A DNA stretch of 64,000 bases from Escallonia rubra (lineage: Eukaryota > Streptophyta > Magnoliopsida > Escalloniales > Escalloniaceae). Position 1 is the stretch's first letter. Each line of letters opens with the position of its first letter. The position numbers and the translations under genes were made by a program. Positions 1-64,000 of the stretch are shown here, piece after piece. The stretch is taken from NCBI GenBank assembly GCA_033065855.1, contig JAVXUO010002609.1, forward strand, positions 1-64,000, given 5' to 3'. The notes under the pieces were generated by a model. The model did no database searches. It saw only the letters and a program-made list of their open reading frames with translations, and was not told where the DNA came from.

Positions 1-942
1 TATTAGTTATAAAATTAAATATAATCTAACTTAAGCCATTTAGGAAGTTGGGGACCTCACCCGTTTATGTTGGCCATCTTAATACAATTCTGGTTGTCCC
101 TAACTGGGTCGTCTAGCCAATGTGCGACATGCACTCGTGTTGGTGGCTCTAGGAAGAACAATGACTCTTGGCAAAAGTAGGATTCAAAGGAGAGTTTGAT
201 GGTGTGTAGACTCACACATAAGAAAATATTGTTGAGCTGGACGTATAATTATAAAGAGTATGGGTCTCGCAGCAGAAGTTGACTTACATTTGATGATAGA
301 ATCAAGTCATATTAGTCAAACCTTTTAGGTCAAGTTATATGGACCATCTAGGTAGTCCTTGGGTAGTATATGCAAAAATGGTGCAAGGCCACCGCCCGAG
401 TTGAAGAAGCTAAAAACGACACCAAAAACAAGATTTTGCCTCCAACTAGAAGTCAATTTGTTAAGTGTGAGCTGTGTAAATTAGTAATTTATTTTCTTAA
501 ATTGGGAGTGTGTCTCAACACGTTTTCTCATGCATGGTAAGACTTGCTTTTTGATTGGGCTAAGCACTAGATGAATCAAATTAGATCGCTGTGATTACTT
601 TTGATTATAAAATGTCGCCTGAGTTGAAATTATCTATATTTTTATAACGTATTATGATATTTAACTTAAAAATTAATTGCAATGAGAAAGTGAAGCACAA
701 GATTTGGATTTGTATGTGGAGCATGTCAGGCTTCATGTTTTGCACAACTCTCAGACCTCGGTAAAAGAGGTCAAATTCAACTTTTGTGCTGGGAAAGACG
801 CCGCTCTAATTTTCTCAGTATCATCTTGCATGGGTAATGACTCTCATCTAGCCGCCACTTTTAAATAGATAAGAAATAAATGGCGTCGAATGAAAACAAA
901 AGATTTTTCTCACAAAACAAAACAAAACAAAACAAAAGTCTA
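1..942. other. Intergenic, no gene recognised
   Basis: No reading frame here resembles a known protein. Positions 911-940 hold a short AAAAC-type microsatellite. The stretch is AT-rich and looks like old, decayed intergenic DNA. Confidence 0.5.
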
Positions 943-1570
943 AGAAGCAAAGTTGATCAACACGAGCACATTATACGGGGACCAAAAGATGGTCCAAGTA
1001 AGACAAAAATACGGCAGCCAACTTTCTGTGTCGTCGATTCGTGCATAAAATATTATATTTAGTGGACTGTTTGTACCATTTTTATCACTAAAAGAGTTTA
1101 TTAAAATCAACTCCTTATACTTTCCAACCATATATTAAGTGTGAAAAAACATAGAAGAGTGTGAAAACAGACGTTTTTTTATTAAATTATTATACTAACA
1201 ACTGTTCCCCCAACTTTTATCAAGTTCTAAAAACGCTACAAATGCAATTTCTTCTATCTTTTTTTGTAGTTCCTCATTAACATTGACCGGTGTACAGTAA
1301 TCATTTATGTTTTAAAGCCCTAATCTTTGCTGATTTTTTAAATTTATTTTATCATATATCACCTTTTTGCTTTAAAGCCCAACTACAAACACAGGAAAAG
1401 ATTCTTGCCTTACAAACTAACTCATGCTATGTCAGTATATTGGTCATTGTCACGAGAAAGTTAACTTGGAAGCCATCTTACCATGTTCTAATTAGTAATT
1501 ATCCATTAACTATGCTGATTAAATTTGCAAATATAAAAAATAATGGAAAGACAACTGTTACTTTATCTAC
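943..1570. repeat. 628-bp direct repeat, copy 1
   Basis: This block matches 2121-2748 almost base for base over the same length, with scattered substitutions and small runs of T that differ. It contains an AT-rich core and short open frames that differ between the copies, so no coding function is supported. The copies lie 1,178 bp apart in the same orientation. It could be a local segmental duplication or two copies of an unclassified non-coding element; no target-site duplication was found. Confidence 0.85.
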
Positions 1571-2120
1571 ATGTACAAACTAAATCATAATATAAGACAG
1601 TGAGATTACCGACACTGATCAGATGACGACCAGCTTTCGTTGATGTTGTTGGATCTCGCCTAATACTTTTGTTTTACCTTCGCGCATCAGACAACTTAAC
1701 TCGCTAGGTGTAGTATTCAAACAAATTAGCAAGCTACGTACACAATTTACGCCGGGGAAGTACAACTTGATATTAGCAACTTTCTAAAAAGGGACAAGTA
1801 ATATTTAATTCCGTCACTAGTTTTCTTCAAAAAACATAAAGAGTGCAATGAAACCTCCATAAGCATGAAGATAGTCCAAATTCAGTGGATTATCAACAGG
1901 ACTCGGCCCTAGTTTTCTCGGCATGCATGAATCTAGTCCAAATATGATATGTTCATTTGATAGTGTACGCATTTGCAGAATTCCAACGGTGGACCCAATT
2001 CTGATGATGTTTTCCATGAATGTAACCACTTGAATAACAGAAGAAACCAAAAAAAAAAAAAAACGAGAAAGGGACGTAACTGATTCATATATTATATATG
2101 CTCCATGGGAGCAGATAATC
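1571..2120. other. Spacer between the direct repeats
   Basis: I see no gene here. A minus-strand open frame of about 100 codons over 1817-2128 has no recognisable domain and includes an A/T homopolymer, so it is not called. Confidence 0.4.
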
Positions 2121-2748
2121 AGAAGCAAAGTTGATCACCATGAGCACATGGTGCGGGGCCAAAAGATGGTCCAAGTAAGACAAAAATACGGCAGCCAACT
2201 TTCTGTGTCGTCGATTCGTGCATAAAATATTATATTTAGTGGACTGTTTGTACCATTTTTATCACTAAAAGAGTTTATTAAAATCAACTCGTTATACTTT
2301 CCAACCATATATTAAGTGTTAAAAAACATAGAAGAGTGTGAAAACAGACGTTTTTTTTATTAAATTATTATAGTTACAACTGTTCCCCCAACTTTTATCA
2401 AGTTCTAAAAACGCTAGAAATGCAATTTTTTCTATCTTTTTTAGTAGTTCCTCATAAACATTGACCGGTGTACAGTGATCATTTATGTTTTAAAGCCCTA
2501 ATCTTTGCTGTTTTTTTTTTTTTATTTTATCATATATCACCTTTTTGTTTTAAAGCCCAACTACAAACACAGGAAAAGATTCTTGCCTTACAAACTAACT
2601 CATGCTATGGCAGTATATTTGACATTGTCACGAGAAAGTTAACTTGTAAGCCATCTTACCATGTTCTAATTAGTAATTATCCGTTAACTTTGCTGATTAA
2701 ATTTGCAAATATAAAAAATAATGGAAAGACAACAGTTACTTTATCTAC
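2121..2748. repeat. 628-bp direct repeat, copy 2
   Basis: Second copy of the block at 943-1570. Its right end stops exactly where a Helitron-like terminus begins (2749), which suggests that the Helitron-like DNA inserted at or near the edge of the duplicated block. Confidence 0.85.
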
Positions 2749-2782
2749 ACTAGTCGTGATGCACGTGCGTTGCACGTGGATT
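2749..2782 (-). mobile_element. Helitron-like 3' terminus
   Basis: Read on the minus strand this stretch has a 7-bp-arm GC-rich hairpin (CACGTGC, loop, GCACGTG), then about ten bases, then CTAG, followed by a T. That is the usual layout of a Helitron 3' end (hairpin, CTRR, insertion before T). If real, the element extends to the right on the minus strand. I could not find its 5' TC end or any Rep/helicase coding sequence, so it would be a non-autonomous element or a fragment. Confidence 0.45.
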
Positions 2783-3843
2783 GTTTTCTATAGTGATCAA
2801 TATAGTTTAATAGTCCATTAAAAAGGAAGGTATTGTGAAATCGATTTTCACATCCGTGCAAAACAACGTGGTGACAAAGAACTCATAGTTCCTCAAAATG
2901 TTTAGCAGTGATGGTCAGAGGCATTACATTTTCCAATATGCAGTTTAGTACTTAGTCGCATGCTATAAATAGAAGAGAACATGGTTGAAAAGAGATAGCA
3001 GTAGCGAAAATGCACATAGACACGACTTTATGTTTTTGGAAGTTTACTTCATTTATTGTGTACTTTCATCGTGTCTTATGTTTGAAGACAAAACAATATT
3101 AGTTATCTGCAATCCCTTTTAATTGGTGGAGGAAAAAAGAATGGAGATCGGAAGAGAAAGAAGTCGGTAGTCTAATAAATTGGTCTAATAAATTTCATCA
3201 GTTAGATAGTCTTCACATGAACAACATTTTGGATATCGAGTTCACTTAGAAAAATTGAAAGTGAAAACAAGTTGGATTTGACATTTCTAGTCATCAAGGA
3301 TCTCGCCATATACACAGACTTACGGCCCTCACATAAAACCAAATTGATGTTTGAAAGGGCAAGGTGTTTTCTTCTCTAATATTATAAGCATGAAATAACT
3401 TGGTCGTTCATCTATATGATTGTTGTATACATGGTTGCACTTGGTCAGGTTTAATTCTTTTGCATGTATTAAACATGTAACTGTAGCGTGCAAGAAGAAC
3501 ATCTATATACATGAGCATGGTCCATACATTTGGCCAGATACAAGTACCCATTCTTGCTCCTGAGGGCAGGTACCCAGATAGAGACCTAATATAACGTTCA
3601 ATACAATATGCACAAAGTTACTGATCCAGGACTCAAGCTGGCTATCTCATACTAAACGGGAATAAGATTGGATTGACCAAGCAATGGCTGTGTACGTTAA
3701 CAATCCTAATAATTTTACAAGCAAAGAACAATTGGCTAGTATCTTCTATTTGATGGTGTTGACAACCCAGAGTCTATAAACATATACAAGTAACTATGAT
3801 ATCATTACAACTAAGCCCAGGAGATGAAAAGGTGAGACATAAC
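2783..3843. other. Intergenic, no gene recognised
   Basis: AT-rich sequence with no supported reading frame. Some of it may be the body of the Helitron-like element whose 3' end lies at 2749. Confidence 0.4.
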
Positions 3844-4058
3844 CTTCAAGAAATTCACAAGCTTGTTGAACTGCTCAACAACCTGTTGCAAGACCTTTTC
3901 AGTTCTAGATACAACAATTGCAAAGAGAGCCTTATCCTTACTTAAACCAACAACAAGAGACTCAATGTTGTATCCTCTCCTTGCGAAAACCCCAGCAATT
4001 CAGTTTATTATACCACTTTCATCCCGAACAAACACTGAGATGGGTGAGGCGTCTCACC
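3844..4058 (-). pseudogene. Relic exon, acetolactate synthase small subunit
   Basis: The minus strand encodes one exon of the chloroplast acetolactate synthase regulatory (small) subunit, which binds the catalytic subunit and gives branched-chain amino acid feedback control. The ACT-domain signature is clear: ISVFVRDESGIIN, then [15 protein letters not shown], then [15 protein letters not shown]. The exon is bounded by a CAG acceptor before 4058 and a GT donor after 3844. It is broken: a TGA replaces the Arg codon after GIIN, and one extra C near 4040 shifts the frame between the VRR and ISV parts. I found no neighbouring exons, although the family normally has many, so this is an isolated fragment, perhaps left by a duplication. 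Confidence 0.8.
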
Positions 4059-5860
4059 CTGAAATTATCAATACCACTATATATCAAAACCACATGAGAA
4101 TCGATAAACACGCATGCCATTGCCTGATAAGAAAATAGTGGTAACAATTTAATTGGACTCGTTAGTTCTGAGCTATCAGATCACCTATTCATTGACAATT
4201 GAACCATATGACATAGGAACCAATTAAGAGTTCTTGGGCTAATGCAGCAACATAGTTCAGAAAATAGTTTCTAAAAAATAAGCATGTGTGTAAAGTTTGT
4301 TTAGAAGCTGATTAGTACCATGAAGAACTTCATTGGCTAAAAAGAGGGAATAAGCTACTATTACAGAATCAAGGCTATTTACCAAAGTCAGGTGACTGGT
4401 GAAATTTCAGATGTACAAAGCTCAATAATGAAAAAATACATCATACTACCATTACTTCATGGTTATCTTTCCTGATTCTTCAATGGAAGAGAGGGAAAGG
4501 CAGGAAAAAAGAGTAGGAAATTATAGCAAATGTAGAAATCAAAGACGTCAAAAACCCTATTCCTGGAACAACAATTCAAGCATTAGATTGTGGAAAACTT
4601 TGAATTTAGTTAATAAAATCTTCCTACATTCAAAAAACTACTTGAATTAAACACGTCATGCACCTCATTTGCGAAAGCAGTAACAATTAAAAATAAGAAT
4701 AGTAGAAAACCCATAATCAAGCAGCCAATTCCTACAAAATTTAAGCTGCATTTAACCAAATCAAGAAAAGGACCCACTTTAACTATAATAGTGTAAAACT
4801 GCCAAACAACTCCTTCGTTTGCAACACGTCCCTATGACCTATGTTAATAACTTAAGTATTAAACAATAAATGCAACTTCCTAGTACACAGATGAAACATT
4901 CCAAATTACCAGTTTACGGGAAAAATGGAAAGAAAACTACATTGATTCTATTATATTGAAGTCGTCAATTATAGAGGGCTGGATGTCATCTATTTCACTG
5001 GGAAGAAAATAGAGGGTTGGATGTCACATGCCAGTCGCCTTCACTTTCTTCATAGCTTCAATAATTCAGTTATCAATACTTGAAAGAGAAAGTTATCTCT
5101 AAAGAAAAAATTGGATTGCCACAATCCTGGACCCTGCAGCTTATAACAAAAAATCGCAGCTTGATGTCTTCACTTATATTTACTCAAAACTGAGAGACAC
5201 CAAGGTTAGTGGGTTTTGTAGACTACAACATATATGAAAAAGTGAACATTTAAGGTGTTATTAGACAAGTGTAAGCATACTTTGAAAGCTCGCAATCAGT
5301 TCATCACATGCTGAAATCACTTGAAATTAAACACGAATATATCAACGTGCGATAACAATGTATATTGGCTACAGTTCTTGGATAATTATGCGGCATCACA
5401 TATTCGAAAAGGAGGTCCTATCCTAAGTTCCTCTCCCACAAAAGTACTAAAAAGCCTACAGCGTGAGTGCAAATTAGTCCAATGTTCCATTCACCCCATT
5501 AAAATTCCTTTTCAGAGGTTGTTTTCCCCTCTCTCCTCTATCTCTGGCCAACGCTTTCATTTCTCACATGAAAGCTTTAAAAGACAATCAATATGAATAG
5601 CAAATGGGTGTCTGAATCTTGATATGCGGTTTCCTTATTTACAGAAGGCAAGTTTGGGAAGAGTGGGTTGCCAGCAATGTGAAAACAGCCTAGTGTAAGA
5701 TTAAGATCGTCTACCTGAAATTATTGACCGGGTGAGCACTCAGATCCTCATTAAATGTCCATCAACATACCATTGCGATCAGATGATCGAGTGTGAAGAA
5801 AAATCAGTGTGTTGATTAATACTACCATCTGTTTGGAAGGATTTAGAAATATTAGGCCAA
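4059..5860. other. Intergenic, no gene recognised
   Basis: Several short open frames lie here but none has a recognisable domain, codon pattern or splice context. I looked for further acetolactate synthase exons and for the missing 3' exon of the neighbouring reductase and did not find them. Confidence 0.4.
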
Positions 5861-5877
5861 AATCCAACATATATTAG

Positions 5878-5964
5878 AAAAGTCATCAAAGCAGAAAGAA
5901 AGAGTACAAACCTGAGTCGTGGTGGTCCACGAAAAGTCATCAAAGCAGAAAGAAAGAGTACAAA
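5878..5964. repeat. 33-bp direct repeat at reductase break
   Basis: A 33-bp block (AAAAGTCATCAAAGCAG and onward) occurs at 5878-5910 and again at 5932-5964. It sits exactly where aldo-keto reductase homology ends, so it marks the deletion or filler junction that removed the 3' exon. Confidence 0.85.
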
Positions 5965-6549
5965 TTCTGTTGTCGCCCCATGTAGTCCCATTTGCTCCCA
6001 AAGGCGAATACGCAGTCACATGAATTGCATGTCCCTTGCAGAACTCTCTCAATTCCTTCTGCTGCCACAGTGGGTTCATCTCCACCTTAAATCCAGCAAA
6101 GAAACAAAAACAAAATACTAAGCAAGAACCAAAAGGAGAAATCTGAAGAACAACGCGAAATTTGCCAATACAATTCGATCTCACTTGATTGACTGCTGGA
6201 GGAATTTTGGCATTTGAAAGTAGCTCCTCAAGTTTCTTGCGAGAAAAATTACTGACACCGATCGCCTTGGCTAGGCCCAGATTTTGACACTCTTCCATGC
6301 CTTCCCATGCTGACTGAATGTCAAAGGGCAGTATGTGTTCCTTTGGAACTGGGGCACCGTTCATCATTGGACTCAACCTCAGAGGCATGTGTGTCAAGTA
6401 CATGTCGACATAGTCCAATTTAAGTTTCCTGGACCCACAAGAAATAGACATAATCAACTAGGCTATCATAAATTAAAATTGAACACCTTGGATATCCCAG
6501 CCCTACAAATTCATAACCTTCATTTTCTCCGGTTTTCATTATCTCGGAA

Positions 6550-8214
6550 CAGTGGCGGAACCAGGATTTTATCCCAGGAGGCTAAAAAATATACCGAAGG
6601 AGATAAATATTTTTATAAGTAAAATAGCACACAAAAACAGAGTGCACTTTTCGATAATACACAAAACATACTAAAAAGCATCTAAAAGGTCTTATTGTGT
6701 AAATGGACGAGACTGAGTTCCGAATTGTGTAAATGGAAAATTGTGGTGACGAGGTTGGCAAGGACATTTCGACCAATACGCTCATCGAACTTTATCTCGA
6801 ACATTAGGACCATAATCCCAAATATTTGGACGCAGCTCAGGATCCGCAATAAGCTCATCAGAGTTGAACTCATCGCTAATTCTGCTTGAATGCCCGAAAT
6901 GAATATCATGGTGCACAATGGGAGTCTTGTCCCTTACTGTTGGAATTTGAGACTGTTGAATAATATCTTGATTTATACGCTCATTCTTATTAGACTGTAA
7001 TAACTTTTTCACCTTTGGTTTCTTTTGATAGAACCTTTTCATTTTGAAAAAAAAAATATTTTATTTTAAGTATCAATCCATCAATTATCAATCAAATAAC
7101 CTAGTTAATTACAAATATTTTATTCTTTTACTTTTCCAGTCATGTTTTATTATCGCGTTAACCTAATTAACTTAACTTCACCCCACCATTCAACTAAATC
7201 ACATATCCGACATCTCAATCCAATTGGGTCCCATCCTCCATCAACCATCTCAATTCTCAAATGCTCAATGCACAATTAACAACATATAATCAGCATGAAA
7301 ATAATCTCAATTTTTAAATGCACAATTAACACAACCTAAAATTATCAATCGAATAATCAATGCTCAAATGGGATAAAAATCCAATTGAGTCCCATCCTCC
7401 ATCAGCAATCTCAAATCTAAGTGCTCAATGCACGATTAACATCCATAAAGCATCAATTAGTAATCTAAATTATCAAATACACAACTAACAACCTAAAATT
7501 ATTAATCAAATAATCAATTCTCAATAGCAAAAGAAATTGTTCAAAATGCACACTGACCTCGGTCCTCAGAAATCAGAACGACGTCGTTGTCGCAATGTTG
7601 TCGGTGACTGAAACTCAAAGTCAGATCTGTAATTTCACTATTTCAAGCTCCGTGACCGCCGAACGGCAGTGGCGGAACTTCCTCGGTTCGTGCGCCGGCT
7701 CGTAGACTGTAGATCTAAGCTAGATCTGCCGCCCAGATCTGTTCTGGCCGGAGTTGGGTAGGGACTGGCCGGAGTTAGGGTGGGGACCGCCAGACTGAGG
7801 AGGGCCTTCGCCTGCTTCACACTTCGGAATCGAAGGACAGACGGCGACCTACTGATGAGAGCCCAGTTGAGCCGACGACCGGTGGCCGTGGGTCGGTGGG
7901 TGGTGCTGGCGTGCGGGCGGTGAGCTACGGTGGCTGAGAGAGCCGAGAGAGGAGGACTGGAGGAGAGATGCTGGTGTCACGGTGACGGCGTGAGAGCTTC
8001 ACTGACGCCACGGCGTGACGGCGACCGACCGGTGTCCGACTGTCCGGTGACTGTGAGACTATGAGCCGGCCGAGAGAGGAGGAGGAGAGAGAGAGAGAGA
8101 GAAATGAAAAGTGGAAAATGAAAAAAAACATTATATATATTTAAATTAAAAAAAAAATTCAAAATCTGAGGGGGCGCTACAGCCCCCCCTCGTACAAGCG
8201 TAGTTCTGCCCCTG
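6550..8214 (-). mobile_element. hAT element, Tip100-like, deletion derivative
   Basis: A 1,665-bp insertion in reductase intron 1, flanked by an 8-bp target duplication TCTCGGAA (6542-6549 and 8215-8222). Ends are inverted: CAGTGGCGGAACCAGG on the left and, read inward from the right, CAGGGGCAGAACTACG. These match Tip100-type hAT ends (CAGGGGCGGA). The right half holds a GC-rich leader, (GA)n near 8090 and the start of a minus-strand transposase; most of the transposase is deleted. The element lies wholly inside an intron, so it does not itself break the reductase reading frame. Confidence 0.85.
6690..7042 (-). pseudogene. hAT transposase N-terminus remnant
   Basis: Starts with MKRFYQKK at 7042, a typical TTF-type hAT transposase N-terminus, followed by ADPELRPNIWDY and NVRDKVR, which match the zinc-finger leader of Tip100-like transposases. 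The frame closes near 6782; just beyond it, in another frame, the family motif QPRHHNFP and TQFG can still be read, so a frameshift plus a large deletion has removed the DDE and dimerisation regions. It cannot encode an active enzyme. Confidence 0.65.
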
Positions 8215-8896
8215 TCTCGGAAGACTCAATTCTTACCCCTCCGCAGAAAAGGCAGAGGCCTTTGCATTTAGGCCTTGGTCTCCAAACTTTTGACAAAAGG
8301 AAGTTTCAAACCCTTTAGGACACTGGCACATGCCTTTAGATGCCACACGCTCAGCCTCTAGAACAACCACGAGGTTGTTCAAACACTCATAATCTACAAA
8401 CTGCTTTTTCGACATCTCTTGAGCAACATAAGAACGTACAGACTACTTTCTATACCAAGCTAGCAACACTCTAGTATGCAATTAGTAAAGATTTAGTGTG
8501 AGGATTTACTCGAGGCTCATTTTGATTGCAGGCACGACTTGATCACGAACGGCAAAGATGCCAAAAAGCTTCGTAGTTATGAAGAGCTCGTCGCGGGAGT
8601 TGATGAGGCCGAGACGGAGCACTTCAGGAATCGCTGCAGCAAGGTACTCTTCCGTGTTGTACACGAAGGCGGTGTCGAAGTGGCGGTATCCTACCTTGAT
8701 GGCTTCCAAGATGGCCGACTTTACTGTCTCTAAATCCACCGGAGGGTAGGGGGAGGTCCCTATCCCCACGATCGGCATGGGCTTGTCGCGTGACCCTACT
8801 GTTATCTCGGGAATCATTGGCATGTTCGATTTCTGCAAGCTTTCTTTGGAAGCACTCTGCTATTGGGGTGTCTCAATCTTTATCGGCTCTATGGTG

Positions 8897-8904
8897 GATT
8901 TATA
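8897..8904 (-). promoter_or_regulatory. TATA box of reductase gene
   Basis: TATAAATC on the minus strand, 74 bp upstream of the ATG at 8823, in an otherwise ordinary leader. Spacing fits a plant core promoter. Confidence 0.55.
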
Positions 8905-9770
8905 CTGGTGCGTATCAGTAGATGGCAATCTAAAGATTAATTTAACTGCGTATGGTTAGTGGTGAGCGTTCATAAACAAAGATTAATTTACTGCGGCAAA
9001 TTTACAGCTGTTTATCTTACGGAAAAAATTTGGCTGCTACCAAAGTTGGAGGAATCTTCCTCCTACACCCTATATAGCGACAATCAATCGTCTCTAAATG
9101 TTTATAGTGGCTTTTATTTAGTGACGCTAAAAAAGTGCTGCTAATAATTGTCGCTGAAAGTGTTAAAAGAAAAGTCACTAGAAACATTTAGTGACTATTA
9201 ATTGTCACTACATGCGGGGTTGAAGGAAGATTTCTATAACCTGAGTAGAAGCCAAAATTTGTTCTTATCTTACCTGCTCTCGTATAGATTCTTACATTTA
9301 TAAAAACTAAAGTCTTTTGAACTTTCCATTACACATCGAGGATGAGTCCCTACTCCTGCGTACCCGTTGAAGCTAGACTGCTTTCGTTTTGCCACTACTT
9401 GCCCGGAAAATGGTCTTAGTAGAAGTCATTTAAATTTTAAAAGTTTTGACTATATAATAAAGTTTACTGCATAATTTGTATTCTTTGGTTATTAATTAAA
9501 GATGGTGACGTTTATTATTAAATGAGTGAACTTCTTCTTAACATATTAAATTAACCTTTGCCATGAAATATTAATAAGCAATGCCCTTTTGCATACATCT
9601 AATTTTGATTTGATAACTGTAGCGAACTAGCTCGGAAAAAATTCCTAAGAGGTCGTCGTCTTATTTAATTTAACCAAGGAAAAATAATTTAAAAAAATCA
9701 AGAAATTGACTCTAAAACGTCTGGAGGACAACTAATCTATCAAAAATAGGGAAATGGGTTGGAAGACTAA
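8905..9770. other. Intergenic, possible decayed DNA element
   Basis: No gene. Positions 9080-9215 contain several copies of GTGACGCTAA / TCGCTGAAA / TTTAGTGAC-like words in both orientations, as in subterminal repeats of decayed CACTA-type elements, but no clean ends were found. Confidence 0.35.
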
Positions 9771-10223
9771 GGTAGCATTCAAAAACTATTTGACTTTCAG
9801 TTCTTTCTCCAATTTTTTAAACTAAAGAAAAAAATGCGTTAGACACACAGTTTTCGAATTTTTTTTTTCTCCCCTTCAGTTTTGAAAACCAGTTATTAAA
9901 ATAGGGATGTTTTTTAAAACCCCCATTCAGGAGTTTTGACTTTTGGTTTTTATTTTGACACCACCACCACCCTCCCACCCCCACAGCCACCGCCTGCCGC
10001 CAACGAACCCCGCAGCTTGCCAGCCGCGCACTGCCAGCCCCCGTCACGCTCCACCACTGCCACCGCAACCACCACCAAAGAAAAAAAATAAAAATAAAAA
10101 CTGGGTAATCAGACACTCATTATTTTTGTAAAAAATAAAAACTAAACTGGTTTTGGTTTATTTATTTATTTAAATTTTTTTAAAAACATAAAATCAAAAC
10201 TGGAAGTGATTTCAAACAGATCC
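9771..10223. mobile_element. Tourist-like MITE, copy 1
   Basis: A 453-bp non-coding element with ends GGTAGCATTCAAA and, inward from the right, GGATCTGTTTGAAA, flanked by TAA on both sides (9768-9770 and 10224-10226). A 3-bp TAA target duplication and ends that start GG fit PIF/Harbinger-derived Tourist elements. The core has a CCACC-rich stretch near 9960-10080. A related copy lies at 19124-19570 with its core reversed. Confidence 0.6.
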
Positions 10224-11801
10224 TAAGTTTTGTAGAGGGAATGTGTTAGGCACCCGCTACACCCTTTTAGTATGCACTTCATTTCTTTTGATTTTTGGCC
10301 TTTAAAAACATTTAATATGTAAAATAGGCAAGAAAAAATAACCCTAGGTTTATTTTTATATTTTCGCTTGTACTTGACATCAGGGGTGGAATTGCCTACA
10401 TATCCGGTCTGACTAATCAGGATCAAAGACACCTTATTTTTACTCTGGTCCTACATGAAGTGACATACATTTCGGTCTTAGACTTATACCGAGAAATGAG
10501 AAAAAACTATGTACAATATTTATAACACAATTAACAAATATAGTCGCGGGAAATAGGAGGCAATTTTATAATGATAAACTAGACTAGAAAGCTCCTTAAA
10601 TTATCTCGGGAATTCGCTTGTCTGGATGACTCGGGAATACTCTCTAAAGGATCCACGATACAAGAGCTTAAATGACTTTTTAAATTAGTATGAAGGGTTA
10701 AATTCAGGGAGAGATGATACACCACTTCACAAAGAAATGATATAAAATATTTAGAGAGAATAAGCTGAATTCAAACTTAGACCCTTGAAAATGAAGGCCA
10801 ATGGGCCTACTTATAGAGTTCTGAGACGCCAGAACTGATAATAAGTCAGAATACTCGATAATAATCACAAACGGACAAAAGTTAACTAACCGGCTGGTAT
10901 GTCGAAAATTGATAGGTTCATCCCATAATTTAAAATGAATTCTCTTGAAATTTGAGGCATTATCTGATCCTAATTTCAGTAGTTATCTCTGATTTTACAG
11001 ATAAGATGTACCAGATTCGGGATTTATCTTCCTCAACTATATAAATCATTAATTTAATCCCTTACATTAAATATAATTCACCGAAAGATATTCTAAATTA
11101 TCTAGACAAATCATTATTGAGACACTTGAACCGGACAATCATATTTGGACTGGGCTGAGCCCAATTACTGACTGGGCCATTGGACTAAACAATTGAATTT
11201 TAAGACTGGACTAGAAATTTGGATTTGACAATTAGATTATGTCATTGACAACTGGACTGGACTAGACCAAATTAATTGATTAAGTCATATTATTAGGCTT
11301 AAGCTTAATAACATACCTCTAATTAATAATGAAGCTCAATATCTATTTAATAAATAATAACTAAAAAAATGGAGTGTCTACAGAGCCCATTGGCGAGGTA
11401 GCTTGTACACGGGCAAACTTTAACAAAAAAAAAGCACATTTTTGTAGTGAAACACGGAAAAGACCACAAGACTACTGTGAATAGACTCGAGGACCATGAT
11501 AAAGATATGAGGTTGGCCCTTTACAGGGTTTCTTACGTACCCTCAGGGGAGCAATCAGACCAACGTAGTTCGTTAAAATACAACCGGAGCCAACCTTAAT
11601 TGGTCGTCTAGGAATATATTATAGAAAGTAACGTCTGTTGTTGGAGCCACCAAATTGATTTGAGTTGTCGACAAGCGAAACCCATATCTTGATGGTGGAG
11701 CCCCCAACTTGATTGGAAAGGGTAGTCTAGACATGAAAAGAAAAAATAACCATTTCCGTTGTCGGAGCCACCAAATCCATTTGAAAGTTTGATGGACAGA
11801 G

Positions 11802-11846
<45 letters not shown>

Positions 11847-12964
11847 GTGGTTTTATGAGTATGATAATTGAAGTAAAGGCCAAAAATGTATGTGTATTGC
11901 TAATGTTGAGCTTTAAAATGCTTAATGTTGATATGGGGCGCTCCACTCTGCCTTGTGCCAACCGAAATTGCTTCATCCGCATTAGCTTCGTCCCCATATG
12001 GTCCTATCGTTGGTATAGTGTGCTCCGCCTCACCCCGCCCCATCTCATCTAGGTCTAACCAACCCCATTTAATTCAATATTCAGAATAGTCTTATATTAC
12101 AAAAAATATATTTTCTTTATTTGGGTTGGCAGGGACTATGGGCAGGGGTGACTGTTGAAGTTGGACGGTGATACTGATTATCAGTGGCGCTGTGGCAGCG
12201 GCGGTGGCTGCCGAAATTGCCTAGCAGCGAGAAGGTGGCGACAAGCGGTCATTGCCAATGTTGGCAGACGAAATTTCTTAGCAGCGAGACGGTGGTGACA
12301 AGCGGTCATTGCCGGTGCTGACAACTGCCAGAGTTGGTCGGCGGCGGTCGGTGGTGGCAGCCAATTGTATGCTTTATGCGCGTATTTGTTTGAGAAACAA
12401 GTGTATGTGTTAAGTTTTTGGAGATTTAGTTGGACTAATTTGGGATGGAAAAGTCCAAATAGCCCTAATTGATTAGATTCTCAATTGCGCTAAATTCATT
12501 TTAGGCTTTCTGAAATAAGTAATGTACCGGGCAGCGCAAGATGGGCGGGGCTCCAATGAAGCCCCCGCATACCTTTTGCTCTCTAAGCATGTTTAGGTAC
12601 TGAAAAAAAAGGGAGAGGGCTCTCTTCCCATTATGTGATAGGATTTTCCAAAATGTGAATAAGTTAGAAACACGATTGATCCGTTAAATGTGCTTAACTT
12701 GTGGCATACATGGAACTAAATGCAGAACTTGGTATTTTTGGTCGGTGTAGTAAACCAGGCGGAACTATGTCCAGATAAAATCATCCCGTTAAATCTATCT
12801 GATGAGAGATTGGGTGATCAACAGTCAAAATAGGGTAATGGAGATTAGACTCAACATGATGCTAAATAAATATGCATAAACTGTGGCCTCAACGTAAGTT
12901 CTTTGAAGAACACAAGTTCAATGGATGCCGAAGCTTTGAGGCAACTACGCCGAACAAATATATC
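10224..12964. other. Intergenic, no gene recognised
   Basis: No supported coding sequence. Contents seen: a (TG)n(TA)n microsatellite at about 11803-11846, and a GC-rich GGTGGCGG-type stretch at about 12170-12360 that resembles leaders of TIR elements but has no visible ends. Confidence 0.45.
11803..11846. repeat. (TG)n(TA)n microsatellite
   Basis: A compound dinucleotide tract: about 15 TG units followed by about 8 TA units. Confidence 0.9.
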
Positions 12965-13608
12965 TCAAAGCTTGTGTACAATTAGTTGAGCACCATGCTG
13001 AGGTTGAAGGGTAAAAAGTGGAAAAGGAGCATGTGCGTATGAAGGCGAAAGCTCGAAGGAGAAGCGACGTAAAATCGTTGCTATAGCCATCTTCGCTTCA
13101 ATCATCGAAAAGTTTTGTCCAATGCATATACGGGGACCTCCTCCAAATGGAAGATACGAGAATTTGCCCTTTGTCGCACTGAAAACTCCATCTGAAAACC
13201 TTTCTGGGTTGAACTCTTTTGCATCGTCACCCCATATTTCAAAGTCGTGATGAAGTAGGAGTATAGGCAAAGTGAATTCCACACCCGCTGGTAGGTTCAT
13301 AGTGCCCAATTTTGTATCCTTGGCGAGGGACCGAAATATGAAAGTTGCAGATGGATATAACCGGAGAACCTCGTGTAGAATCATAGTCACCTGCCATCAT
13401 AACGTAAGCAGTGTAAGAAAGAAGTGAGTAGCACAGAGTACAAGTTTCATGACCATCACAGTTCCGTACAAACTTCATTACTGCTGAGTGCCTACCGCAT
13501 TTAGTCTTTTATGCTATAACCATTGCTGCAAGACCCCTAACTCATATTCTTAGAAGGAGCATACGACAACAAATGGAGTGCGTTTAATATGCTAACATTG
13601 CTACTGAG

Positions 13609-13642
<34 letters not shown>

Positions 13643-16002
13643 CTCCTTACAACTTTGAGGCGGTTTAAGCCATCAAGATCTGGCTCTTCGTTCCCGAAAA
13701 CTTGAAGAACCTCCTCTCTTGCACGTCCTTGCCAGTGTGGGTATCTACAAAGTAGAATCATTGTCCAGACAAGTAAACTTGAAGTTGTGCCTGATCCGCC
13801 AAAGTAAAACAGCTTGCACTCCGCTATCACCTCCTCGATACTTAATCCAATCCCGTTTTCTCGAATTTCTTTGAAGTTGGATTCCATCAATATACCTAAC
13901 AAGTCATCCTTTCTTGCCTCCCCCATTTCCATTGCTTTCTCTCTCTTTCTAATGATACCCCTCAGGAGAACTTGCAGTTCACTGATAACTTCTTTCATCC
14001 TCTTGTTTGCTTTAGTTGGAATGAACCTGCAATTGACAAGCCTACGTACTGAGTCCGGGAAAGATCGTAAGAAGCAAAATAACCAAGTCTAGGAAAAGGA
14101 TGCAGTAAAATAATGCTTACACATTGTAGCCTTTAACAAAAAAGTGAATAACATATGAGATTCCGATTTCTAAGTGTCGAAGGACCGTTATAAATGAATG
14201 AGCAATGACCAAAATATCAATTACTGTTCCAGAAGTTGAATCTCTGAGTGACGTGTTCAATTTGGAGCAAGTATTTTAGAACTTCTTATCATCATTATTA
14301 ACTTTCATTTCAAAAGTGTCACTGCTCATTTTTCAAACGAAAGTTGGAACTAAGGTCGGATGTATCTTTGTATTCCTCTCTCCTCTTAAGCAAAGTTGAA
14401 CAGAAAACCATGCCGGCTCCCTTTGCAACAAAGTTAGCAAAATAAAATGATCAAGTAAAATTACCTCCATCCTGGGATGAAAACTATCGGCAATAGCTGA
14501 AGTGCGAGATCAACTTGTTCCTTTTGGAGTTGGAATATCCTGTTTCCCTCTTCTTGGTTACTCCCAAATGCTGTTCGAGAAATAACATCACCTGACAGAG
14601 CTTCGATATAGGGCCACACATCAACTTCGACGGAGCCCCTCGCCGAGGCTAACGTTTCCCATTTGTCAATCATATTTCTACAACTCAAGAATATTTCCGG
14701 CAACATGTTCTGCACATAAGACGATATAATTGCCAGGAAAACATTACTCAAGACATTTTACGGTCATTATTTGCCTTATATGAGAGTCGTACCTATATTC
14801 TTACAGTCCAGATAACCGCCAGAATCTTTTCCTTAATTAATTATGTGATTTCTGAGAAGTAAGGCTCTTTGGGAAAATTAAATGATTTGGTTCTACAACC
14901 TTTTTTGCTAAAAGAACACCTAGAAATTGTAGAAACTTGAAATTACCTTCAGCTTCTCGAGGTGAAAAGCTGGGTTGATTATCCTTCTATGTTTTGTCCA
15001 TTTCTCGCCCTCGGCAGTGAAGAGCCCACCAGTAATAATCTCACCAAGTGGGTCTGGAGGCTTTCGAAACAAATTGGGCTTGGACATGATCTCCTTCATT
15101 AGATCTGGTTCTACTATGTTCACCCTCGGGTTAGGCCCAAACCACATAAATGAGTTTTTGCCTGCAATTTTATAGGAGTATTTGGCTTTTTTAGATATTC
15201 AAACGCCTCAACCAAAAAAAAAAGCATAAATGAGATCAAACAATGCGTTTCTTTCGGAAATCCTGTTGCATATCAGGATCTGCAAATCAAAAAAATAAAT
15301 ATAGGGTGAATTACAAAACTTCTTGCTTATGTTTAGAGCTATGTTTTAAAAGGGCCTTAAATTTTGACTTATATTAATTTGTCCCTAATTTATGCTTCCA
15401 TTACCAACTGCTACCTTCATATATACGCTATCACCAATATAAAACAAATTTAATCTTAGGGGATTTTGCCACCAAAACATCAATATTTCAATTTTGCCAC
15501 TTAAAATTAACAAAACACAAAAAATGAAACAGAAGCTTAGATAAATGACTTAATTGAAATCAGGTAAATTTCAAGGATGTTTTAATTAAGGGTTAATTAG
15601 CTAATGACCCCATGTACTTTACGCGATGTGCGATTTGTCCCCCTCCAGTTTTAACTTAAACACTAAACTCCTCCACAGTTACGGAAATTGGGCACCTTGG
15701 ACGGATCTGTTATGAATAACGTGAAATAACCAAAATACCCTTATTTCCTTACTCTATTTAAGTTTATTACCATTATTCCAACTCCTTTCTCTCCCCTCTT
15801 CCAACTTCTTTCTCTCCCCACCACCACACATACTACATACACCCACACAAGGTTCCCTCCCTCCCCACCACTGCACACACACAAAAACACACCCAGCACA
15901 CACACATGCACACAAAACACAGAACACACATACACAAGTAGACGTACACACAAACACCCCTAAACCCACACACAAGCACGCACCCACAAACACACAGTAC
16001 AA

Positions 16003-16034
<32 letters not shown>

Positions 16035-18811
16035 TCCACGAACACCCAACACACACAGTCAACACACGTTCAGGAAAAAAAAAAAACAACAATAACACAC
16101 ATATAGTATTCATTTTTAGTTGCACTTTTGTATTTGACATTTAAAATCATAAAATTTAGTTCACATGGAATACATAATGTGATGATAAGCGATGATGTAT
16201 TGTACAAAGAAGTTATTGTAGAATTTCATTTTAAAGTTATAAAACAAAGTAAACATTTTCAATGGTTTAAAGGCTCCAAAGAATTTGTTATAAGTCTGAA
16301 CTTGCAGAAAATATAATAAATACATACGATATCAAAAAAATATGGAATTTTCATAGAAATTATAATATTGTACTAAGAATCATTCTGTAAATTTTCAGAG
16401 TTTTTGGACAATCGTGCAATACCCAACAGCCACGTGGTACAACTGTACAAGCAGTGTACCACTCTACTGCACGGACCCACTACTGTTCACCTGTCATCTT
16501 CTTCCTCTTCAAACTTCACGGTTCACTGTTTAACCACACAGAACACACCAATCACACTACCTCATCGCTAACTCGTCACACACTATACATGTACACACAC
16601 TCATGCACTAATTTCAACTATAATTACAAACTATATACACACACATCACACCCACATACACAACAATAGCAGCAGGCTGTCCTACACCCATTTTCCATCC
16701 CACGAACACACTTCTCACACACATTCACGGCACACTCAAACACACACTGCCACACAACCATGGCTGCCCAAACTGACCCCTCATGGCTGCCCAAACTCAC
16801 CCCTCATGGCTGCACACACTCACAGTTATACATCATTAATCCAACCCATTTCTAACCACTCAAGCCACTGCCGTCACTCTCTCTCTCTCTCTTTCCTTCT
16901 TCCTTTTTCATTCACCACTTTACCTTATACCCACATATATGATTACACACATATATATCCAACACTCACGTTTGCAGGTTGCACCATGGCAGCCTATTGC
17001 ACCTCTCATAAGTTCAACCATCACATAAACACATACCTTGCCACTCATAGAACTCACGCACCAGAGCAACAACCCACGCAACCGCACTCTCTTGCCCAGC
17101 TGCCTTCACAGCAAGCTGCCCATGCACCCAAATTCCCCTCTTCTTTTGCGCAGCTATATCTGTTATGAAAAATCACCCCATAAGGTGCAAAACAGCCCGT
17201 TATCTCTGGTTCCTTCCCAAATCCATATCCCTTCATGCCGCTGGTGTCTTAAATATTGTTCATGGCACTCATGTAAGTCCTGACCTTATCATGACGAACA
17301 TTGTTTGTTTGAAATGTTGGGTCTAGTTGGTGTACTTAATGGTTGGTTTGGCTGATATGTCGTATTTAACACGAACCTAATTAACACATAATTCTTCAAA
17401 GTAATTAGAGGTATTGATGGAATACGGGTCAAGTGGGTCGTGAACTTGTGTTTTGCACCCAAATCGTCTTCTTTTTCATTGGCCGTCTTTTTCACCTGGA
17501 AGGAGCCAAGCAGGATCCCTGTTTGGCTTCTGTTCGTCCCTTTGACACTCTATTAGCTGTGGGACTTCTGTATCAGGGTTGCACCCACTTGGCAATTTCA
17601 GTAATACCTGTCACCTTATGGTTTATCAAAATAGCTATACCTATTTTCCTTCGGCAAATAAAGCTTAAGACAACACCAAACACACACAGTCAAAACACGT
17701 GCAAAATTGTGTGAGTATATGCACTGTGTGTATGCCTGTCTGTGTGTGGGTACGTTGGTGGGTCTGTGCGAAGTTGTGTACGTGTGTGCACAGTTGGGTG
17801 ATGGGTATGGCAGATTTATTGGCGTGTATAGAGAGTTAGAAGGAAGGGGGAGAGGGGGTGGCTTTATGCTGGGTGGAAGTGTGCGTGCTGAGTTTGGGAG
17901 GAAGGGACTAGAGGGCTGGGCTGATGGGTAGGGGGTTTACGTGTGTGCAAGGAGGATTGGGGGAACTTACGTGGGGACTGGGGAGTCAAGACAGAGGGGA
18001 AAAAGGGCAAAATTGTCATTTTCTTAAAAAAAAAGTTAGTCAACGCATTTGTTGACCACGCGCTATTAAAGTTAACGATTTTCGCTAAAGGTGCTCAATT
18101 TCCGTAACTGTGAGGGGTTTAGCGCTTAAGCTTGAAGTAGAGGGACAAATCGCACATCGCATAGAGTACATGGGGTCATTAGCTAATTACCCCTTTAATT
18201 AATCCCAAATGAACACACAAGTGTAAAAAAGATACTAGTTCTGACAAAATGCGTTTCTAGTGACAAAAAGACTAGTCAAAAAGCTATGGGCGGATTGCAA
18301 ATAACATCACCATCACCACCACCACCTTGATTCCAGACCATATAAGAATCCTTACGTATTGCTTCAGCAGAATGTCTACTTTTAGGAGTTTTCTCGAAAT
18401 CATGCAGGTGACTGAGCACACTAATAAGTAATAACAGATCAGGTAACGTAGCAAAGGAAATGAGAGACAGTGGAACAACAGGGGTAGCAGAAGATCACTA
18501 GCGACTTATGAATCAGGCTTCTCACTGGACATACCGTACTTTTGGATGACATGGTGGACGTAGGGCAAGACATGCGGCGCGATGTCGTCGGACAGACTGA
18601 TGGTCTTAGATTTTGTGTGATTAGCAAAGGCTGAGTACTCTCCCAGGTCACCTATAAGTAGCCGGTACGGATTTCCGGCGAGACCGTGATCTCTCAGGGA
18701 CTTCTCCAGCTTCTTCGGCCTCAACCACACCCAGTTTACTAGTTTCAAAGCCCAGGTAGCCAAAGCCAGAAAAATAACTGGGATCGCTACTGAAAATGGT
18801 GTTATTTCCAT
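12965..18811 (-). CDS. CYP72A: Cytochrome P450, CYP72A-like, complete
   Basis: Heme monooxygenase of the ER membrane; CYP72A enzymes oxidise triterpenoids, iridoids or hormones, but the substrate cannot be read here. Exons: 18811-18535, 15161-14947, 14709-14465, 14026-13651, 13390-12965. All junctions are GT-AG and in phase, giving 1,539 nt (512 aa plus stop), the usual family length. Seen: N-terminal membrane anchor (about residues 5-25) with WVWLRPK; C-helix WTKHRR; I-helix FYFGGSGTT (residues 319-327); ExxR as EVLR (378-381); PERF (433-436); heme loop [10 protein letters not shown] with Cys460. Odd: the I-helix acid (Glu or Asp before TT) is Gly325, which should affect oxygen activation. 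Intron 1 (3.4 kb) holds a MULE. Exon 1 is duplicated at 22.6-23.8 kb. Confidence 0.93.
13612..13642. repeat. (GA)n microsatellite in P450 intron 4
   Basis: A GA tract of about 15 units inside intron 4, ending 8 bp from the exon 4 splice donor (13651). Length changes here could affect splicing of that junction. Confidence 0.9.
15790..16060. repeat. CA-rich low-complexity tract
   Basis: Imperfect CACA/ACAC repeats on the plus strand (TGTG on the minus). Cys/Val-rich open frames across it are by-products of the repeat and are not genes. Confidence 0.85.
17237..17272 (+). pseudogene. Possible captured ALDH6-type exon end
   Basis: Reading plus, the sequence gives [10 protein letters not shown] directly followed by GTAAGT, a good splice donor. 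This peptide and its exon edge match methylmalonate-semialdehyde dehydrogenase (ALDH6), in which GVLNIVHGT precedes the NAD-binding region. The open frame continues upstream to about 17150 but I cannot align that part. The match is only ten residues, so capture of an ALDH6 exon by the MULE is a hypothesis. Confidence 0.35.
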
Positions 18812-18906
18812 CGTGTTGATTTGGGATACAACACAGGTCAACACAAAGACTGAGCATTCGAGAATATGGAAGGGGCACGGGAGACCACAGGAAGAGAACC
18901 CACTTC

Positions 18907-18914
18907 TACTTATA
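18907..18914 (-). promoter_or_regulatory. TATA box of P450 gene
   Basis: TATAAGTA on the minus strand, about 96 bp upstream of the ATG at 18811. The same box is kept in the duplicated copy at 23857-23864, together with the same leader. Confidence 0.6.
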
Positions 18915-18992
18915 GAGAGTTGGAGGAGAAGGATGTATAGCACTCGTAATTTTCATCTCTAATATTTGTCCATCCTTACTTTTTAGTACTTC

Positions 18993-19120
18993 CTCCCTCC
19001 CTCAAAAGTAGTGCACCACTTTGACTTGTACAGGCTTTTAAGAGTTTGGTCATTTTACTTAACTTCTATTCTTACTTTTTCATAGTCACTTTTCTCTATC
19101 CACGTGACATAATCGGTGAT
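18993..19120. mobile_element. Stowaway-like MITE remnant
   Basis: TACTTCCTCCCTCCCTCAAAAGTAGTGC followed by a CACTTTGACTTG motif resembles the 5' end of plant Stowaway (Tc1/mariner) MITEs, which begin after TA with CTCCCTCC. Duplicate copy B lacks this block. No matching right end was found. Confidence 0.35.
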
Positions 19121-19123
19121 TCA

Positions 19124-19570
19124 GGTAGCGTTTAAAATCACTTCAATTTAATTTTTTTTATTTTAGAAAAACAAAAAGCAAAATCAAAATCAGTTTAGTT
19201 TTTATTTTTTACAAAAAATAAATAGGTGATTGATTACCCAGTTTTTATTTTAAGTTTTTTCTTTGGTTGTAGTTTGCGGTGGTGGGGAGTGGCGGTGGCC
19301 GGCGGGATGGTCTGTCGCTGGTCGCCGGCAGGCAGTGGTCTGTGGTTATGGCAGTGGGAGGGTGGTGGTCTCGAAATAAAAATCAAAATTGAAAACTCAA
19401 AACTCATAAATGAGAGTTTTAAAAAACAACCCTATTTTAAACTAGTTTTCAAAACTGGGAAGAAAAAAAAAAACAAAAGCTGTGTTCCAAACCTTTTTTT
19501 TTTTTTAATTTTTTTTTCACTTTGAAAACTGGATAAAAAACGGAAAATAGAAACGTTTTCAAACGGAGTC
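19124..19570. mobile_element. Tourist-like MITE, copy 2
   Basis: About 447 bp related to the element at 9771-10223: ends GGTAGCGTTTAAAATCACTT and, inward from the right, GACTCCGTTTGAAAACG, with the same AAAACTGG and GGTGG/CCACC core in opposite orientation. The flanks (TCA / TGA) do not give a clean 3-bp duplication. The P450 copy B lacks this insertion. Confidence 0.55.
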
Positions 19571-20060
19571 TGATCATGATTTCTTTCAAACAAAAACGTT
19601 TTCAAACGGACAGTGAGTTATCGGCTGTTTGTGGATTTTTAGTATTCTAATCATGAATGGGCCCAGAGCATAACCACCAACATCTAGCCGCTTGCGTAGC
19701 TGGCCCATCCAGCTTTGAACACCACTTTTGTCCAGGGCTTTCTTTTCTGCGGTTGAGGTGAGCTTGTCCAAATGCCCACCTTGTTTCCTTTTCTCCTGTT
19801 GTCTTACTGTTTGCACCAACCATTTCTTTTTAGTAATAACTTATCTTTAATTAAAATCTATATCACTAAATAGCATTAACCGTTCATTTCTTATCTTCCT
19901 TGTGAAAAGAAGATAATCAATGATTGAAATCTGGAAGTTATTTTTTCATGGAAGAAACTAACTTAAGTTAAATGTGTGCCTATTTTTTAGAGGAGAAGTT
20001 AGGTGAAGTTATTTTCCAGCGGGTAGTTGTTTTCTAGAAATATTTATTTGGTAGTTATGT

Positions 20061-21126
20061 TCTAATATATATTTATACTACTTATTAAACCAAAACTTGG
20101 TTTGGTGTAACACATCTTTGGTGTTACATGACTACGAACATACAATGATGACAAGCGTCATTCTAAGAGAATTTTTAAAATTTGACACAAACTTAAATTC
20201 TTAATTGGTAAGTAACTATCTATAAAATTATGTTTAGGTTTCACGAATTAAAATCCATCCCAAAAATAGAGTTAAAGTAAAATTTAAAGGTTAAGTTTAA
20301 TACGATAATAATATTTGCTAACTTATGTTTAGACATGTATGACTAACTTATTTTTCTGTAATTTAAGATTCATTTAACTGAATATGAAAATAAACACATA
20401 GACATGAATTATTTTTTTCCTAATAAGATTTGTAGTATTAATTTTATTTTTAAGGTAAAATGCTTAAGATCAGATGCAAGGTAGGAAGTTGCTTTGGGAG
20501 TATAAGATAAGTTCAATTCCGAGGACAAAATTCTTTTAAAAGTGGAGAGATTGTAACCTCGAAATTTTATTTCGTCGATGGATTTATTTGTCAAAATATT
20601 TTATTTTCCTTACGCTTAATATAAATCATATGGTGGTCTTTTAAAGGAATGTGGGTGAGTTGAGAACACTAGCTAAGTGTGGGGGGTCTTTTAAAGGAAT
20701 GTCAAAATATTTTATTTTCCTCACTTCTTGGGGAATTTATTTATTTTTTTTTGGTTTTCGGGAATCGCACCACCCCGTTCCCGAGACGCCGTTCCCCCAT
20801 CCTCGATACCCCGTTCCCCGAGACCACAACTTGGCGCTCTCTCTCTCTCTCACCGATGGACAGTGGACGTAACGACCGGCGATTAAATCTGGCATATTGC
20901 CGGCGACGCCACACGACTGAACGGTCTGAACCCACCTTGTAGATCTCCGACCGGCGATCAGATCTTGAAGAAACGGCACTCCGCCGGTGACCAGATCTCT
21001 GAGTCTTTGTTCTGCGTCCGACCACGCGACCAGTCACCAGATCTGTTTGACGGAGTGCCACTGTTTAACGTCGTCCGACCACGCGACCAGATCTGCTTGA
21101 CGGAGTGCCTCACCTAGTCACCCTGT
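20061..21126. other. Spacer between P450 copies, LTR debris
   Basis: No host gene. Contains a Ty3-type 3' fragment near 20455-20640, a short repeated block (GGTCTTTTAAAGGAATGT at about 20632 and 20685), and a GC-rich stretch with several AGATC/CCGGCGATCAGATC words at 20880-21110, like a transposon leader. Confidence 0.4.
20455..20640 (+). mobile_element. Ty3/gypsy 3' fragment with PPT and LTR start
   Basis: The string AATTCCGAGGACAAAATTC, then a purine tract AAAAGTGGAGAGAT, then TGTAACCTCGAAA is the usual order of the last polyprotein codons, polypurine tract and 3' LTR start in plant Ty3/gypsy (Tekay/Del-like) elements. No other internal domains remain nearby. Confidence 0.4.
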
Positions 21127-21343
21127 TCTTCGGTATTGCTTCGGCAGAATGCCTACTCTTAGGAGTTTTCTCAAAATCATGCAGGTGACTGAGCACACTA
21201 GAGACTAATAACAGATCAGGTAATCTAGCAATAATGAGACACTGAAACAAAAGAAGCAGCAAAGGAAACGACAGACACTGGAACAACAGGGGTAGCAGAA
21301 GATCACTAACAACTTATAATTCAGGCTTCTCACTGGATATACC

Positions 21344-22631
21344 TAGAGATGTCAAAGGGCCGGGCTTGGGCCGGCCCAGCCCAAGCCCATCGGGCCTGTT
21401 GTGGGGCCGGGCTTGGGCCCGGCCAGTGGGGCTGCCAACCGGCCCGGGCCGGGCCGGGCCTACCGAAGGGAAACTTAGGCCCAGTCCAGGCCCTGGCCCT
21501 AGGCCCAATATCTAGGGCCGGGCTTGGGCCGGGCCCGGGCCCAAAAAGTTTTTTTTTTTAAAATTCTCCGGTTATTCAAAATAAAAACTTTAATTGCGAT
21601 ATTTTCTTGTTATTATGTACACAAATTCTAATTTAATAATGTGTATAAGCAAGTAAAGTAACAACAAATATTCTAATTTAAACCATTTCGTTAATTACAC
21701 CTAGAAGAAACATTTTGCTCCAATTACGGCAGTAGAAGAAAATTTTGTTTATTGTTAGTGACATGTAGGTCCATAAATAATTTGTTGTTACTTAATTGGC
21801 ATAAGTGTAGACGGATATAACAATAATCATACAGTTGAAGCCAATCTTTCCTTGTTGGATACAAATTGCATTCAACAAAGGAAATTTATTTTCTATTTGC
21901 GAGAGACCAATATGCAAACAAATTAGCGAAGGCTTGTGTTTTGATTCTTGTCGAACTTTGGATGCTTGACAAACCTCCAACCAGCTTACTGGAAGACCTG
22001 GATAAAGATGCGCATGGTGAACGGAGGCTAAGGCAGGTTTCTAGTTTTAATTAGTTTTTTTTTTCAGTACTAATTTGTACCTAAACCAAGGGAAAATTTG
22101 TTCCAGTCGGCAGGGTTAACAGGAAATAGGAACAACTGAAACCAAGTTTGATAGAGAATACACGCTATATAAGGCTAAACTTGCTGGGATCTTTGAACTG
22201 CTTTTATTGGCAAATTAGACCATCAAGTCAAGTCATGTCGGGTATGCTTGGTTCATGGTTTAAATCATTGCGTCACGGCAATTGGGAGTGGAAATGGGAG
22301 GGAAAAGGGGAGGGCAAGTTTTTTTTTTTGAAAAAGGTGGGGCAGGCCAAAATAGGGCCGAAATAGGGCTGATTTTGGGCCAAAATCGGGCCAGATCCGG
22401 GCCGAAAACGGGCCAAATCCGGGCCGAAAACGGGCCGGGCCTGTTTCGGGCCAAAACCGGGCCGGGCCGGGCCCGGGCCATTTTTTTGGAAATCCAGGCC
22501 TGGTCCAAGCCCAGGCCCAAGGCCCTATGCCTGCGGGCCTGCACTGTTCACCTGCGGGCCGTGCCGGGCCGGGCTTTTTTCGGGCCGGGTCGGGCTGGGC
22601 CGCGGGCCGCCCGGCCCGTTTGACACCTCTA
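21344..22631. mobile_element. hAT element, Ac-like, in P450 copy B
   Basis: A 1,288-bp insertion with a perfect 8-bp target duplication GATATACC (21336-21343 and 22632-22639) and inverted ends TAGAGATGTCAAA / TAGAGGTGTCAAA, which resemble Ac/Ds ends. Both ends carry dense GGGCCGGGC subterminal repeats. No transposase is present. It sits at the exon 1 splice donor of the duplicated P450: the target duplication covers the GGTATATC donor. Confidence 0.88.
21866..22033 (+). other. Unidentified exon-like segment inside hAT
   Basis: An open frame reads ANKLAKACVLILVELWMLDK, then PPTSLLEDLDKDAHGERRLR, and ends at a plausible donor (CAG|GTTTCT). Its composition looks like real protein rather than the GC-repeat ends around it. 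I do not recognise the family. It may be a host exon picked up by the element. Confidence 0.3.
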
Positions 22632-22638
22632 GATATAC

Positions 22639-23761
22639 CGTACTTTTGGATGACATGGTGGGCGAAGGGCAAGACATGCGGCGCGATGTCGTCCGACAGA
22701 CTGATGGTCTTAGATTTTTTTGTGTGATTAGCAAAGGTTGAGTACTCTCCCAGGTCACCTATAAGCAGCCGATACCAGTGGCAGAACCAGAATTTTTTTT
22801 TAAGTTGGGCACTAAAAATCTCAATCTGAAATTAACAATCTCACTAATAACAATTTTCAAATTCTATCAATTCCTAATTATAAATCGTAAGTTCCAAAAC
22901 TCAATTGTCACATCCTTAATTGATACAAAAAATGAAGGATTCTGAGAAGTAGAAAATTTAGAATCAATCCCTGGATATTTCCTTACTTTTACGGACTGCG
23001 GCGATCATTAGTATCATTGTAGAGAAATTGACTTGGTGACTGCCATCTGTGAGCGTTGTTGCCGGTAGCCTGTGAATCGGCCCTACAGCCTGCCTGAGCA
23101 CGTGAGACTGTGACGTTTGGGCTTTGGGTGTCGTGACTCATAAGCCCGTGACCTGTCGGAGCTGGACTAGCAAGTGGAGGCAGTGGCATTGGTCGTTGAG
23201 GGCGTGCCGTCATGAGGTAAGGCCGGTGTGCGGTGAGGGAACTGAGGAGGAGGCGGTATTCTCCTGTCCGCATATGTGCATTTAAGGCTTTGAAAGTATT
23301 GAGGCTTTGGAAACCGTAGAGAGTGAAAACAAAAATAATTTTTGTGTTGACTTTATGCGTAAACTAAGTCTTTTATTTGTATAAGTTTAGCATTTTAAAT
23401 GACTAAAATGATATCTTTTATAATCATCCTTGAAACTTTTAGATATATTAACATGTAAAATGACCACAAATACATCTTCTTTAAGTATTTTTTAAATTTT
23501 TAGGTGGGCACTTTTATCGTTGGAGATAAAATATACCATATAAAGGACAAAAGTTCCGAAGAAGCAGGTGGGCACCAGCCCACCGATGCCCCCTACTCCC
23601 TCCGCCACTGGCCGGTACGGATTTCCGGCGAGACCGTGATCTCTCAGGGACTTCTCCAGCGTCTTCGGCCTCAACCACACCCAGTCTACTAGTGTCAAAG
23701 CCCAGGCAGCCAAAGCCAGAAAAATAACTGGGATTGCTACTGAAAATGGTGTTATTTCCAT
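22639..23761 (-). pseudogene. CYP72A exon 1 duplicate, doubly interrupted
   Basis: Second copy of P450 exon 1 on the minus strand: 23761-23611 ([27 protein letters not shown], through GNPYR) and, after an 835-bp hAT, 22775-22639 ([10 protein letters not shown] through HHVIQKYG). It keeps the donor GGTATATC, directly followed by the Ac-like hAT, and differs from copy A by one in-frame Lys codon and few substitutions. With no downstream exons and two insertions it cannot give a P450. Confidence 0.9.
22776..23610. mobile_element. hAT element, Tip100-like, in P450 exon 1 copy B
   Basis: An 835-bp insertion with ends CAGTGGCAGAACCAG and, inward from the right, CAGTGGCGGAGGGAG, flanked by GCCGATAC (22768-22775) and GCCGGTAC (23611-23618), an 8-bp duplication with one mismatch. 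Its left end matches that of the element at 6550, so they are one family. No transposase frame survives. Confidence 0.82.
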
Positions 23762-23856
23762 CGTGTTGATTTGGGATACAACACAGGTCAACACAAAGAC
23801 TGAGCATTCGAAAATATGGAAGGGGCACGGGAGACCACAGGAAGAGAACCCACTTC

Positions 23857-23864
23857 TACTTATA
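23857..23864 (-). promoter_or_regulatory. TATA box of duplicated P450 exon 1
   Basis: TATAAGTA on the minus strand at the same distance from the ATG (23761) as in the intact gene, within a near-identical leader. The promoter copy may still be active even though the gene is not. Confidence 0.5.
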
Positions 23865-23941
23865 GAGAGTTGGAGGAGAAGAATGTGCAGCACTTGTAAT
23901 TTTCATCTCTAATATTTGTCCATCCTTACTCTTTAGTACTT

Positions 23942-23969
23942 CCTAACCTACCCACATGGGTAGGTTAGG
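23942..23969. repeat. 28-bp perfect palindrome
   Basis: CCTAACCTACCCA, a 2-nt centre, then its exact reverse complement. It sits where copy B departs from copy A upstream of the P450 promoter and may mark a repair or excision junction. Confidence 0.85.
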
Positions 23970-24194
23970 ATGTTTGCTATCATGATTTGGGCTTTGTAAT
24001 TTCGATGCATGAAATCAAAATGGGCCCAGAGCATAACGCAAGTTAGTTCTATGCAACCGTACCCAGCCCAACATCTAGCCGCTTGCGAAGCTGGCCCCGC
24101 CCACCTTTGAACGCCAATTTTTTTCCAGGGCTTTCTGTGATTGAGGTGAGCTTCCCCAGATGCCCACCTTGTTTGCTTTTCTCCTGTTGTCTTA

Positions 24195-24638
24195 GCGTTT
24201 GGATATGGGATTTTGAAATACTGAGTATTTCTAAATGCTCTCATTTCAAAATCCCTTGATTTACAAATTCTATCATTTTAAAATATCTTGTTTGGAAGAA
24301 AGGAAGCAAAAGGTTGTTAAAAAAGGTGAGAGGCAAGATTCCTAAAAAATAGGGAACTAGTTATGGTAGGTTTGTAAATTACTAATTGGAGTGGATTTGA
24401 CAAATAACTAGTTCAAACTAGTGATTTGAACTGTGGATTTGGTGACCCCAAATCCACAGTTCAAATCACTCCGAAATTTCAAAAATTCCCTTTTAAACTA
24501 TCCAAACAAGATATTTTGTTCAAGTGATTTACAAATACTCTACCAAAGTCAAATCCTCAGTTCAAATCCTATATCCAAACACACCCTTTTTTTTTTTTGG
24601 GTAAAAGGTCACATGCTGATGAATATCCAAACACACCC
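24195..24638. mobile_element. Tourist-like MITE with empty site in paralogue
   Basis: A 444-bp insertion flanked by TTA on both sides (24192-24194 and 24639-24641), with ends GCGTTTGGATAT and, inward from the right, GGGTGTGTTTGGATAT. P450 copy A reads straight through the site (TTGTCTTACTGTTTGC near 19800), which gives an uninterrupted reference. The right end is present twice (near 24570-24590 and 24622-24638). No coding capacity. Confidence 0.8.
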
Positions 24639-24890
24639 TTACTGTTTGCACCAACCATTTCTTTTTAGTAATAACTTATCTTTAATTAAAATCACTAAAT
24701 AGCATTAACTGTTCATTTCTTACTTTTGAAAAGAAGATAACCAAGGATTCAAATCTGAAAGTAATTTTTTCATGAAAGAAACTAACTTAAGTTAAATGTG
24801 TGCCTATTTTTTAGAGGGTAGTTACCTATTTAGGAGAAGTTATTTTCCAGTGAGGACTTATTTTTCAGGAGAAGTTATTTGGTAATTATT

Positions 24891-25522
24891 TTCCAATGTC
24901 TTGTTGTAGTATAAGTATTTGTTAGAAGACTCGACGTAAAAAATAACTCGACTTACAGATAAAATGACTTCATTTTAAGTCTTTATCCTTTTAACATTTT
25001 TAGATGCTTTACCTTTTATCGATAGAGGCTCCCTTTTTGGTATTGCCTTTGCTACAAAAGGCTTTCTTTGTTTTTTGGCGCCCAGTATTTTACTTTGCTT
25101 TAAGTTTTCATTTTTGTCAAAGTTGTCCTTCTTAGAGAAGTTCTCAAGTAAGCAATACTAAAGAACTCACTTCAAATTGCGAGTTTGCCTGCAAGCACAA
25201 ATGCTTTGATACCCGCAATACTGGTAGAGCAGAACAACTTTAATACCGTACAAATAATCATCCAAATAGCAAATACTTAACTCAAAAATAATTCAAAACA
25301 TAATTCCAATCCTCTTATATTAACCACCTAAACTTAAAGTTAATAGAAGTAAACTACTAATAGTTTGTCAAAGGAATTTTACATAATATTAATGTCATGA
25401 TCCAAACCCATTTTGGACCCAATGAGTTCAAATGGGCATTGTCAGACCATTGTCAGACCTAAACTACTAAAAATATGTACCCCAGCCATAACTTAAAACA
25501 ATCATAAGTTGGCTTAAAATAA
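24891..25522. other. Intergenic, no gene recognised
   Basis: AT-rich DNA without a supported frame. It ends at the inverted terminus of a MULE-like element at 25523. Confidence 0.45.
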
Positions 25523-25954
25523 GGGTAAATTACATAAAACTCCCCTCAGGTTTGCCATAATTACACTCCGTCCCTAACTTTAAAAATTACACTTCGTTCC
25601 CCTGAGGTTTGTATCCGCATTACACACAACTACACACTTTTAACGGCAGACCCAACTCCGTTTCAAGATTTCCTGACACACTACTTTATGCAATTTTCAT
25701 ACCCAAAATACCCCCCCCCCTAATTCTTTATACACCTACGTGGTCTTCTTGTAATGTTGGTTTTTTGTAAATTTCAGCCAACTCCACAGAGACCCTTCTT
25801 CCCTTCCTCCACCTTCTGCTCGTGCCCTTTTATACATTGCCTTCATCAGACCCACCTGCTTGAGGAGGTAACAATGTCTTGGTCAGAAAATAGTGAAGAA
25901 TGGTTGGATATGAGGTTTAGGTACATGAATTGTCACCACAAGAAAATATGTATT

Positions 25955-26280
25955 TCGCGACGGAGTTTTAGCGACGGAAGGTATTCCGTCGCTAAACATG
26001 TCTTTTAGCGACGGAATATCCCGTCGTTAAAAATCCGTTGCAAAATACTATTACCGACGGAAGACACCGTCGGTAAAAGTATTTTGCAACGGATTTTTAA
26101 CGGCGGACTTTTAGCGACGGAATTACCGTCGCTAAATATTTTTATAAAATTAGTAATTTTGAGTTTTTTTTTAAATTATTTAAACGACGGAATAAAACCG
26201 TCGCTAAAAAGTCTGTCGCAAAAAGTCTTTATAATAAGACATTCACCGACGGAGTTTTAGAGACGGTGTTATTCCGTCGT
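25955..26280. repeat. Left subterminal repeats of small CACTA
   Basis: At least ten copies of the 9-mer core GCGACGGAA / TTCCGTCGC in both orientations, many as inverted pairs. In En/Spm-type elements such motifs bind the TNPA protein. Confidence 0.85.
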
Positions 26281-27059
26281 GAAAGATCCTCCATTTAAAA
26301 ACAGATCTGGTTTCTTTCTCTCTCCTCGTTCTCTCTCTGAAATTCTACTCTCACCCACCCACCGCCGTTCTCACCTTCGGCGACCCTTCTCTACGGCGAC
26401 CCAGCTCCGGCGACACTACCGTCCCCCACCCGACGCCGCGCCACCAAGCCTTGCACTCCGGTCGTGCCACAAAGCCCTCCACTGTCGCCGCGCAACAAAA
26501 CCCACCATTGTCGCCGCGCAACGAAACCCACCACTGCCGCCGCACCACCAACGCCGCCGCCGTCGTACCCACCTCGAGATTTGTATGTCAATTGCCCTAA
26601 ATTATCTGAATTTTTTGTTATTTTGTCTTCAATTTAGTTTACATGCCCTAAATTATGCCTGGTTTATTTAGATTTATATGTCAATTTAGGTTCAATTTTT
26701 TGTTAATTTGTCAATTGCACTAAATTATCTGAATTATTTATGATGTCATTCACTTTGTTGTTCAGACGGATCATGTCGCATGTGACTGTTTGCAAATTCT
26801 TAGAGCATAGTTCGAAGTCTTTACCCACTGCTCTTGCTTTAGTTTCATTTGTCAAACAATATGTATTTGAGTTCAACATAACCTTTAGATGTTCGAATCA
26901 TGTCCTAGAACGTAGCGATAAACTAAACGAGGCAAACGTTATGGAAGGGGGAGGGAGCAGCATTCTCGGGGACGAGGTACCCAGATTTCGGCACGTCCCA
27001 AAAGGGAAAGGAGGATGTGATAGGAAAGTTCACTCGTCATACAAAAACATTACTCGTAC

Positions 27060-27086
27060 ATTAGTGTGTCAATATGACACACTAAT
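27060..27086. repeat. Perfect 12-bp-arm palindrome
   Basis: ATTAGTGTGTCA, a 3-nt centre, then TGACACACTAAT. It lies in otherwise non-coding DNA of the small CACTA. Confidence 0.85.
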
Positions 27087-28309
27087 AAGTACTTGCTCAT
27101 TTGCAGCCCTAATAAGTAATGTACTCGTACATTACTCGTTCATTTTCATGCATGACTTAGACTTTCATCCATGCTTTTGTCATTGCTAACGTTTCTAAGC
27201 TCTTAGCCTGGCTTGCCAATGAGACATCACTCAGCTCGACACAACCATGTTGTATGTGTACCAACTTGCTACTGATTCAGTTTAGATTTCTTAGTCCAAT
27301 ATGTGGCAACCCAACTCGCTAGGACGAAAATTTAAATGATGATGATGAGTCACAAACTATTCGCGGTTAGAGTCAAAGTGTGATAATAGTGTCCAATTAA
27401 AAAATAAGGTGGTCGGTGTCCATTTTAGTACACCTTAAACCTTATTCTTAGAGTACTCATCACTAATATACTAGTTATAGTTAGCTCTTTCGCAGATCAG
27501 CTTAAACTTCACCAACCTAGATTTAAGTGTAAATCCACCATTGATACCAATTTTGCCTGGTACAAGTGATGCAGTTAAACGAAATTTGGAGCTGTATTCT
27601 TGGTTAATGGATCAGATCTTGATCTAATCACACTCGTATTTGAATGGATTTGCTCGAATATGGTGAGATTTTGTGATTGATCGGAACCCGTTCGGGTCTA
27701 GGGCTGTTTATTGACAAATAGAATTGGACAGACAAAGTTGGGTCGGATCCCAAAGATGAATGGAGATTTCCTCTATAAGGGAGCGGTTCCAGATGACTTA
27801 TTCCACGCTTTAAGAAGGAAGCAAACCACCTTTCTCACTCGATTAGTCAATGACTTTGCACAAAGTTTGAGAAGCTTGATCTTTTGATTTAATTTTTCAA
27901 TTGTACCCTTTGTCTTCGAATCGAGAAAATAATTTGTAATTGTCTAACAGTACCATATCGACTTATGTGGTGTTAAACTACCAATAACTGTCTAACAGTA
28001 CCATATCGAGAAAATAATTTGTTGGCAAAAATGCTTAAAAGACAGCTACCCAACCTTAACTACTCCTAAAACTTAACTAACGCTATGTATAGACTGCCTA
28101 AATCGGCAACTTCCTCTCTAAATTCCACATCGCAGCCACGTTAATACCTTCCACAAAACCATTACATATTCATTTCCATCCAAACTTCCCTCATGAGTCA
28201 TGACGTTCCTTTCTGTCCAATACGCGATATATACACATTGACAAGCAAACACGCAGAATTAGGGTTTGTGAGAATTTTCTAAAATTGAACTTCTTACACT
28301 GAATAAGCG

Positions 28310-28690
28310 ATGCGCTTGAGTAGTAATTCAAACAACAATCAACTTGTTTTTAAATGCCACCGGGGTGTCCCAAGTTACGTATTCTTGGACATCGAAAATT
28401 CCTGGTTAGCCGTAAAAAATTATAAGGTAAGTAATCATCTGAACACTTTGAGTTGGTCGAACCTGAGGCTTGTGATGGTGAGAAAATTTTTGGCATAATA
28501 ATCCTAAAAAGGACAAAGAATTGCGTGAAATGAACGAAGAAGAGGAGAAACAAATTAGGATGCTTCTTACTTTCCGTGACATAGGTGGCTATTTGGGTGG
28601 TGAAATGATGATGTGCGTAGTTGAGATTTTTGTGGTAGTCATTTTAGCTACAACTCACTCTGGATCTGTTTTTTTAGCATCACTTTAACA
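28310..28690 (+). pseudogene. Decayed GRF-type zinc-finger gene in CACTA
   Basis: An ATG at 28310, preceded by a promoter-like GATATATACACATTG leader, opens SSNSNNNQLVFKCHRGVPSYV, the start of plant GRF-finger proteins (usually CHCGVPSYV; the second Cys is Arg here). Further blocks follow in other frames: GHRKFL, then HFELVEPEACDGEK, then a charged helix KKDKELREMNEEEEKQIRML and a hydrophobic tail. So the order finger, coiled coil, tail is preserved with two or more frameshifts. Read as a captured and degraded gene. Confidence 0.5.
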
Positions 28691-28776
28691 TAATTTGATA
28701 GATTTAATTCAGCTATGAAATTGATGCTCGTCGATTGAATAATCATCGATTGGTTTTTCATGTTAAAGTAGGTTAA

Positions 28777-29219
28777 ATGGCTTCTGCTTCGGTGAATAGG
28801 GACGTTTCAGTCAACAGGCACTTCTTCAAGGTCATGATGCCTGGTTTTCATACAGAACTTGTATGTCATCCCGCTTTCTCTATGTTTTCGTGTGTGTTAA
28901 AAGTTTTATCTTTGGTTAAAAACTTACATGTCTTACTGTATTATGAATATGTTAGGCCATACCGGTAGCATTTTGGCGATTGCTTACCACATTGAGATTT
29001 GAAGCAACTTTAACCAGCCGCAAGGGGTCATGGCTTGTTAAATTGAAGAAGAAGGTTGGCCAAGAGGTTCTTTGCTTCGAAGAGGGTTGGAACGAATTCG
29101 TGCAACAACATGACCTCCATCTAGGAGACTTTGTAGTCTTTCAACACATGGGGCAAATGCGTTTTCAAGTCAGCATGTTTGATCAAAGCACTTGTGAAAA
29201 GCCTTTCCCCCAATGTTGA
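28777..29219 (+). CDS. B3-domain protein captured in CACTA
   Basis: Exons 28777-28860 and 28956-29219 (donor GTATGT, acceptor GTTAG) join in phase to a 115-residue protein made of one B3 DNA-binding domain of the REM/VRN1 type: HFFKVMMPGFHTEL, AIPVAFWRLL, ATLTSRKGSWLVKL, FEEGWNEFVQQHDLHLGDFV and VFQHMGQMRFQV. B3 domains bind DNA in nuclear transcription factors. The domain is complete, the start ATG is local, and the frame is open, although it lies inside a transposon whose transposase genes are gone. No second B3 domain or acidic region follows, so it would act as a single-domain protein. It may be expressed or may be a recently captured gene. Confidence 0.75.
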
Positions 29220-29474
29220 ACTCTGAGGCGTAATTAGACAATATTTTAAATTAATCGCATCGGATATGTACATTTTGAACAATGTTGTGAACATTGACTA
29301 TTTGTTTGATAATTTTAGGTTGTTAATTGTGATTATTGATCGATGATTTTAGATTGTTAATCGTGCATTTGATATATTGAGATTGTTGACGGAGGATGGG
29401 ACCCAATTGGTTTGAATTTTTTATTACAGGTTTGGGCATTAAAAAATTAAAAAAAATTAAAAAATGACTTTAAC

Positions 29475-29790
29475 TTTTAGCGACGGATTAATTCCGTCGC
29501 TAAAAACTTTATCCCGTCGCTAATTTCGTAAAAAAGAAAATAAATTAAAGTAAGTAAAACAGAATTAGCGACGGATATTCCGTCGCTAATACAGAAATAA
29601 ATCCGTCGCCAAACGTTCTATATTAGACGACGGATTTTATAATTCCGTCGCAAAACTTTTAGCAACGGCCTTTTATACGAGGGACTTTTAGCGACGGAAC
29701 TTTTAGCGACGGTAATTCCGTCGCTAAAAGTTTTAGCGATGAAATATAGGCCTTTAGCGACGGGAAAATCCGTCGCTAAAGACCTTATTC
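29475..29790. repeat. Right subterminal repeats of small CACTA
   Basis: About a dozen TTAGCGACGG / CCGTCGCTAA motifs in alternating orientation, ending at CCTTGTAGTG (29799). Confidence 0.85.
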
Positions 29791-30358
29791 CTTGTAGTGT
29801 GTTGGTGTAGAAAGAGGGGAAACTTGAGGATTGTTGAATCTGATGAGAAGCCAAATAAGGGTAAGCTATTCTTCTCTTGTGCAAGTGGTGGATGTAAAAT
29901 GTTCAGCTGGTGCATACCTGATAGAGCAACGATTAAGCCAAGTGGAAGGTCAATGAAATGCTCATTTGAGTTTTCTGAAAAGATTCAAAGGCCTGACATC
30001 AATGAAGATGCAAAGATGCAATTTGATGGAAATTAAGTTGTAACTAGGCAGAAATTGCAGTTGATTGAAGCTAATCAGGCAATGGTGAAGTTGTTGGTTA
30101 TTTCTTCTCTAATTTCCTCATGGATGTGTATTATGGTGATGATTTTTGTTATCCGCAAATAAGGGATTTGAGTGAGTGTTTATGTACTGCAAGTAATGTG
30201 GGTTCATTTTCCTTTCCGGGGTTCTTTTGTAATGACTCTGAATGAAGGTGAATGAATGTGATTTTCTAGGGTTCTCTCTATTTGGCCTTCTCTGATGTTA
30301 AAGTTAGTAGAATCTCAGTGTAATTACTGCAAACCTCAGGGAAGTTTTGTGTAATTTT

Positions 30359-32167
30359 AAAAGTCACTGTTTGTGCTCATAACATGGTGTGAATGAATGT
30401 GATGCATGAATGGTTGGATTGGAGTGACACATTGTTGAAAAACTTGCACAAAGTCACTACTCACTGCAACAAACCAAGTGCACAATCACAGTGCCCTTGC
30501 CAACCACCTGATCAAACACCCTGCTCAAAACAAATGCTCAAACACACCTAACATACTGCACTGGGGTGCAGTGCGTACTCAAACAAACTACACCAAATCA
30601 TAGCAGTATACACCAACACATTGCAACAAACTCTACAACCACATTACACCAAAATGCAGTGGGCACACAAACAAACTGCACAACCATAGCAGTACGCACC
30701 AACACACTGCTGTACTGCAACAAACTGCATAAACTCACTGCAACAAACCAAGTGCACAAACACACTGCACCAAACTGCAGTGTGCACGCAAAACTGCTCA
30801 AACACTGTGTCAAATACATTGAGCATATTCATGAAAAAAACACAAAGGGGAAATTACACAAAAGTAATGAGATTTAATCCAACCATGGTTACATTATCCA
30901 AAAATAGACAGTTTACAACATCCCCAAGCTCTAAGCTTACATAATCCAAACTTGTGCATGTGTGTTGACTGTAACCTAAACTTTACAAAGTGTACACATT
31001 GTCAACATGTTTGGGACCTAAAGCTAACATATTCCTTGGACTTCAACTTCAAAAACTTGTATTCAGTCACAAGGACTTCGCAGTTTCTTCAATCAGTTTC
31101 ACAAAATAATCTTCAATCTATATCTTCAATTAGCTTCACAAAATAATCTTCATTCACAACTTCACAAAAGTCATTTCATACGTACAAAATAATCTGCACA
31201 GTTCACTGCAGCTTCAAGGCTGTGACTCTTGGGTTTGAGCCTCTATAACCGTTCAAACTTTGCAAGTTTTTATTATTTGGAATCTGATATGGTTTCAACG
31301 TATTAATTTGATGGTGTAATGTTTGAAATAAAAACTATCAAGCTCTTTCCAGAATTGAAGCTTGCTTATACCTTCGATCTAGTCTAGGTTGGATTCTTGA
31401 ATCCGTCACTGTTTACTACGCCTGATTTGAGAGACTAGTTATTAAAAATAAATCAAAGAAGAGTTGGAATTTTTCCAAAAATATAAAATTAGTACTAGTG
31501 GAGCCATATTGATAATGTGCTGTCATTATAATAAAGATGCTTTTTGCAAAATGTGTTTAAAAACGTGCTGTCTATCTCAAGTTTGCAACAATAATGTGGA
31601 GGCTGGTCCATAGTTAAAGGCGGACATAGTCGTTAATTTAGGGTTAGTAAAGTGCACATGTATCTTGTTTTATGAAAAGAATAGTTGACCTAGAAAACAT
31701 GCCTTGGTTGTCGTCACTAGTCAAAGTCAGATGTATGTAACAAGTTGGCAAATCTCTTAATGGCACTCCTTCGAAAAAAAAATGAAGTACATGCAATAGA
31801 CATGTTCATTATACTGTAGCCCTCGCCCGCACGCCGTCTCCTAAGATTTTAGGATTTAGTTTACGGTTTAAGTTTCAGGGTTTTAGTTTAAGTTTACGTT
31901 TACAGTTTAGAAATAAGATGTAACTCCTATTTCTACAAACTAATGGACAAGCGTATAATTTCACCCTAATCTCAGCGTGACATGAGTGTAATAATACTAA
32001 ATCAAATCACGTTTTAGCACGCAAAATGCGCAAAATTTTATTTTATTTTTTGGTTATATTTCTTCAGAAAAAAACTTCTGGAATCTCCTTATGTGTACGT
32101 GGAATCTTTGCGTCATCAACGACAAGTAGCCTTTGGACTCATTAAGGTTTCATCGTCCAATCATTAC
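30359..32167. other. Intergenic, with ACTGCAACAAA-type repeats
   Basis: No gene. Positions 30440-30800 are filled by imperfect repeats around CACTGCAACAAACTGCA, which give long Thr/His-rich open frames that are not genes. A second AAATTACACAAAA motif lies at 30855. Positions 31840-31910 hold a low-complexity GTTTAAGTTTACGG tract. Confidence 0.5.
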
Positions 32168-32176
32168 TATTTATAG
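32168..32176 (+). promoter_or_regulatory. TATA box of alliinase/TAR gene
   Basis: TATTTATAG, about 68 bp upstream of the ATG at 32236, at a normal plant core-promoter spacing. Confidence 0.5.
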
Positions 32177-32235
32177 CTAACTATCTCATTAGACTGGATA
32201 GATCGATAAAATTCCGACATAAGATAGACAAGGAC

Positions 32236-35166
32236 ATGGTTATGCCTGAGAGCTCCAAAAAGGACATGATACTGATACCTTCTTTAGCTTTGAATCTGTT
32301 GTTGTTGTATCCTCTGTTTGTGGGATGCAAAAAGTGGGAGCTGTTAAGTTGGAGTAGAAGAGCAGCAGCCGAAGCTGAAGCAGTGGCATCGGTGTCATGC
32401 TCAGGTCACGGAAGAGCCTACTTGGATGGGATAACTGTCGATGGAATGCCAGTTTGTGAGTGCAATTCCTGCTTTGGTGGCCCAAATTGCTCAGAAGTGA
32501 TAGCTGGATGTCCTGCTGATGTTGATAGGTACGCTCCTGGGAAGTCCTTAGTCACGTTAGCTTGCCGATTGTCTCAAACCGCTAAATATTATTATTAAGC
32601 ATGATATACATAGTTGAGTTATTCGCTCACAACTTAGGTTTAAGAGCTACCGGTAACTTAATATACTTAAAGAGATCTCGTTGGACAAAGTCATAGATTT
32701 GATTCTTCCCGTTAGCGTATTTGGTCCCTTCTTCACGTGTAGTCGAGGGCTATTATGTGAGAAGGAATATAAACATGACATACATAGTTCAGCTAAATTT
32801 CCAACTAGTAGATCTTTTAGAGCACACAATATGCATTCAACGTTCAAAAAGTTAAAATGTACTGAGGAGAATGATTCTCTTTTCCGTTTGCCAATCAATC
32901 GGTAAAAACATTAAGAGAAAAAAATCGACAAGGAGGAACTCGATCCTATGTCTTCATCCTTACCTAGCCACGTGCAAACTCTTTTGAAGCACTAAAAGGG
33001 ATGTTTCAAGATCATGGGTTATATAGTGGCTGTATATAAGCTATTTTTTTTATTTAGCACCAGCGGAAATAATTATGATCATTATTCACATTTGAGTTCT
33101 TTATGTCATCAGTTTTTTTAGTTGTTATTCTGATTGTTCCAATTTCTTGCTCTTTGTAGTGGGGATCCACTGTTTTTGGAGCCGTTTTGGATGCAACGTG
33201 CAGCTAGTAGCGCAGTCCTTATAGCAGGATGGCACAGAATGAGCTATTCATTCAATGACAATTCTTCTATTTCACAAGAGCTCGAGAATCACATCAGAAA
33301 AGTACACGCCATTGTTAAGAATGCAGTTACAGACCGATTCATCGTTTTTGGTGCAGGCTCAACCCAACTACTAAATGCAGCAGTTCATGCCCTTTCCATG
33401 GATAATTCTTCCCCACCTTCAGCAGTCGTAGCCTCGGTCCCATTTTATCCGGTAGTTGTTCTATCCAATTTGAAGCACTAGTTTGGTTTTGCATTTTGGG
33501 AGCATAGTGAATCTGAACTTAGTTGTTGGATGAGTTTGGCTGCAAATTGTTTAGCAAAAACAAAGAGTTAACAATAACTCAGTAAACCTTCTCTTACCAA
33601 TCAAGTCTTTCTTTATTTTTCTTACAGAAGTTGAAGGTGGTAATTGATAATTAATGTGTTTTGTAAAACTAAAGTTTCATTTGAGTACACAGTAAAACTA
33701 ACTTTTATTGATCTAGAGAATTTTCAATTTTGGTACATTAATGGGATGACCACACTGTTTTTGTGTCCAGTGATAACATTCTTAGAACTTATGTTAAAAT
33801 TTCATGATATTGTTTTCCATTAGTGATGAAATAACTTTCTAAAAGCCAAAAGCACCCCTTGAAAGTAGCTTCTTTTGACACCAAAGTTTATGCAGTCCTA
33901 TAAACAACAAACAGATTTCTTCAGCTCGTTGGGTTACAAGTTTTATGGAGATACATCTATGCGCAAGAACCCTTCAGATGTTTCGATGAATGCAATTGAG
34001 TTTGTGACTTCACCCAACAATCCTGATGGTAAGCTGAGGAAGAAAGTCCTCAGAGGTGAGTCCGTTAGAGCAATTCATGATCACGCGTATTATTGGCCAC
34101 ATTTTACTGGGATTCCAACTCCAGCAGATGAGGACATCATGATATTTACACTGTCTAAGCTTACCGGTCATGCTGGTACAAGATTCGGGTAAAAGACTTA
34201 CTTATACGCGTTTTTTATTTCAACTTGACAAAAAAACATAACCAAGAAAATATTTTCGTCGTATTAATTTGTCTGGAAAAACACTTATCAAGTTGCTGTT
34301 GTTTCTTTAGTTGGGCACTGATAAAGGATGAGGCTGTGTATCGAAGAATGCTAACATATTCTGATGAAAGCTGCTATGGTGTTTCACGGGACACACAAGT
34401 AAGAGCTTTGAAGCTATTAAAAGTAGTTCTCGAAGGGGAAGGACGAGAACTTTTCACTTTTGGATACAAAACAATGAAAGATAGATGGGAAAAGTTGAGT
34501 CAGGCTTTGTCATTCTCCAAACGCTTCTCTATCCAGGATATTGCATCTGTATATTGTAGCTTTTTCCAAGGGATCAGGGAACCTTCTCCAGGTGATCATT
34601 CTCTAATTCGAGTTCAGTCTTTTTCTATAACCAAATATTGGTTTCGGAGTACAGAAAAATGTTAATAACTGCGAGGAAAACACTATAACAGTCTTGATAA
34701 GGAAAAAAAGAGAATGAAAAGGCCCAAGATGGGAGCAAAAAAGGGGAATTCTTATGATATTATCATAATAATTTTGTTAGTCCTCTATCTTTTTCATAAT
34801 CGCATAATTCCCCTTTACTCATCCTTTATTATTTTCACTTTCATTTCTTAGCAATCTAATGGAGTATTATCTCAATTCACTGGTATACCAATCCATTTGG
34901 AAACTTTTTGATGAAGGAAAATGCTCGTGCATGTACATCCAGTTCTAATGGTTCTATTGGTTATTTCAGCGTTTGCCTGGTTCAAATGTGAGAGGGAAGA
35001 AGACAAGGATTGTTACACAGTCCTTAGAGATGCTGGAATAATTGGTCGCAGAGGTACTTTATTTGGTGCAGAAAGCTGCTATGTGCGCCTTAGCCTCGTC
35101 ACGAGACAAGACGATTTTGAGTTACTTTTACGTCAAATAAATAAGTTAGTTGCCGAGAAAGGTTGA
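32236..35166 (+). CDS. Alliinase-family aminotransferase, TAR3/TAR4-like
   Basis: PLP-dependent enzyme of the plant alliinase / tryptophan aminotransferase-related family. Known members act in auxin synthesis (TAA1/TAR) or cleave cysteine sulfoxides (alliinase); the reaction here is not certain. Exons: 32236-32528, 33160-33451, 33896-34188, 34311-34591, 34970-35166; all GT-AG and in phase, 451 aa. Seen: hydrophobic N-terminal segment (about 11-30, signal or anchor); EGF-like alliinase domain with Cys55, 74, 76, 79, 85 and 92; FGAGSTQLL phosphate-binding loop; SPNNPDG (234-240); Asp257 in HDHAYYWPHF; PLP lysine Lys283 in TLSKLTGHAGTRFG. The EGF-like region and N-terminal segment fit TAR3/4 and alliinases better than cytosolic TAA1. 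No lesion seen. Confidence 0.92.
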
Positions 35167-35761
35167 TTTTGTGTGGCGAAGTAGACTACAATCAATAGTA
35201 TGTTGATTGTAAGTGAATCTACTCATACAAGGGTCAAGTCTTTTTAACCCGAACTGTTTTCCGTTTATCTTTTCTCTTAAGAACGTTCATGTATCATACC
35301 TACGAGGTTCATGGCTGAATGGTCTCTTGATATTATTTGCATACCTATGATTTTACAAACTTAAGCGCTTATTGAAGTAAAGGAGACATGGAGTTTCGAG
35401 ATTGTGTGGAGATCATAACATGGTGGTGCATTGATTGGCTGCTGCAATACCAGAGCAAAAACAAAGAGAAGGAGAGATCCAAGTAGTCGGTCTAGGCTTT
35501 TAAAAGACCTGGGTAAACTATAGGCAACTTGGGTGAGAGACCTGGATTTTAAGAGTATCAGTTTATGTCCGTAACTTGGCCGTGCATGAATAGAAACAAA
35601 ATAGATATTCGTAGCACAAAAAGAAGCCGCAACGAGAAGAAAATTGTATCCACCACTTTTTTTATACAAGGAACCTTATATAAGTGGTTGCACAATCCTT
35701 TGTTTCCATTTTACCTTTATAGCGTCTTTGAATCTCTCGTAGTGAATATGTGCAAGTAAAC

Positions 35762-35762
<1 letters not shown>
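35167..35762. other. Intergenic, 3' flank of alliinase/TAR gene
   Basis: No gene recognised. The stretch holds the likely 3' untranslated region of the preceding gene and ends at a TA microsatellite. Confidence 0.4.
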
Positions 35763-35799
<37 letters not shown>

Positions 35800-35802
35800 T
35801 AT

Positions 35803-35842
<40 letters not shown>
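35763..35842. repeat. (TA)n microsatellite
   Basis: About 80 bp of TA/TACA units. Both following TIR elements sit in or next to this tract, and TA runs reappear between them at 37032-37054. Confidence 0.95.
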
Positions 35843-35845
<3 letters not shown>

Positions 35846-37031
35846 GAAAGCGAATATAAGGCTAGCCTCACGCAACTTGCGTAAGGCTAGCGGTAAAAAC
35901 TACATAGTTTTGAATAAAACAAGCATAATCTTCCTTTTTCATTTCTCTTTTCTCTCTCTCTCCCTTCTCACTATTTTTCTCTTTCCCATCTCTCTGTCGC
36001 CGATTGGCGTCACCCTCCACCCGCCACCACCCCATTATCATAAGCCACCACCCACCACCCCTACCATCACAAACCACCACAACAATACAAATATCGAAAC
36101 CCACCATTGACAGTGCTCTTCCCCCTTGCGACAACACGAAACAAACCACCACCACCTTACCTGTTCACGGACCTCCGCCACTGGCAAACCTCCATCGCCG
36201 ACGACCTTCACAGACCTTTGGTGCAGATCACCTACCACCCGCACCATCACAAACCATTGGCATCAAACAGAAACCCACGATTGCTCAATACCCCCGCCAC
36301 ATCAAAGAACCGATCAAGCTCAAAATTCATCCAAGATTAATACCCAAATCAAGTTTTACTTGGTTTTAGAGTAAGCTGAATCCGCACACCTTTAATTTAT
36401 TTCTTCCTTCGTGTTCTTTCTATAAGCTTACATTACAACATCGATTAAATTTCACCCACCCACAAGCAGACTTTGCTCCGCCACCATCACTACCACAGAC
36501 TCCGTTTGCTGTTGGGTTGGTGGCTGTGGTGGCTTAGACGGTGGCCAGATTTTGATGAAACTGTTGGGTTGTGACGATGGAAGGTGGCTTAGACGGTGGC
36601 TGTGATGGTGGTTACAAAATTGTTGGGCACATGAATCAAAACACAGATGCAACAGAAAGGACGAAGGAATAAAGGGGAATTAGAGAAGATGGGTGACGAT
36701 GGTGGGTGTTATGGTGGCTGCGGTGGCTTATGACGGCGGCCAGAATTTGAGGAACAAGAAGTTGTGTGATTGTGGGTGGGTGCGATGGTGTATTGAATTG
36801 TGGCAGGAAGAAGGGTGAGTGTGGGTGTGATAGTGGCCAGAGCAGGAAGGTTGGGGCAGTGGGTTTCTAGGGCCTGCAACAGAGAGACGGGGAAGAGAGG
36901 AGGGGGGAGAGAAAGAGAGAGAGAATTTTTTTTTTGACTATATTTGACCTCATTTTCTTAATTAAATTACGTAATTTTTGTCGCTAGCCTCACGTAACTT
37001 GTGTGAGGCTAGCCTTATATTCGCTTTCCCC
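35843..37031. mobile_element. TIR element (MULE-like) in TA tract
   Basis: About 1.19 kb with inverted ends of about 65 bp: GAGGAAAGCGAATATAAGGC on the left and GGGGAAAGCGAATATAAGGC inward from the right, then GCCTCAC and a second GGCTAGC, so each end is itself nearly palindromic. Flanks are TATATATAT on both sides, which fits a 9-bp duplication but is uninformative inside a TA repeat. The interior is CCACC-rich with (CT)n and codes for nothing recognisable. Non-autonomous. Confidence 0.7.
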
Positions 37032-37054
37032 TATATATATATACATATATATAT

Positions 37055-38420
37055 GGGAGCTGATCCGTTGATAACGCTAGCAAACTGAGTTAAGTTGCTA
37101 GCGCGATCTGGCCGTCCATCCTGAAAGATGGACGGCCCATATCGTGCCTTTTTCGAATACTGTCAGTCGTCCGCGACACTATGTCGCGGACGGTATTTTT
37201 TACCTTTTTGCCCTCTGACCCGTCCGCTACATTGTATCGCGGACGGTCCAAATTTTTTTTTTACGTTTTTTTTAAGTTCGTCCGCTCTATAATGTAGCGG
37301 ACGCTTTTTTTACAATAATACCCTCATGTTCCATCCGCTACATTATATAGCGGACGAGTAGACATACACTACTTTAATGTTCTGGCACACACTCTCTCTC
37401 CCATCAATATCTGACTCTCTCTCTCTCTCCTCTTAAATACCCATCCGCTACATAATGTAGCGGATGATGAATGGAGCCTATTTTCTCGTTCTTAAATACT
37501 CTCTCGGAATCCTTCGACTGATTTTCAGAACCTTTCGACTGATTTCGAAATCGGTCGACTGAATTCACTCCAACTGCCCTTTACGACTGTTCTTTGCGTG
37601 CAAAATCTGTCCAAACTTCTTGCTTTCAATCATCTCGCAAGGCTCGGCAAGTGTTTCACGCTCGAAGTTTCGCTCTTCAGGATGAGAGTGACGAAGAAGT
37701 GATCCGAGAACCAACTAGACGGGCTCCTTGTCAGGCTACACCTCAACCATCGGCCGCTCCACCGCCTCACGATCTGTCTCAGCCTGCGATTTTGCCGTCC
37801 TCACCGTCTCACGATCTGTCTCAGCCCAACACCACCGTCACCGACCACCACCGTCTGATCGTCGCCGTCGCCACCAACCACCACAATCCAAACCACAACC
37901 AATCGAACTGCTATTGCCCACCCACCATTAAACTGCCATCAACCCGCCACCACGATCCAATCGCCCATGCTCCCAATCGCCACCAGCTAAACTGTCGCCG
38001 CACCCAACCACCATCGTCCAAATTGTCGCCATCAATTTTGCACTCAAACCGTCGCCGGCCGACGAGCTCTTCTCTGACGGCACTGAAACTGTCCAACCCG
38101 CGCCATGCCGTCCCATCACCGTCATTACCAGGCAATCGGCGCACCACCAGCTCCAATAGGCGCACCACCAGCTCCAATAGGCACACCACCAGCGCCAATA
38201 GGCGTACCACCAGCGCCAATCTGCGCACCACCAGCGCCAATCGGCATCCTCGTCGCGAGGGCGGAGTTGTACATGAAGCGGGCGCGTGGCGGGGGCGCGT
38301 CTTCGTGGGAGCGTTGGTTGTGGTGGTCGGAGCTCGGGGAGGAGGCGAAGGCCTTTGCTGCGGCGACGCCGGAGTCGAGCTCGGCCGTGTTGTGGGCTGT
38401 TGTCGTTGCTCTGCAAGGAG

Positions 38421-38463
<43 letters not shown>

Positions 38464-38894
38464 AAAAGAAGAAGAAAGGAGGGGGAGATGAGGTCAGAAG
38501 ACATGTCAGGAGAGAATAAGAAGTGTGCATCTCTCCTGTCCGCTACATTATGTAGCGGACGGAGTTGGAGACAATTTAATGTTCTGTCTACTCGTCCGCT
38601 ATATAATGTAGCGGACGGAACATGAGGGTATTATTGTAAAAAAAGCGTCTGCTACATTATATGGTGGACGAACTTAAAAAAAACATAAAAAAAAAATTTG
38701 GACCATCCGCGATACAATGTAGCGGACGGGTCAGAGGGCAAAAAGGTAAAAAATACCGTCCGCGACATAGTGTCGCGGACGACTGACAATATTCGAAAAA
38801 GGCGCGATCTGGGCCGTCCATCTTTCAGGATGGACGGCCAGATCGCGCTAGCAACTTAACTCAGTTTGCTAGCGTTATCAACGGATCAGCTCCC
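37055..38894. mobile_element. Long-TIR element with palindromic modules
   Basis: A 1,840-bp element with inverted ends of about 310 bp (37055-37365 and 38584-38894) at about 95% identity, starting GGGAGCTGATCCGTTGATAA. Each arm holds several small palindromes, for example GTCCGCGACA-CTA-TGTCGCGGAC (37169-37191), GGCCGTCCATC...GATGGACGGCC (37110-37137) and GTCCGCTACAT...ATGTAGCGGAC types. The interior has a 343-codon Pro/His/Arg-rich open frame (37594-38625) without a domain, and (GA)n near 38426-38460. No transposase; the class may be MULE or foldback. No clear target duplication (left flank TATATATAT, right flank TTATACAGC). Confidence 0.8.
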
Positions 38895-39394
38895 TTATAC
38901 AGCCCCCTGGTTGCCCCTTAACATACTGAAGAATCTCCCAAAAGCTGTCATAATTCTGAGCGGTTTTTCTATCATGAGAAAGAATATATTGTGATCCCCT
39001 CCCCATACACATACTCATATACTTGTTCTTGCACTCTCCTTGCATGGTATATATACATCCAAATCGGCAATTAGGTGGTCTAGATCAAAGGATAAGTCTT
39101 TTATTGTTTTCTAGCTATACTAAAGTAAATCGGTCCCCTCCACACAATCAAATTCTTGTCCTTGGATAGTAAAAAATCATTTTTCTAGTTCTCAGTTTCA
39201 TAACTGTTTTCTCAAAATCACATACTAGAGTTTGGGTCGCCTTCGCTTGGATCAGAACTATATTTGAGGTTTTGATCTCAATTAGTCATTCAAGTAACTC
39301 GGCCAGTCAGCCCCAGTTGTTGAGTTCAAATTAAACAAATCGTTAGGTTGAATTATGATTTTTCTTATGTTGAATAAAAGCCATCAACAATCAA
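38895..39394. other. Intergenic, no gene recognised
   Basis: No supported reading frame or element ends in this AT-rich stretch. Confidence 0.4.
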
Positions 39395-39674
39395 TAAAAC
39401 CAAGTTTATGCTTGGTATACCTTCTACCATAGTTGGAGATCATGGATCATGGATCAGGTGATCAAACTCCGTGGTATACCTTCTACCATAGTTGGAGATC
39501 GAGATAAAGTCCTTGTGAGCATATTCTGGCAGAAGCTTTTCAGACATATGGGCACCACATTAGCTACAAGTACCGTGTAACAGCCAATGACCCTGAAAGT
39601 GGTGGGCATCCAGAAGGGTATAAAAGACTCTAAGAAGCATACTTTAACTGTATATCCAGTGACAAGCCTAAGAA

Positions 39675-42600
39675 TTGTTTTTTTGCTGCAACTGAAATTT
39701 TATAGCAAAAGGTTAAAAATACAGCCTAGGCCCTACTAGGGGCAACATCTGCTATATCAGCAGCTAACAGGGAGATAACCACATCTGACGGTTCCATGAG
39801 ATACACAAAAGAATCCCCCTGTTGCTCTCCAATTTTTGCTAAATGATCTATATACATTTAGTAGACAGGGGGGCAACCAGTGCTCCCCCTGTTGCACTGG
39901 TTGCCCTCTCTATATAGTTTTAGTAGACATCAAAAGATATTTAGCATCCTTAATTAGACTACTCATGGGGTGCAAATTACAATTATCCGCAGTTAGTAGC
40001 TCTACTGCTGTCATTGAGTCCGTTTCAAAAATCACATTTGCAAGTCTTTTTTCTTTGATCACTTGTAGGCCTTTGACAATGCCCAGTAGTTCAGCTTCAA
40101 GTGCATTGCAAGTTGGTATGCTGCCCAGGAAGCCTCATATCCATCTACCTTGACCGTCCCTCAAGAGACCACCATATCCTCCCCTTAAGTCATCCTTAGC
40201 ACAACCATCTGTGTTCATCTTGATGTAACTTGCAAGAGGAAGGCACCAAGTTACTGTGGGTTTTGATTTTCTTAGTTGCTTTTTCTTGGTCTCAAAAGCA
40301 TTTTCAACTTCTTCAGCAAAGTTGATGCAGATCTTCCAGCTCACATCAATAGGGATGAGAACCCCTTCAATACTTTCTTTGTTCTTGCTTTTCCAAATTT
40401 GCCACAAAATAGCTATGAAAATATATTGCCATGAGGTGTTGCCAAACTTAGTTTTCCCTTGCTCAATAATGTTTTTGGTAAGCCAACTTTTCAAACTCAA
40501 GGTGTCTTCCATCTCAAGTTGAGATATGGAGAAGATTTTTCCCAAAGACCGCGTGCCTTAGGACATTCTCTAATGATACGCTCTGTAGTTTCACGCCCAT
40601 GACCACACCTTGTACAGCTAGCATTAGATGTCAGAAGGCCATTGGAAGCAATCCTGTCATGCAATAAAAGCCAGATAAACATGATAATTTTCTGGGGGAT
40701 TTTGAGTCTCCAGATCCATTTCCAATTATCCGGGGGGGGGGGGGGGGGTTAGGATTGTACAAATCAAGAATAATTTTGTAGGCACTAGATATGGAAAATT
40801 TTCCATTAGAATGTTTCCCCCAACATGGGTGATCCTATCCCACCTCTTCCACAGGAAGGTAAATTCTATGTATTTGTCTACATCTCTCATAATCAACCAG
40901 CCTGTTTACTTTCCAAGTGTCCCGTCTTCCTCCAGAAATCATATTCTTCACTTTGAAATCTTGGCCAACCATGTCATTTCTTATGCATAGAGGACCATCC
41001 CCACACCACCAATCATGCCAAAAGTTAATTTTATTGCCTTTATTCACAATCCATTTCATGCCACTTCTTATAATATGGTTAGTTTTTTTAATACCCCTCC
41101 AAATTTGTGAGCTTCTAGAGTTCGTGGTCCAGTCTCTAGGATTTTCACTGTTAGCATACCTATGTTTTAAAACTTTCACCCATTAAAAGATCTTCATTGC
41201 TTATGATTTTCCAACCCAATTTAGCCAGACAAGCAAGGTTATTATGTTTGGCTTTTCTAAGACCCAGATCCCCTTGGCTTTTGGGGGTGCACAGTTTCCC
41301 ATTTCACAAGATGCAATTTTTTCTTCTCATCTGTGTCACCCCAAAGAAAAGATTTATTGATTCTATCCAATTTCTTAGTCACTTTGGCAGGTAAGGCATG
41401 GACTTGCATGGTATGTATAGGTATAGCAGAGGTAACAGCTTGACAAGTGTAGTTCTACCAGCAAGAGTTAACAACTTGGATTTCCACCCCGCTAATCTTT
41501 TTTGGACTTTTTTGGAATATCTGGTCATAAATGTTTTGGGTCATTCTTTTATGGACAAGAGGGATACCCAAATAAGTACCAAGGTTATCAGTCAGAGGTA
41601 TTCCACTTTTTTTACTAAAATTTCGAGCTCTCATCGCAGGGACATTAGGTGAAACATATAGCTTGGATTTCTGTAGGTTTATCTTTTGACCAGAGTTATC
41701 ACAAAACTTTCCTAGAATGGTCATGATTTTCTGACATTCCCTTTCCCCCTCTTTGCTAAAAATTATCAAGTCATCAGCATAAAAAAGATGAGATATCACA
41801 TGACCCCCTTTGGAAGCTCTTAGACCAATCCAATTCTAATTCTTATTCTTATTACAATCATTAATCATATGAGACAGCCTTTCAATGCACAACACAAAAA
41901 TATAAGGAGAGAGGGGGTCTCCTTGCCTAATGCCCCTCCCTGGGGTGATAGGCTCAAGGGGAGAACCATTCCAGAGAATAGACATGGAACCACCAGTGAT
42001 ACAGCTCATTATGATTCTCACCCAAGCAATGGGAAAGTTGAAAACAATAAGGGTTTGGTGGATAAAATCCCAACTTAATCTATCATAAGCTTTCTCCAAA
42101 TCAATTTTAAATATCACACCACCTCTTCTTCCTTTCATATTCTTAAGGGTATGGATAATCTCTTGAGTTATTATCACATTGTCAATGGTGGTTCTTCCAG
42201 GAACAAAGCTACTTTGGGTTGGGCTAATAAGTTTCTTCAAATAAGGTCTAAGTCTAGCAACCAACACCTTAGAAAGAGCTTTGTACGTCACATTCAAAAG
42301 GGTAATAGGCCTAAAATGATTGATGCTCTGAGGATTCTCAATTTTTGGAATTAGAGTGACTAAAGCTCTATTGTTTTCAGCTGACATAACACCATTGATA
42401 TAGCAATTCTTAATAAAATCACATCAGGTTTTACCAACTATATCCCAATACGTATGATAAAACATACCATTTATTCCATAGGTCCGGGTGCTTTAAAGGC
42501 CTTAATGTTGAAAAAAGCATGCTTAATTTCAGAATCACAAAAGGGGATTTCCATAGCTTTAGCTTCCATGTCATCAAGCCTAGAGTGGTCTCTATCAACC

Positions 42601-43263
42601 TGATCATGATTCAAGTTGATTTCTTCATGTGCAAACAAAATTTTAAAATGATCATTTATATGCATCTCCAACAGATTAGGCATGGTTATCCACTGACCAT
42701 CAGAAGATTTCAAGGCATTGATTTTATTCTTTTTTCTCCTGCTAATAGTAGAAACATGGAAAAAACTGGTATTCCTGTCTCCATGATAGTGCCAGTTTAT
42801 TCTAGATTTTTGTAACCAAAACATTTCTTCATGATTAAGAATGTTTATGTATTCTTTTCTTAGGTCTCTCTCCAACAATTCTAGATTATGGGACCATTGA
42901 GTAGCTAGGAAACATTGAATCCCTTTAAGTCTAGCAAGAATAAATCTTTTTTTCCTAAATATATTTCCAAAGACCTGTTTATTCCAAAGTTTAGCCTGAA
43001 CTTTGAAGTTTTCAGTGGCAGAGAATATGTTATCACAATATTTGTCCCAGATATTTTTAACAATTTCAGAGAAAGTATCATTTAACATCCAAACAGCTTC
43101 TAAACAGGACGGTCTAGTAGAAATAGAAGGGTTAAAGAGAGTACCAGCGCAATTCACAATTATATCACAATGATCAGAAGTAGTGCGAGGAAGATTGCAG
43201 ACCCGAGCTTCGGGAAATAGATTGCTCCATTCGGGCCATCTACCACTGTGCATTCCTAAACTA
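39675..43263 (-). mobile_element. LINE (L1-type) insertion, 5'-truncated
   Basis: A 3.6-kb minus-strand non-LTR retrotransposon flanked by the 13-bp duplication ACAAGCCTAAGAA (39662-39674 and 43264-43276). The 3' end on the left has a short A/T tail (TTGTTTTTTT on plus). It begins inside the endonuclease domain, so it was 5'-truncated on insertion. A G run of about 16 lies near 40734. Confidence 0.88.
39850..43253 (-). pseudogene. LINE ORF2 polyprotein, degenerate
   Basis: From 43253 downward on the minus strand: endonuclease C-terminus (LPRTTSDHCDI), long linker, reverse transcriptase (NHFRPITLLN, FKIDLEKAYDRL, GIRQGDPLSPYIFVLCIE), the catalytic FYADDLI motif (near 41790), the zinc-binding region (CTRCGHGRETTERIIRECP) and an RNase H domain (IKMNTDGCAKDD, then NALEAELLGI). 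Several stops and frame changes separate the blocks, for example near 42430, 41836 and 40135, so no full protein is made. Confidence 0.85.
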
Positions 43264-43411
43264 ACAAGCCTAAGAAATGGGCAAAATGGTTATCACTTGC
43301 AGAACGTTGGTACAACACCACCTACCACTGTGCATTCATGATCCCCTTTGAGGCACTTTATAGCTATGCTTCTAAGCCACTGAACTTAAAGTGGCGGGAT
43401 GTTACTCAAGA

Positions 43412-43688
43412 TGTTAAGGAACATCTTCCTTATTGATTTGTGACAAAATTCCACTAAAAGTGGATCACATGAATTATACTCATCATATCTCAGTGATAGT
43501 GGATCACATCAATTATGCTCATCATATTCCACTGATAGTGGATCTCGGGTTTTATGGCTTAGAATTAGGGGTTAATTGATTCTTGGGTATATAAATACAT
43601 CCTCTTCTCAATGTAAAAACACACACAGAAAACATTCAGTCAATTCTCTTTATGTCTTCCTTTATCTCTTATCTTTATTTTCTTAAGA
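43412..43688 (+). mobile_element. Copia solo LTR
   Basis: Begins TGTTAAGG and ends TTTTCTTAAGA; most of its length matches the LTRs at 45143-45378 and 49884-50125, including the repeated CCACTGATAGTGGATCAC blocks and the TATATAAATACAT core promoter. It is flanked by CAAGA / CATGA (5-bp duplication with one mismatch) and sits inside the Ty3 integrase relic. No internal Copia sequence adjoins it. Confidence 0.8.
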
Positions 43689-44143
43689 CATGATGAAGCT
43701 ATTGACATATATTTCAAGTAACAAAGATAAGTGTTGCACTTACTCAAAGGAAACTTGATAGTTAGTTGCCAAAGCAAGAATCCACTAGTATGCCAATCGG
43801 CAAACGACTGAGAGACACTTTGAGATTGGGAACAGGTCTATCCAAGGCTATAACCATATATACATTTAAAGCTCCATAGCCCTCGAGAATAATCTAAAAT
43901 TATCCCCAAAGTTGTATGGACCGTCTGAAGTCATCGCCGAAGTTGGTAAGGTTGCTGACAAGATTATGTTACTCCTTCACTATGTCATACACCCACTGTT
44001 TCACGCCTCACACTGGAAGAAAAAGGTCAGTCACTACCCTTCTCATTACCTCGCAGAAAGGCAAATCTTGTTGGAGCTTGTGACTCTTGTTGACGAACTC
44101 ATAATGGTTCTTGGTGATATTGACAGGAAAAACACTTTGACGT

Positions 44144-44508
44144 GACAGTGACACTGATAAAATGGCATGAAACCTTGATTCCTTAGGGGCTGTACGTTTA
44201 CGTTTTTCAGTTTTCATTTTTGTAATGATGATGAATAAGATGCCTTTTTCGTGTATGTTTACGTTTTTTCGGTTCCGTTTTCGATAAAATTTCCAAATAG
44301 TATCAAAAAAGCTGAAAACACGGGTGTTTTGACCTTTTTCCTTGAACTGTATTCTCCTTGTCAGAGAATACAGAATCCCGTCCACTGTTCACAATTTCTT
44401 GGGCATGCCATTCTGACGCCCCCCAGCTGTTTCGTCTATTCTCATAGCCTCTCCCAGCTTTATCTTCTTTCTCTGCTCTCTCTCACTCATTATCTCCTCC
44501 AGATTTCC
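44144..44508. promoter_or_regulatory. Upstream region of small coiled-coil gene
   Basis: Non-coding. The CT-rich stretch at 44440-44500 (TCTTTCTCTGCTCTCTCTCACTC) just before the ATG at 44509 looks like a plant 5' leader. No clear TATA box was identified. Confidence 0.35.
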
Positions 44509-47500
44509 ATGAACAACCCTTCTTCTGTTCACTCTCAAGAAGCCAATTCCAGATCTGAAGGCGTCGAAGGAGAACCTACACCGGAAAAAAAACCCACCTC
44601 TGGCTGCCAAAGATCCATTCTAAACACGACAAAGTCGCCGTCGGTACCCGCTGTATCCGAAACAAGCACTCACCATTCCGTAGTCGGGGAGAACGGCGTC
44701 TCCTCTCCTGCCCAGCTCCTCAAGGTACGACCATCTCTCTATCTTTTAATTTCTCTTTTGTTGGATCTTCATATGAAAGATCTTGGACATCTGAGCGACT
44801 TCCCGAGTATTGAGGTAGTTGGTCACGACGTGCTAATGCGACTATGGCTGGTTGAGGTGCCGCGACCGTTCTTCACTTCAGCCCGACAGGCTCCTCAAGG
44901 TCATAGCCCATGTCCTTCGCTTCTTTGCAATCGGTGACGTTGCCACCACCTGTGTTGCAAAGCAGTATGATGTGCAACCAAGAAATAAACCATACAGTAG
45001 ATAAGACTACCAACATATCGATTACGTTTTTCTTTTAATTAACTTTTTGACAGGAGGAGAGGAAAGAAAGCGTGCCCTAGGATTACAGTTATATAGAAAG
45101 GAACCAAAGAACTAGAAAATGGAGAAACAAAGACCGTCAGACGGAATTGGATCACACGAATTATGCGCATCATATCCCACTGATAGTGGATCACATGAAT
45201 TATGCTTATCATATCCCACTGATAGTGGATCACGAGTTTTATGGCTTAGAGTTAGGGATTAATTGATTCTTCTTGTGTATATAAATACATGATCTTCTCA
45301 ATGTAAAGACACACAGAAAACATTAAGTCAATTCTCTCTTTATGTCTTCATTTATCTCTTCTCTTTATTTTCTTAAGATGGTATCAGAGCCATCCTTCTA
45401 AGTATTTGTTTTCATTCCAAATCTTCAATCATTCCAAACCTTCAAACACCAGCAACATCAATTTCAGCATGGATCCATCAAATTCATATTTTATTCATCA
45501 TTCAGATCATCCTGGTCACTTGCTCGTACCCATCAAATTAAATGGAGCCAATTATTCATCTTGGAGTAAATCCATGATTCATGCTCTCACAGCCAAAAAC
45601 AAAATTGGCTTCATCAATGGATCCATTGAGCAACCTTCAGAAAAAGATCAGCCAACATAATACGCTTTATGGAACCAGTGCAACAACATGATTTTATCAT
45701 GGCTTACTCACTCGGTAGAACCGGATCTAGCCAAAGGAGTCATTCATGCAAAGACCGCCTATCAAGTGTGGGAAGATTTCAAGGACCAGTTTTCACAAAA
45801 GAATGCGCCAGCTATCTACCAGATTCAAAAATCATTGGCTTCCTTTTCACAAGGTACCATGACTGTCTCAACTTATTTCACGAAACTCAAAGGCCTTTGG
45901 GACGAGTTAGATACATATCGAGCACTTCCCACATGTAACCAGATGAAAGCACATGATGAGCAAAGAGAAGAAGACCGTTTAATGCAATTTCTCATGGGTC
46001 TCCACGACACTTACAATGTTGTACGTACAAATATCCTCATGATGTCGCCACTGCCTAATGTACGACAAGCCTATTCCCTTGTTATTCAAGAGGAAACACA
46101 GCGACAAATGACACCAGAATCAATTGAAATTTTTTCCATCGCGGCTGCAATTCAGAGACGTGGAAATAATTTTTCAAATAAATCTAAAGACAAGAATTGC
46201 GAGCATTGCAATAGAGAAGGTCATACAGTTGAAAGTTGTCGCACTCTGAAATTTCATTGTAAGTATTGTGATAGAAAAGGTCATACAGAGGACAGATGCA
46301 AATTTAAAAATGGGACATGGGTTTCCAACAACACAGGAGGCCAAGGTAATCGACACAACACTTCACAACAGCGGCAACGTGGGTTTCAAGGAAATGCATT
46401 TCATGTTGCGAATACAACAGATTCTTCTCAATCTACACATGGGGTCCATTCGCAAGACACCAATAGTTCACCCGGGCTTTCCACAGATCAACTTCAACAA
46501 CTTGCTCATGCCTTGTCTATGATGACTCAAAATCAAAAGTCTCCTGGTAATAGCGATGCTTATGCAAATGCTGCAGGTCTGTCTCTTTTTCAAAATGCTT
46601 TAATTAATTCTGTATTTACTAAGCCTTGGATTTTGGATAGCGGAGCTACTGATCATATTACTTCCGATCCTACGCTTTTCACTCAAAAAAATTCCTCATC
46701 AATACCCTCTGTCAGTTTGCCCACGGGGTCATCCGCCTCAATCAATTCCATTGGCACCATACCATTTAACTCAAATATCACATTAGACAACGTTTTATGT
46801 GTTCCTTCTTTTCGTTTAAATTTGATGTCTGTTAGCAAACTCACCAATGATTTAAATTGTTGTGCCATTTTGTTTCCTTCCTTTTGTGCTTTGCAGGACT
46901 TGGCTACGGGGAAGATGATTGGCTCGGGTAAGCAGCGTGGTGGTCTCTATTACATGTCCCCAATACAACAGGCACCTGTTTCTCATCAAGTTTCACAACC
47001 CTCAAATTTGTGGCACATGCGTTTGGGACATCCATCACCATTTCGTCTAAGATTAATTGCTCCATTATTGCCTTCTCATAATATTCGTTTCGATAATAAT
47101 TGTGTTGTTTGTCCTATGGCTAAACAGACCAGACTTCCATTTCCTTCAAGTACTATATCAACTCGTGCTCCATTTGATTTGTTGCATTGTGATATATGGG
47201 GTCCACACAAAGTACCCACTCATTTAGGGGCTCATTTTTTTCTTACAATTGTGGATGATTTTACAAGGTGCACATGGTTATTTCTTATGCATTACAAGTC
47301 AGAAACTCAAAAATTTTTACAGTCTTCTATTGCATTTGCTAAAACTCAATTCCATGCCTCGGTTAAAGCAATCAGAGTAGATAATGGTAAAGAATTCTTG
47401 TCCATGCAAATTTTTTTTTCACTCTTATGGTATTGAATATCAACACACTTGTGTTTCAACTCCACAACAAAATGGGGTAGTTGAACGCAAGCATCGCCAT

Positions 47501-50500
47501 ATTCTAACTGTAGCACGTGCACTACGCTTTCAATCTCACTTGCCCCTTACCTTTTGGGGAGAATGTGTATTGACTGCGGTCTATCTTATCAACCGATTGC
47601 CAACCCCATTGTTATCTTCCAAGTCACCTTTTGAATTATTGTACAATCATCCACCATCATTTGATCACTTGAAAGTCTTTGGTTGTCTGTGTTACGCAAC
47701 TGTTGTTCATCCCACATATAAATTTGATTCCCGTGCCAAACGTTGCGTATTTGTTGGGTATCCTACTGGTCAAAAAGGTTTCAAACTTTTTGATTTGACA
47801 ACTAAAACATTTTTTGTTAGTCGTGATGTCAAATTTTCTGAAACTATCTTTCCTTTCATGTCGGCTACACATCCAACTTCCACATTGCCATATATTTCTC
47901 CCGACTTCATGGAAAATTGGCAATCTTCACCATCCTTACCCACAAACATCCCATCTTCCCAACTTCAACCCACTGAGCCAACAACCATACAAGAATCTAC
48001 CTCTTCCATACAATCTCCCTTAGCTGAACCAACGGCCGCAGAGGATATTTCTCCCAATCCTACCCAGCCTCTTACATCCTCGCCTCCAGCCCAATCCACT
48101 GAACTTATTTCAACCTCTTCAGATTCTATCATTCCTTCCTCTCCTGCCCCGCGCCAATCCCTTCGGCCCAAGCAACCTCCAGCATGGCATAGAGACTACA
48201 TACTGTCAGCACAAGTCAATCATCCTTCCACAGTGCCAAGTTCTACGCCAGGTACTCGCTATCCTCTTTATCACTTTCTTTCCTACTATCGTATCTCTTC
48301 TGCCCATTGTACCTTTTTAGCCAACATTACATGTCATACCGAGCCTCAGTCATATGCTCAGGCTATCCTTGATCCACATTGGCAACAAGCAATGAATGCA
48401 GAATTAGAAGCATTGCAACAAAATAAGACTTGGAGTTTGGTTCAACTTCCTGATGGTCATAAACCTATTGGCTGTAAATGGGTTTATAAAACCAAGTACA
48501 GATCTGATGGCACAGTTGAGCGTTATAAGGCTCGCCTTGTCGCAAAGGGATATACTCAAGTTGAGGGAATCGATTATCAGGAAACATTTTCTCCTACAGC
48601 GAAACTCACTACACTTCGTTGTCTTCTCACTATTATTTCTGTTCGGCATTGGTTCGCCTACCAATTAGATGTTCAAAATGCTTTTCTTCATGGTGACTTG
48701 CAAGAAGAAGTGTATATGGAACCTCCACCTGGTCTTCGCCGACAGGGGGAGAACATTGTATGTCGGCTCCACAAATCCCTTTATGGCCTCAAACAAGCAT
48801 CAAGAAATTGGTTTCTCACATTTTCAGCGACTATTCAGAGGGCAGGTTATCAACAATCAAAGGCTGATTATTCTCTTTTCACCAAAGCTAAAGGTACTTC
48901 ATTCACTGCGATCCTCATCTATGTTGACGATATACTTCTCACTGGAAATGATCTTCAAGAAATTGAACGTCTCAAAAAATTTCTTCTCAAACGCTTCCGC
49001 ATCAAAGATCTTGGAGACTTAAAATACTTTTTGGGTATTGAATTCTCTCGTTCAAAGAAAGGCATTTTCATGTCTCAGAGAAAATATGCAGTCGATATTT
49101 TACAAGATTCAGGACTTCTAGGTGTACGTCCTGACAAATTTCCAATGGAACAAAATTTGAAGCTCACTCCTACAGATGGAATTTTACTGAGTGATCAAAC
49201 TAAATATCGAAGACTAGTTGGCAGACTGATTTAGCTTACCGTCACAAGGCCCGACATAGTCTATTTTGTTCGAACACTAAGTCAATTCATGCATGAGCCT
49301 CGTAAACCTCATTGGGATGCAGCCATACGAATCCTTAAATACATCAAAGGTAATCCTGGTCAAGGTTTACTATTTCCTTCCACAAACAATCTTGCTTTGA
49401 AAGCCTTTTGTGATTCAGATTGGGGAGGTTGTCGTACCACAAGGAGGTCAGTCACGGGATATTGCATTTTCCTTGGAAATTCTCTTGTCTCATGGAAATC
49501 CAAGAAACAAGCTAATGTTTCTAGATCATCAGCAGAAGCAGAATATCGAGCTATGGCAAATACATGTTTAGAGCTAACGTGGCTACGTTATATTCTACAA
49601 GATCTAAGAGTTCCACAGGTAGCTCCCACACAATTATTTTGTGACAACCAAGCAGCTTTGCATATTGCAGCGAATCCTGTTTTTCATGAGCGCACAAAGC
49701 ACATTGAAATAGATTGTCACATTGTTCGAGAAAAACTACAAGCTGGAATGATCAAACCGTCATATGTGCCTACCCGCTTTCAGTTAGCAGATGTCTTCAC
49801 AAAAGCATTGGGAAAAGATCAATTCGAGACATTACGTAACAAGTTGGGACTTCATGATATTCACTCTCCAACTTGAGGGGGAGTGTTAAGGAATTGGATC
49901 ACACGAATTATGCGCATCATATCCCACTGATAGTGGATCACATGAATTATGCTTATCATATCCCACTGATAGTGGATCACGGGTTTTATGGCTTAGAGTT
50001 AGGGATTAATTGATTCTTCTTGTGTATATAAATACATGCTCTTCTCAATGTAAAGACACACAGAAAACATTCAGTCAATTCTCTCTTTATGTCTTCATTT
50101 ATGTCTTCTCTTTATTTTCTTAAGAGAAGGCGTCGAAGGAGAACCTACACCGAAAAAAAAACCCACCTCTGGCTGCCAAAGATCCATTCTAAACACAACA
50201 AAGTCGCCGTCGGTACCCGCCGTATCCGAAACAAGCACTCACCATTCCGTAGTCGGGGAGAACGGCGTCTCCTCTCCTGCCCAGCTCCTCAAGGTACGAC
50301 CATCTCTCTCTCTTTTAATTTCTCTTTTGTTGGATCTCCATATGAAAGATCTTGGACATCTGAGTGACTTCCCGAGTATTGAGGTAGTTGGTCACGACGT
50401 GCTAATGCGACTATGGCTGGTTGAGGTGCCGCGACCGTTCTTCACTTCAGCCCGACAGGCTCCTCAAGGTCATAGCCCATGTCGTTCGCTTCTTTGCAAT

Positions 50501-50939
50501 CGGTGACGTTGCCACCACCTGTGTTGCAAAGCAGTATGATGTGCAACCAAGAAATAAACCATACAGTAGATAAGACTACCAACATATCGATTACGTTTTT
50601 CTTCTAATTAACTTTTTGACAGGAGGAGAGGAAAGAAAGCGTGCCCTAGGATTACAGTTATATAGAAAGGAACCAAAGAACTAGAAAATGGAGAAACAAA
50701 GACCGTCAGACTCCATCCTTTTTTGGCTTTCTGATGCAGTTCATTAAAGGATCTAGGAAACTGAAAACGCCAAATTAAAAGAACTTGAAAATTGGCTCGA
50801 CTTCAAGGCGCAGCTGATTGGGGAAATCGAAGGTCGAATTGCATTATCGAATCATTCTTTTTGTTTATATGGTAGTAGTAGTTGGTCAATGCTGGTTATG
50901 TTTTTCTTGTGTTTTACTATGCCTAGGATGTTTTTGTAA
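44509..50939 (+). CDS. Unknown small coiled-coil protein gene, split by Copia
   Basis: I do not recognise the family. Exon 1 (44509-44724; starts [15 protein letters not shown], ends SSPAQLLK) stops at a GTACGA donor in phase 0. A fitting exon lies at 50757-50939 (acceptor TCTAG), reading [28 protein letters not shown] and a hydrophobic C-terminus before TAA. Joined, they give about 133 residues: a Ser/Glu-rich head and a coiled coil. The 6-kb intron now contains the Copia element and a 586-bp duplication that includes the last 56 codons of exon 1, so splicing could use either donor copy. The exon pairing is inferred from phase and coiled-coil continuity; it needs transcript support. Confidence 0.45.
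44557..45142 (+). repeat. 586-bp host duplication, left copy
   Basis: Starts GAAGGCGTCGAAGG inside exon 1 of the small host gene and ends GACCGTCAGAC where the Copia 5' LTR begins. It is repeated at 50126-50711 with the same length and about eight differences in the stretches compared. Confidence 0.93.
45143..45378 (+). repeat. Copia 5' LTR, lacking first 6 nt
   Basis: Includes two CCCACTGATAGTGGATCAC blocks and a TATATAAATACAT core promoter near 45277. Relative to the 3' LTR (242 bp) it is 236 bp, the difference being the missing TGTTAA start. Confidence 0.9.
45379..45390 (+). promoter_or_regulatory. Primer-binding site, initiator tRNA-Met
   Basis: TGGTATCAGAGC directly after the 5' LTR is complementary to the 3' end of plant initiator methionine tRNA, the usual primer of Copia reverse transcription. 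Confidence 0.85.
45469..49876 (+). pseudogene. Copia Gag-Pol polyprotein, three lesions
   Basis: Single Gag-Pol frame from the ATG at 45469 ([20 protein letters not shown]). Domains in order: Gag (UBN2 type), two CCHC knuckles ([14 protein letters not shown] and [14 protein letters not shown]), protease ([11 protein letters not shown]), GAG-pre-integrase ([10 protein letters not shown]), integrase core, reverse transcriptase with [11 protein letters not shown], and RNase H ending [14 protein letters not shown]. Three lesions: an in-frame TAA at 45658-45660, a one-base shift in the T run near 47410-47418 within the integrase, and a TAG at 49232-49234 between reverse transcriptase and RNase H. 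The rest is well preserved, which fits a fairly recent insertion. It cannot make the full polyprotein. Confidence 0.92.
49884..50125 (+). repeat. Copia 3' LTR
   Basis: A full 242-bp LTR starting TGTTAAGGAATTGG and ending TTTTCTTAAGA, directly after the purine tract. The next bases (GAAGGCGTCG) are the start of the second 586-bp host copy. Confidence 0.9.
50126..50711 (+). repeat. 586-bp host duplication, right copy
   Basis: Same 586 bp as 44557-45142. It includes a 5'-truncated copy of exon 1 (50126-50293, ending at the same GTACGA donor) and the first part of the intron. After it the host intron continues (TCCATCC...) to the exon at 50757. Confidence 0.93.
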
Positions 50940-50974
50940 TCTTCATTCCTAGGTCTATACTTAACCAAGCGGTA

Positions 50975-51055
50975 GATTCTTTGTGCGTCGATTCTTTGTG
51001 TTGTGGTGCATCGATTCTTTGTGTTGTGGTGCATCGATTCTTTGTGTTGTGTTGG
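50975..51055. repeat. 23-bp minisatellite, about 3.5 units
   Basis: Unit TCGATTCTTTGTGTTGTGGTGCA repeated in tandem at 50988-51010, 51011-51033 and partly 51034-51053, with a diverged unit before. It lies just 3' of the small host gene. Confidence 0.9.
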
Positions 51056-51504
51056 GCAATTTTACATGGATGTTTGTGTTGAAGAGATTATTCGTAGCGG
51101 TAGTAAGGATGGGTCATTCACATTATTCTGAAGTCTGAACCCATTTCTCTATGATTTTGCTTTCTTGAACCATCCAGAAACTTTGCTCATAAGATTACAG
51201 TAGCGAATTAGAGACTCAAACGGAAAGGATTATGAGTAATGGGCTTGGGTATGAATCAACTTCACATAAGAGTCATCCTATATGAGAAATGATATTAGCA
51301 ATCAAATTGCAACAAGTAAATCTACACTCGGAGAACTTTTAGTATGCTTGAGTCTATTACAGGATTGGTTTTTCCATTTACAGAAACACTACTTTTCCAC
51401 CCAACAAGGGATTCTCTGCAATATAATGTCATGACTATTGCCTTTTATATTGTTCATATCATATACAATGGTGGGGAAAAAGACTGGGTAATGTTAGTTG
51501 TAAG
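51056..51504. other. Intergenic, no gene recognised
   Basis: No supported frame. This is where the 5' part of a Harbinger nuclease gene would be expected, but no matching exons were seen. Confidence 0.4.
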
Positions 51505-52273
51505 TGTATCACTTTGTGGCTGCCGTTGTACCCAAGTCGAAGATGAATGCATCTCGTTCAAGGAAAGGGAATATATCCCAGAACGTGATGGCCGCCTGTA
51601 ACTTCAACATGATGTTCACATTTGTCCATGTGGGATGGGAAGGAAGTGCAAATGATTCAAGGGTTCATGCTGAAGTCATCACATCACCAGATGTTGATTT
51701 CCCCCGGCCCCCTCCGAGTAAGTAAATGAGTTACAGCTTCATGATTGTATTTTCATTAGTAATTTGAAACTCAAAAATTTTATTTTGAGTTTGATACACC
51801 GATGTTGGTTTGCAGATAAGTACTATGTGGTGGATAGTGGATACAGTAATGTGGATGGTTATTTAGCCCCATATCGTGGCGAGCGCTACCACCTTCACGA
51901 CTTTGATGGACCAAGGAATGCACCTAGAGGACCTACGGAAATGTTTAACTACAAACACGCATCTTTGCGTAATGTTATTGAACGATGCTTTGGAGTTCTG
52001 AAGGCCAGGTTCTCAATTTTAAGGTTAATGTCGAACTACAACCTGACCAGGCAAAATAGTATCGTCAACGCTTATTTTATTTTGCACAACTTCATTCGTC
52101 TAAATACGCCAGACGACCTTCTCTTCAACGCGTTCATGGCAGAAGGAATTCGAGTACATGGAGATGAGGCATCTGTTTTTGAAACTACCGACCTGACCAG
52201 GCAAAATAGTATCGTCAACGCTTATGGAGGGATGGGTTGGCGAATCATATATGGAGGGATGGGTTGCAACTAA
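51505..52273 (+). pseudogene. PIF/Harbinger nuclease (HARBI1-like), truncated
   Basis: Two exons (about 51505-51717 and 51816-52273; donor GTAAGT, acceptor TTGCAG) encode the C-terminal half of a DDE_Tnp_4 nuclease: SRKGNISQNVMAAC, GWEGSANDSRV, YYVVDSGYSN (second catalytic Asp) and NVIERCFGVLKARF (catalytic Glu). The first catalytic Asp (usually within DGTH) is absent: HFVAAVVPK stands where that motif should lead in, and no upstream exon was found. The C-terminus carries a 35-bp internal duplication (LTRQNSIVNAY read twice) and then a short unrelated tail. It is a relic of the transposase or of a domesticated copy. Confidence 0.72.
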
Positions 52274-53985
52274 TAATAGTCGCCGCCGTAGGTGATTGTT
52301 GGTTTGCATTTCTTGAATTGTTCGTCAATGTACTATGACAATGCTATTTAAACTTGGATTTTTTTCTTGCTCTTTAACAATTTATGTATAAGGTTTTTAT
52401 TCATGGCCTTGTGTGTCACGCTTCTGCGGTAAATTAATTTATTATATGCACGTTGTAATATGCTTATCAACACGATGATAAACTTATTAAAAGTTCTTTT
52501 CTATTTGTTTCCCATATTTACATTCTTTTAGTGTACAAATAGTGTAGGGTTAAAATGGGAAGATTTGTGTACAAATAGTGTAGAAAAAATTAAACATACA
52601 GGATTGGTTCAGAAAAAGTTGGTGAAAACAAAAATCAAAATTGTAAACATACAGAAAAAACTGAAAAAATAGATACGGAATAAAGTAAAAATACACAATA
52701 CGATTTTAGAACTGAATATTAAATTCTGGAAAACAAACCCCTTATAATAAGAATTTATAGCCGATGTGTGAGACACGCCATAAAATAATAAATATCTTAT
52801 TGCACTTCATTTTCCTTCGTCAAATTCGTCCCGTGCCTCAAATAATTTAGTTAGAAACTGACTGTATTTGATAAACTAAAACGTTTTACATGGTTTCGTT
52901 ATAATAAGTAGAGGTCTTTTGGAATCCTTCTCCACCGACTCTTTCACTATTAACTAAAGAAAAAAGGGCAAAGAAAATCTGTGTGTCACCACAGACAATT
53001 TGTGTGTGATGCACACACCAAGAGGTAGCGTATACTGAAAGGTGCACACCAAGCGGCAGCGTTTATTGGAAGGAAATCAACTTCTTGTGATCGACGCCAG
53101 CGAACTTCATCTTCTTCCACCACTGATGGCTCATTTTCTTCTCTTTTTCGTTAAACATATCGCAACTAAAACCATTAGCCAAACTCATCAACCACTGCCA
53201 TACATTGTTGGGCAAATATGTGATGAAGGAATCCATATTTATCGAAGAAGAGAACAATAACCCTATTTACCTTGCTGATTGCACCAATAGTCAAAATTTC
53301 TTCACCAGATTTTGAAAAAGAAGAAGAAGAACGGTAGGGATAGGGAAACCACGACCACACATGATAGCCGCCAAAGGTGTTTCGGACATCGGCGGTGGTC
53401 GAATTAGACAAACATCCTAATTTTGCGGTAAAAACCGTGCAAAGTCTTGCACATACAAGCTTATACCGGGCTCAGGCAAATGCTACTGCCCAAACAATGT
53501 GTGGCTGGGAAAACTCGTGGGTATGTTGATGAATGTTCAGTGCAATTTTGGGTTAGGTGTAATATTTCCACAATTGCCGTTTTTCTCTAAATCATGGCAC
53601 CTTGCAAAGCAAGGGCATATTTGTCATACTAACATGCACCACATATTACTTACCAGGAGTGACACACATATCTGTTTTTCCAAAGAAAAAATGACTCTTT
53701 CTCTATATAAATATGTAGAATAAGACAGCTTTGACACCTCACACACTACAAACACTCAACTGAGCTCGTGACAATAATTTTTTGATCGCCATTGCTATTG
53801 TTTATTGACGTGTTCTAACATAGTTTCTTACTTGGAAAATGATAACTCTCCTTCCGTTTTAGTCAATTATTGTAGTATTTTTCTTACCAGTGCCAAAAGT
53901 AATTTTTGTAATACGAGACGTAATTTTATTTTCTTATATTTTTGGCACAACAACCAACGCACAAATTGGAGTATAAATAGAGTAT
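52274..53985. other. Intergenic, no gene recognised
   Basis: AT-rich sequence with short open frames lacking domains. Near 53010-53060 two similar blocks (CACACACCAAGAGGTAGCG and CACACCAAGCGGCAGCG) repeat. No element ends identified. Confidence 0.4.
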
Positions 53986-54262
53986 ATGGACCCGGCCAAC
54001 TCCAATCCATCAACAATCCCCTTTGAGGATCTTCATGGGTATGCTCCTGAGCCACTCAATTTGCAGCAACTAGAAGTCACTGATGATGACGCTATGGACA
54101 TAAACTTCATGGAACAAAGGCAAGTGTTGCGCTTACTCAAAGACGACTTGGCAGTTGCCCAAGCAAGATAGCCAGTCAGCAAAAATATGCCAATCAGCGA
54201 AGGACAGGAGGCACTTACAGATTGGGGACCTGGTCTGTCTAAGGCTATAACCATAACCATCC
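53986..54262 (+). pseudogene. Ty3/gypsy integrase C-terminal fragment
   Basis: Reads TIPFEDLHGYAPEPLNLQQ, then QVLRLLKDDLAVAQAR, matching the C-terminal linker of plant gypsy integrases, and continues in other frames with YADQRR-like and GDLV-like pieces. It is closely similar to the relic at 43710-43860, so both come from one family. It begins and ends abruptly. Confidence 0.55.
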
Positions 54263-54265
54263 CGA

Positions 54266-54480
54266 CGCTTTAGAAAATGTCATAAATAAGTTCTAAATTG
54301 CGACACTTTCACGGTAATGTCACAAATTTATCGACATAATTATATTTGTGTCGCAAACTTGCTGACGCTTTTTTACGTGTCGCAAACTTAGTGTCGCTTT
54401 TTATGCTTGCGACATTAACTATGCGACATTCATCTATGTGTCACTAAATAGTGACACTTAAAATAAAACGTCATCAAAAT
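54266..54480. repeat. GTGTCGC-rich subterminal-like cluster
   Basis: Many short GTGTCGCAAACTT / GCGACATT / GTGACACTT words in both orientations, as at the ends of CACTA-type elements of a different family from those at 25.9 and 56.0 kb. No clear terminus was found. Confidence 0.4.
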
Positions 54481-54730
54481 TGGTTACTAAACGAGTTGGT
54501 ATCATGAACCGCACCTATGCGGCATAGGGTAAACGTCGGAAACTCAGAAAAATGAAGTTCTCTGCTTCGATTGCTGAACAATGGAAACCACCCCACCCCC
54601 GACACCCACACACCTAGACACACACCAATCTCGCCCTCTCCCTCTCTGAAAGCTGGATGTAGACACACACACACTAGGGGTGCAACTTGGGCTGGGTTAG
54701 AATGGGCTTTAACCAACCCAGCTCAGATAC
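54481..54730. other. Spacer, no gene recognised
   Basis: Short CA-rich stretches (near 54600 and 54660) and an inverted GGGCTGGGTT...AACCCAGC word near 54690-54722. Nothing coding. Confidence 0.4.
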
Positions 54731-56006
54731 GGACATATTTTTTTTGATAAACCAGAGAATTGCATAGATAAAAGGTGGTTACAGTGATAAACAAAACGAC
54801 AAAGGAAAGCAAAGTCACGACGCAAGCGTCATGAGGTACAGACAAAGCAGAAATAAAATAATACAAGTGACACCAAAATAACAAGGTCTTGCACCAAAGG
54901 GAAATAAAAAAGGATGAAGTCGAGAGAGAGATCTTATGGCAGCAAAATCTCATGCACCCAGTCCTGATATACGGATATCCGGGCATGACACGCAAAAGCT
55001 GCTAAAGATCTGGCCTCTTTTAGATGCAAGGCTGTAGTCCTGTCGATGCTGCAGTAATGAAGATCAGCTATAATATAACAGGTATCATATAGAATCGGTG
55101 CCACCTGAGCTGGGATATCGTCAGTGTCCGTCATCTGAGATAAGAGAAGCTTAGAATTAGTGAGAATTTTAATATGAAATAGATTCCGATGCTTTGCCCA
55201 TTCTACCACAGTAAGAACTCCCGTAGCCAGTGCAGATGATGGATCAGAGGCAGATTTGGAGATTGCTGCAGACCCGCACCTTTGATTAAGATGGTTAAAG
55301 CATGAGATGCCTACCCCTACTTTTAAAAGTTTTTGGTTGAAGCAGATAGCCATTTTCAATATAAGAGGATCTAAACGGTTGCAAGTGCATGGCGTCTCAT
55401 ATTTTTTAAGATCAAAGGGGAGGGGAAGCTGTGGAGTATTCAGTGTGTTAGTATTATCTGAGGGGAGAGAAAGTTTGTGGTAGGCTAAGTTGACTTTGCG
55501 GTGAAGATTTTGAATACTACGAGTTACGTCAACAGGCTTGAATTCAGTTTGACGGAAAATTTGATGATTGCGATGCGTCCAGATACCCCATAGGGTTGTA
55601 ATGATAGCCTGAGTGTTGTTCATATATGAGCTTTTGAGGATTGTGTGCTCAAGCCAAGCGATAAGCCATTCCCGAAGAGGGCTCCATACATTGTCAGATT
55701 TGATACCTGCAGGTCCTCCAAACCAAATAGGGGTCGAACTTTTGGACACGATAAGAAAAGATGATCAATAGTCTCCGGTGCATTGAGACATAGGGGGCAA
55801 GCTGCTGAGGCGGTGATATTGAAGCGCTGGAGTGCCGTGTGTAAAGGAAGGCGATCCCATAAGATTTGCCAGACAAGAAATTTCATTTTGTAGGGAACCG
55901 GTAGAGACCAAACGGCTTTCCAGAATTTAGATTCCAGAGACGGGAGAGATGTCAATTGTCCCAAACTACGGAGCTGGATTGTTTTTTGCGAAAAGAGTAA
56001 AGAATA
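54731..56006 (-). pseudogene. LINE 3' part (zf-RVT and RNase H), cut by CACTA
   Basis: On the minus strand from 56006 down: zinc-binding reverse transcriptase region (FWKAVWSLPVPYKMKFLVWQ, ILWDRLP, CPLCLNAPETIDHLFLSCP) and then an RNase H-like domain (GVGISCFNHLNQRCG, VEWAKHRNLFHIKILTNSK, CHARISVYQDW). The two parts are in different frames with an overlap near 55700-55745, so there is a one-base shift. The left edge has a short T run (54731-54739) that would be the A-tail of a minus-strand LINE. The zinc-binding part starts exactly at the CACTA end, so the reverse transcriptase half is predicted on the far side of the CACTA, beyond the window. Confidence 0.8.
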
Positions 56007-56400
56007 CACTACAAGAAAATATGCTTTTAGCGACGGGGAAATCCGTCGCTAAAAGCCCAAAATCCGTCACTAAAAGAATTAGCGACGGATTCACCGTCGC
56101 TAAATATCCCTCGTATAAAAGCCCGTCACTAATAGTTTAGCGACGGAATTTTTAAATCCGTCGCTAAATATGTCATTTTTACCGACGGATTTATTTTTCA
56201 TTAGCGACGGATATTCCGTCGCTAATTATATTTTTAGAATTTTAATTTATTTTCTTTTTTGTCAAATTAGCGACGGATTTGATATTTTGGCGACGGAATA
56301 TTCCGTCGCTAAAAAAACTTATTTAGCGACGGAATATTCCGTCGCTAAATAACTGATTGTAGGAATACTTTAGCGACGGAATAAATCCGTTTCCAAAAGT
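56007..56400. repeat. Subterminal repeats of large CACTA
   Basis: Close to twenty TTAGCGACGG / CCGTCGCTAA motifs, many in inverted pairs. In En/Spm these sites bind TNPA and set activity and methylation. Confidence 0.88.
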
Positions 56401-56513
56401 CAATTTTTTTTTGAATTTTTTTTTATTTTTCAATTACCCAGACATGTAATACAATTTTCAATTCTCAACAACAACGCGCAATAATCAATACAGAAAGAAA
56501 TATATATAATCAA

Positions 56514-58349
56514 TTATAAAAAATATTTATTATAAAAAAAACTCATACACGTACAAGCCGGGAACCGGATATAGCCGGTTAGGAGAGGGGAAAAGAGTAC
56601 AAGCCGGGCGCGGGGGGGGGGGGGGGAACTAGGAACGGGCACGGGAAGGAGCGCATCAGGGGTTCCCGAGTCCCAGATCTTTATCCTGCTGATCCGGGGC
56701 CGGGGCGGCCGGTCCAGCAGTGCCCTGCTCCCGATCATCCGGCACACCACTGTAGCAATGCGCTGGATCTCCTCGTCGTCCAACTGAGGCCGAGGAGCCG
56801 GTGTCTGTGGAGGGGCAGCAGGGGGTGAGGACGCTCCTATCACGGCACGAGCAGTCGTGCTAGGCAGGCCGCGTATGCGGCCTTTCGGCCGATTCACGAC
56901 CTCCGGCGTATCCAGCCATCGCTTCAACCCCCCAGTACTCGCAGCCGTACTAGTGGACGCTGATGGCTGTCCGGACTGCTGCTCGGACCCCCTTAGCTGT
57001 TCATACGAGGCCTGCAAAAATAGTGGTTTAACGATATGTTAGGGCATTAATTAACGAAACAGACATTGAGGATAGAAAGAAAAAACATTAACTTAAATAA
57101 ATTGACTCACATCGATCCGCCGGGCAATATCTGAAATATAGTCGCCCGCCCGGTGCGTCTCGTCCTTGTCCTTCTTCCGCACGTGCGTCTGAGTATAGGT
57201 CAGAGCTATGACCTCATCCTCCTCCAGATCCGGGTGCTCGACCGCGTTCATGTGTCGGACGATGTCGTGTGGCACCGACCCCCCCGTGTGCGTCGGATCT
57301 CTGTTCTGTCTGTTCTCAGCCCCGCTCTTACTCTTGGCGTCCCAACCTGGATCCGCAGCCCACCGATCTATCATCTCCCCCATACACGGTGAGATATCCA
57401 ATGTGGGGGATATCTCGTCATGTCCGTCATCGGGGCACCCGCGGGCAGCGCCTTCTTCGCCCGGTCCCGTGCATCGTGGAGCCATCGGCGGTAATTCTTG
57501 CCGATGTAGGCAAAGAAAGCCTGCTGCCCCAGTACCTGCTGCTGAGGCGTGTCAAACGTGAACCCCTCCTGTAAGGCATTCAATAACACAAATTAACAAC
57601 ATAAAACAAACTGTAATTTAACATTTACTAACGCTGAAAAAAATACTTCACCGTACCAGCCACTCCTCCCATAGGGCCTCCCTCGCAGCGGCATCCCAGT
57701 CCTTCCAGTACAGGCGTGGCTCGAAGAATCGGCCCTTCACAAGAACGCCGATCTTCGTCCTCGCCATATTCTCCAGGATCCTGCCAAAGAAGTAATTAAA
57801 TTAATTAATACAGTTCAAATATAAATTAACACCCAAAATTTTTAAACATAAGGCATGAGGTGATATTTTTAGTACTTACAGGCCCTCCTGCGTGAGCGTA
57901 ACTCTCTGTTTACGCTGGGGGTCGATGCGTACCCCGCGTGTCGGACCACGGCCTCGTCGAGATCCTACAAAACACAGACATTAATACAGTTCAAATATAA
58001 GGCTAGCGAAAATGTACGAAACACCGTTATCAACTATACCTGAGGTAGAACCCACGGAAGATGGAGAATGCACGCGCGTGTGGGATGAATCTGCGTCGGG
58101 CTGGGGCGACGGCTCGAGCTGGGGCAACGGCTCGAGCTGGGGCTGGGGCGACGGCTGGGGCTGGGTCGACGGCGATGGCTGGGGCGACGGTGACGGCGAC
58201 GATTGGGGCTGGGCCCCCGATGGCTGTCCGCGATCACTCTGTGCCTCGTCATCAGTAGGCAATGACGAGGTGGGACTAACCGGGGAGGAAGCAGCTCGGC
58301 GTCCAGCCCGGCCACGAATAGCCCGTATCCTATCCATATCTGACTTCAT
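56514..58349 (-). pseudogene. CACTA TNPA-like protein (Transposase_24), frameshifted
   Basis: Accessory, DNA-binding transposase of En/Spm-type elements. Exons: 58349-58040 (MKSDMDRIRAIRGRAGRR and a Pro/Ser/Gln-rich stretch), 57964-57880 (SRRGRGPTRGVRIDPQRK), 57780-57657 (GRFFEPRLYWKDWDAAARE), 57568-57111 (GKNYRRWLHDARDRAKKA, then MIDRWAADPGWDAKS, RQNRDPTHTGGSVPHD) and 57011-56514 (ASYEQLRG and a disordered tail). All junctions are GT-AG and in phase, giving about 491 residues, but exon 4 needs one extra base in the G run near 57385-57395 to join RYPPHWISHRVWG with EMIDRW. This could be a real lesion or a homopolymer error. A second G run near 56611 lies in the tail. Confidence 0.8.
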
Positions 58350-58511
58350 ATAGATTATATACAAAGACATTAACACGTGAAAAATAATAATTTAGGCATA
58401 AATCATCATCGGCATTATATATATATATCTACGGATGTGCAAAAACACATCAATAAACACCAAGTTCTAAAATGTTACTACATTTTTCCCGTGATGTTAC
58501 AACATTACAAG

Positions 58512-61500
58512 TCAATCATTTTCAGTTTGCGAATCATCTTCATCACTTTCCTCGTCGCCCTCTTCTTCGTGGGACTCGTCGTCCTCTTCATCTTCTAATT
58601 CATCCTCTTCATCAGTAGACTCGGTCACATCATCTCCAACACTTTCAACATCTTCCGCGTCATCATCTACGACTTCTTCTCCCACAAGAAGTGTTGTTGG
58701 AAGAGGAAGATCGTCCTCCTCGTTGTTGACCTCAACAGGGAACAAGACACGTGGTTGGTCGGCTTGAAAGGAGTCTAGCTCACTGTCATATGTCACGGGC
58801 AATTTCTTGGACTTGATAGTTGTATACCAATGAGATTTGGGATTGGCGACGTCCTCCGCGTAAAAGACTTGTACAGCTTGACTAGCAAACACAAAGGGCT
58901 CGTCTGATGCAAGTCTTGACTTGACATTGACATCTACAATCCCTTGAGAGCTAACACGGATTCCTCTACTGCATGTGACATCGAACCACGTACACTTGAA
59001 CATTACCAGGCGGTTTTGGGAACCCAGATATGTTAGCTCAACAATCTCATCTAGCTCTCCGTAAAAATCCATGCAATTCTCGGCATAACAGTCGCCGTTG
59101 ACCAAGACTCCACTGTTTTGGGTTTGTTTTGTTCGGTCATCATCTTTTACGTTAAACCTAAACCCGTTGATGATATAGCCTCCGTAACAGGATGTTTGTT
59201 TGTTAGGGCCTTCGGCTAGTAATTTCAAGCAGGAGGCCACTGGTCTATCCATTGACTGAACCTATTGTAGATGACGGTAAAAATTAAGGATAAATCAGTA
59301 TACTAATTGGCCACAGAACTGTATATAACACATAATATAATTTCGTTAAATAATCTTACACGGATTTTGAACCACTGTACAAATTGTGATTTCCGATGAG
59401 ATTCAAGTCCAGCGGGATCAGTGATTAAAGATTCCGCATCGAACTCACTGCAAACCAATATGCATTTAACTCGCTTAACACACACTTTCAATTATGTACA
59501 GCAATGTAAGTGAATTAAGACTTTAACTTACTCAACGAATGCCGAAACTTCATCGCAATTTAGAAGGGCATATATTGTTGCAGCACTGTACTCTTCATCT
59601 GTTAGCCATCGAGTATACGTTCGGCCGAACGGACTACCTGACTGCTTGAATATTGACAATTGCCCTTCCAAATTTGTGCTTGCTCCGGGATCATTTCGGC
59701 CTAGTTGATTTAACCTTGTACCAACATCAGGCCCGAAATATTGACTACAAAAGTTTACAAGTTCTTCCATTACGTAAGCCTCCGCAATTGAGCCCTCAAC
59801 CCGAGCCTTATTACGGACTTTTTTCTTTAAATGGAACATGAACCTAGAAGTTTAGCGAATCGAGTTAGGTGGAATATCAATGATAACAGATGTCGCATTA
59901 AGTGTAAACGAACAACTGTAACAATTTAAGGATTACCTCTCGAAGGGATACATCCACCGATATTGCACGGGTCCACCCATCTTAGCTTCATATGCCAAGT
60001 GAACAGGCAGATGCTCCATTGAATCAAAGAACGAAGGTGGGAAGATTTTCTCCAGCTTGCAAATCGTCACCACAATGTTCTTCTCAAGCACTTCCATGTT
60101 ACTCACCCGGATCGTAGAAGAGCATATATCTCGAAAGAAATGAGATAATTCAGTCAAAGTCTCGCAAACAACCCGTGGCAACAGTCCCCGGAAGGCAATA
60201 GGAATGAATCTCTCCATGAATACGTGGCAGTCGTGACTCTTCATCCCTTGGAACTTGCATTCCGATACATTGCAACAACGAGATATGTTGGACGCAAACC
60301 CATCCGGAAGCTTCAAATTCTTAACCCACTGACAGACCTTCTCCACTTGTTTCTTGTCTAGACAGTAAGGTGCTTTCGGAAGTATGGTCCTCCCACTGAC
60401 TGTCCGAGGATGCAATTCACGGCGTACACCCAACTGTTGTAGATCCCTTCTCGCTTTAAGGTGATCTTTCGATTTGCCCTTGACATTCATCACTGTGTTG
60501 AACACATTATCAAAAACGTTCTTCTCAATATGCATCACATCCATGTTGTTTCGGATAACGAGCGTCCTCCAGTAGGCTAACTCCCAGAAGATACAAAATT
60601 TTCTCCAGTTGTGCTCTTTCCCGAACCCTGCAATCTTCTGATCCGGCACACCCTTACCGTGTGGTATGTCAGTATCAAGTGCCTCCAGGTGTGAGAGTAC
60701 TTCTTCACCAGATGGGTAGTCCAGTGTGACAACCTCACGCTCGATTGTCCCGTCAAATTTATCCTTCTGCCTACGAAACTGATGGCCCGGTGGCAAAAGC
60801 TTACGGTGACATCCGAACCACGAGGCCTTTCCGCCGTGCTTTAACGTATGACCGGGGTTCACGCCCATACAAGCAGGGCATGCTAGCTTCCCATGTGTGC
60901 TCCAGCCACACGTCATTCCCAATGCGGGGAAATCATGTATAGTCCACATCAAAGCAGCCCTCATCTGAAAATTTTGTTTAAGGGATGCATCATATGTTTC
61001 GACTCCATGATTCCATAATTGTTTTAACTCATCAATCAACGGCCTTAAATACACATCTATGTCCTTACCGGGACTCTTCGGCCCCGGAATAAGCAACGAC
61101 AAGAACATATACGGCTTCTTCATGCACATGCCTGGTGGAAGGTTGTAAGGGACAATAATAACAGGCCAACAGGAGTAAGGCGTGGTAGACTGACCGAAAG
61201 GGTTGAACCCATCGGTTGCCAGACCAAGTCTAACATTCCGAACTTCCTGAGCAAAGACTGGATGCCTGCGGTCAAACTCCTTCCACGCCTCTCCATCAGC
61301 TGGGTGTGTCAGCACATCGGCATCGTTGCTGCGAGTCTCACGGTGAGCCCTCATATGTTCAGCCGTACTGGAGGAGTAGTACATTCTCTGAAGCCGTGGT
61401 GTGACCGGGAAATATCGCAATATCTTCCATGCAATGTTTTTCTTCTTCCCTTTGTCCGGTTTGTACCTCGAATGATCACATACTGGACATAATGACAAAT

Positions 61501-62143
61501 CCTTATTCTCTTTCCAGAATAATACACAATCGTTATTGCACGCATCTATCCGGTCATAGCTCAACCCAAGTTTCCTCATCATCTTCTTCGCGTCATAGTA
61601 CGACGGCGGTAGCTTTTCACTTTCGGGCAGTATTTCTTTGATGAAGGTAACAAACTCGTTAAAACCTTTCTCACTCAGCCCGTGGTCTGATTTCAACTGT
61701 AATAACCTACTAACCGCAGACAGCCGTGTGTGTTTCGGAGCTCCATCCCACAGCGGCTCTTCCGCAGCTCTCAACAACTCATAAAACTGATGAGCCCCCT
61801 CGTTCGGCGGTTGTGGACTGTCGTTACCCCAGTCAACATTAGCATGCCCAGCATCCATAATCATATCTCGGAAATCATATCGTGCCTCCTCCCTAACTTC
61901 AGTTTGACTAGCCAGGTTGGACGACAATACTATAAATCCACCCATACTACCGTACCGACGAAGATGCCATTTTACTTCAATTCTTTTTCTCCAGTGCAAC
62001 AACTCACATCTACCGCACGGACACCTTATCTTATCAAGGTCAACATGTGCAGGATGCGCATAAGCGAAGTCGAGAAATTCGTCAACGCGACACTCAAAAT
62101 CTTCAGCATTCTTCCTTTTCATCCAACTTCGATCGACTGACAT
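58512..62143 (-). CDS. CACTA transposase TNP2, complete
   Basis: Catalytic transposase of plant En/Spm (CACTA) elements, acting on the element ends in the nucleus. Exons: 62143-59937, 59843-59532, 59447-59360, 59261-58512; all GT-AG and in phase, giving 3,357 nt (1,118 aa plus stop). Domains in order: transposase-associated domain (MSVDRSWMKRK, then CPCGRC), Transposase_21 with LGLATDGFNPFG (Asp311) and DFPALGMTCGWSTHGKLACP (Asp404), the NNMDVMHIEKNVFDNVFNT region, DUF4218 ending YRWMYPFER, and DUF4216 (YIINGFRFNVKDDD, NSGVLVNGDCY) with a long acidic tail. No stop or frameshift is visible, so it may be functional. It lies upstream of the TNPA-like gene on the same strand, 162 bp apart. Confidence 0.9.
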
Positions 62144-62288
62144 GACGACTGAATTATCGTACTGTATACCACCTTCAATAATGACCAGTGATTAGGCATT
62201 GCCGATGTAAATATCAATGCATGAATGTTACAACATGTCTACATATTTCCCCTCCACTCTTGAACAGGTAGTGGTCCTATCCCATTCA

Positions 62289-62557
62289 GAAAAGCACATG
62301 TTTATAAAACAGTGAATAACTCATGCTTAGTCCGATGTCTGTGGAAAATTCGGCAGCACCTCCCCGCATTTCTCCAAGTACACCACATCGATTAGGTGTT
62401 CTAACATTCATCTAACCTTGCTCAGGAAGGTTTGACGGATGTTAGAACACCAATCTGTATGCACCCGGAGAAACACACGAGAACGTGTACCAAATATCCA
62501 CGACATAGAACATAAAGCATGAGTCAAAATACTGTTTTATAAACAATTAGCTTTTCC
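62289..62557. repeat. Long imperfect hairpin upstream of TNP2
   Basis: Two arms of about 125-135 bp (62289-62425 and 62433-62557) pair as an imperfect inverted repeat with a loop of about 7 nt. Matching blocks include GAAAAGC, TGTTTATAAAACAGT, CTCATGCTT, TTTCTCC, GGTGTTCTAACAT and AACCTT. It is 146 bp upstream of the TNP2 ATG. The size and loop would suit a small-RNA precursor. No coding capacity. Confidence 0.8.
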
Positions 62558-62578
62558 AAACTGTCCAAACTGGACATC

Positions 62579-62621
62579 CAAAGGCTCATTACAAGGCATT
62601 ACTTTGTAATGAGTACCTTTG
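62579..62621. repeat. Short hairpin
   Basis: AAAGGCTCATTACAA and TTGTAATGAGTACCTTT form a stem of about 15 bp with a small bulge and an 8-9-nt loop. Confidence 0.75.
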
Positions 62622-62751
62622 AACGGGAACTAAGGGTTTTCATACATGCATGTGTTCAGACATTGATAAGATATGCAAGAATCTTTCCGAAATATCAAAA
62701 CTGCAGAAAGATCATTGCATATGTTACCAATTCCACATTAAATAGAACTCG

Positions 62752-62782
62752 TTGGCAACGAGTTGAACCATCTCGTTGCCAA
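62752..62782. repeat. Short perfect inverted repeat
   Basis: TTGGCAACGAG and CTCGTTGCCAA, 11-bp arms around a 9-nt loop; the third hairpin within 500 bp upstream of TNP2. Confidence 0.8.
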
Positions 62783-62859
62783 TGGACTTCTCAAAACAAC
62801 AATTAATATAAAGAAGGCAGGGTTTGTAAACAACGAGTAATTGAACCATCTCTGGGCAA

Positions 62860-64000
62860 CATGGAGTAATTATGGGATGTACAAGGGCTAATTAGGGCTA
62901 ATTGGGTTATTAGGGTTAATTACGATTATTAATTATAGCTGATTAGGGTTGATTAGGACTAATTAGGGTTATTTAGTCCTAATTAGGGTTTAATTGTGCC
63001 GAGTAGTGATGATTAGTCCTAATTAGGGCTAATTGGGCTTAATTGGGTTATGTTAGGGCTAATTAATGTTAATGAGGGATAGTTTCGGATAATTATAGCT
63101 GACTAGGGTTGATTAGGACTAATTAGAGTTATGTAGTCCTAATTAGGGTTTAATTGTGCCGAGTAGTGCTGATTAGTCCTAATTAGGGCTAATTAGGCTT
63201 AATTGGGTTATGTTAGGGCTAATTAATGTTAATGAGGGCTAGTTTCGGATAATTATAGCTAATTAGGGTTGATTATGACTAATTAGGGTTTAATTGTGCC
63301 GAGTAGTGATGATTAGTCCTAATTAGGGCTAATTAGGCTTAATTGGGTTATGTTAGGGCTAATTAATGTTAATGAGGGATAGTTTCGGATAATTATAGCT
63401 GACTAGGGTTGATTAGGACTAATTAGAGTTATTTAGTCCTAATTAGGGTTTAATTGTGCCGAGTAGTGCTGATTAGTCCTAATTAGGGCTAATTAGGCTT
63501 AATTGGGTTATGTTAGGGCTAATTAATGTTAATGAGGGCTAGTTTCGGATAATTATAGCTAATTAGGGTTGATTATGACTAATTAGGGTTTAATTGTGCC
63601 GAGTAGTGATGATTAGTCCTAATTAGGGCTAATTAAGCTTAATTGGATTATGTTAGAGCTAATTAATGTTAATGAGGGCAAGTTTCGAATAATTATAGCT
63701 AATTAGGGTTGATTAGGACTAATTAGGGTTATTTAGTCCTAATTAGGGTTTTGATGGTGCCGAGTAGTGTTGATTAGTCCTAACTAGCGCTAATTAGGCG
63801 TAATTGGGTTATGTTAGTGCAAATTATGACTAATTAGGCTAACTACAATCAATATGCGCATAATTGGGTTCATTTGCCTAATTTGGGATAATTACAGCTA
63901 ATTTGAATTTCATCAGGTTCTTAGGGTTAATTAAAACTAATTAGGCTCGTTAGAGCTAATTAGGGTTAATTGATTTACTAAAATATTGTTAATCAGGACT
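62860..64000. repeat. Tandem repeat array, 160+140 bp higher-order unit
   Basis: Built from short CTAATTAGGGTTAATT-like words arranged in units that share GTGCCGAGTAGTG. That landmark recurs at about 62997, 63157, 63297, 63457, 63597 and 63758, spacings of 160, 140, 160, 140 and about 160 bp. The 140-bp unit lacks the 20-bp ATTTAGTCCTAATTAGGGTT block. 63001-63300 and 63301-63600 are nearly identical, so the repeating unit is now 300 bp. The array decays to the right and reaches the window edge. It lies within or beside the large CACTA. Confidence 0.88.

Follow-up and report, generated by a model that had tools for sequence, protein, structure and literature searches.

A Copia retrotransposon between two copies of a 586-bp host segment in Escallonia rubra: a candidate one-ended integration

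The focal locus

The window analysed here is the whole 64,000-bp stretch formed by positions 1-64000 of contig JAVXUO010002609.1 (C126 below) of the Escallonia rubra assembly GCA_033065855.1 (566 Mb in 3222 contigs), and it contains no N. In it a Copia element is embedded in the order host, X, 5′ long terminal repeat (LTR) minus 6 bp, Copia internal region, complete 3′ LTR, X, host, where X is a 586-bp segment whose first 300 bp are covered by the repeat family D2. The features are the following:

44557..45142, + strand: left X copy, 586 bp, running on from the native left flank as in the related contigs C2161, C972 and C1395
45142..45143, no strand: junction of the X end with LTR position 7, without microhomology and presumably repaired by the host
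45143..45378, + strand: 5′ LTR without its first 6 bp (LTR positions 7-242), from comparison with sister copies
45379..49883, + strand: Copia internal region, with gag, pre-integrase, integrase-core pieces, SH3-like and RVT_2
49884..50125, + strand: complete 3′ LTR, 242 bp, TGTTAAGG...CTTAAGA, delimited by the edges of sister copies
50125..50126, no strand: precise U5-end junction, CTTAAGA|GAAGG, presumably joined by integrase
50126..50711, + strand: right X copy, 586 bp, running into the native right flank as in C2161, C972 and C1395

The two X copies (44557-45142 and 50126-50711) align without gaps and differ at 8 of 586 positions (6 transitions and 2 transversions), and both edges are flush, the last base of X at 45142 being followed by LTR sequence from 45143, and the last base of the 3′ LTR at 50125 by X from 50126. 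The LTR pair (45143-45378 and 49890-50125) differs at 4 of 236 positions. Read at both junctions, the element is not flanked by a 5-bp target duplication, and at the trimmed junction X and the LTR share no microhomology at all. A previous sequence-only reading had described the flush 586-bp repeats, a 5′ LTR six bases short beside a complete 3′ LTR, the missing 5-bp duplication, and a similar age for the X and LTR pairs; the alignment, the LTR edges of sister copies, the junctions, and the two divergences, which do not differ (8/586 versus 4/236; Fisher p = 0.75), bear out this description. Canonical integrase insertion leaves a 4-6 bp duplication at both ends and complete outer ends on both LTRs; here, a 586-bp direct duplication occupies the place of the short one, and the 5′ LTR lacks 6 bp beside a complete 3′ LTR.

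The Copia element

LTR limits were set from sister copies, in which the LTR measures 242 bp (TGTTAAGG...CTTAAGA) and is followed directly, in its 5′ copies, by TGGTATCAGAG; since these copies define the repeat, the focal 3′ LTR is complete and the focal 5′ LTR begins at LTR position 7. Directly after the latter stands TGGTATCAGAGCC, which we take to be a sequence of the primer-binding type. Pfam matches above cut-off were obtained for Retrotran_gag_2, gag_pre-integrs, and RVT_2, and rve, upstream of RVT_2, reached 28.8 bits, under its cut-off of 32.6. With an LTR pair, a primer-binding site, gag and polymerase domains, and integrase before reverse transcriptase, the element qualifies as a Ty1/Copia LTR retrotransposon. 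Two stops, at 45658-45660 and 49232-49234, break its reading frame, which also shifts near 47.4 kb. The LTR termini, in the focal element and its sister copies, are TG...GA instead of TG...CA. Another LTR of this Copia group stands alone at 43456-43691, 0.9 kb upstream of X; it shares ~89% identity with the focal LTRs, and C2161 has it too.

Relatives of the locus

X is pre-existing host sequence: of the 40 matches listed for it, 38 lie elsewhere in the assembly, most of them partial. The three relatives examined, on C2161, C972 and C1395, have both flanks and one X without the focal Copia, and in each of them X is interrupted by a different insert at a different place. The C2161 insert, which is unrelated, ~2.4 kb long and presumably of the CACTA type, has inverted ends and repeats 3 bp of the target (GAC); that of C972 (~4.7 kb, read except for its middle 1.7 kb) has inverted ends and a 9-bp target repeat, and no focal-type LTR on C972 appears among the best 40 LTR matches listed; that of C1395 (~0.9 kb) was read whole and has no Copia match. 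Tandem X copies without Copia, which the sequence-only reading had named as the sign of an older duplication, occur in none of the three (two X copies in 0/3). Because all three have X once between both flanks, the duplication is derived, and we take the single-X state as ancestral given that their inserts in X differ while none has X twice.

The insert sites in the X of the relatives (L003/L051, L004, and L005/L006) are near X positions 311, 465, and 530, and with the focal event included, four insertions are tied to this one 586-bp segment. The ends of the C2161 insert (L005/L006, C2161:37426-39815) are ~75% like window positions 56007-56211 and 25934-26173.

C2161 is collinear with the window, at ~92-98% identity, in stretches sampled over 14.0-53.2 kb; further right on C2161, at 44-47 and 52-56 kb, there are two stretches without match to the window, and a ~100-bp piece of its right flank is inverted. 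Polarised against the relatives, 4 of the differences between the X copies fall in the left copy and 3 in the right, with 1 ambiguous, and 6 derived sites, absent from C2161, are common to both copies, which therefore come from one local copy. The changes private to each copy (4 and 3) would be as expected of a local duplication followed by independent drift. The X copies are 8 sites apart and either one is 24-26 sites from C2161 (575 compared), and the focal event is therefore younger than the C2161 split.

Integration and end trimming across the family

Young family copies, recognised with the 5′ LTR end plus leader as query, occupy at least 14 places at ≥98% identity, the focal one included, with 40 of 69 candidate places scored. 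A perfect 5-bp target duplication flanks 10 of these 14 (AAAAG, ACCAC, TTCTT, AGCTT, GGATG, TCTCC, CAAAT, ATTTG, ACCAT, and GTATA). Among 13 older copies tried, the five with both ends readable all have one by eye (TAATG, TATCA, AATAC, ACCTC, and CGCCT), and from the two sets together we conclude that normal integration in this family duplicates 5 bp. The U5 end is complete in 19/19 copies with both ends read (14 young and 5 older), a count in which U5-end loss is possibly under-represented, as 8 of the 13 older copies had no recognisable 3′ LTR in the stretch guessed and were left uncounted. Of the same 19, three have lost bases at the U3 end (3/14 among the young), and target duplications of hundreds of bp accompany 2 of the 14 young copies. 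The young copies without a 5-bp duplication are four: the focal one (C126), C847, C741, and C979.

At C847, the element is bordered on both sides, with no intervening bases, by the copies of a direct duplication (269/270 bp, with 7 mismatches and one gap). Its 3′ LTR is complete, and 10 bp are missing from the start of its 5′ LTR. The trimmed junction shows a 3-bp TTG microhomology between the host continuation and the LTR. The duplicated segment resembles, by motif, what is presumably part of a protein-kinase gene. The best-scoring relatives include no clean empty site for this locus; among them, the distant C1140 (77%) aligns with portions of both flanks. Since C847 repeats the focal anatomy, it is unlikely that the focal duplication was an unrelated event, older or later, and independent duplication is disfavoured because both breakpoints would need to lie no more than 10 bp from the element ends at each of the two loci.

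C979 has a 5′ LTR without 37 bp, and its flanks, searched over 4504 bp upstream and 3945 bp downstream, contain no duplication. Comparison with two relatives suggests a loss of host DNA there in the range of about 0-14 bp, and this copy could be a deletion-type one-ended insertion or the product of a later deletion. C741, with a target duplication of at most 3 bp (GCA), was considered as a third long duplication, a 138-bp repeat flush with its 3′ LTR recurring upstream, and was rejected, the repeat copies differing at 10 of 138 positions. Sequence upstream of the 138-bp repeat also resembles, by eye, that upstream of the 5′ LTR, and this resemblance and the 10/138 differences place the element inside one member of an older tandem duplication. 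C2266 and C1698b were likewise set aside, their flank repeats not being flush at both ends and both copies having 5-bp duplications.

Interpretation

One-ended integration is itself already known, and would here have occurred in a plant element. In aberrant HIV integration, one end is normal and the other often truncated (PMC5041404); duplication of host DNA was the commonest outcome at the aberrant end in the HIV series, usually much longer than 5 bp and reaching hundreds or thousands of bp. The model offered by its authors has a host polymerase extend the free viral end on nearby DNA, after which recombination joins it (PMC5041404). HIV-1 and avian sarcoma-leukosis virus vectors thus resemble the focal locus in combining one exact end, another often truncated, and a long host duplication, but they do so after treatment with integrase inhibitors, with integrase mutants, or with mutated viral ends (PMC5041404), whereas the focal copy is an old and apparently spontaneous insertion of a plant-type Copia. 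The sequence-only reading had set the structure against integrase duplications of 4-6 bp; these precedents place it within known integration biology, for one-ended retroviral integration yields truncated ends and host duplications of hundreds to thousands of bp (PMC5041404). Canonical Ty1/Copia integration produces exact 5-bp duplications, as in 10 of the 14 young copies of this family, unlike the 586-bp and 270-bp duplications and trimmed U3 ends of the focal locus and C847.

We consider it fairly probable that the focal insertion was a one-ended (aberrant) integration of Copia cDNA. The U5 end, at the right edge of the 3′ LTR, would have been joined normally, and from the structure of that end probably by integrase, at the left edge of X; the U3 end would have failed in concerted joining 5 bp away and lost 6 bp. 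Host synthesis could then have copied X, starting either from the free 3′ end of the left flank or, as the retroviral model has it, from the cDNA end still unjoined, and end joining would have tied the U3 terminus to the distal edge of X. The locus shows what such an event should leave: one exact and one truncated end, found again at C847, and a host duplication from a single-copy target, X being single in 3/3 relatives. Several points weigh against this account, besides the possible under-count of U5-end loss and the lack of a clean empty site for C847: it draws on two loci only; end joining could also ligate a blunt cDNA end without loss; microhomology, usual at aberrant HIV junctions (PMC5041404), is missing from the trimmed junction of the focal copy; and divergence at C847 seems higher in the duplicate (7/269 plus one gap) than in the LTRs (2/232), a difference that is not significant (p = 0.19).

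The same structure could arise without integrase if nicks on opposite strands ~586 bp apart, or a staggered break, were filled in and Copia cDNA was end-joined into the gap, as in patch-mediated repair. Such repair has a precedent in rice, a 2014 study by Vaughn and Bennetzen that PMC4812662 cites and that reportedly described insertions from patch-mediated double-strand break repair bounded by direct duplications. Those plant inserts share the bordering duplications of the focal one, which differs from them in being an almost full-length LTR element with one end exact. The locus also has the long direct duplication, seemingly formed with its insert, that marks patch-mediated repair, and duplication and insertion are taken as simultaneous because X is single in the relatives and the X and LTR divergences are similar. 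If capture worked without integrase, however, either end should suffer trimming; on small numbers, only U3 is trimmed, and U5 is exact in 19/19 copies, the two loci among them. One-ended joining is preferred over simple capture at a staggered break, which would account for the duplication just as well, because a complete 3′ LTR with a trimmed 5′ LTR recurs at C847; with n = 2 this one-sided trimming is a lean, not a proof, and we judge capture without integrase unlikely. The break-repair origin proposed from the sequence therefore survives in part: X was most likely duplicated by the inserting event through repair that copied it, but the exact U5 and trimmed U3 ends, repeated at C847, point to normal joining of one end and host joining of the other more than to simple capture at a pre-existing break with a long stagger.

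A two-step history, in which normal insertion at the left X edge (giving a GAAGG duplication) was followed by illegitimate exchange with an empty allele, or a template switch to one, that supplied the second X, would agree with what stands at the right junction and in the opening 5 bp of X. It seems improbable, as the second breakpoint, free to fall over ~5 kb, lies 6 bp from the LTR edge at the focal locus and 10 bp at C847, and the X and LTR divergences reveal no time lag. Still less credible is an assembly artefact in which a haplotype having X without Copia was wrongly joined to a Copia-bearing one: the collinear single-X contig C2161 does imply two haplotypes or duplicates in the assembly, but the X/LTR join has no shared sequence able to mislead an assembler, the derived sites common to both X copies are missing in C2161, and C847 independently has the same anatomy. 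An older tandem X-X whose exact junction was hit by Copia, with later loss of the 5-bp duplication and 6 bp of LTR, recalls the same-family C741 in its older tandem duplication, but is scarcely believable given that homology crosses the insertion site at C741 and here ends right at both borders of the element, that 0/3 relatives have two X copies, and that exact junction hits would be required at two loci.

On the counts of young copies (long duplications in 2/14, trimmed U3 ends in 3/14, an exact U5 end in 14/14), the Copia subfamily might even have an intrinsic, recurrent one-ended route, though we consider this unlikely. Were there one, the unequal TG...GA LTR ends would present integrase with different terminal bases, and the second end may often fail for that reason. 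If the same held for all LTR families whose ends depart from TG...CA, duplicated gene fragments would be a by-product of their transposition.

Significance

With X single in its relatives and C847 as a second, independent case, the focal locus indicates that insertion of a plant-type LTR element can double a host segment hundreds of bp long. Among the literature entries listed (titles and abstract openings) on long target duplications of LTR retrotransposons or on tandem duplications linked to inserts, no natural plant Copia case appears. Annotation that requires a 5-bp duplication could overlook or misread such copies, and insertion with a long duplication is a simple route to partial gene duplications. 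The one-ended model, known from drug-treated or mutant retroviruses, becomes testable in natural genomes through surveys of which end is trimmed.

Other repeats in the window

Downstream of the right X copy, an open frame at 51722-52270 matches DDE_Tnp_4 and Plant_tran, and we take it to be a piece of a PIF/Harbinger-type transposase. A 629-bp direct duplication (943-1571 and 2121-2749; 95.6%) surrounds ~549 bp, has ends unlike LTRs, and could be another insert-linked duplication. A 334-bp direct repeat (18661-18994 and 23611-23944; 96.7%), has its copies 4.95 kb apart; at the edges inspected, neither LTR ends nor a target duplication is obvious, and further repeat pairs lie nearby. Near the window end, positions 62884-63970 hold an overlapping direct repeat array (82-92%).
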